Below the pieces are notes generated by a model. The model was not told the origin of the DNA. It ran no database searches and saw nothing but the letters and a program-made list of their open reading frames with translations. Shown piece by piece: positions 1 through 64,000 of a DNA stretch of 64,000 nt (position 1 is the stretch's first letter; the number at the start of each line of letters is the position of its first letter). Made by a program: the position numbers and the translations under genes. Source of the DNA: Qipengyuania flava (GTDB lineage Bacteria > Pseudomonadota > Alphaproteobacteria > Sphingomonadales > Sphingomonadaceae); assembly GCF_019448255.1 (NCBI RefSeq), contig NZ_CP080410.1, positions 620,001 to 684,000 of the forward strand, given 5' to 3'.

Positions 1-482
1 TCCACGATGGCGCGAGCTTCGAGACCTTCCTCGAGGCTGTCGATTTCCATCCGCGCGCGAACATTCTCTACGATCCGAGCCACTTCGTCCTGCAGCAGCT
101 CGATTACCTTGGCTTCATCGACCGGTACCACGAGCGGATAAAGGCCTTCCATGTGAAGGATGCCGAATTCCGTCCCGACGCCCGCACCGGCGTTTACGGC
201 GGCTACCGCGACTGGGCCGAACGTGCGGGCCGGTTCCGCTCGCTCGGCGATGGCCAGGTCGATTTCCGGCAGATCTTCAGCAAGCTCACCCACTACGGAT
301 TCGACGGCTGGGCGGTGCTGGAGTGGGAATGCTGCTTCAAGCATCCCGAACAGGGCGCGGCCGAAGGCGCCCCGTTCATTGCCGATCACATCATTCGCCC
401 GACGCCCTACGCCTTCGACGATTTCGCCGGCGGCTCCGAGGACGAGGGAAAGATCGCCCGCGCGCTCGGCATAGAGAACTGA
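1..482 (+). CDS. Sugar phosphate isomerase/epimerase-like TIM-barrel protein, 3' part
   Basis: The gene enters from the left edge; the reading frame is open from base 3 and about 159 residues remain. The visible part has the C-terminal half of the xylose-isomerase-like TIM barrel (AP endonuclease 2 superfamily): a strand ending ILYDPSHF, then FHVKDAEF, where the His and Asp are likely metal ligands, then a GYGDGxVDF-like stretch (LGDGQVDF) and a final AVLEWEC strand with its Glu. Proteins of this fold isomerise, epimerise or dehydrate sugars and inositols. It sits 24 bp ahead of an MFS transporter and in the same direction as a sugar dehydrogenase set that ends with a second TIM-barrel protein, so a role in processing an oxidised sugar is likely. 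The substrate cannot be read from sequence. Confidence 0.85.
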   Translation, partial: HDGASFETFLEAVDFHPRANILYDPSHFVLQQLDYLGFIDRYHERIKAFHVKDAEFRPDARTGVYGGYRDWAERAGRFRSLGDGQVDFRQIFSKLTHYGFDGWAVLEWECCFKHPEQGAAEGAPFIADHIIRPTPYAFDDFAGGSEDEGKIARALGIEN

Positions 483-506
483 CCGCTGGGCCGGGGAGAG
501 GGAATT

Positions 507-1916
507 ATGGCAACCGCACCAATGGAGGCGATCGCGCCTACCGAGATCAACCGCAGCCGGCTGTTCCTGCTCGCCTGTCTCTCGCTGATCGTGACCGCGA
601 TGACCTTCGCGATCCGCGCGGGGATCCTGACCCAGCTTTCGGACCAGTTCGCGCTTAGCGATACGCAGCTTGGCTGGGTCAACAGCATGGCCTTCCTGGG
701 CTTTCCGCTGGCGATGGTCGTGTTCGGGTTCCTCTACAACAAGCTCGGCCCGCGCCTGATCATGATCCTGGCCTTTGTCGGCCATCTGCTCGGGCTGGTC
801 CTGACGATCCTTGCCGATGGGTTTCTCGGCCTGCTGGTTTCGACCTTCTTCATCGGCTTCGCCAACGGTTCGGTCGAGGCGGCCTGCAACCCCCTGGTCG
901 CCGACCTCTACGAGGACGACAAGACGAAGTGGCTCAACCGCTTCCACGTCTGGTTCCCCGGCGGCATCGTGATCGGCGCGGTCGTGTCCTACCTCATGAC
1001 GAACGCCGGGATTGGCTGGCAGCCGCAGATCGCGGTGATGCTGATCCCGACCGCGATCTATGGCTTCTTGGTCTTCACCACGCGCTTTCCCGATGTGGCC
1101 GAGAGCGAGCGGATCGTCGAGCTCGATACGAGAGGCATCTTGCTCATGGGGGCGATCCTCGGACTGCTGGTGCTGATTGGCACGCCGAACGATCTGGTAG
1201 GCGGACTGCCCGGCACCTTCGTGCTCCCGCTGGTGCTGGTGCTGGGCCTCACCTTCTTGCTCATGCTGTTTCGCGCTGGGCGCGGACGAGATGCGGCGCT
1301 GCTGGTGGTGCTGATGGCGATCATGAGCATCACCGCGACCTCGGAGCTTGGGACCCAGCAATGGGTGGATCGCATCCTTGGCGCACAGCTTGGCAACCTT
1401 CCCGGACAGGCGATGATCGTGCTCGGCATGGTCACCGGCATCATGGCCGTGGGCCGCTATTTCGCAGGCCCCCTCATCCACGCGCTCAACCCGCTAGGCG
1501 TCCTGTTGATGAGCGCGGTGCTGACGACCCTCGGCCTGTTCCTGATGGCCTCGGCAAGCGGGGCCATGGTCTATGTCTCGGCAATCATCTTCGCCGTCGG
1601 CGTGTGCTATTTCTGGCCCACGATGATCGGGGTGACGGCGCAGTATGTGCCGCGCTCGGGTGCCCTTGGCATGAGCCTAGTCGGAGCAGCCGGCATGTTC
1701 GCCCTGACGATCTGGAACCCCATCATCGGCAGCTGGATCGACAGCGCGAGGTCCAGCGCCGAGGCGAGCGGGCTGGAAGGCACGGCGGTCGAAGTGGCCG
1801 CCGGGCAAGGGGCCTTGTCGCAGCTGGTGTACTTCCCTGCCGTGCTGATCGCGATTTTCGCGGTGCTCTACCTCGCGCGAAAACCGCTCGAACAATCGGC
1901 GGAGAAGTCATCATGA
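507..1916 (+). CDS. MFS transporter, probable sugar importer
   Basis: A 469-residue inner-membrane protein with about 12 hydrophobic helices and a short cytoplasmic N-terminus. The first helices carry MFS-type features (LGWVNSMAF, then FLYNKLGPRLI as the loop 2-3 motif) and the fourth has a NPLVADLY stretch like that of sugar/fucose-type MFS carriers. The start ATG at 507 follows GGGGAGAGGG about 8 nt upstream. Its stop overlaps the start of the next gene (ATGA), so it is translated together with the sugar dehydrogenase small subunit. From context it likely imports the sugar or glycoside, or its oxidation product, handled by the downstream enzymes. Confidence 0.85.
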   Translation: MATAPMEAIAPTEINRSRLFLLACLSLIVTAMTFAIRAGILTQLSDQFALSDTQLGWVNSMAFLGFPLAMVVFGFLYNKLGPRLIMILAFVGHLLGLVLTILADGFLGLLVSTFFIGFANGSVEAACNPLVADLYEDDKTKWLNRFHVWFPGGIVIGAVVSYLMTNAGIGWQPQIAVMLIPTAIYGFLVFTTRFPDVAESERIVELDTRGILLMGAILGLLVLIGTPNDLVGGLPGTFVLPLVLVLGLTFLLMLFRAGRGRDAALLVVLMAIMSITATSELGTQQWVDRILGAQLGNLPGQAMIVLGMVTGIMAVGRYFAGPLIHALNPLGVLLMSAVLTTLGLFLMASASGAMVYVSAIIFAVGVCYFWPTMIGVTAQYVPRSGALGMSLVGAAGMFALTIWNPIIGSWIDSARSSAEASGLEGTAVEVAAGQGALSQLVYFPAVLIAIFAVLYLARKPLEQSAEKSS

Positions 1917-2473
1917 CAATCGGCTCGCATTCCATGGACCGCCGTACGGCTTTGCGCGGCTTTGTTACCATCGCCGGGGCCGCAGTCGTCCTGCCCTCGA
2001 TTGCGACCCTCGGTGGCTGCTCTGCCGCTCCCGCAACACTCGATAAGCACACGGCCCTGCTCAAGGCCCTGGTCGGCCGGATCATCCCCGCAACCGATAC
2101 GCCCGGTGCGATCGAAGCCGGCGTGCCGGAGTACATCGCCGCCGTCTTCCAGCAGCACATGACACCCGAACAGCAGTCCGACTTTGCTGCCGGTCTCGAC
2201 GCGATCGCCGCGCTGGCAAAAGGCGAGGGTGCTTCAGACTTCGCTGCGGCGACGCCGGACACGCAGGATGACGTTCTCGGCAAGCTGGCAGGGACAGCCG
2301 ATGGCACCCCAGGCAAGGACACATGGCAGCAGCTCCACGACATGACCGTGTTCGGTTTCTACACCTCCGAAGCGGCGACCGAGGAGCTTGCCTACGAGGA
2401 AATCCCGGGCCGCCATATCGGCTGCCTCCCATTCGAAGACGTCGGCCGGGCCTGGCTCGATCGCGGCGTCTGA
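1913..2473 (+). CDS. Gluconate 2-dehydrogenase subunit 3-like small subunit (Tat-exported)
   Basis: A 186-residue protein with a twin-arginine signal (DRRTALRGF, then a hydrophobic run) and a possible lipobox (TLGGC) near residue 33, followed by the helical domain of gluconate 2-dehydrogenase subunit 3 (residues ~45-180: LVGRIIPATDTPGA, FQQHMTPEQQ, ending in a TVFGFYTSE...IPG region). In related FAD-dependent sugar dehydrogenases this subunit carries the Tat signal and escorts the leaderless flavoprotein to the periplasm. The next gene is such a leaderless GMC flavoprotein, 13 bp downstream. The start is ATG 1913, overlapping the MFS stop; a longer frame upstream lies inside the MFS gene and is not used. 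No cytochrome subunit is visible in the window. Confidence 0.88.
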   Translation: MTIGSHSMDRRTALRGFVTIAGAAVVLPSIATLGGCSAAPATLDKHTALLKALVGRIIPATDTPGAIEAGVPEYIAAVFQQHMTPEQQSDFAAGLDAIAALAKGEGASDFAAATPDTQDDVLGKLAGTADGTPGKDTWQQLHDMTVFGFYTSEAATEELAYEEIPGRHIGCLPFEDVGRAWLDRGV

Positions 2474-2486
2474 CAGGATCGTATTC

Positions 2487-4193
2487 ATGGCTATCAACCA
2501 ATCCTTCGATGTCATCGTCGTCGGCTCTGGCATGTCGGGCGGCTGGGCCGCCAAGGAGTTCTGCGAGCGCGGAATGAAGGTGCTCGTCATCGAGCGCGGC
2601 AAGCAGACCGAACGCGGAGCCGACTATGTCGGCGAGAACATGGAGCCGTGGGACATGGAGTTCCGCGACCGGGTCGATCCGAAGCTCGTCGAAAGCGACT
2701 ACCCGATCCAGAACGAGTGCTACGCCTTTCGCGAAAGCACCCGCAACTTCTTCATCAACGACCGCGAGAACCCCTACTCGCATCCCGACGATGCGCCGTT
2801 CCAGTGGCTGCGCGGCGACCAGGTCGGCGGCAAGTCGCTGATGTGGGCGCGCCAGAGCTATCGCTGGAGCGATACCGATTTCGGCGCGAACAAGGCCGAT
2901 GGCCACGGCACCGACTGGCCCATCCGCTACGCCGATGTCGAACCGTGGTACGAACATGTCGAACGCTTCGTCGGCATCAGCGGATCGCGCGAGGGGCTGC
3001 CGCAGCTTCCCGACAGCATCTTCCAGCCGCCGATGGAGATGACCTGCGTCGAGAAACACGCCAAGCAAGGGATCGAAGCGGCGTTTCCCGACCGGCGGCT
3101 GATCATCGGCCGGGCCGCGCATCTGACCGAACCGACGCAGGAGCAGTTAGCCCTTGGCCGCGGCAGCTGCCAGTTCCGCAACCAGTGCGAGCGGGGCTGC
3201 TCTTTCGGCGCCTATTTCTCGAGCGTCTCTGCGACGCTCCCGGCCGCCCAGAACACGGGCAACCTCACCATGCTGACCGATACCCATGTGGAGGAGGTCA
3301 CCTATGATCCGGCGACCGGGCGTGCGAGCGGGGTGAAGGTCGTCAACCGCAAGACCCGCGAACGCCAAGAAATCGGCGCGCGGGTGATCTTCCTGTGCGC
3401 TTCGACCATCGGGACCTTGCAGGTTCTGCTGAATTCGCGTTCCGAAGCGCACCCGACCGGCCTTGGGAATTCGAGCGGGGTTCTTGGCCGCTACGTGATG
3501 GACCACCACCACCGGGTGGGCGCGAGCGGTCTGATGCCCGGCTTCGAGGACAAGTATTTCGCAGGCCGCCGGCCCAACGGCATCTACCTTGTGCGCTACG
3601 CCAATCTCGACAACCGCACCGACGGGGAATTCCTGCGCGGTTTCGCGTTCCAGGGCGGCAGCGGCCGATCATCCTGGACTCGCGCTCTCGGCGGCGGGGA
3701 GTTCGGAGAGGGTCTGAAGACCTCGCTGCGCCAGCCGGGTCCGTGGTACTTCACCTTGCAGGGTTTCGGCGAACACCTCCCGAGCGCGGAGAACCGCGTC
3801 ACGCTCCACGAGACCAAGAAGGACGCCTTCGGCATCCCGCAGGTGCATGTCGACGTGCGCTGGGGCGAGAACGAGGCAAAGATGCGTGCCGCCATGAAGC
3901 GCGATGCCGCAGCGATGCTCGAAGCCGCCGGTGCGAGCGAAATCGAGGCGTTCGAGAGCGAAGCCATTCCCGGGCGGTGCATCCATGAAATGGGCGGTGC
4001 GCGGATGGGCAGCGATCCGGCGACATCGGTCCTTAACAAGTGGAACCAGATGCACGATGTGCCCAATGTCTTCGCCACCGATGGTTCGGCCTTTGCCTCC
4101 ATCGCGTGCCAGAACCCCTCGCTCACCTTTATGGCGTTGACCGCGCGCGCCGCGGACTATGCCGCACGCCAGATGCAAGAAGGACGTTTGTGA
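2487..4193 (+). CDS. GMC-family FAD-dependent sugar dehydrogenase, catalytic subunit
   Basis: A 568-residue flavoprotein. The N-terminus has the FAD-binding Rossmann motif VVGSGMSGGWAAKEF (residues ~10-24) followed by VIERGK; the C-terminus has the GMC signature region with HEMGGARMG and NVFATDGSAF...NPSLTFMAL. A cysteine-rich stretch (CQFRNQCERGC, residues ~228-238) resembles the Fe-S-type cysteines of Tat-hitchhiking glucose or glucoside dehydrogenases. It has no signal peptide, so export with the Tat-bearing subunit just upstream is inferred. With two TIM-barrel proteins alongside, a glucoside 3-dehydrogenase-type role (oxidising a sugar or glycoside to its 3-keto form) is more likely than classical gluconate 2-dehydrogenase, but the substrate is not proven. 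The start is ATG 2487. Confidence 0.88.
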   Translation: MAINQSFDVIVVGSGMSGGWAAKEFCERGMKVLVIERGKQTERGADYVGENMEPWDMEFRDRVDPKLVESDYPIQNECYAFRESTRNFFINDRENPYSHPDDAPFQWLRGDQVGGKSLMWARQSYRWSDTDFGANKADGHGTDWPIRYADVEPWYEHVERFVGISGSREGLPQLPDSIFQPPMEMTCVEKHAKQGIEAAFPDRRLIIGRAAHLTEPTQEQLALGRGSCQFRNQCERGCSFGAYFSSVSATLPAAQNTGNLTMLTDTHVEEVTYDPATGRASGVKVVNRKTRERQEIGARVIFLCASTIGTLQVLLNSRSEAHPTGLGNSSGVLGRYVMDHHHRVGASGLMPGFEDKYFAGRRPNGIYLVRYANLDNRTDGEFLRGFAFQGGSGRSSWTRALGGGEFGEGLKTSLRQPGPWYFTLQGFGEHLPSAENRVTLHETKKDAFGIPQVHVDVRWGENEAKMRAAMKRDAAAMLEAAGASEIEAFESEAIPGRCIHEMGGARMGSDPATSVLNKWNQMHDVPNVFATDGSAFASIACQNPSLTFMALTARAADYAARQMQEGRL

Positions 4194-5035
4194 TGACGAC
4201 ATTCGAGACCAGCCGCCGGACCTTTCTTGCAGGCGCGCTCGGAGCGGGCGTCCTTGCCTGTTCGCCTGCCGCAACCACCGCTCCGGCTGCGGCGCCGCCC
4301 TATGCCGGTCGCCTGGGCGTCCAGCTCTACACCGTCCGCGACCTGTTCGAGGCGGATTTCGCAGGCACGCTGGCGGCGCTGGCAAAGATCGGTTTCAACG
4401 ATTGCGAAACCGCAGGATTTTTCGATCACGACCCGAAAGAAGTCCGCGCGGCGATGGACGATCTCGGGCTGGTGAGCCGGTCCGGCCATATCCGCCTGCC
4501 CCAGCTTCGCGAAGGCTTCGCCGAGCAGCTCGATACAGCCGGGATTGTCGGCCAGCAGGCGCTCTATCTCGGCTGGATACCGGAGGAAGAGCGCAGCGGC
4601 GACAAATACCGTGCGCTGGCCGACCTGCTCAACCAGCGCGGGGAAGAGGCCAAGGCGGCCGGGATCCAGCTCGGCTATCACAATCACGAGTTCGAATTTC
4701 TAGATCTGGGGGATGGCACGAAGGGCTACGACATCCTGCTGGAGCGCGCGGATCCTGAGCTCGTCGCCATGGAGATCGATTTCTTCTGGGCCGCGGAAGC
4801 CGGGGTCGATCCGCGCGACCTCTTTGCAAGAGCGCCCGGGCGTTTCCGTTCGTGCCACATCAAGGATCGCGCGAGGGATGGAAGCATGGTCTCGGTTGGC
4901 AAAGGCACCATCGACTTCGCTGCCTATCTCGCCGAAGCGGGACAGGCGGGTCTGGAGACCTTCTATGTCGAGCATGACAACCCCGAGGATCCGCTCGCCT
5001 CGGTGGCCATGAGTTTTGCGCACCTGATGGGCTAG
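4193..5035 (+). CDS. Tat-exported TIM-barrel isomerase/hydratase-like protein
   Basis: A 280-residue member of the xylose-isomerase-like TIM-barrel superfamily with its own twin-arginine signal (SRRTFLAGALGAGVLAC), where LAC forms a plausible lipobox, so it is probably a periplasmic lipoprotein. The mature part begins LGVQLYTVRD, with GYHNHEFEF (metal/catalytic His and Glu) near residue 165, MEIDFFWA, CHIKDR and a final YVEHDN strand; this is the usual family layout. The stop of the GMC gene and this start share one base (TGATG). Periplasmic siting next to an exported dehydrogenase suggests it acts on the keto sugar made there, for example by isomerisation or breakdown. The exact reaction is inference. 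Confidence 0.85.
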   Translation: MTTFETSRRTFLAGALGAGVLACSPAATTAPAAAPPYAGRLGVQLYTVRDLFEADFAGTLAALAKIGFNDCETAGFFDHDPKEVRAAMDDLGLVSRSGHIRLPQLREGFAEQLDTAGIVGQQALYLGWIPEEERSGDKYRALADLLNQRGEEAKAAGIQLGYHNHEFEFLDLGDGTKGYDILLERADPELVAMEIDFFWAAEAGVDPRDLFARAPGRFRSCHIKDRARDGSMVSVGKGTIDFAAYLAEAGQAGLETFYVEHDNPEDPLASVAMSFAHLMG

Positions 5036-5045
5036 ACGCCCCGCC

Positions 5046-6053
5046 TCAGCCCTCGGGAATGAGGGCCTTGAGCATGTCCTCGTCCCACCCGGTCTCTTCG
5101 GTGTAAAGCGCGAAGGTATTCCCGTAGGACCACAGGCACCAGGGGATGCCAGCATCCCCCATGGCCTTCGAGACGGCAGCGGCCCATTCGGTTCGCTCGG
5201 CGTTGTCGATCGGGGAATGGGCACCGAACTCTCCAAGGAAGACGGGGCGCCCGGTCGCTTCCCTGAAGGCCGTCGCAGTGTTCACGTCTGCTGCCAGCTG
5301 CGCGCGGTCCTCGGCCGATCCCCAGCCGCGTGTGCCTTTCGGCATGTCCTCGCCAAGCCAAGAAGCCTGCTGGTGGGTGAAATCGAACGGGTCGTAATAG
5401 TGGAAGGTGTAGACCACGTTGGGATCGTCGCTTGCGAGATTGGTTTCGAGCGTGCGGATGCCCGACCACTCCTCGCCGCCCAGGATCACGATGCGATTGG
5501 GGTTGCGCGCACGGATGATGGCCAGCGCCTGGGCTTGCGTCTGCCGCATGGCGGCGCCTTTCAGTTCCTTATGCGGTTCGTTGAGCGTTTCGAACCAGAC
5601 GCTGTCGGGCAGATCGGCGTAGCGCGTCGCCAGCTCGCTCCAGATCGCGCGGTAGCGTTCCATCTGCGTTTCGGGCTCGTCCATGATCTCTTCGAAATGA
5701 TGGACGTTCAGCACGACGTTGAGCCCTGCCGCCGTTGCCCAGGCAATCTGCTGGTCGACCAGGGCGGCGAAATCGGGATGGATCCGGAAGCTTGGGGCCG
5801 GGCCGGTGTAATCGCTCCAGCGCACCGGGATACGAACCGTATCGAAGCCGGCGGCGGCGATCCGGTTGTAATCGGCCTCGGTATAGGCGCGGCCTCCCCA
5901 GTCGTAGCCCTTGGGCGTTTCCAGCGCGTTGCCCATGTTGACGCAGCGTTTCGCGGTGAAAGCCTGCGCGATCGGTTCATCGGCAGCGATGGAGGGCGCC
6001 GAGGCCGACAGCGCAAAGCCCGACAACGTTATCAATAGACTGCGATACTTCAT
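5046..6053 (-). CDS. Secreted glycoside hydrolase family 5 (cellulase-like endo-glucanase)
   Basis: A 335-residue protein with a cleavable signal peptide (residues 1-24, ending PSIAA|DE). GH5 hallmarks are in order: RIPVRW (~residues 74-79), the LNVHHF strand, the NEP motif in WFETLNEPHKE with E159 as acid/base, HYYDPF (~219-224), and FLGEFGAHS with E275 as nucleophile. Family members cut beta-1,4-glucans or mannans. It runs convergently to the sugar dehydrogenase operon, 10 bp away, and stands just downstream of a LacI regulator on the same strand. An operator-like sequence lies inside codons 7-12 (see 6020-6035). It is probably the first, extracytoplasmic step of a beta-glucan path whose later steps (GH3, gluconate enzymes) follow. 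Confidence 0.88.
   Translation of the reverse strand: MKYRSLLITLSGFALSASAPSIAADEPIAQAFTAKRCVNMGNALETPKGYDWGGRAYTEADYNRIAAAGFDTVRIPVRWSDYTGPAPSFRIHPDFAALVDQQIAWATAAGLNVVLNVHHFEEIMDEPETQMERYRAIWSELATRYADLPDSVWFETLNEPHKELKGAAMRQTQAQALAIIRARNPNRIVILGGEEWSGIRTLETNLASDDPNVVYTFHYYDPFDFTHQQASWLGEDMPKGTRGWGSAEDRAQLAADVNTATAFREATGRPVFLGEFGAHSPIDNAERTEWAAAVSKAMGDAGIPWCLWSYGNTFALYTEETGWDEDMLKALIPEG
6020..6035. promoter_or_regulatory. Candidate LacI-type operator inside the GH5 5' coding end
   Basis: Read on the minus strand this is TTGATAACGTTGTCGG, starting 18 bases after the GH5 start codon. Its first 14 bases are identical to the intergenic site at 13284-13299, and it has the CG centre common in LacI-family operators. 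Codon constraint could explain part of the match, so it is a weaker candidate than the two intergenic copies. Confidence 0.4.
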
Positions 6054-6079
6054 GGCGGATCCTCCCGGGGGTGTGTGGG

Positions 6080-7129
6080 TCAGGGTTTCGGCGGGGCGGT
6101 GGTGTCGCGCAGCACGAATTCGTGATCGAGCACGATCCGGCGCGCTTCGACCGTGCCGCGCGTGCTGAGCTGGGATATCAGCTCCCGCACAGCGGTTGCG
6201 CCCAGCTCGCCGAGCGGCTGGCGAACGGTGGTCAACAAGGGGCGCATCCGTGTGGCCACGTCGGCATCGTCGAACCCGACGACGGACATTTCTTCCGGCA
6301 CGGCCACGCGGTGGACATTGCAGGCGGCAACCACGCCGGCGGCCATGTCGTCGTTCGAACAGAAGATTGCAGTCGGTCGTTCCTTGAGGCCGAGGAAGTA
6401 TTCCCCCGCTTCGAAACCCGATTCGAAATCGAATTCACCCGGACGTACCAGCGCAGGATCGACGGAGAGGTCGGCGGCCTCCATGGCGACGGTGAAGCCG
6501 GCAAAGCGAATATGGCTGGACCGCTGGTCCTCGATACCGCGGACAAAACCGATCCGCCGATGGCCGAGGCCCAGCAAGTGGTTCGTGAGTTCGATCGAGG
6601 CCTGGTAATCGTCGATCTCGACGAGGACACCGCGGTTGGCGATGTCGACCGGTCCGATCCGCACGGACGGCAGGCCGAGCTCTTTCAGCACGAAATCGAC
6701 CTTGTCGCTCGTGGCATAGGGAGCCACCAGCATGACCGCGTCCGGCTTGCGGTGGAGCAGCAGGCCCTCGAACGCTTCGCGGATTTCCTTAACAGATTTG
6801 CCCGAGAGCCCTTCGAACAGGTTGATCGAAAGCTGGTACCCGCGCTCCTGGCAAGCGATAACCGCGCCGAACTGGATGGCGTTGATGTAGCTCGAATTGG
6901 TCGTGTGGCAGATGAGGGCAATATCGTAGGAACGGTTGCCGCGCAGCGAACGGGCCGATTGGCTGGGCACATAATTCAGCTGCGCGACCGCCTCGCGCAC
7001 CTTGCGCTGCAGCTTCTCTTTGACGTGCGGTTCGTTGTTGAGGACGCGCGAGACGGTCTTGATGGAGACGCCCGCCAGGTCGGCGACGTCTTTCATTTTG
7101 GCTGTCTTGCTGGAACCCGATTTGCTCAC
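6080..7129 (-). CDS. LacI-family transcriptional regulator
   Basis: A 349-residue repressor. The N-terminal helix-turn-helix has MKDVADLAGVSIKTVSRVLNN (about residues 12-32) followed by the hinge-helix region SQSARSLRGNRS. The rest is the periplasmic-binding-protein-like effector domain (DIALICHTTNSSYIN through VGFDDADVATRMRPLLTTVRQP). The start is GTG 7129 behind GGGGG; an ATG at 7096 would remove 11 residues but keep the HTH. It lies 26 bp upstream of the GH5 gene and downstream of the SMP-30 gene on the same strand. The 16-bp palindromes at 8292 and 13284, and the partial one at 6020, are likely its targets. The effector is unknown; a beta-glucan sugar or gluconate is the inference. Confidence 0.9.
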   Translation of the reverse strand: MSKSGSSKTAKMKDVADLAGVSIKTVSRVLNNEPHVKEKLQRKVREAVAQLNYVPSQSARSLRGNRSYDIALICHTTNSSYINAIQFGAVIACQERGYQLSINLFEGLSGKSVKEIREAFEGLLLHRKPDAVMLVAPYATSDKVDFVLKELGLPSVRIGPVDIANRGVLVEIDDYQASIELTNHLLGLGHRRIGFVRGIEDQRSSHIRFAGFTVAMEAADLSVDPALVRPGEFDFESGFEAGEYFLGLKERPTAIFCSNDDMAAGVVAACNVHRVAVPEEMSVVGFDDADVATRMRPLLTTVRQPLGELGATAVRELISQLSTRGTVEARRIVLDHEFVLRDTTAPPKP

Positions 7130-7223
7130 CCAACCCCCTTACACCGGCCCATGCGGTCCGCCCACATTGGGCAGGCTATCCTTCCACGATGTGCAGCGGG
7201 GATGGAGGATGCAAGGCGCGCTT

Positions 7224-8258
7224 TCAAGCGCTTGCCGTTCGGCTGGCGGAAACTTTGGTGCGCACGGCAAGCAGGCGGTCCTGTGCGGTGATGAAGAGGG
7301 TGTGCCCATCCTCGCCGAACGCGCAGTTGGCGGTCGCCCGGCCGGTGGCAATGCGCCCATGGCAAACGCCCTCCCTGTCGATGACGAGAACCCCGCCCGG
7401 ACCTGCGAGAAAAAGGTCGCCGTTCGCCGCCATGGCCATGCCATCCGGCAGGCCGGCGTGACCCTGCCGATAGGGTGTGGCATCGAACCATGTGTGCGGC
7501 CTTGCACCCGCTCTCAAGTCGAGCTTTCGGACGATTGATGCGGACGGGTCCGACTGGCTGATGAAAAGCGCTTTCTCGTCCAGCGATAGTGCCACGCCGT
7601 TTGGGAAGGTCATGTCCTCGACAATGCGGGAGAGAGTCCCGTCAGGAGAGAGGCGGTACACGCCGTTTGCGGCCATCTCCTTTAGCGGTGAGGCGTCGAG
7701 GCCGGCGAGCCCATAGGGCGGATCGGTGAAGAAGAGCGTTCCGTCTGCCGCCTCGATCACATCGTTGGGGCTGTTGAAGCGCTTGCCTTCAAACCGGCTC
7801 GCCAGCGTTTCGCGTCGTCCGGTGGTAAGGTCCATTGCCTGCACGGCGCGCTCACCATGGTTGCAGATGGTAAGGCGGCCATCGCGTGAGAGAAGCAGGC
7901 CGTTCGCCCCGGGTTCGCGAAAACCTTCTGCCGCCTCCTGCGCGCCCGACGGATCGAGAAAAACGCTTGCCCCGCCGGTCTCGCTCCATCGGTAGGCCCG
8001 ATTTGCGGGGACGTCGGTGAAGTAGAGCGTCTGTCGCCTGGCGTCCCAGGCCGGACCCTCGGCCCACTGATAGCCGGAAGCGAGCAGGCGCCCTGCCTGG
8101 CTGGTGTCGATCCGCGCGTCGAAGTCGGGAGTGAACCGCTCGAACCCGATCGGGTTGAGGGCCTGGGCCTGCCTGTTGCCGTGGCTGCCCATGCAGCCGG
8201 CCAGAAGCGCCCCGGTCCCGCCGGCCAAGATGGACCGCCGCGTGACAATTGCCTGCAT
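7224..8258 (-). CDS. SMP-30/gluconolactonase family lactonase, Tat lipoprotein
   Basis: A 344-residue six-bladed beta-propeller protein of the SMP-30/gluconolactonase/LRE family. It starts with a Tat-like signal (TRRSILAGGTGALLAGC) whose LAGC is a lipobox. Family motifs include EGPAWD (metal-binding Glu), NSPNDV (metal Asn), FTDPPYG, PDGMAM and LFISQSD. It would open glucono-lactone to gluconate in the periplasm, which fits the gluconokinase and GntP permease genes nearby. The ATG at 8258 is preferred over the GTG codon directly before it because GGGAGG lies 6-7 nt upstream of the ATG, too close for the GTG. It is transcribed away from the GH3 gene, with a shared operator in the 124-bp gap. 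Confidence 0.87.
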   Translation of the reverse strand: MQAIVTRRSILAGGTGALLAGCMGSHGNRQAQALNPIGFERFTPDFDARIDTSQAGRLLASGYQWAEGPAWDARRQTLYFTDVPANRAYRWSETGGASVFLDPSGAQEAAEGFREPGANGLLLSRDGRLTICNHGERAVQAMDLTTGRRETLASRFEGKRFNSPNDVIEAADGTLFFTDPPYGLAGLDASPLKEMAANGVYRLSPDGTLSRIVEDMTFPNGVALSLDEKALFISQSDPSASIVRKLDLRAGARPHTWFDATPYRQGHAGLPDGMAMAANGDLFLAGPGGVLVIDREGVCHGRIATGRATANCAFGEDGHTLFITAQDRLLAVRTKVSASRTASA

Positions 8259-8291
8259 CACTATCCTCCCGGAAACGCCTATAATCTCATG

Positions 8292-8307
8292 TTGACAACC
8301 TTGTCAA
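8292..8307. promoter_or_regulatory. LacI-type operator between SMP-30 and GH3 genes
   Basis: TTGACAACCTTGTCAA is a 16-bp palindrome with mismatch only at the central bases. Each end reads TTGACA, a perfect -35 hexamer, on its own strand, so binding here could block promoters firing in both directions. On the minus strand a TATAGG -10-like hexamer follows at 18 bp spacing. It closely matches the site at 13284-13299. The likely binder is the LacI-family protein encoded at 6080-7129. Confidence 0.6.
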
Positions 8308-8382
8308 AAACCGCTGCGATGACTCGGGTGATGTCCGGAATCGTCCAGGCATCGGCAATGGGATGGGATCGGTTTTTAGATC

Positions 8383-10914
8383 ATGAATGCACTAACGCGC
8401 GCAATGCTGCTGGCGACCAGCGTGATGCCCCTCTGCGCGACAAGCGCGGCAGCGCAGGACGCCGAGGACCGGGCCGGTTCGTCCGTCCCGATCGATGGCG
8501 AAGGCATGATCCATCCGGAGATCTGGCCGGCGCTCGAACCCTTGCCGCTCGATCCGGAAATCGAAGCGCGGATCGATCGCATCATGGCCCGCATGACCTT
8601 GGAACAGAAAGTCGGTCAGATCATCCAGGCCGATTCGAGCGCGGTCACGCCCGAAGAAGTGAAGCAGTACCGGCTCGGCTCGGTCCTCAGCGGCGGCAAC
8701 TCCGCTCCGGGGCCGCTGCCCTATGCCAGCGCGGATGCGTGGCTGGAGCTGGCCGATGCCTACTGGAACGCATCGACCGATGCTGAGGGCGTCGACATTG
8801 CGATCCCGATTATCTGGGGGATCGATGCGGTTCACGGTCACGCCAATCTGTTTGGGGCGACCGTTTTTCCGCACAACGTCGGCCTTGGCGCTGCGAACGA
8901 TCCCGACCTCGTTGAACGGATCATGCGGGCGACTGCGCGCGAACTGGTCGTCTCCGGCCACGACTGGACCTTTGCGCCCACGTTGGCCGTGCCGCGCGAC
9001 GATCGCTGGGGCAGGGGGTATGAGGGCTTTTCGGAAAGCCCCGAAATTGTCGTCTCCTATTCCGATCGGATCGTCGAAGGCTTGCAAGGCGCCTTCGGAT
9101 CGGACTCCTTCCTTTCCGATGGGCGCATCCTGTCCTCTGCCAAGCATTTCATCGCCGACGGCGGTACCGATGGCGGACGCGATCAGGGCGATGCCAGCAT
9201 CTCCGAAGAAGAGCTGCGCGATGTCCACGCGATGGGATACCTGCCCGCTATCGAAGCCGGCGTTCAGACGGTCATGATCTCCTTCTCCAGCTGGCAGGGC
9301 GTCAAGATGACCGCCAACCGCCCGCTGATCACCGATGTGCTCAAGGGCCGGATGGGGTTCAACGGCTTTGTCGTCAGCGACTGGAACGCCCACGGCCAGA
9401 TCCCGGGGTGCAGCAACACCGATTGTCCCGAGGCGCTCGATGCAGGGCTCGACATGTTCATGGCGCCCGACAGCTGGAAAGGCCTCTACGAAAGCACGCT
9501 GGCCCATGCGAAGTCAGGGCGCGTCCCGATGGCGCGGCTAGACGATGCGGTGCGCCGTATCCTGCGGGTGAAGCTGAACTACGGCCTTTTCGAAAAGGCA
9601 CCTCCGAGCGCCCGTCGCGGGGCTGGTGATACGAGCCAGCTTTCCAGTCCGGACCACGCCGCACTGGCGCGCGAGGCGGTGCGCAAATCGCTCGTGCTGC
9701 TCAAGAACGAAGGCCAGCTCCTGCCCTTAGAGGGTACCGGGCGGGTCCTTGTGGTCGGCGATGGTGCGGACAGCATCGCCAAGGCTTCTGGCGGGTGGAC
9801 GCTTTCGTGGCAGGGCGGGGCGCACACCAATGACGAATTCCCCGGCGGGACTTCAATCCTCGACGGGATCCGAAGCGCGGTCGAAGCGCGCGGCGGAACC
9901 GTCGTGTTCGACCGTGACGGGACCGGTGCGCCGGCCGCCGATGTGGTCATCGCGGTCTATGGCGAGGATGCTTACGCCGAGTTCCAGGGCGATCGGCAGA
10001 ACGTCGATTTCGACGACGGCGAGTTCGACACGGCGCGGCTCGCCGCTTTCCGCGAGGCCGGTATTCCGGTGGTTTCGGTATTCCTTTCCGGCCGTCCGCT
10101 ATGGACCAATCCGGAGATCAACGCCTCGGACGCATTTGTCGCGGCCTGGCTGCCCGGAAGTCAGGGGGCAGGCGTTGCCGATGTCCTCTTCCAGACCGAC
10201 CCTGCCTATGATTTCACCGGTCGCCTGTCGTTCTCCTGGCCGCGCGACGCGGGCCAGGCTGTCCTCAACGTCGGGCAGGCGGACTACGACCCCCTGTTCC
10301 CCTACGGCTACGGGCTGAGTTTCGGAGACGAGAGCACGGTCGGAACCTTGCCGGAGGATCCGGGCATCGACCTTGCAAGCTCGGCGAGCGGTGACGTGCT
10401 GTTCACCGGCGGCAGGGTTGCCGTGCCGTGGTCCCTCTACGGGCTGATCGACGGGGCGCAAACGCGCATGAACGGCACGACTTGGGATGGCGGCGACCTC
10501 GCCTTCTCCGGCACGGATCGCGCTGCCCAGGAGGATTCGCTCCGGATCGACTGGCGCCGCGGCGGGCCGCTCGTGCGCTTTGGAACATTCGACACGGTCG
10601 ATTTCTCGCGGCAAAGCAACGGTGCAATGGAACTGGCTTTCTTCGCCCGCAACTTCGGCGCCGAGCCGGCCGAGCTTGAAATCGGCCTCGGCTGCACGGG
10701 CGCGGAACAATGCGCCGCACCGATCCGGGTGCCGGTGGTGAGCGAGGAATGGCAGGAAGTCCGCGTCAGCCTCTCCTGCTTCGCCGATCGCGGCATTGAC
10801 CTCTCGCAGGTGAACACGGGGCTGGTGATCGGCTCGAAGGGCCCCGCATCCGTCGGGCTCTCTGACATCCGTCTCGCCCCGGACATCGATGCCATGAAGA
10901 CCTGCGGATCCTGA
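8383..10914 (+). CDS. Secreted GH3 beta-glucosidase (exo-beta-glucanase type)
   Basis: An 843-residue enzyme with a signal peptide (about residues 1-24, ending SAAAQ). The GH3 N-domain runs to about residue 400 with AKHFIADGG and the nucleophile D333 in GFVVSDWNAHG; the C-domain follows (~430-670, including DGEFDTARL and FPYGYGLSF). A C-terminal beta-sandwich like that of ExoP-type marine beta-glucosidases takes up ~680-843. It releases glucose from beta-glucosides or cello- and laminari-oligomers in the periplasm. The stop abuts the GTG of gluconokinase with no gap, so the two genes form one unit, and the LacI-type site at 8292 lies in its promoter region. No strong ribosome-binding site is visible before ATG 8383. 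Confidence 0.9.
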   Translation: MNALTRAMLLATSVMPLCATSAAAQDAEDRAGSSVPIDGEGMIHPEIWPALEPLPLDPEIEARIDRIMARMTLEQKVGQIIQADSSAVTPEEVKQYRLGSVLSGGNSAPGPLPYASADAWLELADAYWNASTDAEGVDIAIPIIWGIDAVHGHANLFGATVFPHNVGLGAANDPDLVERIMRATARELVVSGHDWTFAPTLAVPRDDRWGRGYEGFSESPEIVVSYSDRIVEGLQGAFGSDSFLSDGRILSSAKHFIADGGTDGGRDQGDASISEEELRDVHAMGYLPAIEAGVQTVMISFSSWQGVKMTANRPLITDVLKGRMGFNGFVVSDWNAHGQIPGCSNTDCPEALDAGLDMFMAPDSWKGLYESTLAHAKSGRVPMARLDDAVRRILRVKLNYGLFEKAPPSARRGAGDTSQLSSPDHAALAREAVRKSLVLLKNEGQLLPLEGTGRVLVVGDGADSIAKASGGWTLSWQGGAHTNDEFPGGTSILDGIRSAVEARGGTVVFDRDGTGAPAADVVIAVYGEDAYAEFQGDRQNVDFDDGEFDTARLAAFREAGIPVVSVFLSGRPLWTNPEINASDAFVAAWLPGSQGAGVADVLFQTDPAYDFTGRLSFSWPRDAGQAVLNVGQADYDPLFPYGYGLSFGDESTVGTLPEDPGIDLASSASGDVLFTGGRVAVPWSLYGLIDGAQTRMNGTTWDGGDLAFSGTDRAAQEDSLRIDWRRGGPLVRFGTFDTVDFSRQSNGAMELAFFARNFGAEPAELEIGLGCTGAEQCAAPIRVPVVSEEWQEVRVSLSCFADRGIDLSQVNTGLVIGSKGPASVGLSDIRLAPDIDAMKTCGS

Positions 10915-11412
10915 GTGTTCGGACCCCGCAGCCTGATAGTCCTCATGGGACCGAGCGGTTGCGGCAAGTCGACGGTGGGGCGTATTCTTTCGGAGATGGC
11001 CGATATCCCCTTCATCGAGGGGGATGATTATCATCCACCGGCCAATCGGCAGAAGATGGCGGGCGGATCACCCCTGACCGATGAGGATCGCAAGGCCTGG
11101 GTCGATGCGCTCGTAGGAGAAAGCGTGCGCCGGCCCGCGAGCCGCCTCGTGCTCGCCTGCTCGGCGCTAACGACTTACGTGCAGGATCGCTTGCGGTCGG
11201 AAAGCAAGCGGAATGTCCTGTTCGTTCTGCTGGATGCAGAGCGCGGCGAACTGGTTCGGCGTCTGGAAGAGCGGGAGAACCACTTCATGCCTGCCTCACT
11301 TGCCGACAGCCAGCTCGAAGCTCTGGAAGCGCCCGAGGATGCTTTGCGGGTCGATGCGTCGGATGACCCGCGGGCGATCGCGCGGGCCATCGCATGGAAG
11401 CTAGAAGACTAG
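10915..11412 (+). CDS. gntK: Gluconokinase
   Basis: A 165-residue cytoplasmic kinase with the P-loop GPSGCGKST near residues 12-20, EGDDYHP (substrate-binding Asp) and the LACSALTTYVQDRLR motif typical of gluconokinases of this size. It phosphorylates gluconate to 6-phosphogluconate for the Entner-Doudoroff or pentose phosphate route. The start is GTG 10915, directly after the GH3 stop. Its 3' end overlaps the convergent GntP permease gene by 12 bp. Together with the periplasmic lactonase and the permease it completes a path from beta-glucoside-derived gluconate to central metabolism. Confidence 0.92.
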   Translation: MFGPRSLIVLMGPSGCGKSTVGRILSEMADIPFIEGDDYHPPANRQKMAGGSPLTDEDRKAWVDALVGESVRRPASRLVLACSALTTYVQDRLRSESKRNVLFVLLDAERGELVRRLEERENHFMPASLADSQLEALEAPEDALRVDASDDPRAIARAIAWKLED

Positions 11413-12765
11413 AGCAAGAACCAGCACGACGGCGAAGCCGGTGAGCCCCACAAAGGTCGAAGACAGCGTCCATGTCCGCAGCGTTTCCGCCGAGCTCAGG
11501 CCGAAATAGCGCGAGACCAGCCAGAACCCGGAATCGTTCACGTGACTGGCCATGCTCGCGCCCGAGGCAATCGCGATGGTGAGCAAGGCGAGATCGATCG
11601 GCGGCAGGCCCGCTTCGACAGCAACAGGCGCCGTCAGGCCCGCAGCGGTCAGCATCGCCACCGTCGCCGATCCTTGCGCAACGCGCACGACAAGTGCCAG
11701 CAGGAAGCCTGCGAGCAGGGGTGCGATACCCAGTCCCAGCAAGCTTTCGGCAAGCATGGCACCGGCCCCTGTGTCGACAAGGACCTGTTTGAACGCCCCG
11801 CCAGCACCGGTCACCAACAGGATTACGGCGGTGGGTTCGAGCGCACGGGCCAGAACATCGTCCCGCCTCTCGCGCTCCTGCTGGTCGCACGGAGCGAGGA
11901 GGACGGCCGTGACGCCGCAGGCAATGATCAGCGCAACGAAGGGATGACCGATGAACTCAGCCGCTTCCCGCATCGCAGGCGGTGCGCCAAGCGGCCCGGC
12001 GAGCGCGCCGGTAACGATCAGGATGATCGGGAGGCCGATAGAGGCGATCGCGCGCCTGGCAAGGCGTGGATCGGCCGGGACCTTCTCGCTGCGAACCTCC
12101 AGGAGATTCACCTGCCCTTCCGGCAGCGCGCCTTTGCTGGCGAGCGCTCGCGTGAGAAGAGGGCCGGCGATCAGCATGGCTGGCAGGCCTGCGGCAAAGC
12201 CGCACAGGATAACAAGACCGATTTCGGCCGAAAGAATTTCGGCCACGGCCACAGGCCCCGGGGTCGGCGGAATGAAGGCGTGGGCGGTCGCGAGGCCTGC
12301 CAGGAGCGGCAGGCCGAAATAGAGGGCCGGACGGCCGGATGTGTGCGCGAGCGAGGCCACGAGGGGGAACAGCAGCACCAAGCCGACATCGAAGAACACC
12401 GGGATCGCGATGGCGCTACCCACCACTCCCATTGCAATAGAAGCGCGGCTCGGCTCGCGCGATCCGACCAGGCTTTGTGCGAGGGCCGCCGCGCCTCCCG
12501 ATGCCTCGAGATAGCCGCCCAGCAGGGCGCCAAGCCCGACGATGACGGCGATGAATCCGAGCACGCCGCCCATGCCCTGCGTGACCGAGGTCACAACGGC
12601 ATCGGGCGCGAGGCCCGCAAGCAGGCCGGTTCCGAATGTGGCCACCAGCAGGGCGGAAAAAGCGTTGATCTGGCGCACCAGGATCATGGCGAGCAAGGCT
12701 ACGACGCCCAGAACTGTCGCCGCGAGGGGGCGCCACTCAACCAGGGTCTCGACAAACGCGTCCAC
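11401..12765 (-). CDS. GntP-family gluconate permease
   Basis: A 454-residue integral membrane protein with 12 or more hydrophobic segments, the usual length for GntP-family gluconate:H+ symporters. Family-like stretches include PVFFDVGLVLLFPLV, AHAFIPPTPGPVAVAEIL, and a C-terminal ASHVNDSGFWLVSRYFGLS, which is highly characteristic of GntP/GntT. It starts at GTG 12765, 15 bp after the cupin lipoprotein gene, and both are probably transcribed from the operator-bearing region at 13255-13371. It imports gluconate made in the periplasm for the convergent gluconokinase. Confidence 0.92.
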   Translation of the reverse strand: MDAFVETLVEWRPLAATVLGVVALLAMILVRQINAFSALLVATFGTGLLAGLAPDAVVTSVTQGMGGVLGFIAVIVGLGALLGGYLEASGGAAALAQSLVGSREPSRASIAMGVVGSAIAIPVFFDVGLVLLFPLVASLAHTSGRPALYFGLPLLAGLATAHAFIPPTPGPVAVAEILSAEIGLVILCGFAAGLPAMLIAGPLLTRALASKGALPEGQVNLLEVRSEKVPADPRLARRAIASIGLPIILIVTGALAGPLGAPPAMREAAEFIGHPFVALIIACGVTAVLLAPCDQQERERRDDVLARALEPTAVILLVTGAGGAFKQVLVDTGAGAMLAESLLGLGIAPLLAGFLLALVVRVAQGSATVAMLTAAGLTAPVAVEAGLPPIDLALLTIAIASGASMASHVNDSGFWLVSRYFGLSSAETLRTWTLSSTFVGLTGFAVVLVLALVF

Positions 12766-12780
12766 TTGGCCCGTCCGCCC

Positions 12781-13254
12781 TCAGCCGGCCGGGTCTTGCG
12801 GAACCGGTACGCCCTTCGAATGCCATTTCCAGAAAACGAAGCGCAGCGGTTCGTCGCCTGTGTTCCGGATTCCGTGAAGGTCCCAGCTGCCAGCGTAGAG
12901 CATGTCCCCTGCCGAAGCGGCAAAGCTGCGCTCGCCGATAGTCCATTCTCCGGTGCCTTCCAGCACCATCAGGAACTCTTCTTCATGGTGGCGGTGGGGA
13001 GGATGGATCTCGAGACCGGGCTTGATCGTGGCTGTGCCCGAGAGGAGGTCCTGCACTCCGTCGGTCTCGCCTTCGAAATAGGTCACGCCGGTGCCCCAGT
13101 CTTCCTCAGAGGTCGTCGCCTCCGCTGCGGAGAGCACGCGCGTCTCAAGACCAGCTACTGCCGCTTCATTGCCGTCTGTCTTGACCGCTGGCTCCGCCCC
13201 GGAGCAGCCGCTGACAAGTAAGCCGCCCAACACGGCTATGAATAGTGTGCGCAA
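12781..13254 (-). CDS. Cupin-domain lipoprotein
   Basis: A 157-residue protein with a lipoprotein signal (VLGGLLVSGC, acylated Cys near residue 17) and a single cupin barrel in the second half. Metal-ligand type residues are in PPHRHHEEEFLMVLEG, followed by a second cupin motif with GDMLYAGSWDLHGIRN. It starts with TTG 13254, supported by AGGGAG about 8 nt upstream. It leads the GntP gene by 15 bp. A role in binding or isomerising a sugar acid at the membrane surface fits the context but is inference; the family does not fix a reaction. Confidence 0.8.
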   Translation of the reverse strand: MRTLFIAVLGGLLVSGCSGAEPAVKTDGNEAAVAGLETRVLSAAEATTSEEDWGTGVTYFEGETDGVQDLLSGTATIKPGLEIHPPHRHHEEEFLMVLEGTGEWTIGERSFAASAGDMLYAGSWDLHGIRNTGDEPLRFVFWKWHSKGVPVPQDPAG

Positions 13255-13283
13255 TGGACCTTCTCCCTAAATCGTTCGGACAA

Positions 13284-13299
13284 TTGATAACGTTGTCAA
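13284..13299. promoter_or_regulatory. LacI-type operator upstream of the cupin-gntP unit
   Basis: TTGATAACGTTGTCAA is a near-perfect 16-bp palindrome with a CG centre, 30 bp before the cupin start codon. On the minus strand its start reads TTGACA, a -35 hexamer. It matches the site between the SMP-30 and GH3 genes in 14 of 16 positions, pointing to joint control of both units by one LacI-family repressor. Confidence 0.6.
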
Positions 13300-13371
13300 G
13301 ACAGGGGCGCAAGGGCGGCGATTGCAGTTGCCCAACTCGTCGGTTGGCCACCGCTGGCGGCGTGCAAGATG

Positions 13372-13950
13372 TCAGTCGGGGGTGCCCGGACCCATCCCGG
13401 CCAGCTGCTCGAGCTCTTCGAGCGTGTAACGCTGGGGGATGTGCTGCGGGCAGTTCCAGTCGAAGCCCGCCAAGGAGATAACGAAAGCGCGCTCCGGCAC
13501 CGCCTTGTATTCCGGGTCGTGAAGGCGAGCGATGAGATCGGGGTCCTCGGCGATGTCCACGAGTTCGACCGTTCCGAGGATCTTGAGCCGGCGGCGGCCC
13601 GGGTAATCCATCAGGAACAGCGAAATGCGGTCGTTGCCCTGCAAATTGCCGACGCTTAGGTACTGGCGGTTGCCGCGAAAATCCGCGTAGGCAAGGCGCC
13701 GCTCGTCGAGCACCTTGAGGAACCCTCGCGGCCCGCCCCGGAACTGGACATAGGGCCAGCCGGTCTCCGAAACGGTGGCCTGGTAGAAGCCATCGCGCGC
13801 CGCGATGAACTCCGCTTCGCGCGCAGTTAACAGATCGCCGCCGGACATCGCGGGAGTGAGGAAGCGGGCGTAGCTATCGGCGCTGCCCTGCTGTTCCTGT
13901 ATGGCCCGGACATTGGGCGTGAAGGTGAGTTCGGCGTAGGCACGGGCCAT
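13372..13950 (-). CDS. Pyridoxamine 5'-phosphate oxidase-like flavin protein
   Basis: A 192-residue protein of the PNPOx-like split-barrel superfamily. The core (residues ~40-140) has ARDGFYQATVSETGWPYVQFRG, a GNRQYLSVGNL stretch and RISLFLMDYPGRRRLKILG, as in general-stress FMN-binding members. It has no signal peptide. ATG 13950 follows GAGGAG at a 7-nt spacing. It is the last of four minus-strand genes for small redox or stress-type proteins and is separated from the DUF1348 gene by 18 bp. The physiological substrate is unknown. Confidence 0.82.
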   Translation of the reverse strand: MARAYAELTFTPNVRAIQEQQGSADSYARFLTPAMSGGDLLTAREAEFIAARDGFYQATVSETGWPYVQFRGGPRGFLKVLDERRLAYADFRGNRQYLSVGNLQGNDRISLFLMDYPGRRRLKILGTVELVDIAEDPDLIARLHDPEYKAVPERAFVISLAGFDWNCPQHIPQRYTLEELEQLAGMGPGTPD

Positions 13951-13968
13951 GGGGTTTCTCCTCTTGGG

Positions 13969-14391
13969 TCAGGCGGTCAGGCGGCGGTCGGTTTCGGCGA
14001 TGGGCTGGTCGTTGATGCTGGCGTAGCGGCGGCGCATCAGGCCATCCTCATCGAACTCCCACATCTCGTTGCCGTGGCTGCGAAACCATTGCCCGCTGTC
14101 GTCGTGCCACTCGTACTCGAAGCGCACGGCGATGCGGTTCTCGGTGAAGGCCCAAAGCGTTTTCTTGAGGCGGTATTCGTGTTCGCTTGCCCATTTGCGC
14201 TCCAGAAAGTTGCGGATTTCGGCGCGTCCCTTGAGGAAGGTCGAGCGGTTTCGCCACTCGCTGTCTTCTGAATAAGCGAGCGCCACACGCTCTGGATCGC
14301 GGGTGTTCCAGGCGTCTTCGGCGGCCTGCACTTTCGCGGCGGCCGTCTCGGCGGAGAAGGGCGGGAGGATGGGGGCTTTGGCTGGGGTCAT
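13969..14391 (-). CDS. DUF1348 / NTF2-like small protein
   Basis: A 140-residue NTF2-fold protein of the DUF1348 type: [43 protein letters not shown] and [14 protein letters not shown] follow the family in order. An in-frame extension to 14541 would add 50 low-complexity residues with no family likeness, so the ATG at 14391 ([12 protein letters not shown]) is used, although no clear ribosome-binding site precedes it. No enzymatic role is assigned to this family. It lies between the PNPOx-like and YHS genes. Confidence 0.8.
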
Positions 14392-14501
14392 GGGAATAAC
14401 TCGCGAGGGGATTGTGGCGGGGTGCGGCGTTGGGAGGGAGGGGGACAGATCGCCGCACCCCGCCTTGGGTGGACCGGGCGGGTACCCGGCCCGGATCGGG
14501 A

Positions 14502-14984
14502 TCAGAGGTCTTCGACCGGTGTGTGCTTGATCTGCGGCCACTGCTCTTCGGCCTTTCGCAGCGTGTTTTCCTTGTCCGCCAGGTAGCGTTCGAACACGGC
14601 GGCGTTGACGAACAGGTACAGCTTGCCATCGACGATGTCGGCGTAACGCGGGTCGCCGTCGAGCTTCTTGCCCAGCGCCACGGCGTAGGCGCAGAAGCCG
14701 CCGTACTGGGGCAGGTATTTCACCGGGTCGGCCTTGAAGCGCTCCGCCGCAATGGTCGAGGCGAAGTAGTAGGCGACACCGTCGTGGACGACGGCGTGCT
14801 TCGCATCACCTTCGGCAACGGCGTTCAGCGTGCTGAGGGCGACCGTGTCGACGCCGTGGACACCAAGCCCGGCGCCATCGAGCGAATAACCGGACGAGAC
14901 GTTGTATTCATCGGCCGCGATCGCGGGGGCTGCGATGCCAATGGCAAGGGCGGCGAGGGCGAGCTTGAGGGGGGTAACGCGCAT
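14502..14984 (-). CDS. Exported YHS-domain protein
   Basis: A 160-residue protein with a signal peptide ([16 protein letters not shown], cleaved after APAIA, about residue 23). The mature part has the YHS-type region common in proteobacterial periplasmic proteins: [56 protein letters not shown] bound metal or heme is possible but not shown. ATG 14984 is chosen because AAGGAG lies 7 nt upstream; a longer frame to 15119 lacks both a signal and family similarity. It sits 144 bp downstream of the isochorismatase-like gene on the same strand. Confidence 0.8.
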
Positions 14985-15128
14985 TGAACTGCTCCTTGAG
15001 GGTTTGGCCTGGGTCGGCCGGGACAGGAAAAGGGAGCGGGGCCGGGAGCTTGGGGGGAGACGGGGGACGTGCTCCCGGCCGCCGCTGCGTGACCGGGGCC
15101 GGACAGGTGCCCCGGTCACCGATCATGG

Positions 15129-15974
15129 TCAGCGGGCGTAGGCCGTACGAATGGCCGCAACCGTGTTGTCGGTGTTGTCGACTGCGCTGGCGATCATGCG
15201 GAAGTTGGTGAGCGAGGCGGCGTAGCCGTCATAGAACGGCGTGATTGCGCCGGCCGTGGCATCGGTCACCACCATCACCTCGAAGCCCGCCTCGATCAGG
15301 GCGCGCATGTGGGATTCGGTGCACAGGTTCGACGACATGCCGCCGAGCACGACCTTGGAGATACCCGCCTTGCGCAGCTGCAGGACGAGGTCGTTGCTGT
15401 CGGGACCGTAGACTTTGTGCGGGCTGGTCACGACCGTGCGGCCGTTGTTGATATGGGGCTTGTACTGCTCGAGCCAGTCGGCGCCCGAGCCTTCGAACCC
15501 TTCGAGCGTCAGCGCATGGGGGCGGTCGAACATGCCGATGGAATGCATCAGCGTTTCGAGCGCGCCTTCGAACTGCCAGCGATGGTCGTGCTCGAAATAG
15601 TAATGCGGCGAAATGAACACCGGCATCCCGGTTTCATCGGCAACCTCGAAAAGCGCGCCCAGGTTCTCGACCGTGCCGTTCTCGGTGATGCTCTGGCCGA
15701 CAACGCCCCAGGTTACGCCATCGGGCGAAAGGAAATCGTTCTGCGGGTCGGTGATGACGATGGCCGTCTTGCCCGGTTCGATCGTGAAACCCGGCATCGG
15801 CAGGCCGTCGTCAACCGGCGGAGCCTTGGCCGTGGCGGCGCTGGGTTCGCGAGCGTCGGCCTGCGCCGTGAACACGGGAGCGATGGCGAGGGCCAGCAGG
15901 CCGGCGAGGCCAACGGCGTGGCCGAGAGTGGTCTTGGTGGCCGCTTTGGGGCGGTGGGAAGCGTAGGGGGGCAT
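15129..15974 (-). CDS. Exported isochorismatase-family cysteine hydrolase
   Basis: A 281-residue protein with an N-terminal hydrophobic signal (residues ~15-45, ending in a QADA-like site) and an isochorismatase-like fold. The catalytic triad candidates are Asp in VITDPQNDFL, Lys in SPHKVYG and Cys in GGMSSNLCTESH. Such enzymes hydrolyse amides or isochorismate-like substrates; the export signal is unusual for true isochorismatases and suggests an amidase-type role. ATG 15974 has GGAAGGAA about 7 nt upstream; the GTG at 16022 has no such site. It is divergent from the TetR gene, with candidate operators between. Confidence 0.83.
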   Translation of the reverse strand: MPPYASHRPKAATKTTLGHAVGLAGLLALAIAPVFTAQADAREPSAATAKAPPVDDGLPMPGFTIEPGKTAIVITDPQNDFLSPDGVTWGVVGQSITENGTVENLGALFEVADETGMPVFISPHYYFEHDHRWQFEGALETLMHSIGMFDRPHALTLEGFEGSGADWLEQYKPHINNGRTVVTSPHKVYGPDSNDLVLQLRKAGISKVVLGGMSSNLCTESHMRALIEAGFEVMVVTDATAGAITPFYDGYAASLTNFRMIASAVDNTDNTVAAIRTAYAR

Positions 15975-16007
15975 CAAACTTTCCTTCCGATTGGCGAGAG
16001 TGACATT

Positions 16008-16051
16008 AACTGATCGGTTCACCTTGAATGGAGAAGGGTAACTGATCTGTC
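16008..16051. promoter_or_regulatory. Candidate TetR operator pair
   Basis: Two copies of AACTGATCNGTN occur at 16008-16019 (AACTGATCGGTT, a near palindrome) and 16040-16051 (AACTGATCTGTC), 32 bp apart or about three helical turns. They lie in the 227-bp gap between the isochorismatase-like gene and the divergent tetR gene, which is the expected place for TetR autoregulatory sites. Confidence 0.45.
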
Positions 16052-16201
16052 AATGTAAAATCTCATGCCAGACCGATCCACCGCCGCTGTGGCGCGTGTG
16101 TTTGGCGGTTAACCCATCGATTTATAACGGGAAAAAATTGTGCCTCTTGAAAAGCCTAGGACCTGATCTATTTACCGTTAGGTCAACCTTAGGAGTGCAA
16201 T

Positions 16202-16777
16202 ATGAGCGCCTCGAAGCGCGAAGAACTGGTCCAGAAGGCGCTCGAGTCGTTCTATCGCGGGGGCTTCCACGCGATCGGAATGGACCGGCTTGCCAAGGAG
16301 ACCGGCGTCTCCAAGACCGCGATCTACAAGCACTTCCGTTCCAAGGATGAGCTGATCCTGGCGACCTTGCGCCTGCGCGACGAACAGTTTCGCAACTGGC
16401 TGACGCGGCGCACCGAGGCGCTTGCCAGCGACCCGCGCGAGCGCCTGCTGGCGATCTTCGATGCGCTTGGCGAATGGTTCGCCGAACCCGGTTTTCGCAG
16501 CTGCATGTTCATCAAGGCCTCGTCCGAGTTCCAGACTCGGGGTGAGCCGATCCACACCATGTCGGCCGAGCACAAGCACCTGCTGGCGCGCTATTTCGCC
16601 AAGCTCGCGACCGAAGCCGGTGCGCGCGATCCCGAAGACCTCGCGCGGCAAATCCTGCTGATCAAGGAAGGCGCGATCGTGCTGGCGCACCTCCACGATC
16701 CGGCAAAGGTGACGAGCGACGCCAAGGCGCTCGCTTTGGTGGCTGTCGAAGCTGGAATTCCCGGCACGCAGCCGTAA
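16202..16777 (+). CDS. TetR/AcrR-family regulator
   Basis: A 191-residue regulator. The N-terminal helix-turn-helix spans about residues 5-50 (ELVQKALESFYRGGFHAIGMDRLAKETGVSKTAIYKHF in outline) and the C-terminal part is the all-helical ligand domain (FIKASSEFQ, LLARYFAKLATEAG, LIKEGAIVLAHLH). ATG 16202 follows TTAGGAG. It is divergent from the isochorismatase-YHS-DUF1348-PNPOx row and 14 bp upstream of a cupin gene, so it probably controls both. The ligand is unknown. Confidence 0.9.
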   Translation: MSASKREELVQKALESFYRGGFHAIGMDRLAKETGVSKTAIYKHFRSKDELILATLRLRDEQFRNWLTRRTEALASDPRERLLAIFDALGEWFAEPGFRSCMFIKASSEFQTRGEPIHTMSAEHKHLLARYFAKLATEAGARDPEDLARQILLIKEGAIVLAHLHDPAKVTSDAKALALVAVEAGIPGTQP

Positions 16778-16791
16778 CGAAAGGGCCTGCC

Positions 16792-17451
16792 ATGCGCATC
16801 AACGCCGATTTCGACAAACCCGCGCAAGCGCATCCTGCCGCGATGGAATGGATTGCCTCGCCCATGGCCGGGGTGGAGCGCAAGATGCTCGACCGGGTCG
16901 GGGAAGAGCTGGCGCGCGCGACGTCGCTGGTACGTTACGCGCCGGGCTCGCATTTCTCCGAACACACGCACAGCGGCGGGGAGGAGTTCCTGGTGCTCGA
17001 AGGAACCTTCTCCGACCAGACGGGCGATTTTCCGGCCGGGACCTATGTGCGCAACCCCATCGGCACCCGCCACACGCCGCACAGCGATCCTGGCTGCGTG
17101 ATCTTCGTCAAGCTGCACCAGTTCGCTGGCGACGACGACGACCAGAAGGCAGTCGCGCTCGACACCTCGCTCGTCTCCGGCGTGCAGGAGCTCCACCGCC
17201 ACGGAGACGAAACGGTGCGCCATGTCGCTTTGGATGATGGCGAGGCGCTGGTCTTCGACGGAAGCGAAGGCGGCGCCGAGGTGCTGCTTCTCGACGGGGC
17301 GGCCCAGTCAGCGGGTGAGCGCTTCGGAAAATGGGGCTGGCTGCGTATCCCGGCGGGGCAAGGTGCGGACGTCACCGCGCTTGGGCATGCCCGTTTCTAT
17401 CTAAAGACGGGACACCTGGCCGCGGTCGAAGCTTTCGAGCCCGACGCCTAG
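16792..17451 (+). CDS. ChrR-like cupin protein
   Basis: A 219-residue soluble protein with a cupin domain resembling the C-terminal cupin of anti-sigma factor ChrR: RYAPGSHFSEHTHSGGEEFLVLEG (metal ligands His, His, Glu) and YVRNPIGTRHTPHSDPGC. A second, degenerate barrel fills residues ~120-215. The N-terminal zinc-binding anti-sigma domain of true ChrR is absent. It follows tetR by 14 bp and its stop overlaps that of the convergent GH13 gene by 4 bp. A sensing or protective role against reactive electrophiles or oxidants would fit the neighbours, but this is inference. Confidence 0.8.
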   Translation: MRINADFDKPAQAHPAAMEWIASPMAGVERKMLDRVGEELARATSLVRYAPGSHFSEHTHSGGEEFLVLEGTFSDQTGDFPAGTYVRNPIGTRHTPHSDPGCVIFVKLHQFAGDDDDQKAVALDTSLVSGVQELHRHGDETVRHVALDDGEALVFDGSEGGAEVLLLDGAAQSAGERFGKWGWLRIPAGQGADVTALGHARFYLKTGHLAAVEAFEPDA

Positions 17452-18839
17452 TCCTGCGACGCTAGCAGCGTGTATCCCCATGGCTCCAGCGTGAGTGGTT
17501 CACCCATTGCGATTGAGCGCGTCCCCCCGCTCCCGAACTCTGTGTAGGTGCCGTCGGCCAGCGCGCTCGTGGGCGTCACAACCACGCGTTCGCCGCTGAA
17601 GTTGAACAGGCCGACAACTTTGTTGCCATCCTTCTGGCGCGCCCAGGCAAAGACCTGTTCGGGGCGATCGGTTTCCAGCTTGTGCATCCGCGCGCCCCAT
17701 TGGCCGTTGGCCAGCGCCGGATTGGCCTTGCGGAAGGCGATGAGGTCCTTGAGCAGCGCGCCATAGGTGCAGCCTTCGCCCTGACTCCAGTCGATCGGAT
17801 CGCGCTCGAAGAATTCCAGCCGCTTGGCGTTGCACGCTTCCATGCCGTTGTGGATCAGCGGCAGGCCTTCGCTGGTGAAGGAGAGCGCGGTCATGGCTTC
17901 CAGCGCGGGGCCGTAGTTTTCCACCATGGTGCCTTCCCACGCATTGCTGTCGTGGTTCTCGATATAGGTCATCCGCATGGCCTCGCGCGGCCACAGGCTC
18001 TCGTTCTCGGCGTAGTAGCCGTAAAAGCTGGTCGCATTGCCCTTGCCATGGGCGACGTCCTTCGAGGTGTTGTGCCAGTCCCAGGCATAGGTTGCGTCGA
18101 AGGCCTTGTGGTGGAAGGCCGTCTGCTGGACTTCGCCCAAGAGGAACACCGGCTTGATCGCGTCGAGCCGCTGGCGGGCGGTTTCCCAGAAATCGAGCGG
18201 CACGTAGCCGGCGACATCGGCGCGGTAGCCATCCACGCCGAACTCGCGCACCCAGTATTCCATCGCCCCGCCGACATGCTCGCGCACGCCCGGCTTCGAC
18301 CAGTCGAGGTCGATGATGTCGGACCAGTCCCACCAGGGCGTCGGGCGAAAGCCGCCCTGCCAGTCCTTCTCGTACCAGTCTGGATGCTGCGAGCGCAGCG
18401 GATGGTCCCACGCCGTGTGGTTCGCCACGAGGTCGAGGATGACCTTGAAGCCCTGAGCGTGTGCGGCCTCGACGAAGGCGCGGAAGTCGTCCTCCGTGCC
18501 GAATTCCGGGTTCACGCCGTAATAATCGAGCACCGAATAGGGGCTGCCCAGCGTGCCCTTGCGGTTCTCCGCTCCGATAGGGTGGATCGGCATGAGCCAG
18601 AGGATATCGACGCCCAGCTCCTTCAGGCGCGGGAGCTGTTCCTGCGCGGCGCGAAACGTGCCTTCCTCCGTGAAATGGCGCATGTTGATCTGGTAGAGCA
18701 CAGCATCGCGCGACCATTCGGGATGCTCGATGGTGACGGTCTGCCGGGTCTCCCAGCCTGTCGCTTCCTGAGGCGTCTGCGCCTGCGCGTTCGCAGTGAG
18801 GAGTGCGAGGGCCGCGCTGGCGATCAGGGCCTTACGCAT
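17448..18839 (-). CDS. Secreted GH13 alpha-amylase-family enzyme
   Basis: A 463-residue enzyme with a signal peptide (residues 1-20, ending ANAQA). The GH13 barrel motifs are complete: DLVANHT (~136-142), GYRADVAG with nucleophile D208, FLLGEVQQ with acid/base E236, and YIENHDSNAWEG with D297. A short C-terminal beta domain (from ~residue 385) closes it. It would cleave alpha-1,4-glucans or maltodextrins in the periplasm or outside. Its start lies inside the 3' end of the MFS transporter gene (8-bp overlap), so the two are coupled, downstream of the LacI gene. Confidence 0.9.
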   Translation of the reverse strand: MRKALIASAALALLTANAQAQTPQEATGWETRQTVTIEHPEWSRDAVLYQINMRHFTEEGTFRAAQEQLPRLKELGVDILWLMPIHPIGAENRKGTLGSPYSVLDYYGVNPEFGTEDDFRAFVEAAHAQGFKVILDLVANHTAWDHPLRSQHPDWYEKDWQGGFRPTPWWDWSDIIDLDWSKPGVREHVGGAMEYWVREFGVDGYRADVAGYVPLDFWETARQRLDAIKPVFLLGEVQQTAFHHKAFDATYAWDWHNTSKDVAHGKGNATSFYGYYAENESLWPREAMRMTYIENHDSNAWEGTMVENYGPALEAMTALSFTSEGLPLIHNGMEACNAKRLEFFERDPIDWSQGEGCTYGALLKDLIAFRKANPALANGQWGARMHKLETDRPEQVFAWARQKDGNKVVGLFNFSGERVVVTPTSALADGTYTEFGSGGTRSIAMGEPLTLEPWGYTLLASQD

Positions 18840-20364
18840 GTGCGCTCTCCTGAGGGATGGCGGCCTTCACACGCAGCATGGCAAGCGCGGCGATCAGCCA
18901 AGAAGCGGCTGCGAATAGCATCGTCCAGATTGGCTCGCCCGGGAAGAAGGCCTGCATGATCGATCCCATCACGGTCGCGACCAGCAACTGGGGCACCACG
19001 ATGAAAACGTTGAACAGCCCCATGAAGATGCCGAGCTTCGCCTGCGGCAGATTGCTGGCAAGGATGGCGTAGGGCATCGCAAGGATGCTCGCCCAAGCGA
19101 TCCCGATGCCGACTTCGGCAATAAGCAACGCGGTCGCATCGCGGACCAGAAAGAACATCAGGAAGCCGGCTGCGCCCAGCGTCAGGCAGATCGAATGGGT
19201 CAGCACCTGGCCGACCTTGCGCGCCAGCGCCGGTAGCAAGGCAAGGGCGGCGATGGCGGCAACCCCATTGTAGACGGTGAAGAGCACGTTCACCCAGCTC
19301 GCGCCCTCGTTATAGGCGGCGCTTGCCGTGTCGGTGCTTCCGAACACGTACTGGGTGACGACCGGCGTGGTGTTGATCCACATGATGAACAGCGCCGACC
19401 AGCTGAAGAACTGCACCAGCGCGAGGCGCTTCATGACCTCGGGCATGCCGGAAAAATCGCCGACGATGCTGGAGAGCATGTTGGCGGTCTTGCCCTGCTT
19501 AGCGAGGGCAATACCGACCGCGCTCAGGACGCCGTAAGCGGCGAGCAGCGCGCCTAGGAGTAGGACCTCTTTCTCCAGGCCGAGCGCATCGACCGCCAGC
19601 ACGACCAATACGCCCGCTGCGATCCAGATGGCCGAGCCGACATAGCTCTTGCTGGCGAGCGCGCGGACCGGTTGCTGGGAGGCTTCTTCCTCGTGCCCGG
19701 CGAAGGCGGCCTGCTGTTCAGGACTGTATTCGCGCGTGGTGACGATGGTCCACATGACCGCCGTGAACAGCGCAAGCCCGCCGCCCCAGAAGCTCCATTT
19801 CACCGTGTCGGGAATGCCGCCATCGGCCGCCACGTTGCTCACCCCGAGCTGTTCGAGGAACCAGGGGAAGATCGAGCCCACAACGGCTCCCGCCCCGATA
19901 AAGGCGGTCTGCACGGCATAGCCCGCCGCGTGCTGGTCAGAGCGCAGCATGTCGCCGACGAAGGCGCGGAAGGGCTCCATCGAGATGTTGAGCGACGCGT
20001 CGAGCAGCCACAGCATGGCTGCTGCGAACAGCAGCGGGGCACCGAAGGCCGGGCTCAGCGGCATGAGGAACAGGGCAATCGCAGAAAGGATCGCACCGGT
20101 CAGGAAGTAGGGACGACGGCGGCCGAGCCGGTTCCAGGTCCGGTCTGACAGATGGCCGATGATCGGCTGGACAAGGAGGCCGGTCAGCGGCGCGGCGACC
20201 CACAGGGCGGGCAGGTCGTCGATGCTCGAACCCAGCGTCTGGAAGACGCGGCTCATATTCGCGTTCTGCAGCGCAAAGCCGATCTGGATGCCGAAGAAAC
20301 CGAAGCTGATGTTCCACAGTCCGGCAAAGTTCTGGCGCGGTTTTTCCCGCAGCGCCTCTGTCAT
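18832..20364 (-). CDS. MFS sugar transporter, probably for maltose/maltodextrin
   Basis: A 510-residue inner-membrane carrier with 12 helices. The N-terminal region ([61 protein letters not shown] in outline) is typical of the SLC45-like / GPH-like sugar MFS proteins found in starch loci of sphingomonads and Caulobacter. It is co-directional and overlapping with the GH13 gene. The candidate operator at 20459-20474 lies about 95 bp upstream of its start. It likely takes maltose or short maltodextrins into the cytoplasm, where the leaderless GH13 at 28025 could act. Confidence 0.88.
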
Positions 20365-20458
20365 GAGAAGTCCCTCGTCCCTGTGCCGTGCGGGTCTGGC
20401 GCCCGCTTTGGCTTTGCTATGGCAGGAACGCTTGCACGGCGCGGGCCTAGCGCCAAGT

Positions 20459-20474
20459 GCGTATACGAATACGC
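20459..20474. promoter_or_regulatory. Candidate LacI-type operator upstream of the MFS-GH13 unit
   Basis: GCGTATACGAATACGC is a 16-bp near-palindrome (one mismatched pair) with a CG centre, placed between the stop of the lacI gene and the start of the MFS gene. LacI-family proteins favour such sites. It shares the ATACG core with the CATACGTATG palindrome upstream of the TonB receptor gene. Confidence 0.4.
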
Positions 20475-20478
20475 TGGC

Positions 20479-21519
20479 CTAGCGCGGCGCAGCGCTGCTG
20501 GCGCGCACGACCAGCTTTCCGGGCAGTTTGCGAGGCGGCAGGTCGCGGTCTTCGATCTGCGCGATCAGGCCCTCGACCAGCGCCTGTCCGGCCCCGCGAA
20601 TGTCCTGCATCACCGTGGTCAGCGGCGGGGTTGTCAGGCTGGCGGCGGGAATGTCGTCGAAGCCGACCACGGCCACATCGTCCGGCACGCGGCGCCCGGC
20701 TTCGGCGAGGGCGCGCATGGCGCCGATGGCAATAAGGTCGCTGGCCGCGAAGATCGCGTCGAACGCGGTCCCGCTTGCGAGCAAGGCCTGGGCCGCGGCG
20801 TGGCCTTCCTCCTCGGTGGTGAGCGCGTCGAATTGCAGCGCCGGGTCCACGCCAAGCCCTGCCTCGTCGAGCGCGTCGCAAAGTCCGCGGTACCGCCCTG
20901 CGAACTCGGGATAGTGGTCGTCCGCATGGCCGAGGAACGCGATCCGCTTGCGGCCTTGCTCGACCAGATGCGCCCCGGCGAGCTTGCCCGCCGCGACGTT
21001 GTCGGTCCCGATGGTGACCCCGCTCGAATCGCTCGAAACCGATCCCCAGCGGGTGAACTGCGTGCCCTGCCGAGCGAGCTGGTCCATGCGCTCGCGGTAC
21101 TTCGTGTAGTCGCCGTAGCCGAGCAGGATGAGGCCATCGGCGCGGTGGCTGTCCTGGTACTGGACGTGCCAGTCGTCTTCCATGCGCTGGAACGAAATCA
21201 GCAGGTCCAGCCCCCGATCCGCACAGGCGCGCGTGATCGATCCGAGCATGGCGAGGAAGAAGGGGTTGATCATGCTCTCGTCGGGCGTCGGGTCCTCGAA
21301 AAAGAGCAGGGCAATGGTGTTCGAGCGCTGGCTGCGAAGAGAGGACGCGTTCTTGTCGACCGTGTAATTGAGGTCGCGGGCAATCGCTTCGATCTTCGCG
21401 CGGGTCTTGGCGCTGACCGACTTGTCGCCGCGCAGGGCACGGCTGACCGTGGGCTGCGAAACCCCCGCCTCATAGGCAATGTCGAAGCTGGTCGGCCGAC
21501 CTGTCGGCTTGCGACCCAT
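20479..21519 (-). CDS. LacI-family regulator of the alpha-glucan locus
   Basis: A 346-residue repressor: HTH at residues ~9-30 ([21 protein letters not shown]), hinge region [12 protein letters not shown], and effector domain from [16 protein letters not shown] to [27 protein letters not shown] 21519 has GGAG 7 nt upstream; the frame stays open to 21678 but the extra residues are unlike the family. It stands between the MFS-GH13 pair and the divergent TonB receptor operon, the usual place of a maltose-type LacI regulator. A maltose or maltodextrin effector is inferred from context. Confidence 0.9.
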
Positions 21520-21829
21520 TGCACGTCTCCTGACCGGAAATACCCTTCCGGACACTCTCTCGAATGCGAGCATAGGAACGCGGGGGCTGGCAGGCAACGC
21601 CAAGCGCCTGATGCGGCGCGAAAACAGCGGATTTCGGGCGGCTATTGTAAAATTGCACCGCACCCCCTTTCGCCGCAATCACATACGTATGCTGTCTATC
21701 CCAACTTGCCGATCGGCACCTATGCGTCGCGGCGAACAGGCGGCGTGCATCTATGCCGCACCTGTCGGGATTAGGACTGCGGCCCAAGTAACCAGCAAGG
21801 TATCGGGCCCTCTCGGGGAGTGGTTTGAA
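21520..21829. promoter_or_regulatory. 310-bp divergent control region, lacI / TonB receptor
   Basis: This stretch has no gene that I can support. It holds an 18-bp hairpin (CCGGAA, 6-nt loop, TTCCGG; 21534-21551) just before the lacI start, and a perfect 10-bp palindrome CATACGTATG at 21682-21691 with a CG centre that may be a LacI-family operator for the receptor operon. GGGGAG about 9 nt before ATG 21830 serves as the receptor's ribosome-binding site. Promoter hexamers are not clear enough to name. Confidence 0.45.
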
Positions 21830-24583
21830 ATGGCAATTCGCAAGACTTTTGGTGCAACCGTCAGCCTCTCGGCCTTTGCCGTGTCGCTGGCAGCGCTGTC
21901 GGCTCCGGCCTATGCGCAGGAGACTGAGGCGGAAGCACCCGCCGAAGCGGAGGAAGGCGATGTCATCATCGTTTCCGGTTTCCGCGAGTCGCTCGCGACC
22001 TCGGTCAACACCAAGCGCAACAGCGACCTCATCCTGGAATCGGTCACGGCCGAAGACATCGGCAAGCTGCCCGACGATTCGATCGGCGAATCGATTGCGC
22101 GCCTGCCGGGTGTCACCTCGCAGCGCCTCAACGGCCGAGCCAACGTGATCGCCATCCGCGGTCTCGGCCCGGACTTCTCGCAGACGCTGCTGAACGGCCG
22201 CGAGCAGACCTCGACCGGCGACAACCGCGCCGTGGAATTCGACCAGTATCCCTCCGAAGTCGTGAACCGGGTGAACGTCTACAAGTCGCCTTCGGCCAAC
22301 CTTGTGGGCCAGGGCCTTGTCGGCACGATCGACGTGCGCACGATCCGTCCGCTGGAAGCCGGTGAGCGCGTGCTCGCTGTCGGCGCCAAGGGCTCCTACG
22401 CCGATCTCGGCGCGCTGAACGCCGGCTCGAAGGAATTCGGCTACCGTGTGAACGCGACCTATGTCGACCAGTTCGCCGACGACACCGTAGGCCTGGCGCT
22501 GGCCGCCGCCTATACCGACGAACCCTACCAGCTGCAGGAATTCAACGCCTGGGGCTACGCCGGCAGCGGCCAGGCAGGCAGCCCCTTCGTGATCGGCGGC
22601 AACAAGAGCTTCGTCACCTCGACCCAGCTCAAGCGCTTCGGCATCAACGGCACGCTGCAGTACGAAGTGTCGCCCAATTTCATGCTGACGGTCGACGGTT
22701 TCTACTCGAACTTCGACGATGACCAGTCCAAGCGCGGCATCGAGCTGCCGCTCGGCTTCGGCGCCTTCGGCACCACCTTCGATCCGAGCACCGCGACCGT
22801 GGTCGACGGTCCGTTCGGCGGCTTTGCCGAAGCCGGCACGTTCGAAAACGTGGAAGGCGTTGTGCGCAACGACGTGTTCCAGCGCCAGGCCGATCTCTAC
22901 TCGGGCGGCATCAATCTCGAATACGAGGGCGACGATGGCTGGAGCGCGTTCCTCGACTTCGGCTACTCGCGCACCGACCGCGAAGAGCTGAGCATCGAAA
23001 GCTATTCGGGCACGGGCTACAACGCCGGCGTCGGCGCGACCGATACGATCCGCTTCATGTCGAACACCCAGGGCACGAGCTTCATGCCGACCCTCGACTA
23101 CAGCGATCCGAGCCTGATCGTCCTCACCGACCCGCTGGGTTGGGGCGGCAGCCGCGTCCAGGCCGGTTACTACAACAACCGCATCATCAAGGACGAGCTG
23201 CTCCAGTACCGCCTGGGCATCGCCAAGGAGCTCGAAGGCTTCTTCTCGAAGGTCCACTTCGGCCTCAACTACACCGACCGTTCGAAGAGCCTGACGCCCG
23301 ACGAATTCTTCGTCTCGCCGGCCAATGGCGCGACCGAAGTCGCGATCCCAAGCGGTGCGCTGCTGCGTTCGACCGACCTCGGCTACCTCGGCCTCGGCCC
23401 GATCGTCAGCTACGACGTTCGCGAGCTGATTGCCGGTGGCACGCTGGTGCTTGATCCGAACACCTCGAACGACATCCCGGCCAAGGCCTACGGCATCACC
23501 GAAGACCTTATGACCGCCTACCTCCAGTTCGACATCGAGCAGGAGCTGGGTGCGGGCGTGCTGACGGGTAACTTCGGCGTCCAGGCCATTCACACCGAGC
23601 AGAACTCCACTGGTGTGGCCTTTGCCGACATCGACGGCGACGGTTCGCCGGACCGGGTCGACCTGTCGCTGGGCGACAACTTCTGGGACGTCCTGCCGAG
23701 CGCCAACCTCTCGCTGCGTCTCGACAGCGGCTGGGTCTTCCGCCTTGCGGCTAGCCGCCAGATCCAGCGCCCGCAGCTCGACGACCTGCGCGTCGCAATC
23801 AGCTACGGCATCAACAACAATGTTGCCGACAGCCCGACCGGCCTCGCGCCGTTCATCAGCGGCGGCGGCGGCAACCCGCTGCTGCGCCCGTACCGGGCCA
23901 ACGCGGTCGACTTCAACATCGAGAAATACTTCGCCGGCGGTGCAGGCGTGGTCTCGCTCCAGCTCTTCTACAAGGACCTGGTGAGCTACATCGACGGCTC
24001 GCGTGTCGTCTTCGACTACGCTCCGTTCCCGGTCCCGGCCGGCCAGACGCCCGCCACCACGATCGGTTTCCTCGACTCCGAAGTGAACACGGGCGGAGGC
24101 GACTTCTACGGCGCCGAGCTTTCGGCAACGGTGCCCTTCGATGTCATCACCTCGGCCCTGACCGGCTTCGGTGTGACCGGCGGCGTGGGCTACACCAAGA
24201 CCAAGGTCGAGGACGCCAACGGCAACCCCGACCAGATCCCGGGCTATTCGGAATGGGTCGCCAACGGCACGCTGTACTATGACCTCAACGGCTTCAGCGC
24301 CCGTGGCAGCGTTCGCTACCGTTCGGAATTCCTGGCTGACTTCACCGGCTTCGGTGGTTCGCCGACGCGGCGACTGGCACGCGGCGAAACCATCGTCGAC
24401 GCGCAGATCGGCTACGAATTCCAGCCGGGCAGCGCGCTCGAAGGCCTGTCGATCTACATCCAGGGCCAGAACCTGACCAACGCGCCCTTTGTGTCGCAGT
24501 TCAATGTGCCCGAACCGCGCGCCGTGATCGACTACCAGGAATACGGTCGCCGTTTCCTGGCCGGCGCGACCTTCAAGTTCTAA
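21830..24583 (+). CDS. TonB-dependent outer-membrane receptor, probable maltodextrin uptake
   Basis: A 917-residue outer-membrane receptor: signal peptide (residues 1-27, ending APAYA|QE), an acidic spacer, a TonB-box-like DVIIVSGF near residues 44-51, the plug domain (VTAEDIGKLPDDSIGESIARLPGV, NVIAIRGLGPDFSQTLLNGRE, VYKSPSANLVGQGLVGTIDVRT in outline), then a beta barrel ending in the aromatic GATFKF. This layout is that of the sphingomonad/Caulobacter carbohydrate receptors. ATG 21830 is fixed by the signal peptide; the open frame upstream is not family-like. Transcription away from the maltose-type LacI gene and into glucan hydrolase genes argues for an alpha-glucan oligosaccharide as ligand. 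Confidence 0.92.
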   Translation: MAIRKTFGATVSLSAFAVSLAALSAPAYAQETEAEAPAEAEEGDVIIVSGFRESLATSVNTKRNSDLILESVTAEDIGKLPDDSIGESIARLPGVTSQRLNGRANVIAIRGLGPDFSQTLLNGREQTSTGDNRAVEFDQYPSEVVNRVNVYKSPSANLVGQGLVGTIDVRTIRPLEAGERVLAVGAKGSYADLGALNAGSKEFGYRVNATYVDQFADDTVGLALAAAYTDEPYQLQEFNAWGYAGSGQAGSPFVIGGNKSFVTSTQLKRFGINGTLQYEVSPNFMLTVDGFYSNFDDDQSKRGIELPLGFGAFGTTFDPSTATVVDGPFGGFAEAGTFENVEGVVRNDVFQRQADLYSGGINLEYEGDDGWSAFLDFGYSRTDREELSIESYSGTGYNAGVGATDTIRFMSNTQGTSFMPTLDYSDPSLIVLTDPLGWGGSRVQAGYYNNRIIKDELLQYRLGIAKELEGFFSKVHFGLNYTDRSKSLTPDEFFVSPANGATEVAIPSGALLRSTDLGYLGLGPIVSYDVRELIAGGTLVLDPNTSNDIPAKAYGITEDLMTAYLQFDIEQELGAGVLTGNFGVQAIHTEQNSTGVAFADIDGDGSPDRVDLSLGDNFWDVLPSANLSLRLDSGWVFRLAASRQIQRPQLDDLRVAISYGINNNVADSPTGLAPFISGGGGNPLLRPYRANAVDFNIEKYFAGGAGVVSLQLFYKDLVSYIDGSRVVFDYAPFPVPAGQTPATTIGFLDSEVNTGGGDFYGAELSATVPFDVITSALTGFGVTGGVGYTKTKVEDANGNPDQIPGYSEWVANGTLYYDLNGFSARGSVRYRSEFLADFTGFGGSPTRRLARGETIVDAQIGYEFQPGSALEGLSIYIQGQNLTNAPFVSQFNVPEPRAVIDYQEYGRRFLAGATFKF

Positions 24584-24594
24584 CGGCTCCTCCC

Positions 24595-24634
24595 GGAAGG
24601 GCGGCTGCGGGCCTCGTGCTCACACCGCCCTTCC
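24595..24634 (+). terminator. Hairpin after the TonB receptor gene
   Basis: A perfect 10-bp stem (GGAAGGGCGG at 24595-24604 and CCGCCCTTCC at 24625-24634) with a 20-nt loop begins 11 bp after the receptor stop. No T-run follows, so it may be an attenuator or mRNA-stabilising structure, lowering expression of the downstream enzymes relative to the receptor, and not a full terminator. Confidence 0.45.
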
Positions 24635-24705
24635 ACTCCGGAGGTCCGGTGGGCTAGCGACATCGAACCGGTTAGGCCGGGAGCGATAAGGGAGCTCGAC
24701 CGATC

Positions 24706-26211
24706 GTGAACGACAACCGCACCCAAAGGATCGTGATCGCCGGTGGCGGGACCGCCGGCTGGATGGCCGCGGCGCTGCTCGCCCGCTTCCTCCCTCGCGG
24801 GTTTGCGGTGGAGCTGGTGGAGAGCGAAGCCATCGGCACTGTGGGTGTGGGCGAGGCCACGATCCCGCAGATCCGCCATTTCAACCAGGCGCTCGGCATC
24901 GATGAAGCCGAATTCCTGCGCGAAACCAAGGGCAGCTACAAACTCGGGATCGCCTTCGACGGCTGGAGGCAGCCGGGTCACAGCTACATGCACGCCTTTG
25001 GGGAAGTGGGCCGCCCGGCAGGGCTGCTCGCGTTCCACCACCACTGGCTGCGCGGGCGCAAGCTTGGGATCGCCAAGGACCCGGCGCATTATTCGCTCAA
25101 CGAACTGGCCGCGCGCAACATGCGCATGCCGGGCGAGGGCGGGCCAGAGATTGCCTACGCCTACCATTTCGACGCTACGCTTTATGCCGCCTACCTGCGC
25201 CGCTACAGCGAGGCGCGCGGCGTGGTACGCACCGAAGGCCGCATAGAGGATGTCGAACTATCGGGCGAAACCGGTGAGATTGCCGCCCTTTCGCTCGATG
25301 GGGACCGCCGGATCGAAGGCGATTTCTTCATCGACTGCACCGGTTTCCGCGCCCTCCTGATCGAAGGTGCGCTTGGCGCCGGGTTCGAGAACTGGTCGCA
25401 CCTTCTGCCCTGCGACCGGGCGGTAGCGGTGGCCTGCGCCAGCGGCGGCGATTTCACCCCCTACACCCGCTCGATCGCGCGCGAGGCAGGCTGGCAGTGG
25501 CGCATTCCGCTCCAGCACCGCATCGGAAACGGTTACGTCTTCAGCTCGCAGTTCACGAGTGAGGACGAGGCAGCCCGCACGCTCCTCGAGAATCTCGACG
25601 GCGCGCCAGATGGCGAGCCGCGGCTTCTCAAATTCACCACCGGCAAGCGCCGCCGCCAATGGGTCGGCAATTGCCTTGCACTGGGCCTTGCCGCCGGCTT
25701 CATGGAACCGCTGGAATCGACCAGCATCCATCTCGTCCAGAGCGCGCTGTCGCGTTTCATCCAGCTCCTTCCTTCCGGCCGTCCGGGTCCAGCGGCCATC
25801 GACCACTTCAACGCCCAAGCGGATTTCGAGTGGAGCCGCATTCGCGACTTCCTCGTGCTCCACTATTGGGCCAACGGGCGCGAGGGCGAGCCGTTCTGGG
25901 ACGCCATGCGCGCGCTCGAACTGCCCGAAAGCTTGCAGTCCAAGCTCTCCCAGTGGCGTGAGAGTGGGCACATCCACCGCGAGCATGAGGAGCTGTTCAC
26001 GCAAGTGGGCTGGTTCCAGGTGCTGGCCGGACAGGGCGTAGAGGCCAAAGGCTACAACCCGCTCGCCGACGCCATGTCCGAAAAGGAACTGGCCGAGCTG
26101 CTGACCTCGACCGAGGCATCCTTCAAGAAATCGGCGGCCGCGATGCCGCATCACGCAGACACGCTGGGCAGGCTTCTCGCTCGTGCCGGCACCAAGGAGA
26201 CCGCCGCATGA
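24706..26211 (+). CDS. Flavin-dependent tryptophan-halogenase family protein 1
   Basis: A 501-residue homologue of flavin-dependent halogenases. It has the FAD motif GGGTAGW (residues 13-19), the active-site lysine at K79 in GSYKLGIAF, the halogenase-specific WxWxIP motif (WQWRIP, residues 263-268), and MEPLESTS (~333-339) with the conserved Glu. All the motifs expected for halogenation chemistry are therefore present. It starts at GTG 24706 and its stop overlaps the GH13 start (ATGA). Genes of this family recur beside TonB receptors in sphingomonads and Caulobacter, but the substrate here is unknown and the link with sugar uptake is unexplained. Confidence 0.85.
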   Translation: MNDNRTQRIVIAGGGTAGWMAAALLARFLPRGFAVELVESEAIGTVGVGEATIPQIRHFNQALGIDEAEFLRETKGSYKLGIAFDGWRQPGHSYMHAFGEVGRPAGLLAFHHHWLRGRKLGIAKDPAHYSLNELAARNMRMPGEGGPEIAYAYHFDATLYAAYLRRYSEARGVVRTEGRIEDVELSGETGEIAALSLDGDRRIEGDFFIDCTGFRALLIEGALGAGFENWSHLLPCDRAVAVACASGGDFTPYTRSIAREAGWQWRIPLQHRIGNGYVFSSQFTSEDEAARTLLENLDGAPDGEPRLLKFTTGKRRRQWVGNCLALGLAAGFMEPLESTSIHLVQSALSRFIQLLPSGRPGPAAIDHFNAQADFEWSRIRDFLVLHYWANGREGEPFWDAMRALELPESLQSKLSQWRESGHIHREHEELFTQVGWFQVLAGQGVEAKGYNPLADAMSEKELAELLTSTEASFKKSAAAMPHHADTLGRLLARAGTKETAA

Positions 26212-28028
26212 TCCGCTTCGCCCTGCCCCTCCTCGCGCTTGGCCTGGCTTCGACCAGCCCCGCCGCGGCGCAGGACACGACGAGCTTCCGCGACCGCGCG
26301 CCGAGCGAAGAGATAGTCTATTTCGTCCTCCCCGACCGCTTCGAGAACGGCGACACGGGCAACGACACCGGCGATTTCGAGGGCGACCGCCTGACCACGG
26401 GCTTCGACCCTGAGCACAAGGGCTTCTTCCACGGCGGTGACCTCAAGGGCCTGACGCAGCGCCTCGACTATCTCGAACGGCTCGGCGTCACGGCAATCTG
26501 GTTTGCGCCGATCTTCCAGAACAAGCCGGTCCAGGGACCTGAGGGCGATGAGAGCGCGGGCTACCACGGCTATTGGGTCACCGACTTCACCCGTCCCGAT
26601 GGCCATTTCGGAACGCGCGAGGAGTTCAAGACCTTCGTCGAGGCGGCGCACGCGCGCGGGATGAAGGTCTATATGGACATCATCACCAATCACACCGCCG
26701 ACGTGATCCGCTACCGTGAGGGCGATGCGACGGGTTACGCCTATCGCAGCCGCGGCGACTTTCCCTATTCGCGCAAGGGCGGGATCGACGGCGCGCCGAT
26801 CAACGAAGGCTTCATGGGCGATGCGGATCGCAGCGAGGAGAATTTCGCCAAGCTGACCGACCCGTCCTACGCCTATACGCCTATGGTCCCGGCCGAAGAA
26901 GCCAAGGTGAAGGTCCCCGCCTGGCTCAACGATCCGATCTACTACCACAACCGCGGCGACACGACCTTTACCGGCGAGAGCAGCCGTTACGGCGATTTCG
27001 TCGGGCTCGACGATCTCTTCACCGCGCACCCGCGCGTGGTCGAAGGGATGATCGAGATCTACGCCAGCTGGATCCGCGATTTCGGCATTGACGGTTTCCG
27101 CGTCGATACCGCGCGGCACGTGAACCCGGAATTCTGGCAGGCCTTCGTGCCCGCCATGCTTGAGACGGCCGAAGAAGCGGGCATTCCGAACTTCCACATC
27201 TTCGGCGAGGTTTACAAGGACAGCTCGAACAACGGCTACATCGCGCAGTACACACGGCGTGACGGTTTCCCGGCGGTCCTCGATTTCGCCTTTGCGCAAG
27301 GCATTCGCGAGACGGTGGCCCAGGGCAAGGGGACCTATATCCTCAACGAACTGTTCGACGGCGATGTGCTCTACGAAGGCGGCGAGGAAGCCGCGCTCGC
27401 CATGCCGACCTTCCTCGGCAATCACGACATGGGGCGTTTCTCGACCATCGTGAAATGGGATCGGCCCGAGGTGGGCCAGGACGAGCTGCTGGCCCGTGTG
27501 AAGCTCGCGCACGCCATGCTGCTCACGCTGCGCGGAAGCCCCGTGGTCTATTACGGCGACGAGCAGGGCTTTGTCGGCGACGGCAATGACCAGGCTGCAC
27601 GCGAGGACATGTTCCCTTCGCGAACCGCCAGCTACAACGACAACAACCTCATCGGTACGGATGCCACCACCGCGACCAGCAATTTCGACGAGACCCATCC
27701 GCTCTTCGCCTTGATCTCCGAACTGTCGGCGGTCCGCAGGGCGCATCCGGCGCTGTCGAAAGGTCGCCAGGAGGTCCGCCACTACGAACAGGAGGCCGGT
27801 ATTTTTGCCGTAAGCCGTTTCGATCCCGACACCGGGGGCGAGTACCTCGCCGTCTTCAACACGGCAGATGCGCCCAATGCGGCCAACATCCTTGTCGGCT
27901 ATAATGCGCGCGGCTTCGAAACACTCGCCGGGACCTGCCCCGCAGCTGTCTCCGCCCCGGGCAGCGCGCCCGTTTCGCTTCCCGCATTCGGCTGGGCCGT
28001 CTGCCGCGTTTCGGAGACGGCAGAATGA
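26208..28028 (+). CDS. Secreted GH13 alpha-amylase/cyclomaltodextrinase-type enzyme
   Basis: A 606-residue enzyme with a signal peptide (residues 1-22, ending PAAAQ). GH13 motifs: DIITNHT (~157-163), DGFRVDTARH with D300, FHIFGEVYKD with E334, and FLGNHDMG with D407. An insert of about 100 residues between barrel strands 3 and 4 (~170-260) is usual for this subgroup of bacterial alpha-amylases. It has a C-terminal beta domain. It is the second gene of a five-gene row coupled by 4-nt overlaps. It would depolymerise alpha-glucans in the periplasm. Confidence 0.9.
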   Translation: MIRFALPLLALGLASTSPAAAQDTTSFRDRAPSEEIVYFVLPDRFENGDTGNDTGDFEGDRLTTGFDPEHKGFFHGGDLKGLTQRLDYLERLGVTAIWFAPIFQNKPVQGPEGDESAGYHGYWVTDFTRPDGHFGTREEFKTFVEAAHARGMKVYMDIITNHTADVIRYREGDATGYAYRSRGDFPYSRKGGIDGAPINEGFMGDADRSEENFAKLTDPSYAYTPMVPAEEAKVKVPAWLNDPIYYHNRGDTTFTGESSRYGDFVGLDDLFTAHPRVVEGMIEIYASWIRDFGIDGFRVDTARHVNPEFWQAFVPAMLETAEEAGIPNFHIFGEVYKDSSNNGYIAQYTRRDGFPAVLDFAFAQGIRETVAQGKGTYILNELFDGDVLYEGGEEAALAMPTFLGNHDMGRFSTIVKWDRPEVGQDELLARVKLAHAMLLTLRGSPVVYYGDEQGFVGDGNDQAAREDMFPSRTASYNDNNLIGTDATTATSNFDETHPLFALISELSAVRRAHPALSKGRQEVRHYEQEAGIFAVSRFDPDTGGEYLAVFNTADAPNAANILVGYNARGFETLAGTCPAAVSAPGSAPVSLPAFGWAVCRVSETAE

Positions 28029-29650
28029 ACCGCGCGGACAGTTTTGAGAACGTTCTCAACAAGGCCGGGGCGCTGCCCTGGTGGAAGGGCGCAGCGATCT
28101 ACCAGATCTATCCGCGCAGCTTCCAGGATTCGAACGGCGACGGGATCGGCGATCTGCCGGGCATCACTCAGCGCCTGCCGCATGTCGCCAGCCTCGGCGT
28201 CGATGCGATCTGGATCTCGCCCTTCTTCAAGTCGCCGATGAAGGACTACGGCTACGACGTCTCGGATTATTGCGACGTCGATCCGATTTTCGGAACGCTG
28301 GCCGATTTCGACGCGCTGGTCGAGCGCGCGCACGAGCTCGGCCTCAAGGTCCTCATCGACCAGGTCTATTCGCACACCTCGGACGAGCATCCCTGGTTTG
28401 CGGAAAGTCGCTCGGACAGAACCAATCCGAAGAACGATTGGTATGTCTGGGCCGACGCCAAGCCCGACGGGTCGCCTCCGTCGAACTGGCAATCCGTGTT
28501 CGGGGGTCCCGCGTGGACGTGGGACGCCCGGCGCGGCCAGTATTACCTGCACAACTTCCTGAGCTCGCAGCCGCAGATCAACATGCACAACCGCGAGGTG
28601 CAGGACGCGGTATTGGGGGTAATGCGCTTCTGGCTCGATCGGGGCGTGGACGGGTTCCGCATCGATGCGCTCAACTTCGCGATGCACGACCCCGATCTGC
28701 GCGACAATCCACCTGCGCCCGCGACCGACAAGCCGCGCACTCGGCCCTTCGATTTCCAGCTCAAGAAGCACAACATGTCGCACCCCGACATCCCGGCCTT
28801 CATCGAGCGGATCCGCGCGCTGACCGAGGAATATGACGGCATTTTCACCGTCGCCGAAGTCGGCGGGGACGAAGCCGAGGCCGAGATGAAGGCGTTCACG
28901 CAAGGCGAGACGCACCTCAATTCCGCCTACGGCTTCAATTTCCTCTACGCCGAGAAGCTGACACCCGGCGCCATTTGCGCGGCGCTTGCCGAATGGCCCG
29001 ATGAAGAGGGTGTCGGCTGGCCGAGCTGGGCTTTCGAGAATCACGATGCGCCGCGCGCGGTCAGCCGCTGGTTTGCCGCCGGCCACCGCGACGCTGCGGC
29101 GCGCATGAAGACGACGCTGCTCGCCTGCCTGCGCGGCAACATCATCCTTTATTATGGCGAGGAATTGGGCCTCACCCAGGTCGATATTCCCTTCGACCAG
29201 CTCCAGGATCCCGAAGCGATCGCCAACTGGCCGCTCACGCTGAGCCGCGATGGCGCGCGCACGCCGATGCCGTGGGCCGCAAGCGAAGCGCACGGCGGCT
29301 TTACGAAGGGCGAACCCTGGTTGCCGGTGGGCGAAGAGAACGCGGCCCGCTCGGTCGAGGCGCAGGAAGCGGACGACACCTCGCTGCTGCATCACACCCG
29401 CGCCATGCTGGACCTGCGCCGCGCCAACCGCGCGCTCCATCACGGCGCCGTCACCCGCTGCGAAAGCGTGGACGGGCTTTTCGTGATCGAGCGGGATGGC
29501 GAAGGCCAGCGGGTCCGCTGCCTCTTCAACCTGGGTACCACGCCCGTAGCCCCGCCTACCGATCTGACGGACGGAACGGTCCTCGCGTCCACCAATGCGG
29601 CCGATCCGGCAAACCTTCCTCCCTTTGGCGCACTGGTGATCGAACTATGA
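28025..29650 (+). CDS. Cytoplasmic GH13 alpha-glucosidase
   Basis: A 541-residue GH13 enzyme of the oligo-1,6-glucosidase/alpha-glucosidase type: YQIYPRSFQDSNGDGIGDL (residues ~26-44), DQVYSHTSDEHPWF, DGFRIDALNF with D214, FTVAEVGGD with E278, and FENHDAPR with D341. No signal peptide, so it acts in the cytoplasm on imported maltose or isomaltose-type sugars. The start ATG overlaps the previous stop. A perfect palindrome occupies codons 7-12 (28044-28059). It closely resembles the alpha-glucosidases of maltose loci in related bacteria. Confidence 0.92.
   Translation: MNRADSFENVLNKAGALPWWKGAAIYQIYPRSFQDSNGDGIGDLPGITQRLPHVASLGVDAIWISPFFKSPMKDYGYDVSDYCDVDPIFGTLADFDALVERAHELGLKVLIDQVYSHTSDEHPWFAESRSDRTNPKNDWYVWADAKPDGSPPSNWQSVFGGPAWTWDARRGQYYLHNFLSSQPQINMHNREVQDAVLGVMRFWLDRGVDGFRIDALNFAMHDPDLRDNPPAPATDKPRTRPFDFQLKKHNMSHPDIPAFIERIRALTEEYDGIFTVAEVGGDEAEAEMKAFTQGETHLNSAYGFNFLYAEKLTPGAICAALAEWPDEEGVGWPSWAFENHDAPRAVSRWFAAGHRDAAARMKTTLLACLRGNIILYYGEELGLTQVDIPFDQLQDPEAIANWPLTLSRDGARTPMPWAASEAHGGFTKGEPWLPVGEENAARSVEAQEADDTSLLHHTRAMLDLRRANRALHHGAVTRCESVDGLFVIERDGEGQRVRCLFNLGTTPVAPPTDLTDGTVLASTNAADPANLPPFGALVIEL
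28044..28059. promoter_or_regulatory. Perfect 16-bp palindrome inside the alpha-glucosidase 5' end
   Basis: TTGAGAACGTTCTCAA, a perfect palindrome with a CG centre, lies 19 bases into the coding sequence. It has the form of a LacI-family operator and differs in the half-sites from the 8292/13284 type. It could be an internal control point, or chance in a region coding for FENVLN. Confidence 0.4.
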
Positions 29651-31674
29651 ACCTGAAGCCCCTCTTCGCAGTTTTCGCGCTTGTTTTCGCTGGTCCCGCC
29701 CTTGCGGAAGAGGTGGTCACCTCGCCCGACGGCACGATCAGCGTGACAGTCGACGTCAACGGCGAGGGGCGGCCCTTCTACCGGATCGACAAGCGCGGCG
29801 AGGCGATCTTCACCGAAAGCCGTCTCGGCTTCCTGCTCACCGACCAGGACAAGCTGGAACGGCGCCTGACGCTAACCGGGGCCACGCGCGCCGCCCGCGA
29901 TGAAACATGGGAGCAGCCCTGGGGCGAACAGCGCTTCGTGCGCGACCACCACGAGGAGCTGACGGTCCGTTTCGAGGAAGACAGCGACGAGAAGCGCCGC
30001 TTCGGTGTCACCTTCCGCGTGTTCGATGACGCGGTCGCCTTCCGCTATGTCTTTGACGATGCGAGCATGGGTGAAACCTTGCGCGTTGCCGAGGAGCTCA
30101 CCGAGTTCAACCTCGCCCAGAACGGCACCGCCTGGTGGATCCCGGGCGGTGAGTGGAACCGCTACGAGTATCTCTACGAAGAGACCGCAATCGACGCGGT
30201 CTCGCTGGCCCACACGCCGCTGACCTTCCGCATGGAAAACGGCACGCATGTCGCGATCCACGAGGCCGCGCTGGTCGATTTCGCCGGCATGTGGGTGAAG
30301 CGCACCACGGGCACGAATTTCCGCGCTACGCTGGCGCCCACCGGCACCTCTGCCGCGCGCGCCGTGCGCGGCCTGCCCTTTGCCACGCCCTGGCGCACGA
30401 TCCGCGTGTCGGATGATGCCGCGGGGCTGGCCGAGAGCCTGGTCGAGCTGAACCTCAACGAGCCGAACAAGCTCGGAGATGTTTCGTGGTTCACACCGCA
30501 CAAATACGTGGGTGTGTGGTGGTCGCTGCACCTCGACGAGGAAAGCTGGGGCTCGGGCCCGAAGCACGGCGCGACGACCGAAAACGTGAAGCGGTACATC
30601 GATTTCGCTGCCGAACACGGCTTCGAAGGCGTGCTGGTCGAAGGCTGGAACATCGGCTGGGACGGCAACTGGTTTTTCAACGGCAAGCTGTTCAGCTTTA
30701 CCGAAAGCTATCCTGACTACGATTTCGAGGAACTGGCTCGCTACGCCGCCGAAAAGGGCGTTCCGATTGTCGGCCATCACGAAACGAGCGGCGATGTCGG
30801 CAATTACGAAAGCCAGCTTGCTGCCGGGCTCGACCTGATGGCGGCGCGCGGGGTGAAGACGATCAAGTCGGGCTACGTCACCGACGCGTGCAACCTGCGC
30901 TATGTCCATCCCGACGGGCGTGAAACGCGCGAGTGCACCGAAAGCCAGGTGATGCAGCGCCACCACCTCAAGGTCGTTACCGAAGCAGCCAAGCGCCGCA
31001 TAGCGATGAACCCGCACGAGCCGGTCAAGGACACCGGGCTTCGCCGCACCTATCCCAACTGGGTCAGCCGTGAAGGCGCGCGCGGGATGGAATTCAGCGC
31101 CTGGGGCGTGCCGCCTAACGGGCCGGACCATGTTCCGACCATGGTCTTCACCCGCATGCTGTCGGGCCCGATGGACTATACGCCGGGCATCCTCAGCCTC
31201 GAAGGGCGGGGGCAGCCATTGCAGATGACCATGGCTCGCGCGCTGGCCGAATATGTGCTGATCTATTCGCCGATCCAGATGGTCGCCGACCTGCCCGAGC
31301 ATTACGCCGAGCAACCGGAAGCCTTCCAGTTCATCAAGGATGTGCCTGCCGACTGGTCGGAGAGCCGCATTCTCGAGGCCGAAGTGGGCGATTATGTCGT
31401 CACCGCGCGCAAGGATCGCAACTCGAATGAGTGGTTCCTTGGCGGCGGCACCGATGCCGATCCGCGCGAGGTGTCGCTGGCGCTCGACTTCCTCGATTCC
31501 GGCACGGCCTACCGCGCGGAAATCTACCGCGATGCGGACACCTCGCATTTCGAAGGGCCGACGCGCTTCGATATCGTGATCGAGGAACGCGAAGTGACAT
31601 CGGGCGATACCCTGGACCTGCGCATGGCGCCGGGTGGCGGCTTTGCGATCCGGCTGATACCCATCGGCGGGTGA
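29647..31674 (+). CDS. Secreted glycoside hydrolase family 97 (SusB-like alpha-glucosidase)
   Basis: A 675-residue protein with a signal peptide (residues 1-20, ending GPALA|EE). The N-terminal beta-sandwich (SPDGTISVTVDVNGEGRPFYRI onward) is followed by the barrel, with TENVKRYIDFAAEHGFEGVLVEGWN, VPIVGHHETSGD and the FSAWGVPPNGPDH region, then a C-terminal beta domain, all in the GH97 order. GH97 enzymes hydrolyse alpha-glucosides or alpha-galactosides from the non-reducing end; the starch context favours alpha-glucosidase. It overlaps its neighbours on both sides by 4 nt. Confidence 0.9.
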   Translation: MNLKPLFAVFALVFAGPALAEEVVTSPDGTISVTVDVNGEGRPFYRIDKRGEAIFTESRLGFLLTDQDKLERRLTLTGATRAARDETWEQPWGEQRFVRDHHEELTVRFEEDSDEKRRFGVTFRVFDDAVAFRYVFDDASMGETLRVAEELTEFNLAQNGTAWWIPGGEWNRYEYLYEETAIDAVSLAHTPLTFRMENGTHVAIHEAALVDFAGMWVKRTTGTNFRATLAPTGTSAARAVRGLPFATPWRTIRVSDDAAGLAESLVELNLNEPNKLGDVSWFTPHKYVGVWWSLHLDEESWGSGPKHGATTENVKRYIDFAAEHGFEGVLVEGWNIGWDGNWFFNGKLFSFTESYPDYDFEELARYAAEKGVPIVGHHETSGDVGNYESQLAAGLDLMAARGVKTIKSGYVTDACNLRYVHPDGRETRECTESQVMQRHHLKVVTEAAKRRIAMNPHEPVKDTGLRRTYPNWVSREGARGMEFSAWGVPPNGPDHVPTMVFTRMLSGPMDYTPGILSLEGRGQPLQMTMARALAEYVLIYSPIQMVADLPEHYAEQPEAFQFIKDVPADWSESRILEAEVGDYVVTARKDRNSNEWFLGGGTDADPREVSLALDFLDSGTAYRAEIYRDADTSHFEGPTRFDIVIEEREVTSGDTLDLRMAPGGGFAIRLIPIGG

Positions 31675-33161
31675 GCGAACCCACTCCTCCCCGCGTCGTC
31701 ATCCTCGGCGGCGGCAGCGCCGGCTGGATCACCGCCTGCCTGCTGCACCATCGCTGGGGCGCGCGAGGCGGCTCCGTCACGGTTGTCGAAAGCCCGGAGA
31801 TCGGGATCATCGGGGTGGGCGAGGGTTCGACCCCGCAGCTGAAGGCCTTCTTCGACCACCTGGGTATCGACGAAGCCGAGTGGATGGCGGCGTGCGATGC
31901 GACCTACAAGCTCGGGATCCGCTTTTCCGGCTGGAGCGAGCGGGGCGGGCACGGAAGCTACTTTCACCCTTTCCCGGGTCCGGTCGACCTCCACACCGAA
32001 CCGCGCTTCGTGCAGAATTGCGCGCTGCGGCGCCGCGGGGTGGATGTGCCGGCGCATCCGGATGACTGGTACCTCGCCGCGCTCCTCGCCGAGGGACGCC
32101 GCGCACCGCATCCGGCCGAGAACTTCCCCTTCGCGCCAAGCTACGGCTACCATTTCGACGCGCACAAGCTGGGCGGTTTCCTGCGCGAATGGGCGACGGC
32201 GCGAGGGGTGGTCCATAAGCCGCTCAAGGTCACCGATGTTGAGCTTTCAGGATCGGGCGATGTGGCCGCGCTGCGCTGCGAGAGCGGCGAGCGGATCGAG
32301 GGCGACATCTTTGTCGACTGCTCGGGCTTCCGCTCGGTGATTGCGCAACAGGCGCTCGGCGCGCGCTTCCTTCCGTTTGAGGAGAACCTGTTCAACGACC
32401 GCGCGGTCACGCTGCCGACGCCGCACCGCTATCCGATGAAACCGCAGACCGACGCCATTGCCATGCGGGCCGGCTGGCGCTGGTCGATCCCGCTGACCAC
32501 GCGGGTCGGCAACGGCTATGTCTATTCTTCCAAGTACCTGTCCGATGAGGAGGCCGAGGCCGAGCTGCGCCAGGCGATCGGAATGGAAGGCGAAGGCGAG
32601 GCGCGTGTCCTGCGGATGAAGGTCGGCCGGGTCGAGGACAGCTGGACGCGCAATTGCCTGGCCGCCGGCCTGTCGCAGGGCTTCATCGAGCCGCTCGAGG
32701 CAACCGCGCTCCATATCGGGATCGTCACCGCGCTCGATTTTGCCGAGGCTTACGAGAAGGGCGGTTTCGGCCCCGTGCACCGCGACACGTTCAACCGCCG
32801 GATCGCGGCGAAATACGAGGGCATCCGCGACTATATTGTCGCGCATTATCGCCTCAACCAGCGCAGCGACACGCAGTACTGGCGCGACAACGCGGGCAAT
32901 CACGCGCTGTCGGACAATCTCAAGGCGATGATGACCGCCTGGTTCACGCATGAGGATGTGAGCGCGGTCAACGCGGGCCAGCACGAGGGACCGCCCCCTT
33001 ATCCGACCATGAGCTGGCACGCGCTGTTTGCTGGCTACGGGACCTTTCCCCCGCAGGCGAAGATGGTGCCGCTTCTTGCGGGCATGGCCGATGGCGACCG
33101 GGATGGGGCGCGGGCCATGCTCGAGGCCTGCGCGGCCAATTTCGGTCCCTGTTCGCCCTAG
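31671..33161 (+). CDS. Flavin-dependent tryptophan-halogenase family protein 2
   Basis: A 496-residue halogenase homologue, divergent from the one at 24706. It has FAD motif GGGSAGW (13-19), active-site lysine K80 in ATYKLGIRF, WRWSIP (269-274) as WxWxIP, and an EPLEATALH stretch corresponding to the conserved Glu region, here with A in place of S. It starts at GTG 31671 overlapping the GH97 stop, and its own stop overlaps the convergent moaA by 4 bp. It closes the alpha-glucan operon, so halogenase homologues stand at both ends of the enzyme row. The substrate is unknown. Confidence 0.84.
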   Translation: MSEPTPPRVVILGGGSAGWITACLLHHRWGARGGSVTVVESPEIGIIGVGEGSTPQLKAFFDHLGIDEAEWMAACDATYKLGIRFSGWSERGGHGSYFHPFPGPVDLHTEPRFVQNCALRRRGVDVPAHPDDWYLAALLAEGRRAPHPAENFPFAPSYGYHFDAHKLGGFLREWATARGVVHKPLKVTDVELSGSGDVAALRCESGERIEGDIFVDCSGFRSVIAQQALGARFLPFEENLFNDRAVTLPTPHRYPMKPQTDAIAMRAGWRWSIPLTTRVGNGYVYSSKYLSDEEAEAELRQAIGMEGEGEARVLRMKVGRVEDSWTRNCLAAGLSQGFIEPLEATALHIGIVTALDFAEAYEKGGFGPVHRDTFNRRIAAKYEGIRDYIVAHYRLNQRSDTQYWRDNAGNHALSDNLKAMMTAWFTHEDVSAVNAGQHEGPPPYPTMSWHALFAGYGTFPPQAKMVPLLAGMADGDRDGARAMLEACAANFGPCSP

Positions 33162-34135
33162 CCGCCGGTCACGCTCATATGGCGGACGACGGCCGGTTCG
33201 CTGCGCGCCACATCGAAATCGTGCCGCAGCGGCTTCCCGGCGAGCAACAGGTCGAGCGCTTCGTCGAGCGCCGCCTCGCCGCCTGCACGGATGATGTCGC
33301 GCAGTTCCACCTTCTGGTCGTGACCAAGGCAGCCGTAGACCGTGCCCGTCGCGGCGATGCGGATGCGGTTGCAGCCGGCGCAGAAATTGTGGCTGAGCGG
33401 CGTGATGAGGCCGAGCCGCGTGCCGGTTTCTTCCACGTCGTAATAGCGCGCCGGGCCAGAGGTGCGGTGGAGCGAGGGGACCAGCGAGAAGCGCTCTTCC
33501 ATCCGCTCGCGCACTTCGGACAGAGGGAGGTGTTCGGCATGGCGATCGATCGCAACCTCGCCAAGCGGCATGCCCTCGATGAGCGCCAGGTCCATGCCGC
33601 GCTCGCCGCACCAGGCGAGGAGGTTGGGCAGCTCGTCATCGTTCACGCCGCGCATGGCGACCGCGTTGATACGGATGGCCAGGCCTGCGGCGCGGGCTGC
33701 ACCGATCCCCTCGATCACGCGGTCGAATTCGTCGCGGCGGGTGAGGGCGGCAAACCGCTCGCGGTCGAGCGTGTCGAGGCTCACGTTGATCCGCCGCACT
33801 CCGCTTGCGTAAAGTGTCTGGGCCGTCTCCGGCAGGCGTGTGCCGTTGGTGGTGAGCGTGAGTTCGTCGAGGCCGCTTTCGAGCAGGCGCCCCAGGCGCT
33901 CGACAAGGTCGAGGATCCCCTTGCGTACCAGCGGTTCACCGCCGGTCAGGCGAATACGCCGCACGCCGCGCCCGACGAGGTGCCGGGCGAGGGCCTCGAT
34001 TTCCTCGAAGGTGAGGAGGTCGCGGCGGGGCAGGAAGGTCATGTCCTCCGCCATGCAATAGGTGCAGCGCAGGTTGCAGCGGTCGGTCACCGACAAGCGG
34101 ATGTAATCGATCTTGCGGCCATGACCGTCGATCAC
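33158..34135 (-). CDS. moaA: GTP 3',8-cyclase (molybdenum cofactor biosynthesis)
   Basis: A 325-residue radical SAM enzyme for the first step of molybdopterin synthesis. The N-terminal SAM cluster cysteines are C20, C24 and C27 in CNLRCTYCM; TGGEPLVRKG follows; the C-terminal second cluster has CAGCNRIRIAATGTVYGC in outline. The family's terminal GG is present (SVTGG), as in MoaA proteins. The length is normal. It overlaps the GH42 gene upstream by 4 nt (ATGA), an odd partner for a cofactor gene, and the halogenase gene at its 3' end. Confidence 0.95.
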   Translation of the reverse strand: MIDGHGRKIDYIRLSVTDRCNLRCTYCMAEDMTFLPRRDLLTFEEIEALARHLVGRGVRRIRLTGGEPLVRKGILDLVERLGRLLESGLDELTLTTNGTRLPETAQTLYASGVRRINVSLDTLDRERFAALTRRDEFDRVIEGIGAARAAGLAIRINAVAMRGVNDDELPNLLAWCGERGMDLALIEGMPLGEVAIDRHAEHLPLSEVRERMEERFSLVPSLHRTSGPARYYDVEETGTRLGLITPLSHNFCAGCNRIRIAATGTVYGCLGHDQKVELRDIIRAGGEAALDEALDLLLAGKPLRHDFDVARSEPAVVRHMSVTGG

Positions 34136-35997
34136 GAGGCGTCCTCCCAGCGCACAGACGCATCGGTATAGTCGAAGGTGAACAGCCGGTCACCCACGCG
34201 CCGCTGGCGGAGGCCTTCGGGCAGAGGCGCGCTTGGCAGGCCGGCATCGGCTGCGGCACGCGCGATGAGCGCATCGATGAAGGACCCTTCCGGCCAGCAG
34301 GCGGCGTAGCGGGTCTTGCCATGTTTCCAGCAGGCAACCCGGCCATCGCTGCCGGTCATATCGGGTTCGGCTTCGCCTTCGAGGTGGTCGAACCAGCCGG
34401 TTCCTTCCCATCCTTCGCCAGCAATCAAGAGGCCCGGCCGCCAGCTTTCGCTGAGCGTCACGGTCCCGCCGACCAGCTCGGCCAGCTTGCCGGGCGCAAG
34501 CGTATCCGGGATGGCGAAGTCCATCCCGCGCGACCCGCTGCGCGGCCCGATGACGAGCTGCCCGTCAAAGTTGTCGAGGCTTGCCGCGAGCGTGTCCGAA
34601 ACGATCGGCTGGCACGGCACCACGACCAGCGCGTAGCCATCGAGCGAGGCTCCGGGCGAGACGATATCGACGTTGAGCCCCAGCTTGCGCAGCGCCGAAT
34701 AGCTGCGGAAGGCCGCCCAGAGCGCCGACTTGCCTTCGCCTTGCGGCTGGATCTGCGTCATCCACTCCGCGGCATAGTCGAACACCAGCGCGGCTTGTTT
34801 CACCGTCTCGCCCGCAGCACCCAGGGATTCGAGGTCGCTGGCCGCCTCCTGCGCTTCGCCGAGGGCGGGTGCCGGTACCGCGTCGGGCCGCAGCAGGCCG
34901 GCGTGCATCTGCTCCTGCGCTTGCGGGAATTGCCGCCAGCGGAAGTAGCACAGCATCTCCGCGCCATGCGCATAGGCTTCCAGCGTCCACAGGCGCACCA
35001 TGCCCGGCAGCGGTGCAGGATTGTGCCGCGCCCAGTTGACCGGGCCGGGCTGCTGTTCGAGCACCGACCAGCGCCCGCCTGTTGCGCAGCCGCGATAGAG
35101 GTCGTGGTGGAAGGCAGCGATATCGGGATGGCCCTGGTGCGCGTAGGCGCGCTTTTCCTCCTCGGAGAAGCGGAACATCTCGAGGAAGCCGAGCGGGTAG
35201 CTGTCCCACCCGAGTACATCGAGATCGGCCGCAAGATCGTAGTGATCGTAGCCGGTGTAGAAGCCCATCGCGTTATGGGTAATGTCGCGCCCGGGAGAGA
35301 GTTCGCGCAGGATATCGACCTGCGCCTTGTTGAACCGCACGACCTGGTCGGAAGAGAAGCGGCGGAAGGCAAGCCAATGGGCGGGGTTCGCTTCCGTCAC
35401 GGTCAGATTGGGCAGCTCCACCTCGCCGAAAGAGCGGTACTCCATCGACCAGAACACATTGCCCCAGGCCGCATTCAGCGCCTCCACCGCGCCGTAGCGG
35501 TCCGCAAGCCACTGCCGGAACGCGTCGCGCGCGGCAGGCGAAAAGCTCTGCACCGTGTCGTGGCAGCCGTATTCGTTGTCGGTCTGCCAGCTCACCACGC
35601 CTGGGTGCTGGCCATAGCGTTCGGCGACGGCGCGGGTGATCCGCTCGGCCTCGGCGCGGTAGCCTTCGTGGCTGAAGCAATAGTGCCGCCGCGACCCGAA
35701 CCCGCGCGGCCTGCCGCTGCGATCGAGCGCGACCATGTCCGGCATGCGGTCCACCAGCCATTTCGGCGGCGTGGCAGTGGGCGTTCCCATGATGATGCCA
35801 AGGCCGGCTTCGTGCAGCGTCTCAACCGCGCGGTCGAGCCAGTCCCATTCGAACCGGCCCGGTTCGGGCTCGATACGGCTCCAGGCAAATTCGCCGATGC
35901 GCACGCGCGCGAGGCCAGTTTCGACCATCTGGCGCGCGTCGATGGCCCAGCGTTCTTCGGGCCAGTGTTCGGGATAGTAGCAAACGCCCAGCTGCAT
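34132..35997 (-). CDS. GH42 beta-galactosidase
   Basis: A 621-residue enzyme, near the shorter end of the family range. N-terminal GVCYYPEHWP is the GH42 start motif; acid/base E142 lies in WQTDNEYGCHD and nucleophile E314 in WSVLEQQPGPVNW. A trimerisation domain (from ~residue 395) and a small C-terminal beta domain follow. It has no signal peptide, so it splits imported beta-galactosides in the cytoplasm. It is divergent from the sodium/sugar symporter gene with only 12 bp between the start codons, and translationally coupled to moaA downstream. Confidence 0.93.
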   Translation of the reverse strand: MQLGVCYYPEHWPEERWAIDARQMVETGLARVRIGEFAWSRIEPEPGRFEWDWLDRAVETLHEAGLGIIMGTPTATPPKWLVDRMPDMVALDRSGRPRGFGSRRHYCFSHEGYRAEAERITRAVAERYGQHPGVVSWQTDNEYGCHDTVQSFSPAARDAFRQWLADRYGAVEALNAAWGNVFWSMEYRSFGEVELPNLTVTEANPAHWLAFRRFSSDQVVRFNKAQVDILRELSPGRDITHNAMGFYTGYDHYDLAADLDVLGWDSYPLGFLEMFRFSEEEKRAYAHQGHPDIAAFHHDLYRGCATGGRWSVLEQQPGPVNWARHNPAPLPGMVRLWTLEAYAHGAEMLCYFRWRQFPQAQEQMHAGLLRPDAVPAPALGEAQEAASDLESLGAAGETVKQAALVFDYAAEWMTQIQPQGEGKSALWAAFRSYSALRKLGLNVDIVSPGASLDGYALVVVPCQPIVSDTLAASLDNFDGQLVIGPRSGSRGMDFAIPDTLAPGKLAELVGGTVTLSESWRPGLLIAGEGWEGTGWFDHLEGEAEPDMTGSDGRVACWKHGKTRYAACWPEGSFIDALIARAAADAGLPSAPLPEGLRQRRVGDRLFTFDYTDASVRWEDAS

Positions 35998-36009
35998 CAG
36001 GAAAACTCC

Positions 36010-37557
36010 ATGCGCTTGCGTCTAGAGCCGAATCTGCGATGGATGCCAGCGGAATTCGGGGAGGGATACTTGTTCGGGGACACAGCGCAATTTGGCAGCC
36101 TGGTTCAGGTCGGCGTGTTTGTCGGCCTTACGGCGCTCGTCGGCCTGCTGACCTGGTGGAAGGTTCGCGGCGCGTCGCATGACGGGTCGGACAAGGACGT
36201 CTACCTCGGCGGCAAGGGGCTTTCGTGGTTCTTCGTCGCCGGTTCGATCACGCTGACGAACCTCTCGACCGACCAGCTCGTGGGCATGAATGGCAACCAG
36301 ATGCTGCTGCTCGCCTGGTGGGAAATTGCCGGCTTTGTCGGGCTGATGGCCTTGGCCTTCGTCTTCGTGCCGCTCTACTACCGCTACAATTGCACCACGG
36401 TGACCGAGCTGCTTGAGCGCCGCTACGACGGGCGCTCGATCCGCACGCTCATTTCGGGCCTGTTCCTGGCCGGGAATATTCTCATCTACCTTCCGGCCGC
36501 GCTCTATTCGGGCGGGCTGTTCCTGCAATCGCTGTTCGGCAGCGGCATCCCGCTGATCGGTTTTTCGATCGGGCTTGCGCTGGTCGGTGCCGCCTACACG
36601 ATCTTCGGCGGGCTGAGGGCGGTGGCCGTGATGGATACCTTCTCCGGCATTGGCATCCTGTTCCTGGCGCTGGTGATCGTCTTCCTCGCGCTGGCGGCGG
36701 TCGACTGGGACATCGTGACCGGCGTCCCTGCTGAGCGGCTCAGCATGGTCGGGGCATCGGACAGCCCGATCCCCTTCCACACGCTGTTCACCGGCATGGC
36801 CTTCATCCAGATCTTCTACTGGTCGACCAACCAGAACATCACCCAGAAGGCGATGGCCGCGCCCACCGTCAAGGAGGCGCAGAAGGGCGTTTTTGCCGCC
36901 GCCGCCGTGCGTATTCTGATCGTGCCGCCGATCGTCGTCATTCCGGGCGTCGTGGCCTACAAGCTGTTCGGGGACGTGGGCGATGCGGCCTATGGCCGGC
37001 TCGTTGCGGAAGTGCTGCCGAGCTGGCTGTCGGGCGCCTTTGCCGCCATGGTGGCCGCAGCGGTCATCACCACCTTCAGCGCGGTGCTGAACTCGACGGT
37101 CGCGCTCTATTCGGTCGATTTCCACGAGCAGTTCCTGGGCAAGGTGAAGAACCACTGGAAGCTGGGCGCGGTGATGAGCACGCTGGCGACCGTACTCGCG
37201 GTCATGCTGGTGCCGATGTACCAGTCGGCTGAAAGCATCATCAACCTGCTGCAGCAGCTGAACGGCCTTTCATCCATGCCGATCCTGTCGGCCTTCATCG
37301 CCGGCCTGTTCTTCCGCAACGTGTCGGCAATTTCGGCGATTGCGGGCGTGGTCTGGGGCGTGGCGCTCTACGGCACCTTCACCTTCTGGCTCGAGCCGAT
37401 GGGCATCATCGCGATGCACTACATCGACTTCATGGTCATCACGCTCGTCACCTCGGTGCTGGCGGCGCTGGCGTTCAACCGGCTGGTGCTGGGCTGCAAG
37501 GCTGAGTTCATCGGCCTGGCGCTGTTCCGCGGGGACGAGCTGGCGTCCAAGGCATGA
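36010..37557 (+). CDS. Sodium:solute symporter (SGLT-type sugar transporter)
   Basis: A 515-residue SSS-family transporter with about 14 helices. Family stretches include DVYLGGKGLSWFFVAGSITLTNLSTDQLVGMNGN (helix 1, near residues 60-95), YYRYNCTTVTELLERRYDG, an FGGLRAVAVMDT region and YWSTNQNITQKAMAA, all typical of vSGLT-like galactose/glucose carriers. ATG 36010 has AGGA 7 nt upstream. It is the first gene of a four-gene row coupled by 4-nt overlaps (symporter, GH36, galT, galK) and so probably imports galactose or galactosides with Na+. Confidence 0.92.
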   Translation: MRLRLEPNLRWMPAEFGEGYLFGDTAQFGSLVQVGVFVGLTALVGLLTWWKVRGASHDGSDKDVYLGGKGLSWFFVAGSITLTNLSTDQLVGMNGNQMLLLAWWEIAGFVGLMALAFVFVPLYYRYNCTTVTELLERRYDGRSIRTLISGLFLAGNILIYLPAALYSGGLFLQSLFGSGIPLIGFSIGLALVGAAYTIFGGLRAVAVMDTFSGIGILFLALVIVFLALAAVDWDIVTGVPAERLSMVGASDSPIPFHTLFTGMAFIQIFYWSTNQNITQKAMAAPTVKEAQKGVFAAAAVRILIVPPIVVIPGVVAYKLFGDVGDAAYGRLVAEVLPSWLSGAFAAMVAAAVITTFSAVLNSTVALYSVDFHEQFLGKVKNHWKLGAVMSTLATVLAVMLVPMYQSAESIINLLQQLNGLSSMPILSAFIAGLFFRNVSAISAIAGVVWGVALYGTFTFWLEPMGIIAMHYIDFMVITLVTSVLAALAFNRLVLGCKAEFIGLALFRGDELASKA

Positions 37558-39650
37558 GGCTGGCCGCGCTCCACGGCGAGGAATGGAGCCTCGTCCTCGA
37601 AATCGACAAGGGCGGGGCGCCGCTGTGGCGGCACCTGGGTGCGCGCGTCGAGACCGTGGCGATGGCGCCGCTGAGGGACACGCGCGGCTCGACCACTTTC
37701 TCGCTGGAGCGCGACCAGCCTCTATCGCTCGTGCCGACCCGGGGGCTGGGATGGTTTGGAGAGGAGGCATTGGCCTGCCGCGATGCATCTGGCATGGCGC
37801 TACCCGTCCATTTCGACGCGTTCGAAGTCGAGGAGGCGGATGACGCTCTTGCCTTCACCCTGAGCGACAGCGTGTGTGGGCTTGCTCTCGATGTGCGGTT
37901 CGCAGATCTTGCGGGCGGGCTGGTGATCGAAATCCGCGTATCCAATTCCGGCGAGGCTCCGATCCTTCTCGACCGGCTGGCCAGCCTCGCGATCCCGCTT
38001 CCTTCCACCTCGGCTGAAATCCTGTCCTGGCGCGGGCGGCACAACGCCGAGTTCGCCGAGTGCCGCGAACCCATGCCAAGCCAGGGTTGGCACCGCGAAA
38101 GCCGGCTCGGGATCACCGGGCACGGCGGTCCGCCGGGATGTTACGTGCTGGGCGAGGGCGCAGGCTGGGACGCGGGCGAGGTGCTCGCTGTCCAGTTCGG
38201 CTGGTCGGGCGACACGCGGCTGGGGATCGAGCCCGATGACGAGGGCGGCTATGTGCTGATGGGCGAGGCGCTGCTCGCGCCCGGCGAAATCCGCCTGGAG
38301 CCCGGCGAGAGCTTCGCCGCGCCGCCCGCCTATGTCGCTATCTCGAACCATGGCCGCAACGGCGCGATGGCTTTTCAACACGCGATGATGCGCAGCCTGA
38401 TTGCGTGGCCCGGAGGCGCGATGCTCCCGCGCCCCGTTCATCTCAACAGCTGGGAGGCGTGCTACTTCGCGCATGACGAGGAGCGTATCGCCCGGCTCGC
38501 AAAGGCAGCGGCGGATCTCGGCGCGGAACGGTTCATCCTCGACGACGGCTGGTTCAGGGGCCGCAACTGGGACAACGCTGGGCTGGGCGACTGGACGCCC
38601 GATCCGAAAAAGTACCCGCGCGGCTTACGACCGCTGGCGGAGAGGGTGCAGGCGCTGGGGCTGGAATTCGGCCTCTGGGTGGAGCCCGAAATGGTCAATC
38701 CCGACAGCGACCTCTACCGCGCGCATCCCGACTGGGTGCTTGCGCTTGAGGGGCGTGACAGGCCGACCGCGCGCAACCAGCTCGTGCTCGACCTGCGGCG
38801 CGAGGAGGTGCGCGAGTACCTTTTTAACTGCCTCGACGCGCTGCTGCGCGAGGTGCCGATCAGCTACCTCAAATGGGACCACAACCGCCCGCACGCGCCA
38901 TCGGGCGGAGCAGAGCAGGTGCGCGGGGCTTACGCGCTGTTCGAGCGGCTGCGCGCCGCGCATCCGGCGGTCGAGATCGAGAGCTGTTCGGCCGGCGGCG
39001 GACGGATCGATGCCGGCATCTTGCGCCATACCCACCGCTTCTGGACCAGTGACAATATCGATGCGCTGTCTCGCCTCGATATGCAGCGCGGTTTCCTTGC
39101 CTTCATGCCGCCCGAGGTGATGGGCGCCCATGTCGGAGCCAGCCCGAGCCATGCGACCGGGCGCACCCAGACGCTCGACTTTCGCGCAGCGATCGCCGCG
39201 CAGGGCCATTTCGGTGTCGAGCTCGACCCCGAGGCCATGGCTGAAAAGGATCGTGCCCGCCTCGCTGAGTGGCTGGATTTCGCCAAGCGCTGGCGCGGCC
39301 TTGTCCACGGGGGGAAGACGCTCGTGGGCGAGGGTGTCGACGGGCTGGCCTGGCAGGCGCAGGGCTCGGGGGACGAATACCTCCTCTGGGTCATTCGCAA
39401 GAGCCATCCTGCGCAGCGCCGCTCCCCGCCCCTGCGCCTGCCCTTTGCTGAGGATCGCGACTGGTCGGTGCGCTTGCTGGAGACCACGGGCTCGCGCCAT
39501 GTGCTTGCCGCCGGCGACGGCGCGGCCCTCAAAGCCATGCGCGAGGAGCCTGCAACCGTTTCGGGCAGTTGGCTTGCGAACGCGGGCCTTGCGCTTCCCG
39601 CCATCCCGGCCGAAGGGGCCGCCATCTTCCACCTGAAGGCAATGGCATGA
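37554..39650 (+). CDS. GH36 alpha-galactosidase
   Basis: A 698-residue enzyme with the N-terminal beta-supersandwich, a (beta/alpha)8 barrel and a C-terminal beta domain. Motifs: LNSWEACYF, FILDDGWF (~residues 327-334), nucleophile D442 in YLKWDHNR, CSAGGGRID, and acid/base D500 in FWTSDNIDALSR. No signal peptide, so it acts on imported melibiose- or raffinose-type sugars. The start ATG overlaps the symporter stop. The galactose it frees feeds galK and galT just downstream. Confidence 0.94.
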   Translation: MRLAALHGEEWSLVLEIDKGGAPLWRHLGARVETVAMAPLRDTRGSTTFSLERDQPLSLVPTRGLGWFGEEALACRDASGMALPVHFDAFEVEEADDALAFTLSDSVCGLALDVRFADLAGGLVIEIRVSNSGEAPILLDRLASLAIPLPSTSAEILSWRGRHNAEFAECREPMPSQGWHRESRLGITGHGGPPGCYVLGEGAGWDAGEVLAVQFGWSGDTRLGIEPDDEGGYVLMGEALLAPGEIRLEPGESFAAPPAYVAISNHGRNGAMAFQHAMMRSLIAWPGGAMLPRPVHLNSWEACYFAHDEERIARLAKAAADLGAERFILDDGWFRGRNWDNAGLGDWTPDPKKYPRGLRPLAERVQALGLEFGLWVEPEMVNPDSDLYRAHPDWVLALEGRDRPTARNQLVLDLRREEVREYLFNCLDALLREVPISYLKWDHNRPHAPSGGAEQVRGAYALFERLRAAHPAVEIESCSAGGGRIDAGILRHTHRFWTSDNIDALSRLDMQRGFLAFMPPEVMGAHVGASPSHATGRTQTLDFRAAIAAQGHFGVELDPEAMAEKDRARLAEWLDFAKRWRGLVHGGKTLVGEGVDGLAWQAQGSGDEYLLWVIRKSHPAQRRSPPLRLPFAEDRDWSVRLLETTGSRHVLAAGDGAALKAMREEPATVSGSWLANAGLALPAIPAEGAAIFHLKAMA

Positions 39651-40642
39651 CCACATCGGCTCCCCATCGGCGCAAGAACCTGCTGACCGGAGACTGGGTT
39701 CTGGTCTCGCCCCAGCGCATGGGCCGTCCCTGGCAGGGGGAGGTCAAGAAGGCCGATCCGGCTGCGCGCCCTGCGCACGATCCAGACTGCTACCTGTGCC
39801 CGCGCAACGAGCGCGTCGGCGGTGCGCCCAATCCCGACTACGCGGGAACCTGGGTCTTCCCCAACGATTTTCCCGCCCTTCTGATGGAGCCAGAGGGCAC
39901 CTCTTCTGACGGTCTGTTCGAGGAAGCGCCGGTGTCGGGCGAAGCGCGGGTGATCTGCTACGCGCCCGACCATTCCGCGACGCTCGCCCGCATGGACGGA
40001 CCGGCGCGCCGCGCGGTGGTCGAGACCTGGTGCGACCTGTCGGCAGAGCTGGGCCAGCGGTGGGGCTATGTGCAGATTTTCGAGAACAAGGGCGCGATGA
40101 TGGGCGCGTCTTCCCCGCATCCGCATGGGCAGGTCTGGGCGAGCGATTTCGTGCCCACGCTGGTCGAGCGCGAGGAGGGCTGCCAGCGCGGTCATGAGGG
40201 CGATCTTCTGGCCGATGTCATCGCTGCCGAAGACGCCAGCGGCGAGCGCGTTGTCGCCAGCAACGCGCATTGGCTGGCGGTAGTCCCGCACTGGGCGGCC
40301 TGGCCCTTCGAGACCCTGCTGATCGCAAGGGACCCTGTGGCGCGGCTGGAAGATCTGTCACCCGGCGCACGCGATGCGCTGGCGGACGTCCTCGGCAAGC
40401 TGCTGCCCGCCTATGATGCGCTGTTCGACACTGATTTTCCCTATTCGATGGGTTGGCACGGCGCGCCGCATTCGCTTGGCCCGGACTGCGCACACTGGCG
40501 GCTCCACGCGCATTTCTTCCCGCCGCTCCTGCGCTCTGCGGAAATCCGCAAGCATATGGTTGGCTACGAACTGATGGCCGAAACGCAGCGCGACCTCACG
40601 CCCGAAGCGGCCGCTCAGCGCATCCGGGAGGCGAAGGCATGA
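39647..40642 (+). CDS. galT: Galactose-1-phosphate uridylyltransferase
   Basis: A 331-residue Leloir-pathway enzyme exchanging UMP between UDP-glucose and galactose 1-phosphate. Near the N-terminus are RRKNLLTGDWVLVSP and a zinc pair CYLC (C48, C51); the nucleophile His motif HPHGQ is at residues 158-162 in SSPHPHGQVW. Later, a second metal/His region is at WHGAPH and HAHFFPP. It overlaps the GH36 stop and the galK start by 4 nt each. UDP-galactose 4-epimerase (galE), needed to complete the cycle, is not in the window. Confidence 0.95.
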   Translation: MTTSAPHRRKNLLTGDWVLVSPQRMGRPWQGEVKKADPAARPAHDPDCYLCPRNERVGGAPNPDYAGTWVFPNDFPALLMEPEGTSSDGLFEEAPVSGEARVICYAPDHSATLARMDGPARRAVVETWCDLSAELGQRWGYVQIFENKGAMMGASSPHPHGQVWASDFVPTLVEREEGCQRGHEGDLLADVIAAEDASGERVVASNAHWLAVVPHWAAWPFETLLIARDPVARLEDLSPGARDALADVLGKLLPAYDALFDTDFPYSMGWHGAPHSLGPDCAHWRLHAHFFPPLLRSAEIRKHMVGYELMAETQRDLTPEAAAQRIREAKA

Positions 40643-41718
40643 GCGAGGCCCTGAGAGACAAAGCCGCCGCGCTTTTCGCGGAACGGTTCGGAGAGGCCGC
40701 CGAAGGCACGGTTTTCGCGCCCGGGCGGGTCAATCTGATCGGCGAGCACGTCGACTATAACGACGGGCTCGTCCTTCCCATGCCGGTGCGCGAGGGGACG
40801 GCGATTGCCTGGTCGCGCACCGAGGGCGGCGATATCGAGGCTGTCGCGGCCGATTTCGGGGAAGAGGACCGCTTCGATGCGGCCACACCCGCACGACCGG
40901 AAAGCGTCGGCTGGACGTCCTATGTGCGCGGGATGGTGGCCGAAGCCGGTATTCCTGCAGGCGGCCTGAGGATCGTGATCACCGGCGACCTGCCCCGCGG
41001 ATCGGGCCTGTCGTCCTCCGCCTCGCTCTGCATCGCGACCGGGCGCGCTTTGGCCGCAGCCGCCGGGACCGATGCGGATCCGGTCGCGCTTGCCAAGGCA
41101 GCGCAGCGGACCGAGCATGGCTGGGCCGGGGTCGCGTGCGGCATCATGGACCAGATGGCGGTTGCGGCTGGCCAGCCCGGACACGCCATGCTGCTCGACT
41201 GCCGGGACCTCTCCTACACGCTCGTCCCTGTGCCCGAGGGCTGGAGCGTGGCGGTCGCCGACAGCGGCGTGACCCGCGGGCTGGTCGACGGCGAATACAA
41301 CGCACGCCGCGCGCAGTGCGAGAACGCGGCGCGCGCGCTCGGCGTCGAAAGCTTGCGCGATGCGACCATGGAGGCGCTCGATGCTGCAAATCTCCCGCAT
41401 CTTGAGGCGATGCGAGCGGCGCACGTGATCAGCGAAATCGCGCGCACCGCGGCTGCTGCCGATGCGCTGCGCAGCGGTGACCTGGAGCGCTTTGGCAGCT
41501 TGCTGGCCGAAGGGCACATATCGCTTAGGGACCAGTTCGAAGTGTCCGTCCCGGCTGTCGATGCTCTCGTCGAGCGGCTACAGGAAGCCATTGGAGTGCA
41601 GGGCGGTGCCCGGATGACAGGTGCCGGTTTCGGAGGATCGGTCGTGACCGTGATGGCGCGCGATGCGCTCGAGCGCGTGACCGCCGAAATGGGCGAAACG
41701 CTTCGCCAGGCGTTCTAA
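40639..41718 (+). CDS. galK: Galactokinase
   Basis: A 359-residue GHMP kinase that phosphorylates galactose at C1. The signature GRVNLIGEHVDYN is at residues 29-41, the ATP-binding GLSSSASL is near residues 117-124, and the third GHMP motif GARMTGAGFGGSVV is near the end. ATG 40639 overlaps galT. The length is usual for the family. It ends 10 bp from the convergent GH3-like gene. Confidence 0.95.
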   Translation: MSEALRDKAAALFAERFGEAAEGTVFAPGRVNLIGEHVDYNDGLVLPMPVREGTAIAWSRTEGGDIEAVAADFGEEDRFDAATPARPESVGWTSYVRGMVAEAGIPAGGLRIVITGDLPRGSGLSSSASLCIATGRALAAAAGTDADPVALAKAAQRTEHGWAGVACGIMDQMAVAAGQPGHAMLLDCRDLSYTLVPVPEGWSVAVADSGVTRGLVDGEYNARRAQCENAARALGVESLRDATMEALDAANLPHLEAMRAAHVISEIARTAAAADALRSGDLERFGSLLAEGHISLRDQFEVSVPAVDALVERLQEAIGVQGGARMTGAGFGGSVVTVMARDALERVTAEMGETLRQAF

Positions 41719-41728
41719 GCGGCGCGGA

Positions 41729-43759
41729 CTAGCCGACGCTGCGCAGTTTCCCAAAGAGCCCCGGAAGCGGTTCGCCCGAGCGGGCGCGGGCCATGGCTTC
41801 GGCAACCGCCTGCGGTACGGCGATCTCCAGGGGGCTGGCGCGCTCCTCGCTGAGGCCGACGCCGAGCTCGTAGGTGCCGGGACGGATAGCAAAGCTGCCA
41901 TCGCGCGCGAATTCGCCCAGGTGGTTGCCGCCGATCTCGAACAGCAGCCGGCGGCTCTCACCGGCAACGAGCGACAGCCGCTGGAAGTCGGCAAGCTCGC
42001 GCGGCCCGTAGCCGCGTCCTTCGGGGCGACGCACGTAGAGCTGGACCGTCTCGGTGCCTTCGCGCTCGCCCACATTGTGCAAGACAGTGCTCAGAACCAG
42101 CCGGTCGTGGCTGAGTTCGAGCGCGGTCTCGCCAAGCGCGAAATCGGAATAGCCCAGGCCATGCCCCAGCGAGAGGCCGGCGGTCCCCTTGTCGGCTAGC
42201 GCGATCGGCAAGCGGCCCCGCGGGGCGAATTCGCCGGTGAGAACTTCGGCAAGCGCATGGCCCGACATGGTCCCCAGCTGACCGGCGTGGAGCACGCACG
42301 GCAGTTTCGCGCCGCTGACTTCGGGATCGAGCGGGTAGGTGCCGAGGGTGACCAGAATGATGTTCGCATTCGCGGCACGGAGCGATTCCAGCAGCGTTCG
42401 CTGCGCCTCGCCCAGCTCGCGGATCTCGCCGAGGGCGACGATGACCGTACGCGACCGGCGCGCCGCTTCGCTGGCCATGCCGATCGCCATGCGGTCGGCG
42501 TTCACGAGGCGGTCGGCGGAGCCGGCGCGGCGATCCTGGCGCAGGGCAAGGCCGGGCACGTATTTGTGCGCCAGCCCGAGCGCTTCGAGCCCGTCGATCA
42601 GGCTGGTCCCTTCAGCCTCGCTGTCGCCCATCGGCAGACGCCGGTCGCCCGCCGCAAGGCCGACGATCAGTATCTCGCCCGAATCCACGGTGAGCGGGAG
42701 GAGGGCGGGATCGTTGCGCAGCAGCACGATGGCGTGCCGCGCGGCGTCGAGCGCAACCGTACGGCCGCGCTGCTTGGGCGGCGCCGGCTGTGCGTCTTCC
42801 ACGGGACCTTCGCTGCGGAAGAGGCCAAGGTCGTATTTTGCGCCGAGCACCCTGCGAACGGCGTCGTCAAGCATGAGGGTCGGAATGCGCCCGTCCTTTA
42901 CGGCGGCGTCCACCGCACCGACCGACAGGCCCACATAGGGTGCTTCGCCCAGGTCCTGGCCGGCAAGGCGGGCAATCTCGGCCCATTCTGCCAGATCGAT
43001 ACCTTCGAAGCCTCCCGGGCCACCGACCGCGAATTTTGGGTCCTCCGGTACGTTGCGAAGGTCGAACGCATCCTGCGTAACGGCATCGAGCGCGACGCTG
43101 GCCGGGGACGCTTCGCGCAAGACGCCGGCCACGAGCCGCAGCTTTTCGTCCAACCGGCGGGCGCTGTGGCGTCCGGTCCAGGAGGGATCGTCGACCCGCA
43201 GGCAGGCAAGGGCGCTGCCTCCGCCCTCGTCCCGGTGTTCGAGCCCGCGAACCGTGGCCGAGGCCAGGCTCTGGGCAAGGCGCGCGGACGCGCCCCAACT
43301 CGAGGCAAGATACTTGTCCTTTGGCGAGACGCTGAGGGCAACGTCAGGTCCCAGCAGCCAGTTGCGGCCCGTGTGGCGCGCTTCGCTCGACACGATGCGC
43401 GCCGAACGGTCGGCAAGCGAGGGCTCCCAGGTCGAAGCGAGGGCAAAGGGGCTCGGCATGACAAGCTCGGTCCCGCGCGCCACGGGGGCGGCGACCAGCA
43501 AGGGAATGCCGAGGCGCGTTTCCTCGATCGCTATCCGCTGCAAATTGGCGAGGTCACCCGGCGATCCGTTCTCCAGGAGGCCGCAGAGCTGGCCGCGCCG
43601 CAACTGGTCCCGGATATGGCGGACATCGCCGCTATCACCGGCGTCGGGCGAGGGCTGGAGGACCAGTTGACCGATCTTCTCTTCCTGCGTCATGATGGCG
43701 AGCAGGTCCTCGACGAACCGCTCGCGTTCGGCTGCATGATCGGATGGAAGGCGGGCCAT
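41729..43759 (-). CDS. GH3-like protein with degenerate active site
   Basis: A 676-residue protein with the overall GH3 plan: MTQEEKIGQL at the N-terminus, RLGIPLLVAAPVARG, a linker with LDDAVRRVLGAKYDLGLF (~residues 325-342), the C-domain (RHAIVLLRNDPALLPL, TVIVALGEIRELGEAQR), and a fibronectin-type end (LVLSTVLHNVGEREGTETVQLYV in outline). The two key GH3 motifs are not recognisable: where KHF is expected there is ACLRVDDPSWTGRH, and where the SDW nucleophile motif is expected the sequence runs through LRNVPEDPKFAVGGPGGF. No signal peptide. ATG 43759 is the best start; a TTG at 43822 is less likely. It may be a non-hydrolytic or altered-specificity paralogue. Confidence 0.78.
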   Translation of the reverse strand: MARLPSDHAAERERFVEDLLAIMTQEEKIGQLVLQPSPDAGDSGDVRHIRDQLRRGQLCGLLENGSPGDLANLQRIAIEETRLGIPLLVAAPVARGTELVMPSPFALASTWEPSLADRSARIVSSEARHTGRNWLLGPDVALSVSPKDKYLASSWGASARLAQSLASATVRGLEHRDEGGGSALACLRVDDPSWTGRHSARRLDEKLRLVAGVLREASPASVALDAVTQDAFDLRNVPEDPKFAVGGPGGFEGIDLAEWAEIARLAGQDLGEAPYVGLSVGAVDAAVKDGRIPTLMLDDAVRRVLGAKYDLGLFRSEGPVEDAQPAPPKQRGRTVALDAARHAIVLLRNDPALLPLTVDSGEILIVGLAAGDRRLPMGDSEAEGTSLIDGLEALGLAHKYVPGLALRQDRRAGSADRLVNADRMAIGMASEAARRSRTVIVALGEIRELGEAQRTLLESLRAANANIILVTLGTYPLDPEVSGAKLPCVLHAGQLGTMSGHALAEVLTGEFAPRGRLPIALADKGTAGLSLGHGLGYSDFALGETALELSHDRLVLSTVLHNVGEREGTETVQLYVRRPEGRGYGPRELADFQRLSLVAGESRRLLFEIGGNHLGEFARDGSFAIRPGTYELGVGLSEERASPLEIAVPQAVAEAMARARSGEPLPGLFGKLRSVG

Positions 43760-43861
43760 GACCGCGCCAGTTTCCCGCCCATTGGTAAAGATTGGGTTTG
43801 GATCGGAATTTTGGTCGCGCAAGCGGCACTATTGGCCGGTCAAGGCGAGCTTCGATTTACA

Positions 43862-43883
43862 GATATAAAAATACCTTTATATC
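43862..43883. promoter_or_regulatory. Operator-like inverted repeat before the ArsR-methyltransferase gene
   Basis: GATATAAA at 43862-43869 and TTTATATC at 43876-43883 form a perfect 8+8 inverted repeat with a 6-nt spacer, ending 11 nt before the ATG and just upstream of the weak ribosome-binding site. AT-rich repeats of this form are typical ArsR-family operators, and the region stands out in GC-rich DNA. Autoregulation and control of the met genes downstream is the likely use. Confidence 0.6.
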
Positions 43884-43894
43884 CTCAGGTCATC

Positions 43895-44866
43895 ATGCGC
43901 ACCGAGAGCCTCTTCCGCGCCCTTGCCGACCCCACCCGCCTCAGGATCATGCGGCTGTTGGGATCGATGGAGCTTGCGGTAGGCGAAGTGGCGCAGGTTC
44001 TCGGGCAGAGCCAGCCGCGCGTTTCGCGCCATATCGGCATCCTGTGCGATGCCGGCCTTGCCGAACGCCGCCGCGAGGGAAGCTGGGTCTTCCTGCGCGC
44101 CTGCGCCAATTCGAGCGAAGCTCCGCCGCTCAGCGCCTCGATTGCCGGCCTGCTGGTCGAGGCCGAGGCCGCCGATCCGCAATTCGCGCAGGAATGCGAG
44201 CAGGATCGCCGCAAGCTGGCCGAGATACGCCAGCACCGCGAAAGCGAGGCGCAGGCCTATTTCTCCGAGCACGCGCACGACTGGGACGAGCTGCGGCGCC
44301 TCCACTCGTCCGATGAAGCGGTGGAGAAAGCGCTGGCCCGGGCGCTTGGAGATGAAGCGCTGGGACGCCTGCTGGACATTGGCACGGGGACGGGCCGCAT
44401 GGCAGAACTCTTTGCCGAGCGCGCGGAGCGGATCGTGGCACTCGACAAGAGCCTCGCCATGCTGCGCATCGCGCGCGCCAAGCTGCAGCATTTGCCGACC
44501 GAGCGGGTCGAGCTGGTGCAGGGCGATTTCACCTCCTTGCCCTTCGCGCCGGCGAGCTTCGACACTGTGCTGTTCCACCAGGTCCTGCATTTCGCGCAGG
44601 CCCCCTCGGCCGCGCTGGCCGAGGCTGCGCGCGTGACCCGCGAAGGCGGGCGCATTGCGATCGTCGATTTCGCCGCCCACCAGCGCGAGGAATTGCGCGA
44701 CCGCCACGCCCATGCGCGCCTTGGTTTCGAAGACCACCAGATGGCCCAGCTGCTGGCCGAAAACGGCTTCGAAGCCGGTGTCCCGGTCGCGCTGGAAGAC
44801 GGCGAGCTCGTGGTGAAGATTTGGATCGCGCAGCGCAGCGCACAGGACAGGAAGGCAGTTTCGTGA
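43895..44866 (+). CDS. ArsR-family regulator fused to a SAM-dependent methyltransferase domain
   Basis: A 323-residue fusion. Residues ~1-90 form an ArsR winged helix (RALADPTRLRIMRLL, VGEVAQVLGQSQPRVSRHIGIL), with no obvious cysteine pair for metal sensing. Residues ~135-310 form a class I methyltransferase fold with LLDIGTGTGRMAELFA as SAM motif I, VELVQGDFTSLPF, and ARVTREGGRIAIVDF. It overlaps metF (GTGA). ArsR-type regulators answering S-adenosylhomocysteine (SahR) control methionine-cycle genes in Proteobacteria, so a sensor of SAM or SAH here is a reasonable inference. Whether the second domain still methylates anything is unknown. Confidence 0.88.
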   Translation: MRTESLFRALADPTRLRIMRLLGSMELAVGEVAQVLGQSQPRVSRHIGILCDAGLAERRREGSWVFLRACANSSEAPPLSASIAGLLVEAEAADPQFAQECEQDRRKLAEIRQHRESEAQAYFSEHAHDWDELRRLHSSDEAVEKALARALGDEALGRLLDIGTGTGRMAELFAERAERIVALDKSLAMLRIARAKLQHLPTERVELVQGDFTSLPFAPASFDTVLFHQVLHFAQAPSAALAEAARVTREGGRIAIVDFAAHQREELRDRHAHARLGFEDHQMAQLLAENGFEAGVPVALEDGELVVKIWIAQRSAQDRKAVS

Positions 44867-45789
44867 GCCCCACGATCGACCAGATGCGCGAAGCCCAGCG
44901 GGCATTGGATGCGCCGCTCTTCTCCGGCCTGCCCGGCGATATCGAGGTGAGCTTCGAATTCTTTCCGCCGAAGAACGCCAAGATGAACGAAACGCTGTGG
45001 CACAGCGTCGAAACGCTCGCCCCGCTCGGCCCGCGCTTTGCCAGCGTGACCTATGGTGCTGGCGGATCGACGCGCGAGCGGACCCATAGCCAGGTCGTGC
45101 GCATCCAGAACGAGGCCAGGATCCCGGCCGCGGCCCACCTGACCTGCGTAGAAGCGACGCGCGAAGAGGTGGACGAGGTCGCCCGGCACTATTGGGAAGA
45201 GGGCATTCGCCACATCGTCGCCCTGCGCGGCGATCCGCCCGACGGACATTCGCATTACACGCCGCATCCGGGCGGCTATGCCAACGCGGTCGAGCTGATT
45301 GCCGGCCTCAAGCAGGTCGCCGATTTCGAGATTTCGGTTGCCGCTTATCCGGAAGTGCATCCGGATTCGCCCGACGCACAGGCGGACATTGCCAACCTCA
45401 AGGCCAAGTTCGATGCCGGCGCGACGCGGGCGATCACGCAGTTCTTCTTCGATCCGCAATGCTTCTTCGAGTTTCGCGACAAGGCGGCTGCTGCGGGTAT
45501 CAAGGGCGAGATCGTACCCGGCATCATGCCGGTGCTGAGTTTCGCCGCCGTCCAGCGCATGAGCACGCTGTGCGGCACGGCAATACCCGACTGGATGGAG
45601 GGGCTATTCGACGGGCTCGACGACCGTCCCGAGGCGCGCCAGCTGGTCAGCGCCACGATCGCCGCCGAATTGTGCCGCCGCCTCTATGCGGGCGGTGTGC
45701 GCCAGTTCCATTTTTACACGCTGAACCGCGCCGAGCTGAGCTACGCCATCTGCCACATGCTGGGCCTGCGTCCGAAGGGGACCCCATGA
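44863..45789 (+). CDS. metF: Methylenetetrahydrofolate reductase
   Basis: A 308-residue flavoprotein that reduces 5,10-methylene-THF to 5-methyl-THF for methionine synthesis. SFEFFPPKN near residues 30-38 holds the catalytic Glu, followed by FASVTYGAGGSTRERT, HLTCVEATREEV, ALRGDPP and an IPDWMEGLFDGLDD-type C-terminal stretch. It starts at GTG 44863 overlapping the regulator, and overlaps the methionine synthase part 1 gene by 4 nt, so methyl donor and acceptor enzymes are made together. Confidence 0.95.
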   Translation: MSPTIDQMREAQRALDAPLFSGLPGDIEVSFEFFPPKNAKMNETLWHSVETLAPLGPRFASVTYGAGGSTRERTHSQVVRIQNEARIPAAAHLTCVEATREEVDEVARHYWEEGIRHIVALRGDPPDGHSHYTPHPGGYANAVELIAGLKQVADFEISVAAYPEVHPDSPDAQADIANLKAKFDAGATRAITQFFFDPQCFFEFRDKAAAAGIKGEIVPGIMPVLSFAAVQRMSTLCGTAIPDWMEGLFDGLDDRPEARQLVSATIAAELCRRLYAGGVRQFHFYTLNRAELSYAICHMLGLRPKGTP

Positions 45790-46826
45790 CCAAGCGTGAC
45801 GAGTTCAAGGCGGCTGCCGCCGAGCGCATCCTGATCAAGGACGGGCCCTACGGGACCGAGATCCAGCGCGCCAAGCTGGCGCCGGAAGACTACGCCGGGG
45901 ATACCGGCCTGCCGCAGGACCAGAAGGGCAACAACGACCTCGTCAATCTGACGCAGCCGCAGGTCATCCGCGCGATCTGCGACAGCTATATCGATGCCGG
46001 CGCGCATATCCTTGCGACCAACACCTTCAACGCCAACCGTATCAGCCAGGCGGATTACGGCGCAGAGGGGCTGGTCCACGAGATGAATGTGGCCGCCGCG
46101 CGGATCATCCGTGAGGCCGTCGATGCGCGCGATGACGGCGTTGCCCGCTTCGTCGCCGGCGCGGTCGGTCCGACCAACAAGACGCTGTCGCTGTCGCCCG
46201 ATGTGGAAGACCCCGGTTTTCGCGAAGTGACCTTCGACGAGATCGTCGATGTCTATGTCGAGCAGTGCCGCGCCCTGATCGAGGGAGGGGCCGATTTCAT
46301 CCTGGTCGAAACCGTGTTCGACACGCTTAATTGCAAGGCCGCGATCATGGCGGTCAAGCAGCTCGAACGCGAGCTGGAGCGCGACATCCCTCTGATGATC
46401 TCGCTGACCCTCACCGACCTTTCGGGTCGCAACCTGTCGGGGCACACGGTCGAGGCGTTCTGGCATACGGTCCGGCACGCAAGGCCGCTGACCATCGGGC
46501 TCAACTGCAGCTTCGGAGCCGAGCAGCTGCGCCCGCATGTGCAGATCCTCTCCGACATCGCCGACAGCTACCTGCTGGCCTATCCCAACGCCGGGCTTCC
46601 CAACGACCTTGGCGAATACGACGAACAACCTGCAACCACCGCCGCCCTGACGCGTGTCTGGGCGGAAAACGGCCGCGTGAACGCGCTGGGCGGCTGTTGC
46701 GGCTCGACGCCGGCGCATATCGCCGCCATGTCTGAAGCGGTTGCCGGTCTTGCCCCGCGCATCCTTCCCGACCCCGCCCCCGAGATGCGCCTTGCCGGTC
46801 TCGAAGCCTTCTCCATCGCTGCGTGA
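45786..46826 (+). CDS. Methionine synthase part 1: homocysteine-binding domain
   Basis: A 346-residue protein equal to the first module of cobalamin-dependent MetH. Motifs: KDGPYGTEIQ near the N-terminus, NTFNANRISQADYG, VAGAVGPTNKTLS, and the zinc-binding cysteines in LNCSFGAEQLRP and GGCCGSTPAHI at the C-terminal end. It binds and activates homocysteine through zinc. The other MetH modules are in a separate gene at 47355, with a small GNAT gene between, so the enzyme is split in two chains here. The two chains presumably associate. Confidence 0.92.
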   Translation: MTKRDEFKAAAAERILIKDGPYGTEIQRAKLAPEDYAGDTGLPQDQKGNNDLVNLTQPQVIRAICDSYIDAGAHILATNTFNANRISQADYGAEGLVHEMNVAAARIIREAVDARDDGVARFVAGAVGPTNKTLSLSPDVEDPGFREVTFDEIVDVYVEQCRALIEGGADFILVETVFDTLNCKAAIMAVKQLERELERDIPLMISLTLTDLSGRNLSGHTVEAFWHTVRHARPLTIGLNCSFGAEQLRPHVQILSDIADSYLLAYPNAGLPNDLGEYDEQPATTAALTRVWAENGRVNALGGCCGSTPAHIAAMSEAVAGLAPRILPDPAPEMRLAGLEAFSIAA

Positions 46827-46834
46827 GTTAACCC

Positions 46835-47353
46835 ATGACCGACCAAGCCCAGATCCGGACTGCCACCGCCGCTGACGCTGCCCGCCTCTCGCTTGTTGCC
46901 AACGCTACCTTCTTGGAAACCTTCGCTGGTACGATCTCAGGGGATGCTCTGGTCGCGCATTGCGTCAAGGAGCACGACGCGGGCCATCTCGCCGCGCTGA
47001 TCGAGAGCGGGGCGCGGGCCTGGCTGGCGGAATTGAACGGCGCGCCGATCGGCTACGCCCTGCTGACCAAGCCGGATCTCGATGCCGCCCAGACCGGCGA
47101 TATCGAATTGAAGAAGATCTACCTCCTTTCGCAATTCCACGGCACCGGCATCGCCCGCGACCTTTTCCAGGCCGCAGTGGACGGCGCTTATGGCTTCAAG
47201 CGGCTGCTGCTCGGCGTGAAGGAAGACAACAGCCGCGCCATCGCGTTCTACACCAAGCAGGGCTTCAAGCAGATCGGCACCCGCAAGTTCGACGTGGGCG
47301 GCACGCTTTACGACGATGTCGTCCTGGCACGCGGCCTGACCCCTTTCGCCTGA
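46835..47353 (+). CDS. GNAT-family N-acetyltransferase
   Basis: A 172-residue acetyltransferase with the GNAT fold: N-terminal [16 protein letters not shown], central [16 protein letters not shown], an acetyl-CoA binding region [21 protein letters not shown] (the usual Q/RxxGxG/A appears as FHGTGIA), and [27 protein letters not shown] in outline. The acceptor is unknown. It is set 8 bp after metH part 1 and 1 bp before part 2, interrupting an otherwise dedicated pathway row. Confidence 0.87.
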
Positions 47354-47354
47354 C

Positions 47355-49958
47355 ATGAACGACCTGACGACCGCCCGCTTCGTAAACATTGGCGAACGCA
47401 CCAATGTGACCGGTTCGGCCCGGTTCAAGAAGCTGATCATGGCGGACGATTACGACACTGCCGTGGAAGTCGCGCGCCAGCAGGTCGAAAACGGCGCGCA
47501 GGTGATCGACGTCAACATGGACGAAGGCCTGCTCGACGCCGAGAAGGCGATGACGACCTTCCTCAAGCTGATCGCCGCCGAGCCGGACATCGCGCGCGTC
47601 CCGGTTATGATCGACAGTTCCAAGTGGGAGGTGATCGAGGCGGGTCTCAAATGCGTATCGGGCAAGCCGATCGTCAATTCGATCAGCATGAAGGAAGGGG
47701 AGGAGGAATTCCTCGCCCATGCCCGCAAATGCATGGATTATGGCGCGGCGGCCGTAGTCATGGCCTTCGACGAGGTCGGTCAGGCCGACACGAAAGAGCG
47801 CAAGGTCGAAATCTGCACCCGCGCCTACACCCTGCTGACCGGTATCGGCTTCCCGCCCGAAGACATCATCTTCGATCCCAACATCTTCGCAGTTGCGACG
47901 GGGATCGAGGAGCATGACCGCTACGGGCTCGATTTCATCGAGGCGGTGCGCGAAATCAAGCAGGCCTGCCCCTACGCCAAGACCAGCGGCGGTTTGTCGA
48001 ACCTGTCGTTCAGCTTCCGCGGCAACGAAACCGTGCGCCGCGCGATGCACTCGGTATTCCTCTACCACGCGATCCCAGCAGGGCTCGACATGGCGATCGT
48101 CAACGCAGGCCAGCTCGACGTCTACGACACGATCGACCCGGCGCTGCGCGAAGCCTGCGAAGACGTGATCCTGATGCGCCGCGCGGATGCGACCGAGCGG
48201 CTGATCGACCTAGCGGAAAGCTACAAGGGCAAGTCCGCTGCCGACGAGAAGGCGGCCGAGGAATGGCGCGGCTGGCCGGTCGAGCGGCGGCTGGAGCACG
48301 CGCTGGTGAAGGGCATCGATGCCCATGTCGTCGCCGATACTGAAGAGGCGCGGCAGGCCTTCTCGCGCCCCATCGAAGTCATCGAAGGGCCGCTGATGGA
48401 TGGCATGAACGTGGTCGGTGACCTGTTCGGCAGCGGCAAGATGTTCCTGCCGCAGGTGGTGAAATCCGCCCGCGTGATGAAGAAGGCGGTCGCCCATCTC
48501 ATCCCCTTCATCGAGGCGGAAAAGGAAGAGGGCGCCAGGGCCAAGGGCACGATCATCATGGCCACGGTGAAGGGCGATGTGCACGATATCGGCAAGAACA
48601 TCGTCGGCGTGGTCCTGCAGTGCAACGGCTACGAGGTGGTCGACCTCGGCGTGATGGTCCCCTGGTCCAAGATCCTCGAGGCGGCGAACGAGAACGAGGC
48701 CGACATGATCGGCCTGTCGGGCCTGATCACCCCGTCGCTCGACGAGATGGTCACCGTTGCCGAGGAAATGAAAACGGCGGGCATGACCATGCCGCTGCTG
48801 ATCGGCGGCGCGACGACCAGCAAGGTGCACACCGCGCTACGTATCGATCCGGCCTACGATGGCCCGGTGATCCACGTGCTCGACGCAAGCCGTGCGGTCG
48901 GCGTGGCGAGCCGCCTGCTGTCCGACACCCAGCGCGACGAATTCGTCGAGAGCACTGCGAGCGAATATGTGAAAGTGCGCGAGGCGCGCGAGGGGAAGGC
49001 GCAGAGCGTGCTCCTCAGCCTCGAGGAAGCGCGGGCGAACTTCTTCGACGCCTACCTCTCCGACAAGGCCGCGCCGCCGCTGAAACCGGGCCTCCACGTC
49101 TACGAAGACTGGTCGCTGGCGGACCTGCGCGATTATATCGACTGGACGCCGTTCTTCCGCGCCTGGGAACTGCACGGGACCTATCCGCGCATCCTCGACG
49201 ACGAGGTGGTGGGCGAAACCGCGCGCCAGTTGAAGGCCGATGCGGACGCCATGCTCGACCGGATCATTGGCGAAAAATGGCTTACGGCGCGCGGTGTTGC
49301 GGGTTTCTGGCCCTGCGCGCGCGATGGCGACGATGTCACGATCCATGATGCCGAGGGCGAGACCCACACGGTCCTGCCCTTCCTTCGCCAGCAGGTGAAG
49401 AAATCGCGCGACCGGGCGAATATGTGCCTTGCCGATTTCATCGATCCGGCGGGTGACTGGATCGGCGGCTTCGCGGTCGGAATTCACGGGATCGAGGAGC
49501 ATTCGAAGGCCTTCCTTGAGGACAAGGACGACTATTCGGACATCCTCCTGAAGGCGTTGGCCGACCGCTTTGCGGAAGCCTTTGCCGAGCGTCTGCACCA
49601 GCACGTGCGCACCGATCTGTGGGGGTATGCGCCGCAGGAGCAGCTGACCAACGAGGCGCTGATCAAGGAGGAGTACCGCGGTATTCGACCGGCGCCCGGC
49701 TATCCGGCATGCCCCGATCACAGCCTCAAGCCGATCCTGTTCGACTTGCTCGATGCGCCGACGAACGCCGGTCTCACCCTGACTGAGAACTTTGCGATGT
49801 ATCCCACCGCGGCGGTCAGCGGCTTTTATTTCGGGCATCCGGAAGCAGAATACTTCGGCGTCGCGCGCATCGGACGCGACCAGCTTGAAGACTATGCGCG
49901 GCGGCGCGGGGTCGATATGGCGACCGCCGAACGATGGCTGCGCCCCAATCTCGACTGA
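47355..49958 (+). CDS. metH: Methionine synthase part 2: folate, cobalamin and activation modules
   Basis: An 867-residue protein holding the rest of MetH. The pterin-binding domain begins at [16 protein letters not shown] (~residues 10-25); the cobalamin cap and Rossmann domain follow, with [12 protein letters not shown], where H410 is the cobalt ligand; the SAM-dependent reactivation domain fills ~residues 540-867 (TWxxYF-like [38 protein letters not shown]). It transfers methyl from 5-methyl-THF through cobalamin to homocysteine bound on the separate part 1 protein. ATG 47355 is 1 bp after the GNAT gene. Confidence 0.95.
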
Positions 49959-50890
49959 ACCGCGTCCAGCCGACGCTGGCGCATAGTTCGCGCCTTGCCC
50001 TGGTGGGCGGGGCGCTGCTCCTCATTGCTTATGCGGCGCTCTGGTGGCTGGTACCCCATGACGGCGCCTTGCTTGAACGGCTGTGGTTCCTGCCTGGGGT
50101 CGGCGTGGTCGGCGCGATCATTGCCAACGCCAGCGGGACAGGCGGCGGCGTGGTCTTCGTGCCGGTCTTCAACGCCCTGCGCGAACTCGATACCATGGCG
50201 CTCGACCCGTTGCAGGTGGTTGCCGTCTCGATGGGCATCCAGGCCTTCGGCATGAGCCTCGGCGCGCTGCGCTGGACCGACCGGCTTTACCACCAGCACG
50301 ACCCGGCCGATCTCGAAGCGCGCACACGCAGTGGCGATTACTGGCTCGTGTCCCTTGCCGTCCTTGCCGTCTCGCTACCCGCCATGCTGGCGACGCAGCG
50401 GCTTATCGTGTTCGACGCGCAGGCGGTGCTGCTGGGCTACAAGACGTTCTCGATCGTTCTGGGGCTCGCGCTCATCGCGGCGACCTGGACTATCAACCGC
50501 GCCGCGCCCGAGCGGGACCATCTGGCCCGCGTCGACCTTGTCGTGTTGCTGTTGATTGCGGTTCCCGGCGGGGCGATCACCGCGCTGTTTTCGGTGGGGA
50601 TCGGCGAGCTGGTCGCCTTCTACCTGTTCCTGCGCCACTACCCCATGGTGCTGTGCGTGGGCACCGCCTGCGTGATCTCTGCCGTCAGCTGCATCGCGGG
50701 GCTGGTCTGGCACGTTGAAGCCGGCACGGTGCAATGGGAGGTGATCCTCCTGGCCGCGCCCGGCGCGATGCTGGGCGCCTTCCTCGCGCGGCCGATTGCC
50801 CTGTGGCTGGGCGCGCGGCGGCTGAAGACGGCGGGCGGGGCGTGGATTGTGCTCTCGGCCTGCTATCTCATCTGGCTCAATTGGGGTTGA
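49934..50890 (+). CDS. TauE/SafE-family permease
   Basis: A 318-residue inner-membrane protein with about 8 hydrophobic helices and the TauE/SafE pattern: [25 protein letters not shown] near the N-terminus and a repeated unit with [24 protein letters not shown] in the second half (outline). The family exports sulfite, sulfonates or organic anions. Its start lies 25 bp inside the end of metH, so it is likely co-expressed with methionine synthesis; a sulfur-compound substrate would fit but is not shown. Confidence 0.87.
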
Positions 50891-50926
50891 TTGACACGGT
50901 GCCTGCGCGGCGGGCATCCCACTGCC

Positions 50927-52123
50927 ATGCGTATTGCCCCCTTCGCCGCCGCCCTTGCGCTTGCCGGATGCGCCAGCATGCCTGAGCCCCCGCCCTCCAT
51001 ACCCGTCGTTAGCCCGGCTGCCGTCGTGGTGGCCTTCGATCGCGAAAGCGTCACGCCGCTGGCTGTGGAAGGGGTCGCCGACCGCGAAACCGGACGAGCC
51101 ACCAACGCCGACGATCCGGTGCGTGTGGCTAGTATCTCGAAGCTGGTCATGGCCCTTGCTGCCCTGCGCCTCGTGGAGGAGGGCAAGCTGGAGCTCGACA
51201 CGGATGTCTCGAACTATCTTGGTTGGAAGGTTCGTCACCCGGCTTTCCCGCAAGCGCCGGTCACACTGAAGCACATCCTCATGCACCGCGCTGCCCTTCG
51301 CGACGATGCAGGCTACGTCATCCCGCTTGGCGAGAGCCTTGAGGCAAAGCTGGCGGACCCGGCCGCCTGGTACACCGATGCGCCTCCGGGCGAAGCGCCG
51401 TTCGAATACGCGAACCTCGGCTCCCCTCTCGTGGCAACCGTGCTCGAAGCGGCGAGCGGCGAGCGCTATGACCGTCTGGTCGAACGCACGGTCTTCGCGC
51501 CGCTGGGTATCGAAGCCTGCTTCAACTGGATCGGCTGCTCGCCCAAACAGACCGGCCGTGCGGTGGTGCTCTACCGCAGCACGGGCGAAGTCGCGCGCGA
51601 CGATGTCGCCGACCGTCCGCCCCATTGCGCCTTCCCGGTTGCAGACGGCGTCGCCTGTTCGCTCGATGGCTATGCGCCGGGCACCAACGCCTCGATTTTC
51701 TCGCCGCAAGGCGGGCTGCGGATCGGGATGGTCGACCTTGCGAAGATCGGGCAGGTCCTGGGCGGTGCGCGAAGTGATTTCCTCGCCAAGCTGCCCGACT
51801 ACATCCGCGTTGCCGGATACGATGGACGCAACAGGGGGCAGGAGTTCTTCTGCTTCTATGGTCTCGGCATGCAGGTCATCCAGACCGGCATCCCCGGATG
51901 CGAGGATGTGTTGAGCGGTGACGGAACGGTCTACACCGGCCATGCCGGCGAAGCCTATGGCCTGCGGTCAGGGCTTTGGGTCGATACCGAAACCGGCAAC
52001 GGCTTTGCCTATTTCGTGACAGCCGTTCCTGATCGCACGGCACCCGATGAGGGCGGCTTTGCGCCAGAGGAAATCGCGCTGGTGCGCCGTGCCATGGAAA
52101 AACCGGGCAATCCGGCCGAATAA
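50927..52123 (+). CDS. Beta-lactamase-family serine hydrolase, lipoprotein
   Basis: A 398-residue class C beta-lactamase-like protein with a lipoprotein signal (MRIAPFAAALALAGC, acylated Cys15). The catalytic SxxK is SISK (~residues 77-80: VASISKLVMAL) and the second motif is YAN in FEYANLGSP. The third (KTG-like) motif appears as HAGEAYG. Such proteins act as esterases, D-aminopeptidases or carboxypeptidases; activity on beta-lactams cannot be assumed. ATG 50927 is chosen because it gives the lipoprotein signal; a TTG at 50891 would only add residues before it. Confidence 0.87.
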   Translation: MRIAPFAAALALAGCASMPEPPPSIPVVSPAAVVVAFDRESVTPLAVEGVADRETGRATNADDPVRVASISKLVMALAALRLVEEGKLELDTDVSNYLGWKVRHPAFPQAPVTLKHILMHRAALRDDAGYVIPLGESLEAKLADPAAWYTDAPPGEAPFEYANLGSPLVATVLEAASGERYDRLVERTVFAPLGIEACFNWIGCSPKQTGRAVVLYRSTGEVARDDVADRPPHCAFPVADGVACSLDGYAPGTNASIFSPQGGLRIGMVDLAKIGQVLGGARSDFLAKLPDYIRVAGYDGRNRGQEFFCFYGLGMQVIQTGIPGCEDVLSGDGTVYTGHAGEAYGLRSGLWVDTETGNGFAYFVTAVPDRTAPDEGGFAPEEIALVRRAMEKPGNPAE

Positions 52124-52206
52124 CCTCCCTTCGGGGAATTGACCGCAAGCGCACAATCGCGCAGGGCATTTCCCGTCGGCTGCAGGGGCGATTCTGCAGC
52201 AGGCGC

Positions 52207-52392
52207 GCACGGGAGAGACCGGGTGGCGGCGTCCATCCGGCGCCGAAGGAGCAACCGCCCCGGAAACTCTCAGGCTAAGCGGACCGTGCGGGCCATCGAC
52301 ACTCTGGAAAGCGCCCCCGGGTTCGGGTGGCCACCGAAGGGGTAAGCGCGCTCATCTGCGCGTCAGTCTCTCAGGTTTCCCGACAGAGGGGG
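52207..52392 (+). ncRNA. Tandem glycine riboswitch
   Basis: Two aptamers in series lie upstream of the glycine cleavage genes. Aptamer 1 (about 52207-52289) is closed by GCACGG/CCGTGC and holds GGGAGAGACCGG, GCCGAAGGAGCAA and AACTCTCAGGC; aptamer 2 (about 52290-52392) holds ACACTCTGGAAAGCG, CCACCGAAGGGGTAAGCG and CTCTCAGG...GACAGAGGGGG. These are the hallmark conserved blocks of the glycine riboswitch class. Glycine binding would turn on gcvT-gcvH-gcvPA-gcvPB when glycine is in excess. The gap from 52124 to 52206 holds no gene that I can support. Confidence 0.93.
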
Positions 52393-52432
52393 CATGGGTT
52401 CATACCGCGCACCGGAAGGGGCGCGCCCATGC
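52392..52432 (+). promoter_or_regulatory. Hairpin between riboswitch and gcvT (expression platform candidate)
   Basis: GCATGGG (52392-52398) pairs with CCCATGC (52426-52432), with an inner GCGC/GCGC pair around a GGAAGG-type loop. It starts at the last bases of aptamer 2, so forming aptamer P1 and forming this hairpin may compete. There is no T-run, so control could be at translation or by Rho and not by an intrinsic terminator. Confidence 0.4.
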
Positions 52433-52448
52433 TTGCGAAGGACGGGAC

Positions 52449-53624
52449 TTGAGCGACGATACCGAAGACCAGATTGTCGAAATTGAAACGCTGCCGCTCG
52501 ATGCGTGGCACCGCAAGAAGGGCGCACGCATGGTGCCCTTTGCCGGCTACCACATGCCCATCCAGTACGAAGGCATCGTGACCGAACACGGCTGGACCCG
52601 TTCGCAGGCCGGCCTGTTTGATGTCAGCCATATGGGCCAGCTGATGGTCACGGGCGAAACGGCGGCCGAGGAACTGGAAAAGCTCCTGCCCGGCGCGATT
52701 GCTTCGCTGAAGCCCGGCAAGGTTCGCTATTCGCTGCTGATCGACGAAGAGGGCGGCATCCTCGACGACCTCATGGTCACCAACGCCACGCCCTGGATCG
52801 ACGGCGACGAAGAAGCCGGTACCGAGGGCCATTGGGGCGAACCCGCCTACTACCTCGTCGTCAACGGTGCGACCAAGTGGGACGACATCGCCCATTTGCG
52901 CGAGCATCTCGACGACGCCGTCACGCTCACCCACATGGACGAGCATGCGCTGGTCGCGCTTCAGGGGCCCAACGCGGCCACCGCGCTGAACCGCGTGATG
53001 CGCAACGTCATCGACGACATGGTCTTCATGGAAAGCGTCACTCACGATTTCGGCGAATGGCCGCTCCGCATCACGCGCTCCGGCTACACCGGTGAAGATG
53101 GCTTCGAGATCTCGGTCCCTGCCGAATTCGCCGAAAGCCTCGCCGATCGCCTGTGCGCGGAAATCGAAGTCCGCCCCATCGGGCTTGGCGCGCGCGACAG
53201 CCTGCGCCTCGAAGCGGGGCTGCCGCTCTACGGCCACGACATCACCACCGAAACCGATCCGGTCTCCGCCGACCTGGGCTTTGCGCTGACCAAGCGTCGC
53301 CGCGAGGAAGGCGGCTGGATGGGCCATGAGAAGGTCATGAAGGTGCTGGAGGACGGCCCGGCGCAAAAGCGTGTCGGTCTTGCCATCGAAGGCCGCATGC
53401 CCGCCCGCGAAGGCGCGCTCATCTATTCGGGCGACAAGCAGGTCGGCCGCATCACCTCGGGCGGCTTTTCTCCCACGCTCGAGCGGCCCATTGCGATGGG
53501 TTACGTCGACACCGGCCTCGCCAAAGAGGGAACCGAACTCGAAGTCGAGGTTCGTAACAAGAGACTGCCGGCGAAGGTCGCATCGCTGCCCTTCGTCCCC
53601 CACCGTTATCACAGAGGGAAATGA
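52449..53624 (+). CDS. gcvT: Aminomethyltransferase (glycine cleavage T protein)
   Basis: A 391-residue enzyme that transfers the methylene group from the lipoyl arm of H protein to tetrahydrofolate, releasing ammonia. Motifs: [12 protein letters not shown] and LFDVSHMGQ near the N-terminus, [38 protein letters not shown], and a C-terminal [18 protein letters not shown]. It starts at TTG 52449 with AAGGA 6 nt upstream. Its end overlaps a potential start of gcvH. First gene behind the glycine riboswitch. Confidence 0.95.
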
Positions 53625-53629
53625 TCGAT

Positions 53630-54001
53630 ATGGCCCGTTACTTCACCGATGAGCACGAGTGGATCGACGTCGAGGGTGACCTCGCCACTGTCGGCATCAC
53701 CGATTACGCGCAGGAACAGCTGGGCGATATCGTCTTCGTCGAGCTGCCCGACGTCGGCACCGTGATCGACAAGGGCAAGGACGCTGCTGTCGTCGAAAGC
53801 GTCAAGGCGGCAAGCGACGTCTACGCGCCGATCAGCGGCGAGATCATGGAAACCAACGACGCGCTGGAAGATGATCCGGCGCTCGTGAACACCTCGCCCG
53901 AAGAGAACGGCTGGTTCTTCAAGATGACCATTGGCGACAAGTCGCAGTTCGAAGGTCTGATGGACGCGGCCGCCTACAAGAGCTTCTGCGACGGGCTTTG
54001 A
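53630..54001 (+). CDS. gcvH: Glycine cleavage H protein
   Basis: A 123-residue carrier protein. YFTDEHEW opens the chain, and the lipoylated lysine is K59 in [32 protein letters not shown] closes the barrel. It shuttles the aminomethyl group between P and T proteins. An ATG at 53621 overlapping the gcvT stop would add three residues; ATG 53630 gives the usual family start and is preferred on homology, with the true start undecided. Confidence 0.94.
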
Positions 54002-54039
54002 CCCGCTGACGCCCGCGCGGCGGGCAATAAGGGACTGAC

Positions 54040-55407
54040 ATGCGTTACCTACCCCTGACCGATACCGACCGTTCGGCGATGCTCGACGTGATCGGCGCTG
54101 CCGATATCGACTCGCTCTTCGTCGATGTGCCCGAAGAAGCGCGGCTCTCCGGCCCGATCGAGGGCCTGCCGATGCACGCATCCGAAATGGCGGTCGAAAA
54201 GCACATGCGGCGGCTCTCGAAGAAGAACCTTGCGGCAGCAGACGCGGCGTTCTTCCTTGGCGCAGGGGCCTACAAGCATCATGTTCCGGCCAGTGTCGAC
54301 CACATCATCCAGCGCGGCGAGTTCCTGACCGCCTACACGCCCTACCAGCCGGAAATCGCGCAGGGCACGCTGCAGATGCTGTTCGAATTCCAGACGCAAG
54401 TCGCGCGGCTCTATGGCTGCGCGGTGGCGAATGCGAGCATGTACGATGGCTCGACCGCCTGCTGGGAAGCGGTGGCGATGGCGAGCCGCGTCGCGCGCGG
54501 GAAGAAGCGCAAGGTCGTGCTCTCGGGCGCGCTGCACCCGCACTACGCCGAGGTCGTGAAGACTATGGCCAAGTTCACCGAGGACGAGATCGCCAGCGCT
54601 CCGCCCAGCCTGACTCCGGCGCCCGATGACGATGGCCTCATCGCCCGGATCGACGAGGACACGAGTTGCGTCGTCGTCCAGTATCCCGATATCCTCGGCC
54701 GCCTGCCCGACCTCGCCCGTATCGCGGACGCCGCGCATGAGAAGGGCGCGCTGCTGATCGCGGTGAACACCGAACCCGTGGCGCTGGGCGCGATCAAATC
54801 GCCGGGCGAACTGGGCGCGGATATCGTCGTCGGCGAAGGCCAGTCGATCGGCGTGGGCCTCAATTTCGGCGGGCCGTACCTGGGGCTCTTCGCCGTGCGC
54901 GATGAAAAGCACGTCCGCATGATGCCAGGCCGACTGTGCGGCGAAACCGTGGACGCGGAGGGCAAGCGCGGTTTCGTGCTGACGCTTTCCACCCGCGAGC
55001 AGCACATCCGCCGCGAGAAGGCGACCTCGAACATCTGCACCAATTCGGGCCTCTGCGCGCTTGCCTTCAGCGTCCACATGACGCTGCTCGGGGAAAAGGG
55101 CCTGCGCGCCCTCGCGACGGAGAACCACCGCCTGGCCTGCCTCGCTGCCGATCGCCTTGCAAAGGTGCCGGGCGTGAAGCTGCTGAACGAGGCCTTCTTC
55201 AACGAGTTTACCGTCCTGCTCGACGGCGATGCACGCCAGATCGTGCGCGACCTCACGAAGCAGAACGTGCTGGCCGGCGTCTCGCTCGGCCGCCTGTTCC
55301 CTGGCAACGAGGGGCTGTCGAACGGCCTGCTCGTCGCCGTGACCGAAACGACCACCGAGGAGGACATCGAAACCCTTGCCTCCGCGCTTGAGGAGGTGCT
55401 GGCATGA
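54040..55407 (+). CDS. gcvPA: Glycine dehydrogenase (decarboxylating) subunit 1
   Basis: A 455-residue subunit equal to the N-terminal half of the P protein. It has [73 protein letters not shown], and [24 protein letters not shown] in outline, all family hallmarks. It lacks the PLP lysine, which is on subunit 2. Together they decarboxylate glycine and load H protein. It overlaps gcvPB by 4 nt (ATGA). Confidence 0.95.
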
Positions 55408-57080
55408 ACGCGCCCAACGCATCCGGCTGGAAGCCCGGCACGCCCGTCGAAGGCCACAACGCCATGCACGGTCCCGATACGGCGACCGGCAACCGCGCGC
55501 TCATGCTCGAAGAGCCGCTGATCTTCGAGATCGGTTCCACCGACACGACCGGCGTGGACTTCGAATTCGCAGGCAAGCTGGACCTTGCGGGCGTCGAACA
55601 GCCCACGCCGCCGACGCCGATGAGCGAGACTACGAGCCGCCTCGGCGCCTTCTCACGCACGGACGAGATCGGCCTTCCGGGCCTTACCGAACCGGAAACG
55701 GTGCGCCATTACACGCGCCTCAGCCGTCAGAATTATGCGATCGACCTCGGCCTCTTCCCGCTCGGCTCGTGCACCATGAAGCACAACCCGCGCCTCAACG
55801 AGAAGGTCGCGCGCATGCCCGGCTTTGCCGATGTGCACCCGCTGCAGCCGGTCGACACGGTGCGCGGCGCGCTGGAAGTCGTGAACGAACTCGCCTTCTG
55901 GCTGGTCAAGCTGACCGGCATGCACAGCGTCGCGATGAGCCCCAAGGCGGGCGCGCATGGCGAGTTGTGCGGCATCCTGTGCATCCGCGCCGCGCTCGAG
56001 GCGCGCGGCGATGCGCGCAAGGTCATCCTCGTCCCCGAAAGCGCGCATGGCACCAATCCGGCTACCGCGGCCTTCGCCGGCTACGAGATCGAGGACATTC
56101 CCGCCAATTCGGATGGCCGCGTCGATCTCGACGCGCTGAAGGCCCGCCTCGGCCCCGATGTTGCTGGCGTGATGATCACCAACCCCTCGACGCTCGGCCT
56201 GTTCGAGCGCGACCTGAAGGCGATATCCGACGCGGTCCACGAGGCCGGCGGCTTCGTCTATTGCGACGGCGCGAACTTTAACGCCATCGTCGGCAAGGTC
56301 CGCCCCGGCGACCTCGGTGTCGATGCGATGCACATCAACCTCCACAAGACCTTCTCCACCCCGCACGGTGGCGGCGGTCCGGGTTCCGGCCCCGTGGTCC
56401 TGTCCGAAGCGCTCGCGCCTTTCGGGCCGCTGCCCTACACGGCGCGGACCGAGGACGGGGTGGTCCACCTTGTCGAGGAAGAAGACGCGGTCAGCTTCGC
56501 CGAGGAACACTTCGGCGGACCGCTCCAGCACTTCGGGCGCATGACGGCGTTCCACGGCCAGATGGGCATGTTCACCCGCGCGCTCGCCTATATCCTCAGC
56601 CACGGCGCGGACGGCCTCAAGCAGGTCGCGGAAGACGCCGTGCTAAACGCCAACTACGTCCTGCGTAGCCTCGAGGACGTGCTCGATGCGCCCTTCGGCC
56701 ACAGCGGCCCGTGCATGCATGAAGCCCTGTTCAGCGATAAGGGTTTTGCAGAAGGGCTTTCGACGCTCGACCTTGCCAAGGGGCTGATCGACGAAGGCTA
56801 CCACCCGATGACCATGTACTTCCCGCTGGTGGTGCACGGCGCAATGCTGGTCGAACCGACCGAGACCGAGAGCAAGGCCGCGCTCGACCAGTTCATCACC
56901 GCTCTGCGCAGCGTGGCGGGACGGGCCAAGGCGGGCGATGAAAGCCTCAAGACCGCCCCGCATTACGCTCCGCGCCGCCGCCTCGACGAGACGCTTGCGG
57001 CGAGGAAGCCGGTGCTGGCGTGGAAGGAAGAGGATGTCCCTCCCGGCCAGCCGACCATGAGCGAACAGGGCGGCCGCTAA
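55404..57080 (+). CDS. gcvPB: Glycine dehydrogenase (decarboxylating) subunit 2
   Basis: A 558-residue PLP-bearing subunit, slightly longer than many GcvPB proteins owing to an N-terminal extension of about 40 residues and a proline-rich linker near residue 75. Motifs: [47 protein letters not shown], and [17 protein letters not shown] with the PLP lysine at K315. A C-terminal [18 protein letters not shown]-type region follows. Last gene of the riboswitch-led operon; the 106-bp gap after it probably carries the promoter of the cyclase operon, though no clear hexamers are seen. Confidence 0.95.
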
Positions 57081-57186
57081 GGCGGGAGACGAGGTAAACG
57101 GGGTTGCGGCCAAGCGCCGCTGCTCTAGAACCGACGCATAAGACGACGAAAATCGGGTCGCTCGATACACCGCGGAGGGGGCGGGA

Positions 57187-59283
57187 TTGGGCGAAGGCAA
57201 GGACGACACTCTGCTGATTCGCGGCTGGCGCAATGTGCGCGAGGCCGGGCCGCGTCGTCTTGCGCTCACTGCAGTCCTCATCGTGATCGCGGTCCTCATC
57301 GCGCGCTTCAGTTGGGATATCCCCGCCGAATTCGTGCCGGAAGACATCCGGACCGAGGGCGCCGAACACGTCGATTTGAAAACGCCGGGCACGGGCGATG
57401 CCGAGCGGGCGCTCTACGATCTGCGCAGCTCGCTGCTGGCCGAGCGGATCGAGCAGGACGATCGCATCACCATGGTCGTCTATGATGACCAGACGCTGAT
57501 CGCCGCACGCAAGCGCTCCCCGCTCGACCGGGGCATGCTTGCCGAGGCCCTGCGCGTGATCGACCAGATGGAGCCCAAGGCTATCGGGATCGATATCCTG
57601 TTCGACCAGCCGCAGGACGAGGATGCCGAGCTGATCGAGACACTGCGCGCGATGGAGACGCCTGTTTCGGTTGGCTACGCCAATTTCGCGACGAACGAGA
57701 ACGACATCGTCTACGACCAACAGGTCTATCTCGAAGAGTTCCTCGCCCAGCTCGAAGGCAGCAACGCGCGGCCTGCCAGTATCCGGCTCGATAACACGCA
57801 CGGCGTGACGCGGCGCTGGCCGAGCATCGAGCCCGGCCTGCCGCCGGTTCTCGGCCGAGCGATGCTGGCCGACGCAGGCGAAGAGGAAAAGACCTTTCCC
57901 GGCTATGAGGGCACGCTGCGCTATCGGCACCCCGCCTTCGAAGGCGAGCCGATGTACGTCACCCTTCAGATCGACAATTTCCTCGACGCGGACCTGATGG
58001 CGATCCCCGAGGTGCGCGCCATGCTGCAAGAGCAGATCGAAGGGCGCTATGTCCTCATCGGTGGCGACATCATCGACTACGACCGCGTCCAGACGACCTT
58101 CTCATCGGTGATCGGCGAGAACCCGCCGGGGCTGCGCGTCCATGCCGACATGATCGCGCAGATGCTCGACGAAGACCGGCGGGGCCGGGTAGCTGACCCG
58201 ACCCTGTGGGTCATGGCAATGCTCGTGGTCGTGACGGCAGTCCTTACGGGTCTGCTGGAATGGGGCAGCTGGCGCATCTACGTCCTGCTCGTCGCGCAAT
58301 TCGCCACCTTCATCGGCGTGCCCTTCGTGATGGAATGGCAAGGCGTGGATACGCTCGGCGTGCCGGCTGCCGGATGGCTGTTGGGGTGGATTATCGCCTT
58401 TTCCGCTGTCGTTTCCGCGGCCAGGGCCAGCGGCGCGGTGCAGCGCAATTTCGCGCAAGGCGCGCTGGGCAAATACCTGCCCCGGGAAATGGCCGAGGAA
58501 ATTCTCGAGCACCCGCAGCTGCTCTCGCTCCACGGTGAGAAGAAGGAACTCTACGTCCTTTTCTCCGATCTCGAGGGTTTCACCAAGATGAGCCACGCGA
58601 TCCCGCCGGAGATGGTCGCCAAGCTGCTCAACCGGTATCTCGACATGCTTTCCGACGTCGTGCTCGAGCATGGCGGCGTGATCGACAAATTCGTCGGCGA
58701 TGCCGTGGTGGCTTTCTGGGGCGCTCCGATCGCGCGGCCGGATGATGGCGAACGCGCTGCCAGTTGCGGGTACGCCTTGTGGCAGGCAGGCGAAGCGTTC
58801 CGCGAAGAGGTCGCGGCGATGGATCCGAACCTGCCCAAGATCGGCAAAACGCGCGTCGGGCTGCATTTCGGTGAAGCGGTGGTCGGCAATTTCGGCGGCG
58901 ACAACCGCATCCAGTACACCGCGCTTGGAGACAGCATGAACACCGCAGCCCGGCTTGAGGCGGCAAACAAGGCGCTCGATTCCAGTGTGATGGCGAGCCG
59001 CGAGTTTGCCGATCGTTCGGGGCTAGACTGGTGGCGGCCGATGGGCTGCGTCATACTGCGCGGACGGGCAAAACCAGTCGAGCTGATGGAGCCGGCACCC
59101 GATTTCCCCAAGGAGGATCGGGATCTGCTGGCGCGAGCATACAAGCTTGCGGCGGTTGGCAATGCTACCGCTGTGGACATCGTGCGCGACGTGATCAGCC
59201 GCCATCCGGCTGACAAGGCGCTGGAAAATCTGCTATATCGGATTCAGAATTCGGGTGATGGAGGGGCCTATGTCCTCGGTTAA
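57187..59283 (+). CDS. CHASE2-domain adenylate/guanylate cyclase
   Basis: A 698-residue membrane enzyme. One N-terminal helix (~residues 19-37) is followed by a periplasmic CHASE2 sensor (~60-320, with MVVYDDQTL, PKAIGIDILFDQP, GRYVLIGGDIIDYDRV), then three helices (~340-420) and a cytoplasmic class III cyclase domain. Its metal-binding aspartates are D461 in LFSDLEGFTK and D505 in FVGDAVVAFWGAP, and the base/transition-state region is QYTALGDSMNTAARLE. It starts at TTG 57187 behind GGAGG. It heads an operon of secreted and heme proteins, suggesting that cAMP or cGMP output is tied to conditions in the envelope. ATP or GTP preference cannot be settled by eye. Confidence 0.92.
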   Translation: MGEGKDDTLLIRGWRNVREAGPRRLALTAVLIVIAVLIARFSWDIPAEFVPEDIRTEGAEHVDLKTPGTGDAERALYDLRSSLLAERIEQDDRITMVVYDDQTLIAARKRSPLDRGMLAEALRVIDQMEPKAIGIDILFDQPQDEDAELIETLRAMETPVSVGYANFATNENDIVYDQQVYLEEFLAQLEGSNARPASIRLDNTHGVTRRWPSIEPGLPPVLGRAMLADAGEEEKTFPGYEGTLRYRHPAFEGEPMYVTLQIDNFLDADLMAIPEVRAMLQEQIEGRYVLIGGDIIDYDRVQTTFSSVIGENPPGLRVHADMIAQMLDEDRRGRVADPTLWVMAMLVVVTAVLTGLLEWGSWRIYVLLVAQFATFIGVPFVMEWQGVDTLGVPAAGWLLGWIIAFSAVVSAARASGAVQRNFAQGALGKYLPREMAEEILEHPQLLSLHGEKKELYVLFSDLEGFTKMSHAIPPEMVAKLLNRYLDMLSDVVLEHGGVIDKFVGDAVVAFWGAPIARPDDGERAASCGYALWQAGEAFREEVAAMDPNLPKIGKTRVGLHFGEAVVGNFGGDNRIQYTALGDSMNTAARLEAANKALDSSVMASREFADRSGLDWWRPMGCVILRGRAKPVELMEPAPDFPKEDRDLLARAYKLAAVGNATAVDIVRDVISRHPADKALENLLYRIQNSGDGGAYVLG

Positions 59284-59998
59284 GACGGTTGTTAAGGGCG
59301 CGGCGATGGCGATCGCGGCATTCGGATTCATGGGGAGCGCGCCCGTCCTTGCGGGCGTGGTGGTCAAGTCCAGCGGACCTTCCGCGGCTGATTTCCCTGT
59401 CGGCAAGAAGCTCAACGATGCCTCGAGCATCACGCTCAGGGAAGGGGACAGCGTAACCGTCCTTACGGACAGCGGGACGCGGGTGATCCGCGGGGCGGGG
59501 ACCCACCGGGTCGGAGCGCGCGGCGCCAGCAAACGGACCGCCTTTGCGATGCTGACACGCCAAGGATCGGGCGCACGGGTGCGCACCGGGGCGGTCCGCG
59601 GTGCAGGACCGACTGCGGCGAGCAATCCGAACCTGTGGAACGTCGATGTCACCGCGCAAGACAGCAAGATGTGCCTGCCGGGCGGCGAGACGGTGACCTT
59701 CTGGCGGGCGGACACCGAGGGCGAGGAAACCTGGGTGCTCGGCTCGGCCACGTCCGATTTCCATGTCCATGTGACCTTCGACGAAGGCGATGCGACCGCA
59801 TCGCTTGGCGCCGACGAGCTGCCGCTTACGCCAAGCAGCGCCTACGATCTGTCCGGCCCTGACGGCGGCGGCAAGCGCCGGGTCGAGTTCGTGACCTTGT
59901 CGCCCGTGCCGAACAACGCCGAGGATCTGGCCGTTGCGCTGGCGGAACAGGGATGCGGGGGACAGCTGGACCTGATGAGCGAAAAGCTCGCGAGCTGA
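59270..59998 (+). CDS. Small secreted protein with FecR-like stretch, unknown function
   Basis: A 242-residue protein with a signal peptide (residues 1-28, ending SAPVLA). After it comes SGPSAADFPVGKKLNDASSITLREGDSVTVLTDSGTRVIRG in outline, a short beta region like the FecR-type domain that follows leader peptides in surface or periplasmic proteins. The C-terminal half (PNLWNVDVTAQDSKMCLPGG onward) has no family I recognise. ATG 59270 has GGAG 6 nt upstream and lies 14 bp inside the cyclase gene, so the two are coupled. It may be a partner or signal carrier for the CHASE2 sensor; this is inference. Confidence 0.75.
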   Translation: MSSVKTVVKGAAMAIAAFGFMGSAPVLAGVVVKSSGPSAADFPVGKKLNDASSITLREGDSVTVLTDSGTRVIRGAGTHRVGARGASKRTAFAMLTRQGSGARVRTGAVRGAGPTAASNPNLWNVDVTAQDSKMCLPGGETVTFWRADTEGEETWVLGSATSDFHVHVTFDEGDATASLGADELPLTPSSAYDLSGPDGGGKRRVEFVTLSPVPNNAEDLAVALAEQGCGGQLDLMSEKLAS

Positions 59999-60084
59999 CA
60001 GAATACCGGTGGCCCCGCGGTAACGGGGCATTGGGGTCATGATCCGGGAAATAGCCTGAGACGTGGCCGATTGGGGGAGGACAT

Positions 60085-61488
60085 ATGGGAAGCAGCCAGC
60101 GTGACTGGCACGCACGCAAGGGCGGGTTAACCCGCCTGCTTGCCCTTGCGGTCGCCTTCGTGATCGGCGCGTCTGCCATGAGCGAAACCGGCAGCTCATC
60201 AGCCAAGGCTCAAGGCGCGGGCGCGCGCTTCGAAGGAGTTGCGACCTGCGCCGGTTCGACCTGCCACGGGCGCTCGGAAGGCAATGGGGCGGTCGTGCGC
60301 CAGGACGAAATCGCCACCTGGCAGGAACCCTCTTCGGCAAGCGGCGCGCACAGCCGCGCCTACTCGGTCCTTTCCAGCCGGCGCGGCCAGCAGATTGCGC
60401 GCTCGCTGGGGCTCGGCGCGGCCACCTCGGCGCCGGCTTGCCTCGGATGCCATGCGACCTACGTGCCCCAATCACGGCGCGGGGCGCGGTTCCACACCAG
60501 CGACGGCGTTGGCTGCGAAAGCTGTCATGGCGCCGCCGAAGGCTGGCTGCAGGTCCATTACGAAAAATCGGCCAGCCACGCGTCCAACCTGCGCGCCGGG
60601 CTGACCCCGCTGGAGAACCCGCAAGTACGCGCCAACATCTGCCTCGACTGCCATTACGGCAGCACGAAGACCGGACAGTTCGTGACGCATTCGATGATGG
60701 CGGCGGGCCATCCGCGCATTTCCTTTGAGCTCGACCTCTTCTCCTCGCTCCAGCAGCATCACGACGAAGACGCCGACTACGCCCGCCGCAAGCGCCGCAC
60801 CGACAGCGTGCGCCTGTGGGCCGTCGGCCAGGCCGAAGCCGTGGCCCGCGCGACCGATCTTTTTGCCCGGCCTCGCTTCGGCATGCAGGGGATGTTCCCC
60901 GAATTCTATTTCTACGACTGCCACAGCTGCCACCGCGCGATCACTGACGGCCCTAACCGCAGGCTGACCTTCGAGACCAATCCGGGGCGGCCCATTCCCT
61001 TCGGCAACCCGCCCTTCAACGACGAGAATATCATCATGCTCTCGGCTGTCAGCCGAGCGCTGGCCCCGGGCGCAGGAGAGGACTTCAACGCGGCAAGCGT
61101 CGCCTTCCACCGCGCAATGGGCCGCGATCGGGCCAGCGCCCAGCAAGCGGCACAAGCCCTGCGCGCGCGGGCCCGGGCGCTGTCATCCGCGCTGGCCGCG
61201 CGCAGCTTCGGGAGCGCGGATGCTTATGCGGTGATTGCAACGATCGCTTCCAAGGCCACGGCCCCGCGCTTCACCGACTACGCCGGATCGGTCCAGGCCG
61301 TGATGGCGGTCGACACGCTGCTGAACGCGCTGGTTCGCGATGGCCGCGTAACGGTAGGGGCGGCGGCCGGGATCCGCAGTGATATCAACCGCGCCTATGC
61401 CGCCGTTGCTGCGCCCGAAACCTACCGGCCGGCTGCCTTCCGCAGCGCGCTCGGCACGGCAACTTCCGCCATCGGGGCGCTGCGCTGA
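60085..61488 (+). CDS. Secreted multiheme c-type cytochrome
   Basis: A 467-residue exported protein with an N-terminal hydrophobic segment (~residues 15-32, signal or anchor). Heme motifs: CX4CH in CAGSTCH (~residues 55-61), then CXXCH as CLGCH, CESCH, CLDCH and CHSCH, so up to five hemes in the first two thirds. The order resembles the cytochrome c554/c-prime multiheme fold, with extra His residues (HSRAYS, HPRISFE) available as second axial ligands. The last ~150 residues are helical with no heme motif. GGAGG lies 5 nt before ATG 60085. It would carry electrons in the periplasm; the redox partner is unknown. Confidence 0.88.
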   Translation: MGSSQRDWHARKGGLTRLLALAVAFVIGASAMSETGSSSAKAQGAGARFEGVATCAGSTCHGRSEGNGAVVRQDEIATWQEPSSASGAHSRAYSVLSSRRGQQIARSLGLGAATSAPACLGCHATYVPQSRRGARFHTSDGVGCESCHGAAEGWLQVHYEKSASHASNLRAGLTPLENPQVRANICLDCHYGSTKTGQFVTHSMMAAGHPRISFELDLFSSLQQHHDEDADYARRKRRTDSVRLWAVGQAEAVARATDLFARPRFGMQGMFPEFYFYDCHSCHRAITDGPNRRLTFETNPGRPIPFGNPPFNDENIIMLSAVSRALAPGAGEDFNAASVAFHRAMGRDRASAQQAAQALRARARALSSALAARSFGSADAYAVIATIASKATAPRFTDYAGSVQAVMAVDTLLNALVRDGRVTVGAAAGIRSDINRAYAAVAAPETYRPAAFRSALGTATSAIGALR

Positions 61489-63488
61489 CTCGCCGCCGCG
61501 CCTCGGCCTGCCTTGCCGGCGCGCTGGCGCTGGCGCTGGTGTCGTGCGGTGGCGGAGGGGGATCCTCTAGCGGCGGTTCCGGCGGCGGTACGGGCAGCAG
61601 CGGAGGCGGAAGCTCGGGCGGCGGCACGCCCCCGCCCAGCACCGGCGGCCGCCTGTTCGCCGATCCGGCCCAGCGCTCGCTCTCGGTCGGCGATGTCCAG
61701 CAGATCATCGCGCAGGCCGTGGGGGAGGCGCAGGGGCGCGGCCTGTCGGGCACGATCGCGGTCGTGGACCGGGTGGGCAATGTGCTCGGCGTCTTCGTAA
61801 TGACCGGCTCACCTGCGACGACGCGGATTAGCCGCCGGACCATCGACGGAATTGCGCCATCGGGCAGCGAGGTTGGCCTGCAAGGTGTCGAGGTGCCCAC
61901 CGTTGCGGCGGCGATCGCCAAGGCCATCACCGGGGCCTATCTGTCGAGCAGCGGCAACGCTTTCTCCACGCGAACCGCCAGCCAGATCGTTCAGGAACAC
62001 TTCCCGCCAGCCGCCTCGACCGTGGGCCTGGAAAGCGGCCCGCTGTTCGGTGTCCAGTTCAGCCAGCTGCCCTGCTCGGACCTGTCGGCGCGGATGAGCG
62101 ACGGGATGATCGGACCGCAACGCTCGCCGCTTGGCCTTTCGGCCGATCCCGGAGGCTTCCCGCTCTACAAGGACGGGGTGGTCGTCGGCGGCATCGGTGT
62201 TGCAGGCGACGGCGTCTACGGTTTCCACCCGGACACGATCAACCGCGACCGGGACGACGAGGAATACGCCGCCCTTGCGGGTACGCAGAATTTCACCCCG
62301 CCGCGCTGGATCGAAGCCGACCGGATACCGGTGGACGGCACCAGCCTGCGGTATCGCGACGCCGCCGCCAGCGAGCTCGGGCCTCTTCAGACCAGTTTCG
62401 GAGCCGTGAACGGCCCCGCCGGCGGTCTCGTTTCGGTGTTCGGCTACACCAACGGGGCCATCCGCGCGGGCGTGGCTTACGGAACGAATGCCTCGGGTAT
62501 CCGGCGCAGCACATCGAGCGAGTTCGCAAATCCGGATGCCTATGTGCTGGTCAACGGGGCAGGGGCACCGCGCTTCCCGATCCGCGGGGGCACGGATGGC
62601 GCCAGCATCAGCGCTCCGCTGAGCGCCGCGGAAGTGCGCGCCGTGCTGGAAGAGGCCTTCACCGTACTCAGCCGCGCGCGGGCCCAGATCCGCCGCCCCC
62701 TGGACAGCCGGATGCAGGCGACGATCAGCCTCGTCGATACGCACGGCGCGGTGCTCGGCATCGTGCGGTCGCCCGATGGCCCGATCTTCGGGACGGACGT
62801 CTCGCTCCAGAAGGCGCGCACAGCCGCGTTCTTCTCCAATTCGGTGGCGGCCGGGGACATGCAGGCTGCGGGGCCCACCATCGCCCGCTACGTAACCCGG
62901 GTGCGCGATTTCCTCGGCGATGGGAGCGCCCTGACCGGTACCTTCGCCTTCGCCGACCGGTCGGGTGGCAACCTGTCGCGGCCCTATTTCCCTGATGGCG
63001 AGGTCGGCACCATCGCGGGACCCTTGTCGGTGGAACGGCCGGGCCAGTTCAGCCCCTTCATGACCGGGCTGCAGACCGACCTCATCATCCCGAACCTCTT
63101 CCAGCACCTCGGCTTCGTGATCTCGGGCGGGGGCAGCGCCGACACGCCGCGCGGCTGCACGCAACTGCCCGATGCACCCGGCGGCGGGAAGCGTGTGGGC
63201 AACGGCATCCAGATTTTCCCGGGCTCTGTCCCGATCTACCGCGGCAATGAGCTTGTCGGCGGGATCGGGGTGTCGGGCGACGGGATCGACCAGGACGACA
63301 TGGTCAGCTTCCTCGGTCTTCACAACGCGGGCCAGCGCGTTGGCGGGATCGGCAACGCGCGCGTCGAAATCCGCGCAGACCGGATCGTGGTCAACGTGAA
63401 CGGGCGCGATGTGCGCCTGCGCTACGTGAATTGCCCCTTCGCGCCGTTCCTCGACGATCCGGCGCAGAACGTCTGCGAGGGGCTGTGA
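61485..63488 (+). CDS. Lipoprotein with two HbpS/GlcG-like (heme-binding) domains
   Basis: A protein of about 667 residues. The only start giving a membrane-targeting signal is CTG 61485, overlapping the cytochrome stop as CTGA; it yields TRRRASACLAGALALALVSC, with basic n-region, hydrophobic core and LVSC lipobox. The next usual start, GTG 61539, would cut away this signal just before the Cys. A Gly/Ser-rich linker follows, then two domains of the HbpS/GlcG (DUF336) type, each with a 'helix, then TIxxVDxxGxVLG' unit: IAVVDRVGNVLG and ISLVDTHGAVLG. HbpS members bind heme or iron extracellularly. Heme storage or delivery to the neighbouring cytochrome is inference. Confidence 0.8.
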   Translation: MTRRRASACLAGALALALVSCGGGGGSSSGGSGGGTGSSGGGSSGGGTPPPSTGGRLFADPAQRSLSVGDVQQIIAQAVGEAQGRGLSGTIAVVDRVGNVLGVFVMTGSPATTRISRRTIDGIAPSGSEVGLQGVEVPTVAAAIAKAITGAYLSSSGNAFSTRTASQIVQEHFPPAASTVGLESGPLFGVQFSQLPCSDLSARMSDGMIGPQRSPLGLSADPGGFPLYKDGVVVGGIGVAGDGVYGFHPDTINRDRDDEEYAALAGTQNFTPPRWIEADRIPVDGTSLRYRDAAASELGPLQTSFGAVNGPAGGLVSVFGYTNGAIRAGVAYGTNASGIRRSTSSEFANPDAYVLVNGAGAPRFPIRGGTDGASISAPLSAAEVRAVLEEAFTVLSRARAQIRRPLDSRMQATISLVDTHGAVLGIVRSPDGPIFGTDVSLQKARTAAFFSNSVAAGDMQAAGPTIARYVTRVRDFLGDGSALTGTFAFADRSGGNLSRPYFPDGEVGTIAGPLSVERPGQFSPFMTGLQTDLIIPNLFQHLGFVISGGGSADTPRGCTQLPDAPGGGKRVGNGIQIFPGSVPIYRGNELVGGIGVSGDGIDQDDMVSFLGLHNAGQRVGGIGNARVEIRADRIVVNVNGRDVRLRYVNCPFAPFLDDPAQNVCEGL

Positions 63489-64000
63489 TGCTGGCGGGCG
63501 CTTTCATGCCGCTGGCGCTGGTGGTCGCAGCGCAGCAGGAACTGCCGCCGCAGGAAGAACCGGCCAGCGAGTTGCCGACCGTCAATCCCGAACCGGGCGA
63601 GCCGCCTGCCGTCGACAACGAAGTGATCGATGGCCGCCGTCGCCCCGATTACACCGAACCTTTGCCGGACGAGGTCTCGCAGACAAACGAGGGCGCGGTG
63701 CGCGCCCCGCCGCCCGAAGCCTTTCCCGTCGATCAGATCCCGATCCCGGACCGCTGGCGGCTGATCGAAAGCCTTGGCGTGGTCAAGGAACGCTGGTGGG
63801 ACCCCTACAACCAGAACACCTACAAAGGCGACCGGCCGATCAATCCGGACAAGGTCCCCTGGCTGCCGATCACCGGCGACGACTGGTTCTTCATTGCCAA
63901 TGCGGTGAGCGACACGGTGTTCGAACCGCGCACCTTCCCGATCCCCGTCGGCGTGCAGACCACCGAGCGCCCCGACAGCCTCGACGTTTTCGGCAAGGAT
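63488..64000 (+). CDS. Secreted, probably outer-membrane protein, 5' part
   Basis: The first 171 residues of a gene running off the right edge. A short signal peptide (MLAGAFMPLALVVAAQQ) is followed by a proline/glutamate-rich spacer (~residues 18-75) and then a conserved-looking start: DRWRLIESLGVVKERWWDPYNQNTYKGDRPI and DWFFIANAVSDTVFEPRTFPIPVG in outline. 'DPYNQN..KGD.P' openings are seen in large outer-membrane beta-barrel-like proteins of several phyla, which is the best guess. ATG 63488 shares a base with the lipoprotein stop (TGATG), so it belongs to the same operon. Confidence 0.7.
   Translation, partial: MLAGAFMPLALVVAAQQELPPQEEPASELPTVNPEPGEPPAVDNEVIDGRRRPDYTEPLPDEVSQTNEGAVRAPPPEAFPVDQIPIPDRWRLIESLGVVKERWWDPYNQNTYKGDRPINPDKVPWLPITGDDWFFIANAVSDTVFEPRTFPIPVGVQTTERPDSLDVFGKD

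Follow-up and report, generated by a model that had tools for sequence, protein, structure and literature searches.

The five genes at the right end of the stretch analysed are the left half of a block of about 11 genes that is present or absent as a whole among close relatives. With about even confidence, this block is read here as encoding a cAMP-controlled conduit that is equipped with its own cyclase (CYC), reader (FCF) and likely eraser (MPE) and through which NAD(P)H electrons would reach the cell surface. Its gene content, motifs and all-or-none inheritance are documented below. To our knowledge, most envelope electron conduits on record come from metal-respiring bacteria, and work on how they are controlled has addressed transcription. 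The block occurs widely among aerobic Erythrobacteraceae and in other Sphingomonadales; if the reading is true, FCF would act on electron loss from the cell as a direct allosteric valve. The all-or-none presence of the block among close relatives provides natural strain pairs for comparison.

Layout of the block

The window (the whole stretch of 64,000 nucleotides that was analysed, C1:620001-684000) lies in a single-contig genome of 2.85 Mb, and its end interrupts the operon. The block spans about 19 kb, from the end of gcvPB (57081) to approximately 76525, and its second half (64000-76525) is located beyond the window (Table 1). Most of its genes are annotated as hypothetical. The sequence-only reading had described five genes on the same strand, and these were reproduced together with their junctions, i.e., 14 nt shared by CYC and SEC (59270-59283), 4 nt by MHC5 and HBP (61485-61488), and one base by HBP and OMP (63488). 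The OMP and MHC10L genes also have one base in common (65338). The description as a five-gene operon stood as far as the genes are concerned, but the unit is about twice as large, with the reader and the likely eraser outside the window. Between SEC and MHC5 there is an intergenic gap of 86 bp, in which a terminator scan found none and the hairpin was no stronger than in shuffled sequence (z -1.35). Recent foreign acquisition of the block was rejected, its GC content (0.655) being that of the surroundings (0.653).

Table 1. Features of the block and its boundaries, numbered from the first nucleotide of the window
Feature	Description	Position	Strand or orientation	Evidence
Left boundary	left boundary of indel unit	57081..57186	+	gcvPB stop at 57080; empty sites in 26 congeneric genomes
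CYC	CHASE2 class III adenylate cyclase	57187..59283	+	Pfam, residue alignment, hydropathy
SEC	secreted two-domain beta protein	59270..59998	+	AlphaFold model; follows CYC in every genome read
MHC5	periplasmic pentaheme cytochrome, cytochrome c554-like	60085..61488	+	Pfam, heme motifs, 1bvb match
HBP	lipoprotein with two HbpS/GlcG-like domains	61485..63488	+	Pfam; CTG start
OMP	predicted outer-membrane barrel, 616 aa	63488..65338 (window edge 64000)	+	structure model
MHC10L	decaheme cytochrome with C-terminal LVIVD repeats, 1372 aa	65338-69456		10 CXXCH
MPE	metallophosphoesterase, CpdA/SpdA-like	~69460-70332	convergent to MHC10L	Metallophos superfamily match
FHAM	decaheme membrane cytochrome with FHA-like N-terminus	70346-72109	convergent to MHC10L	10 CXXCH, one TM
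CYTB	di-heme-b-type membrane protein	72120-73019	convergent to MHC10L	WX3HX13H motifs
FCF	flavoprotein with two cNMP-binding and ferredoxin domains	73016-75466	convergent to MHC10L	Pfam
TPR gene	last gene of block	75551-76525	divergent	
Right boundary	right boundary of indel unit	~76525	before flippase gene 76522-77790	empty sites in 26 congeneric genomes

Inheritance and distribution

Among 41 Qipengyuania genomes, CYC and MHC10L are both present in five and both absent from 35; the single remaining genome, a 75%-complete MAG, contains a partial CYC only. The gcvPB locus was read in 30 genomes, four with and 26 without the block. In the four carriers CYC starts 101-110 bp past gcvPB, and in all 26 block-less sites a flippase, nucleotidyltransferase or DUF gene follows within ~120 bp, these being the genes found past 76522 in the present genome. 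On a gcvPB tree, which represents a single gene beside the block site and could be distorted by recombination, the block needs four independent changes of state, each forced by well-supported branches. From the empty sites and this tree, CYC, SEC, the cytochromes, MPE, FHAM, CYTB, FCF and the TPR gene appear to be gained or lost as one.

The neighbourhood search across Sphingomonadales that had been proposed as a check bore out the conservation. Across 19 genera of the family, 20 clusters were compared, and MHC5, OMP and MHC10L occur together without exception, OMP immediately precedes MHC10L in each, and HBP is present in 19; the MPE-FHAM-CYTB-FCF set is found in most of them. Heme counts are constant, i.e., 10 in MHC10L in 20/20 and 10 in FHAM in all 14 found. 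The order was sampled with 248 genomes. A CYC orthologue, defined by an identity of 43% or more, occurs in 46 of the 55 with MHC10L versus 9 of the 193 without it (Fisher P=9e-32, uncorrected for phylogeny), and 29 of 36 same-contig CYC-MHC10L pairs lie within 30 kb. The exceptions comprise nine MHC10L genomes without and nine non-MHC10L genomes with a CYC orthologue. A different class III cyclase lies close to some of the clusters that lack the orthologue, of CHASE2 type in G178 and G104 and of GAF/PAS type in G059; G205 has a homologue of 31% identity ~9 kb away. The cyclase was seen in 5/20 stretches, but its reading as a labile add-on was rejected because the 20-kb stretches are too short, with the orthologue 9-27 kb off in many genera. 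The view that the cyclase belongs with the cytochromes thus gains from their all-or-none presence at one chromosomal site and their order-wide co-occurrence, and a chance neighbourhood is rejected on the empty sites, the tree and the co-occurrence.

Relatives of CYTB were found in 561 genome-contig stretches. The best 80 of these 561 are from Sphingomonadales or unclassified alphaproteobacterial MAGs, including Qipengyuania flava and Erythrobacter dokdonensis, and contain FCF with CYTB in 80, FHAM in 79 and MPE in 75. Distant Pseudomonadota retain FCF-CYTB-FHAM, and the stretches read there gave no match to a cyclase, which is counted against the model proposed below.

Signalling components

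CYC matches CHASE2 (E=1.5e-25) and Guanylate_cyc (E=3.8e-12) in Pfam, and hydropathy places hydrophobic helices around residues 25-43 and 339-412. An alignment of 22 cyclases shows its catalytic residues to be intact (two metal Asp, K, T, N, R). The motifs FSDLEGFT, DKFVGDA and YTALGDSMNTAAR are conserved, so that the class III metal, adenine-selecting and transition-state residues are all present, with K/T as the adenine-selecting pair. The roles of these residues are well established for class III cyclases. The genome contains just two PF00211 matches, of which CYC is one; three further CHASE2 proteins are encoded (C1:1873436, C1:471491 and C1:823515), the first of which alone also matches PF00211.

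SEC, the gene directly after CYC in all genomes read, matches no family in Pfam, and a FecR assignment was rejected (0/20 members match). Structure prediction, likewise proposed earlier as a check for SEC and OMP, yielded for SEC two beta domains (mean pLDDT 80) with no confident match among PDB folds, and at most weak Ig/cupredoxin-like ones. In several genera CYC-SEC is followed by a two-partner secretion pair, ShlB/FhaC plus a candidate exoprotein of 1800-2900 aa (L170 8004-15214; L172 4525-13790; L178 312-7801). For L170 and L172, Pfam confirms the ShlB part; in several genera the pair is placed between CYC-SEC and MHC5. One genome, G212, has CYC-SEC and the secretion pair without MHC10L. 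Small membrane proteins with a C-terminal cNMP-binding domain were also observed (L177 7917-8573; L179 12604-13254; L050 2561-3235; L054 2352-3029). They adjoin CYC-SEC in genus g13 and elsewhere lie upstream of MHC5, with FCF not found nearby; Pfam confirms the domain in L177 and L050, the latter with an additional weak POPDC match.

FCF has Pfam matches to Pyr_redox, two cNMP_binding domains (E=1.4e-31) and Fer4_11 (E=1.5e-11). Homologues from five distant genomes, at 43-66% identity, retain the phosphate-binding E...R signature in each cNMP domain, the two GxGxxG motifs and the cysteines of the Fe-S sites. Judged by homology, MPE is likely the eraser of the cyclic nucleotide; its nearest NCBIfam models are SpdA (144 bits, cut-off 400) and CpdA (79 bits, cut-off 225), and it falls below both cut-offs. 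SpdA substrates are 2',3'-cNMPs, which counts against MPE as an eraser of cAMP.

Electron-transfer components

MHC5 matches Cytochrome_C554 in Pfam (E=1.5e-11) and 1bvb in the PDB (E=1e-5), and its four CXXCH and one CX4CH motifs are invariant across 21 homologues. HBP matches HbpS-like in four stretches (E=6e-19). Since no ATG, GTG or TTG occurs upstream of its lipobox, CTG is the only start that retains the signal peptide, and the 4-nt overlap with MHC5 requires it. Relatives of HBP have ordinary starts assigned close to the same MHC5/HBP junction. The CHASE2, cyclase, heme cytochrome and HbpS-like assignments of the sequence-only reading are thus upheld by Pfam matches and heme motifs, while its suggestion of heme sensing found no supporting evidence.

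CYTB contains WX3HX13H twice (W101/H105/H119 and W273/H277/H291) and SGXXG as SGAYG at 142; the W and H residues of the motifs are invariant in 14 homologues, and among distant homologues both WX3HX13H copies are present in 5/5 and SGXXG in 4/5. The inner-membrane protein of PCC4 subgroup II, discussed below, is described with five transmembrane helices; in CYTB a simple hydropathy scan gave four clear ones, and the motif helix at ~103-121 scored under threshold. The FHA-like region of FHAM, which has 10 CXXCH and one TM, is below the Pfam cut-off. FCF abuts CYTB, and the two are fused in two distant genomes of Pseudomonadota (1120 aa; L076 3052-6423; L077/L078 in G280). At these fusion loci a 9-heme FHAM homologue adjoins, with no matching porin in the stretch read.

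OMP is supported as an outer-membrane protein by its predicted barrel, of 18 strands with AlgE as best match, although the model is of low confidence (mean pLDDT 59). An MtrB-type sheath was rejected on the AlgE-like model, and no match to the MtrB families was found in Pfam. With 18 strands, against 26-28 in MtrB, the predicted barrel seems too narrow to enclose a decaheme wire in the MtrB manner, which makes the outer-membrane step the weakest link of the conduit model. For MHC10L, a sequence search of the PDB gave no match, and the best NCBIfam model is ExtM of the Geobacter selenite/tellurite cluster, at 69 bits versus a cut-off of 800. The encoded parts reach from the cytoplasm through the inner membrane and periplasm to the outer membrane, in agreement with the envelope-spanning set proposed earlier.

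Relation to described systems

The closest described relative is PCC4, one of the computational porin-cytochrome clusters (PCC3/PCC4) of He et al. 2017, as presented in the main text (PMC5566968). Common to both are a porin, several multiheme cytochromes and an inner-membrane protein with WX3HX13H twice and SGXXG, a motif set that the main text gives for PCC3/PCC4 and relates to two b hemes. In PCC4 subgroup II and in the block alike, a pfam13247 iron-sulfur gene (here FCF) is located directly upstream of the inner-membrane gene (here CYTB), the two being fused in some members. The subgroup is described with three periplasmic cytochromes of 4, 5 and 10 hemes, none extracellular, whereas the block has 5, 10 and 10. 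Most of the features compared agree with PCC4, and the block would work like a porin-cytochrome conduit, but it was not filed as PCC4 because of these differing heme numbers, the PCC4 members being compared by description rather than by sequence. PCC3 is described with 22-39 residues per heme, compared with approximately 137 in MHC10L, 59 in FHAM and 93 in MHC5, and the block is not assigned to PCC3 either. That main text does not name the cyclase, the phosphodiesterase, the HbpS lipoprotein, the LVIVD decaheme or the FHA-decaheme, nor do cNMP or cyclic nucleotides appear in it; its supplementary domain figure may show such domains. The sequence-only reading had seen no match to a described system. 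This was too strong for the inner-membrane part, but the cyclic-nucleotide layer is new relative to the PCC systems as described there.

With Sinorhizobium meliloti CyaD1/D2/K and SpdA, the block shares alphaproteobacterial CHASE2 class III cyclases and an SpdA-type phosphodiesterase, and the signal relay there uses an outer-membrane barrel, NsrA; its output, however, is transcription through Clr, with no cytochromes or cNMP-binding oxidoreductase described alongside (PMC13001267, PMC4222275). The Geobacter ext cluster (ExtI/ExtM) likewise has a porin-like protein, multiheme cytochromes and a b-type cytochrome, but its inner-membrane part is of Rieske/bc type and no cyclic-nucleotide genes are described (PMC5877670). 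OMP gave no match to the ExtI model, and with MHC10L far under the ExtM cut-off the block is not assigned to the Ext clusters. The general plan of inner-membrane input, periplasmic and surface cytochromes and a barrel is shared with Shewanella MtrCAB as outlined in the main text of PMC5566968. A search of the papers available for this analysis found none on cNMP-binding multiheme or FHA systems or on multiheme conduits in Sphingomonadales.

Proposed mechanism and alternative explanations

In the proposed model, a periplasmic signal would act on the CHASE2 domain of CYC, possibly via SEC, and cAMP from CYC would bind the two cNMP domains of the cytoplasmic FAD/NAD(P)/multi-[4Fe-4S] protein FCF and set its activity. 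NAD(P)H would reduce FCF, and electrons would pass from its iron-sulfur domain to the hemes of CYTB, then to FHAM as an FHA-anchored periplasmic decaheme, to MHC5, and finally to the surface pair OMP/MHC10L. MPE would remove the cyclic nucleotide and reset FCF. What we infer is the sequence of carriers, the direction in which electrons move, cAMP as the ligand, and control that is direct rather than transcriptional. A self-contained circuit, in which the cNMP domains of FCF switch NAD(P)H-to-surface electron export directly and without transcription, is proposed tentatively, at less than even confidence; cAMP may act through the ordinary CRP route.

Electrons could also flow inward, as proposed for PCC4, from an outside donor such as Fe(II) or Mn(II) via MHC10L/OMP/MHC5 to FHAM, CYTB and the quinone pool, with cAMP only tuning the flow. 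The features shared with PCC4 subgroup II (inner-membrane motifs, the pfam13247 gene directly upstream, porin, several multiheme cytochromes) point this way, as does an Erythrobacter Mn oxidiser among the PCC3 carriers named in the main text (PMC5566968); the FAD and NAD(P) Rossmann motifs of cytoplasmic FCF argue for input from NAD(P)H rather than quinone, and the heme numbers differ, which leaves this direction doubtful. That MHC10L is the terminal enzyme of a system for reduction or detoxification at the surface or in the periplasm, with OMP as an AlgE-like channel for substrate or product, is considered unlikely. It would agree with the AlgE-like barrel model, with ExtM as best match and with the sparse hemes of MHC10L, unlike those of wire-type cytochromes, but the ExtM score is far under its cut-off, the Ext partners (rhodanese, Rieske) are missing from the block, and the OMP model is of low confidence.

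A further alternative separates the two halves of the proposed model, with CYC-SEC a signalling pair that merely adjoins the cytochromes and cAMP acting via CRP elsewhere. The gap ahead of MHC5, the other neighbours of CYC-SEC (the secretion pair or a cNMP-binding membrane protein) in other genera, and the nine genomes with CYC-SEC but without MHC10L are consistent with it. It is nevertheless very improbable given four independent joint gain/loss events with the cytochromes at one site, the CYC-MHC10L association across the order, and a block that itself holds a cNMP-binding reader and a phosphodiesterase.

Plasmid carriage and adjoining genes

In Sphingobium, the block is carried on plasmids of roughly 0.9-1.3 Mb (L161, L162, hits H1-H25), one of which is typed as conjugative. 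MHC10L is also located on a plasmid in Sphingopyxis indica. Immediately after the cytochrome operon of G059 (L051 13210-16135) come genes that by eye resemble ccmH, ccmG and ccmF of cytochrome c maturation.
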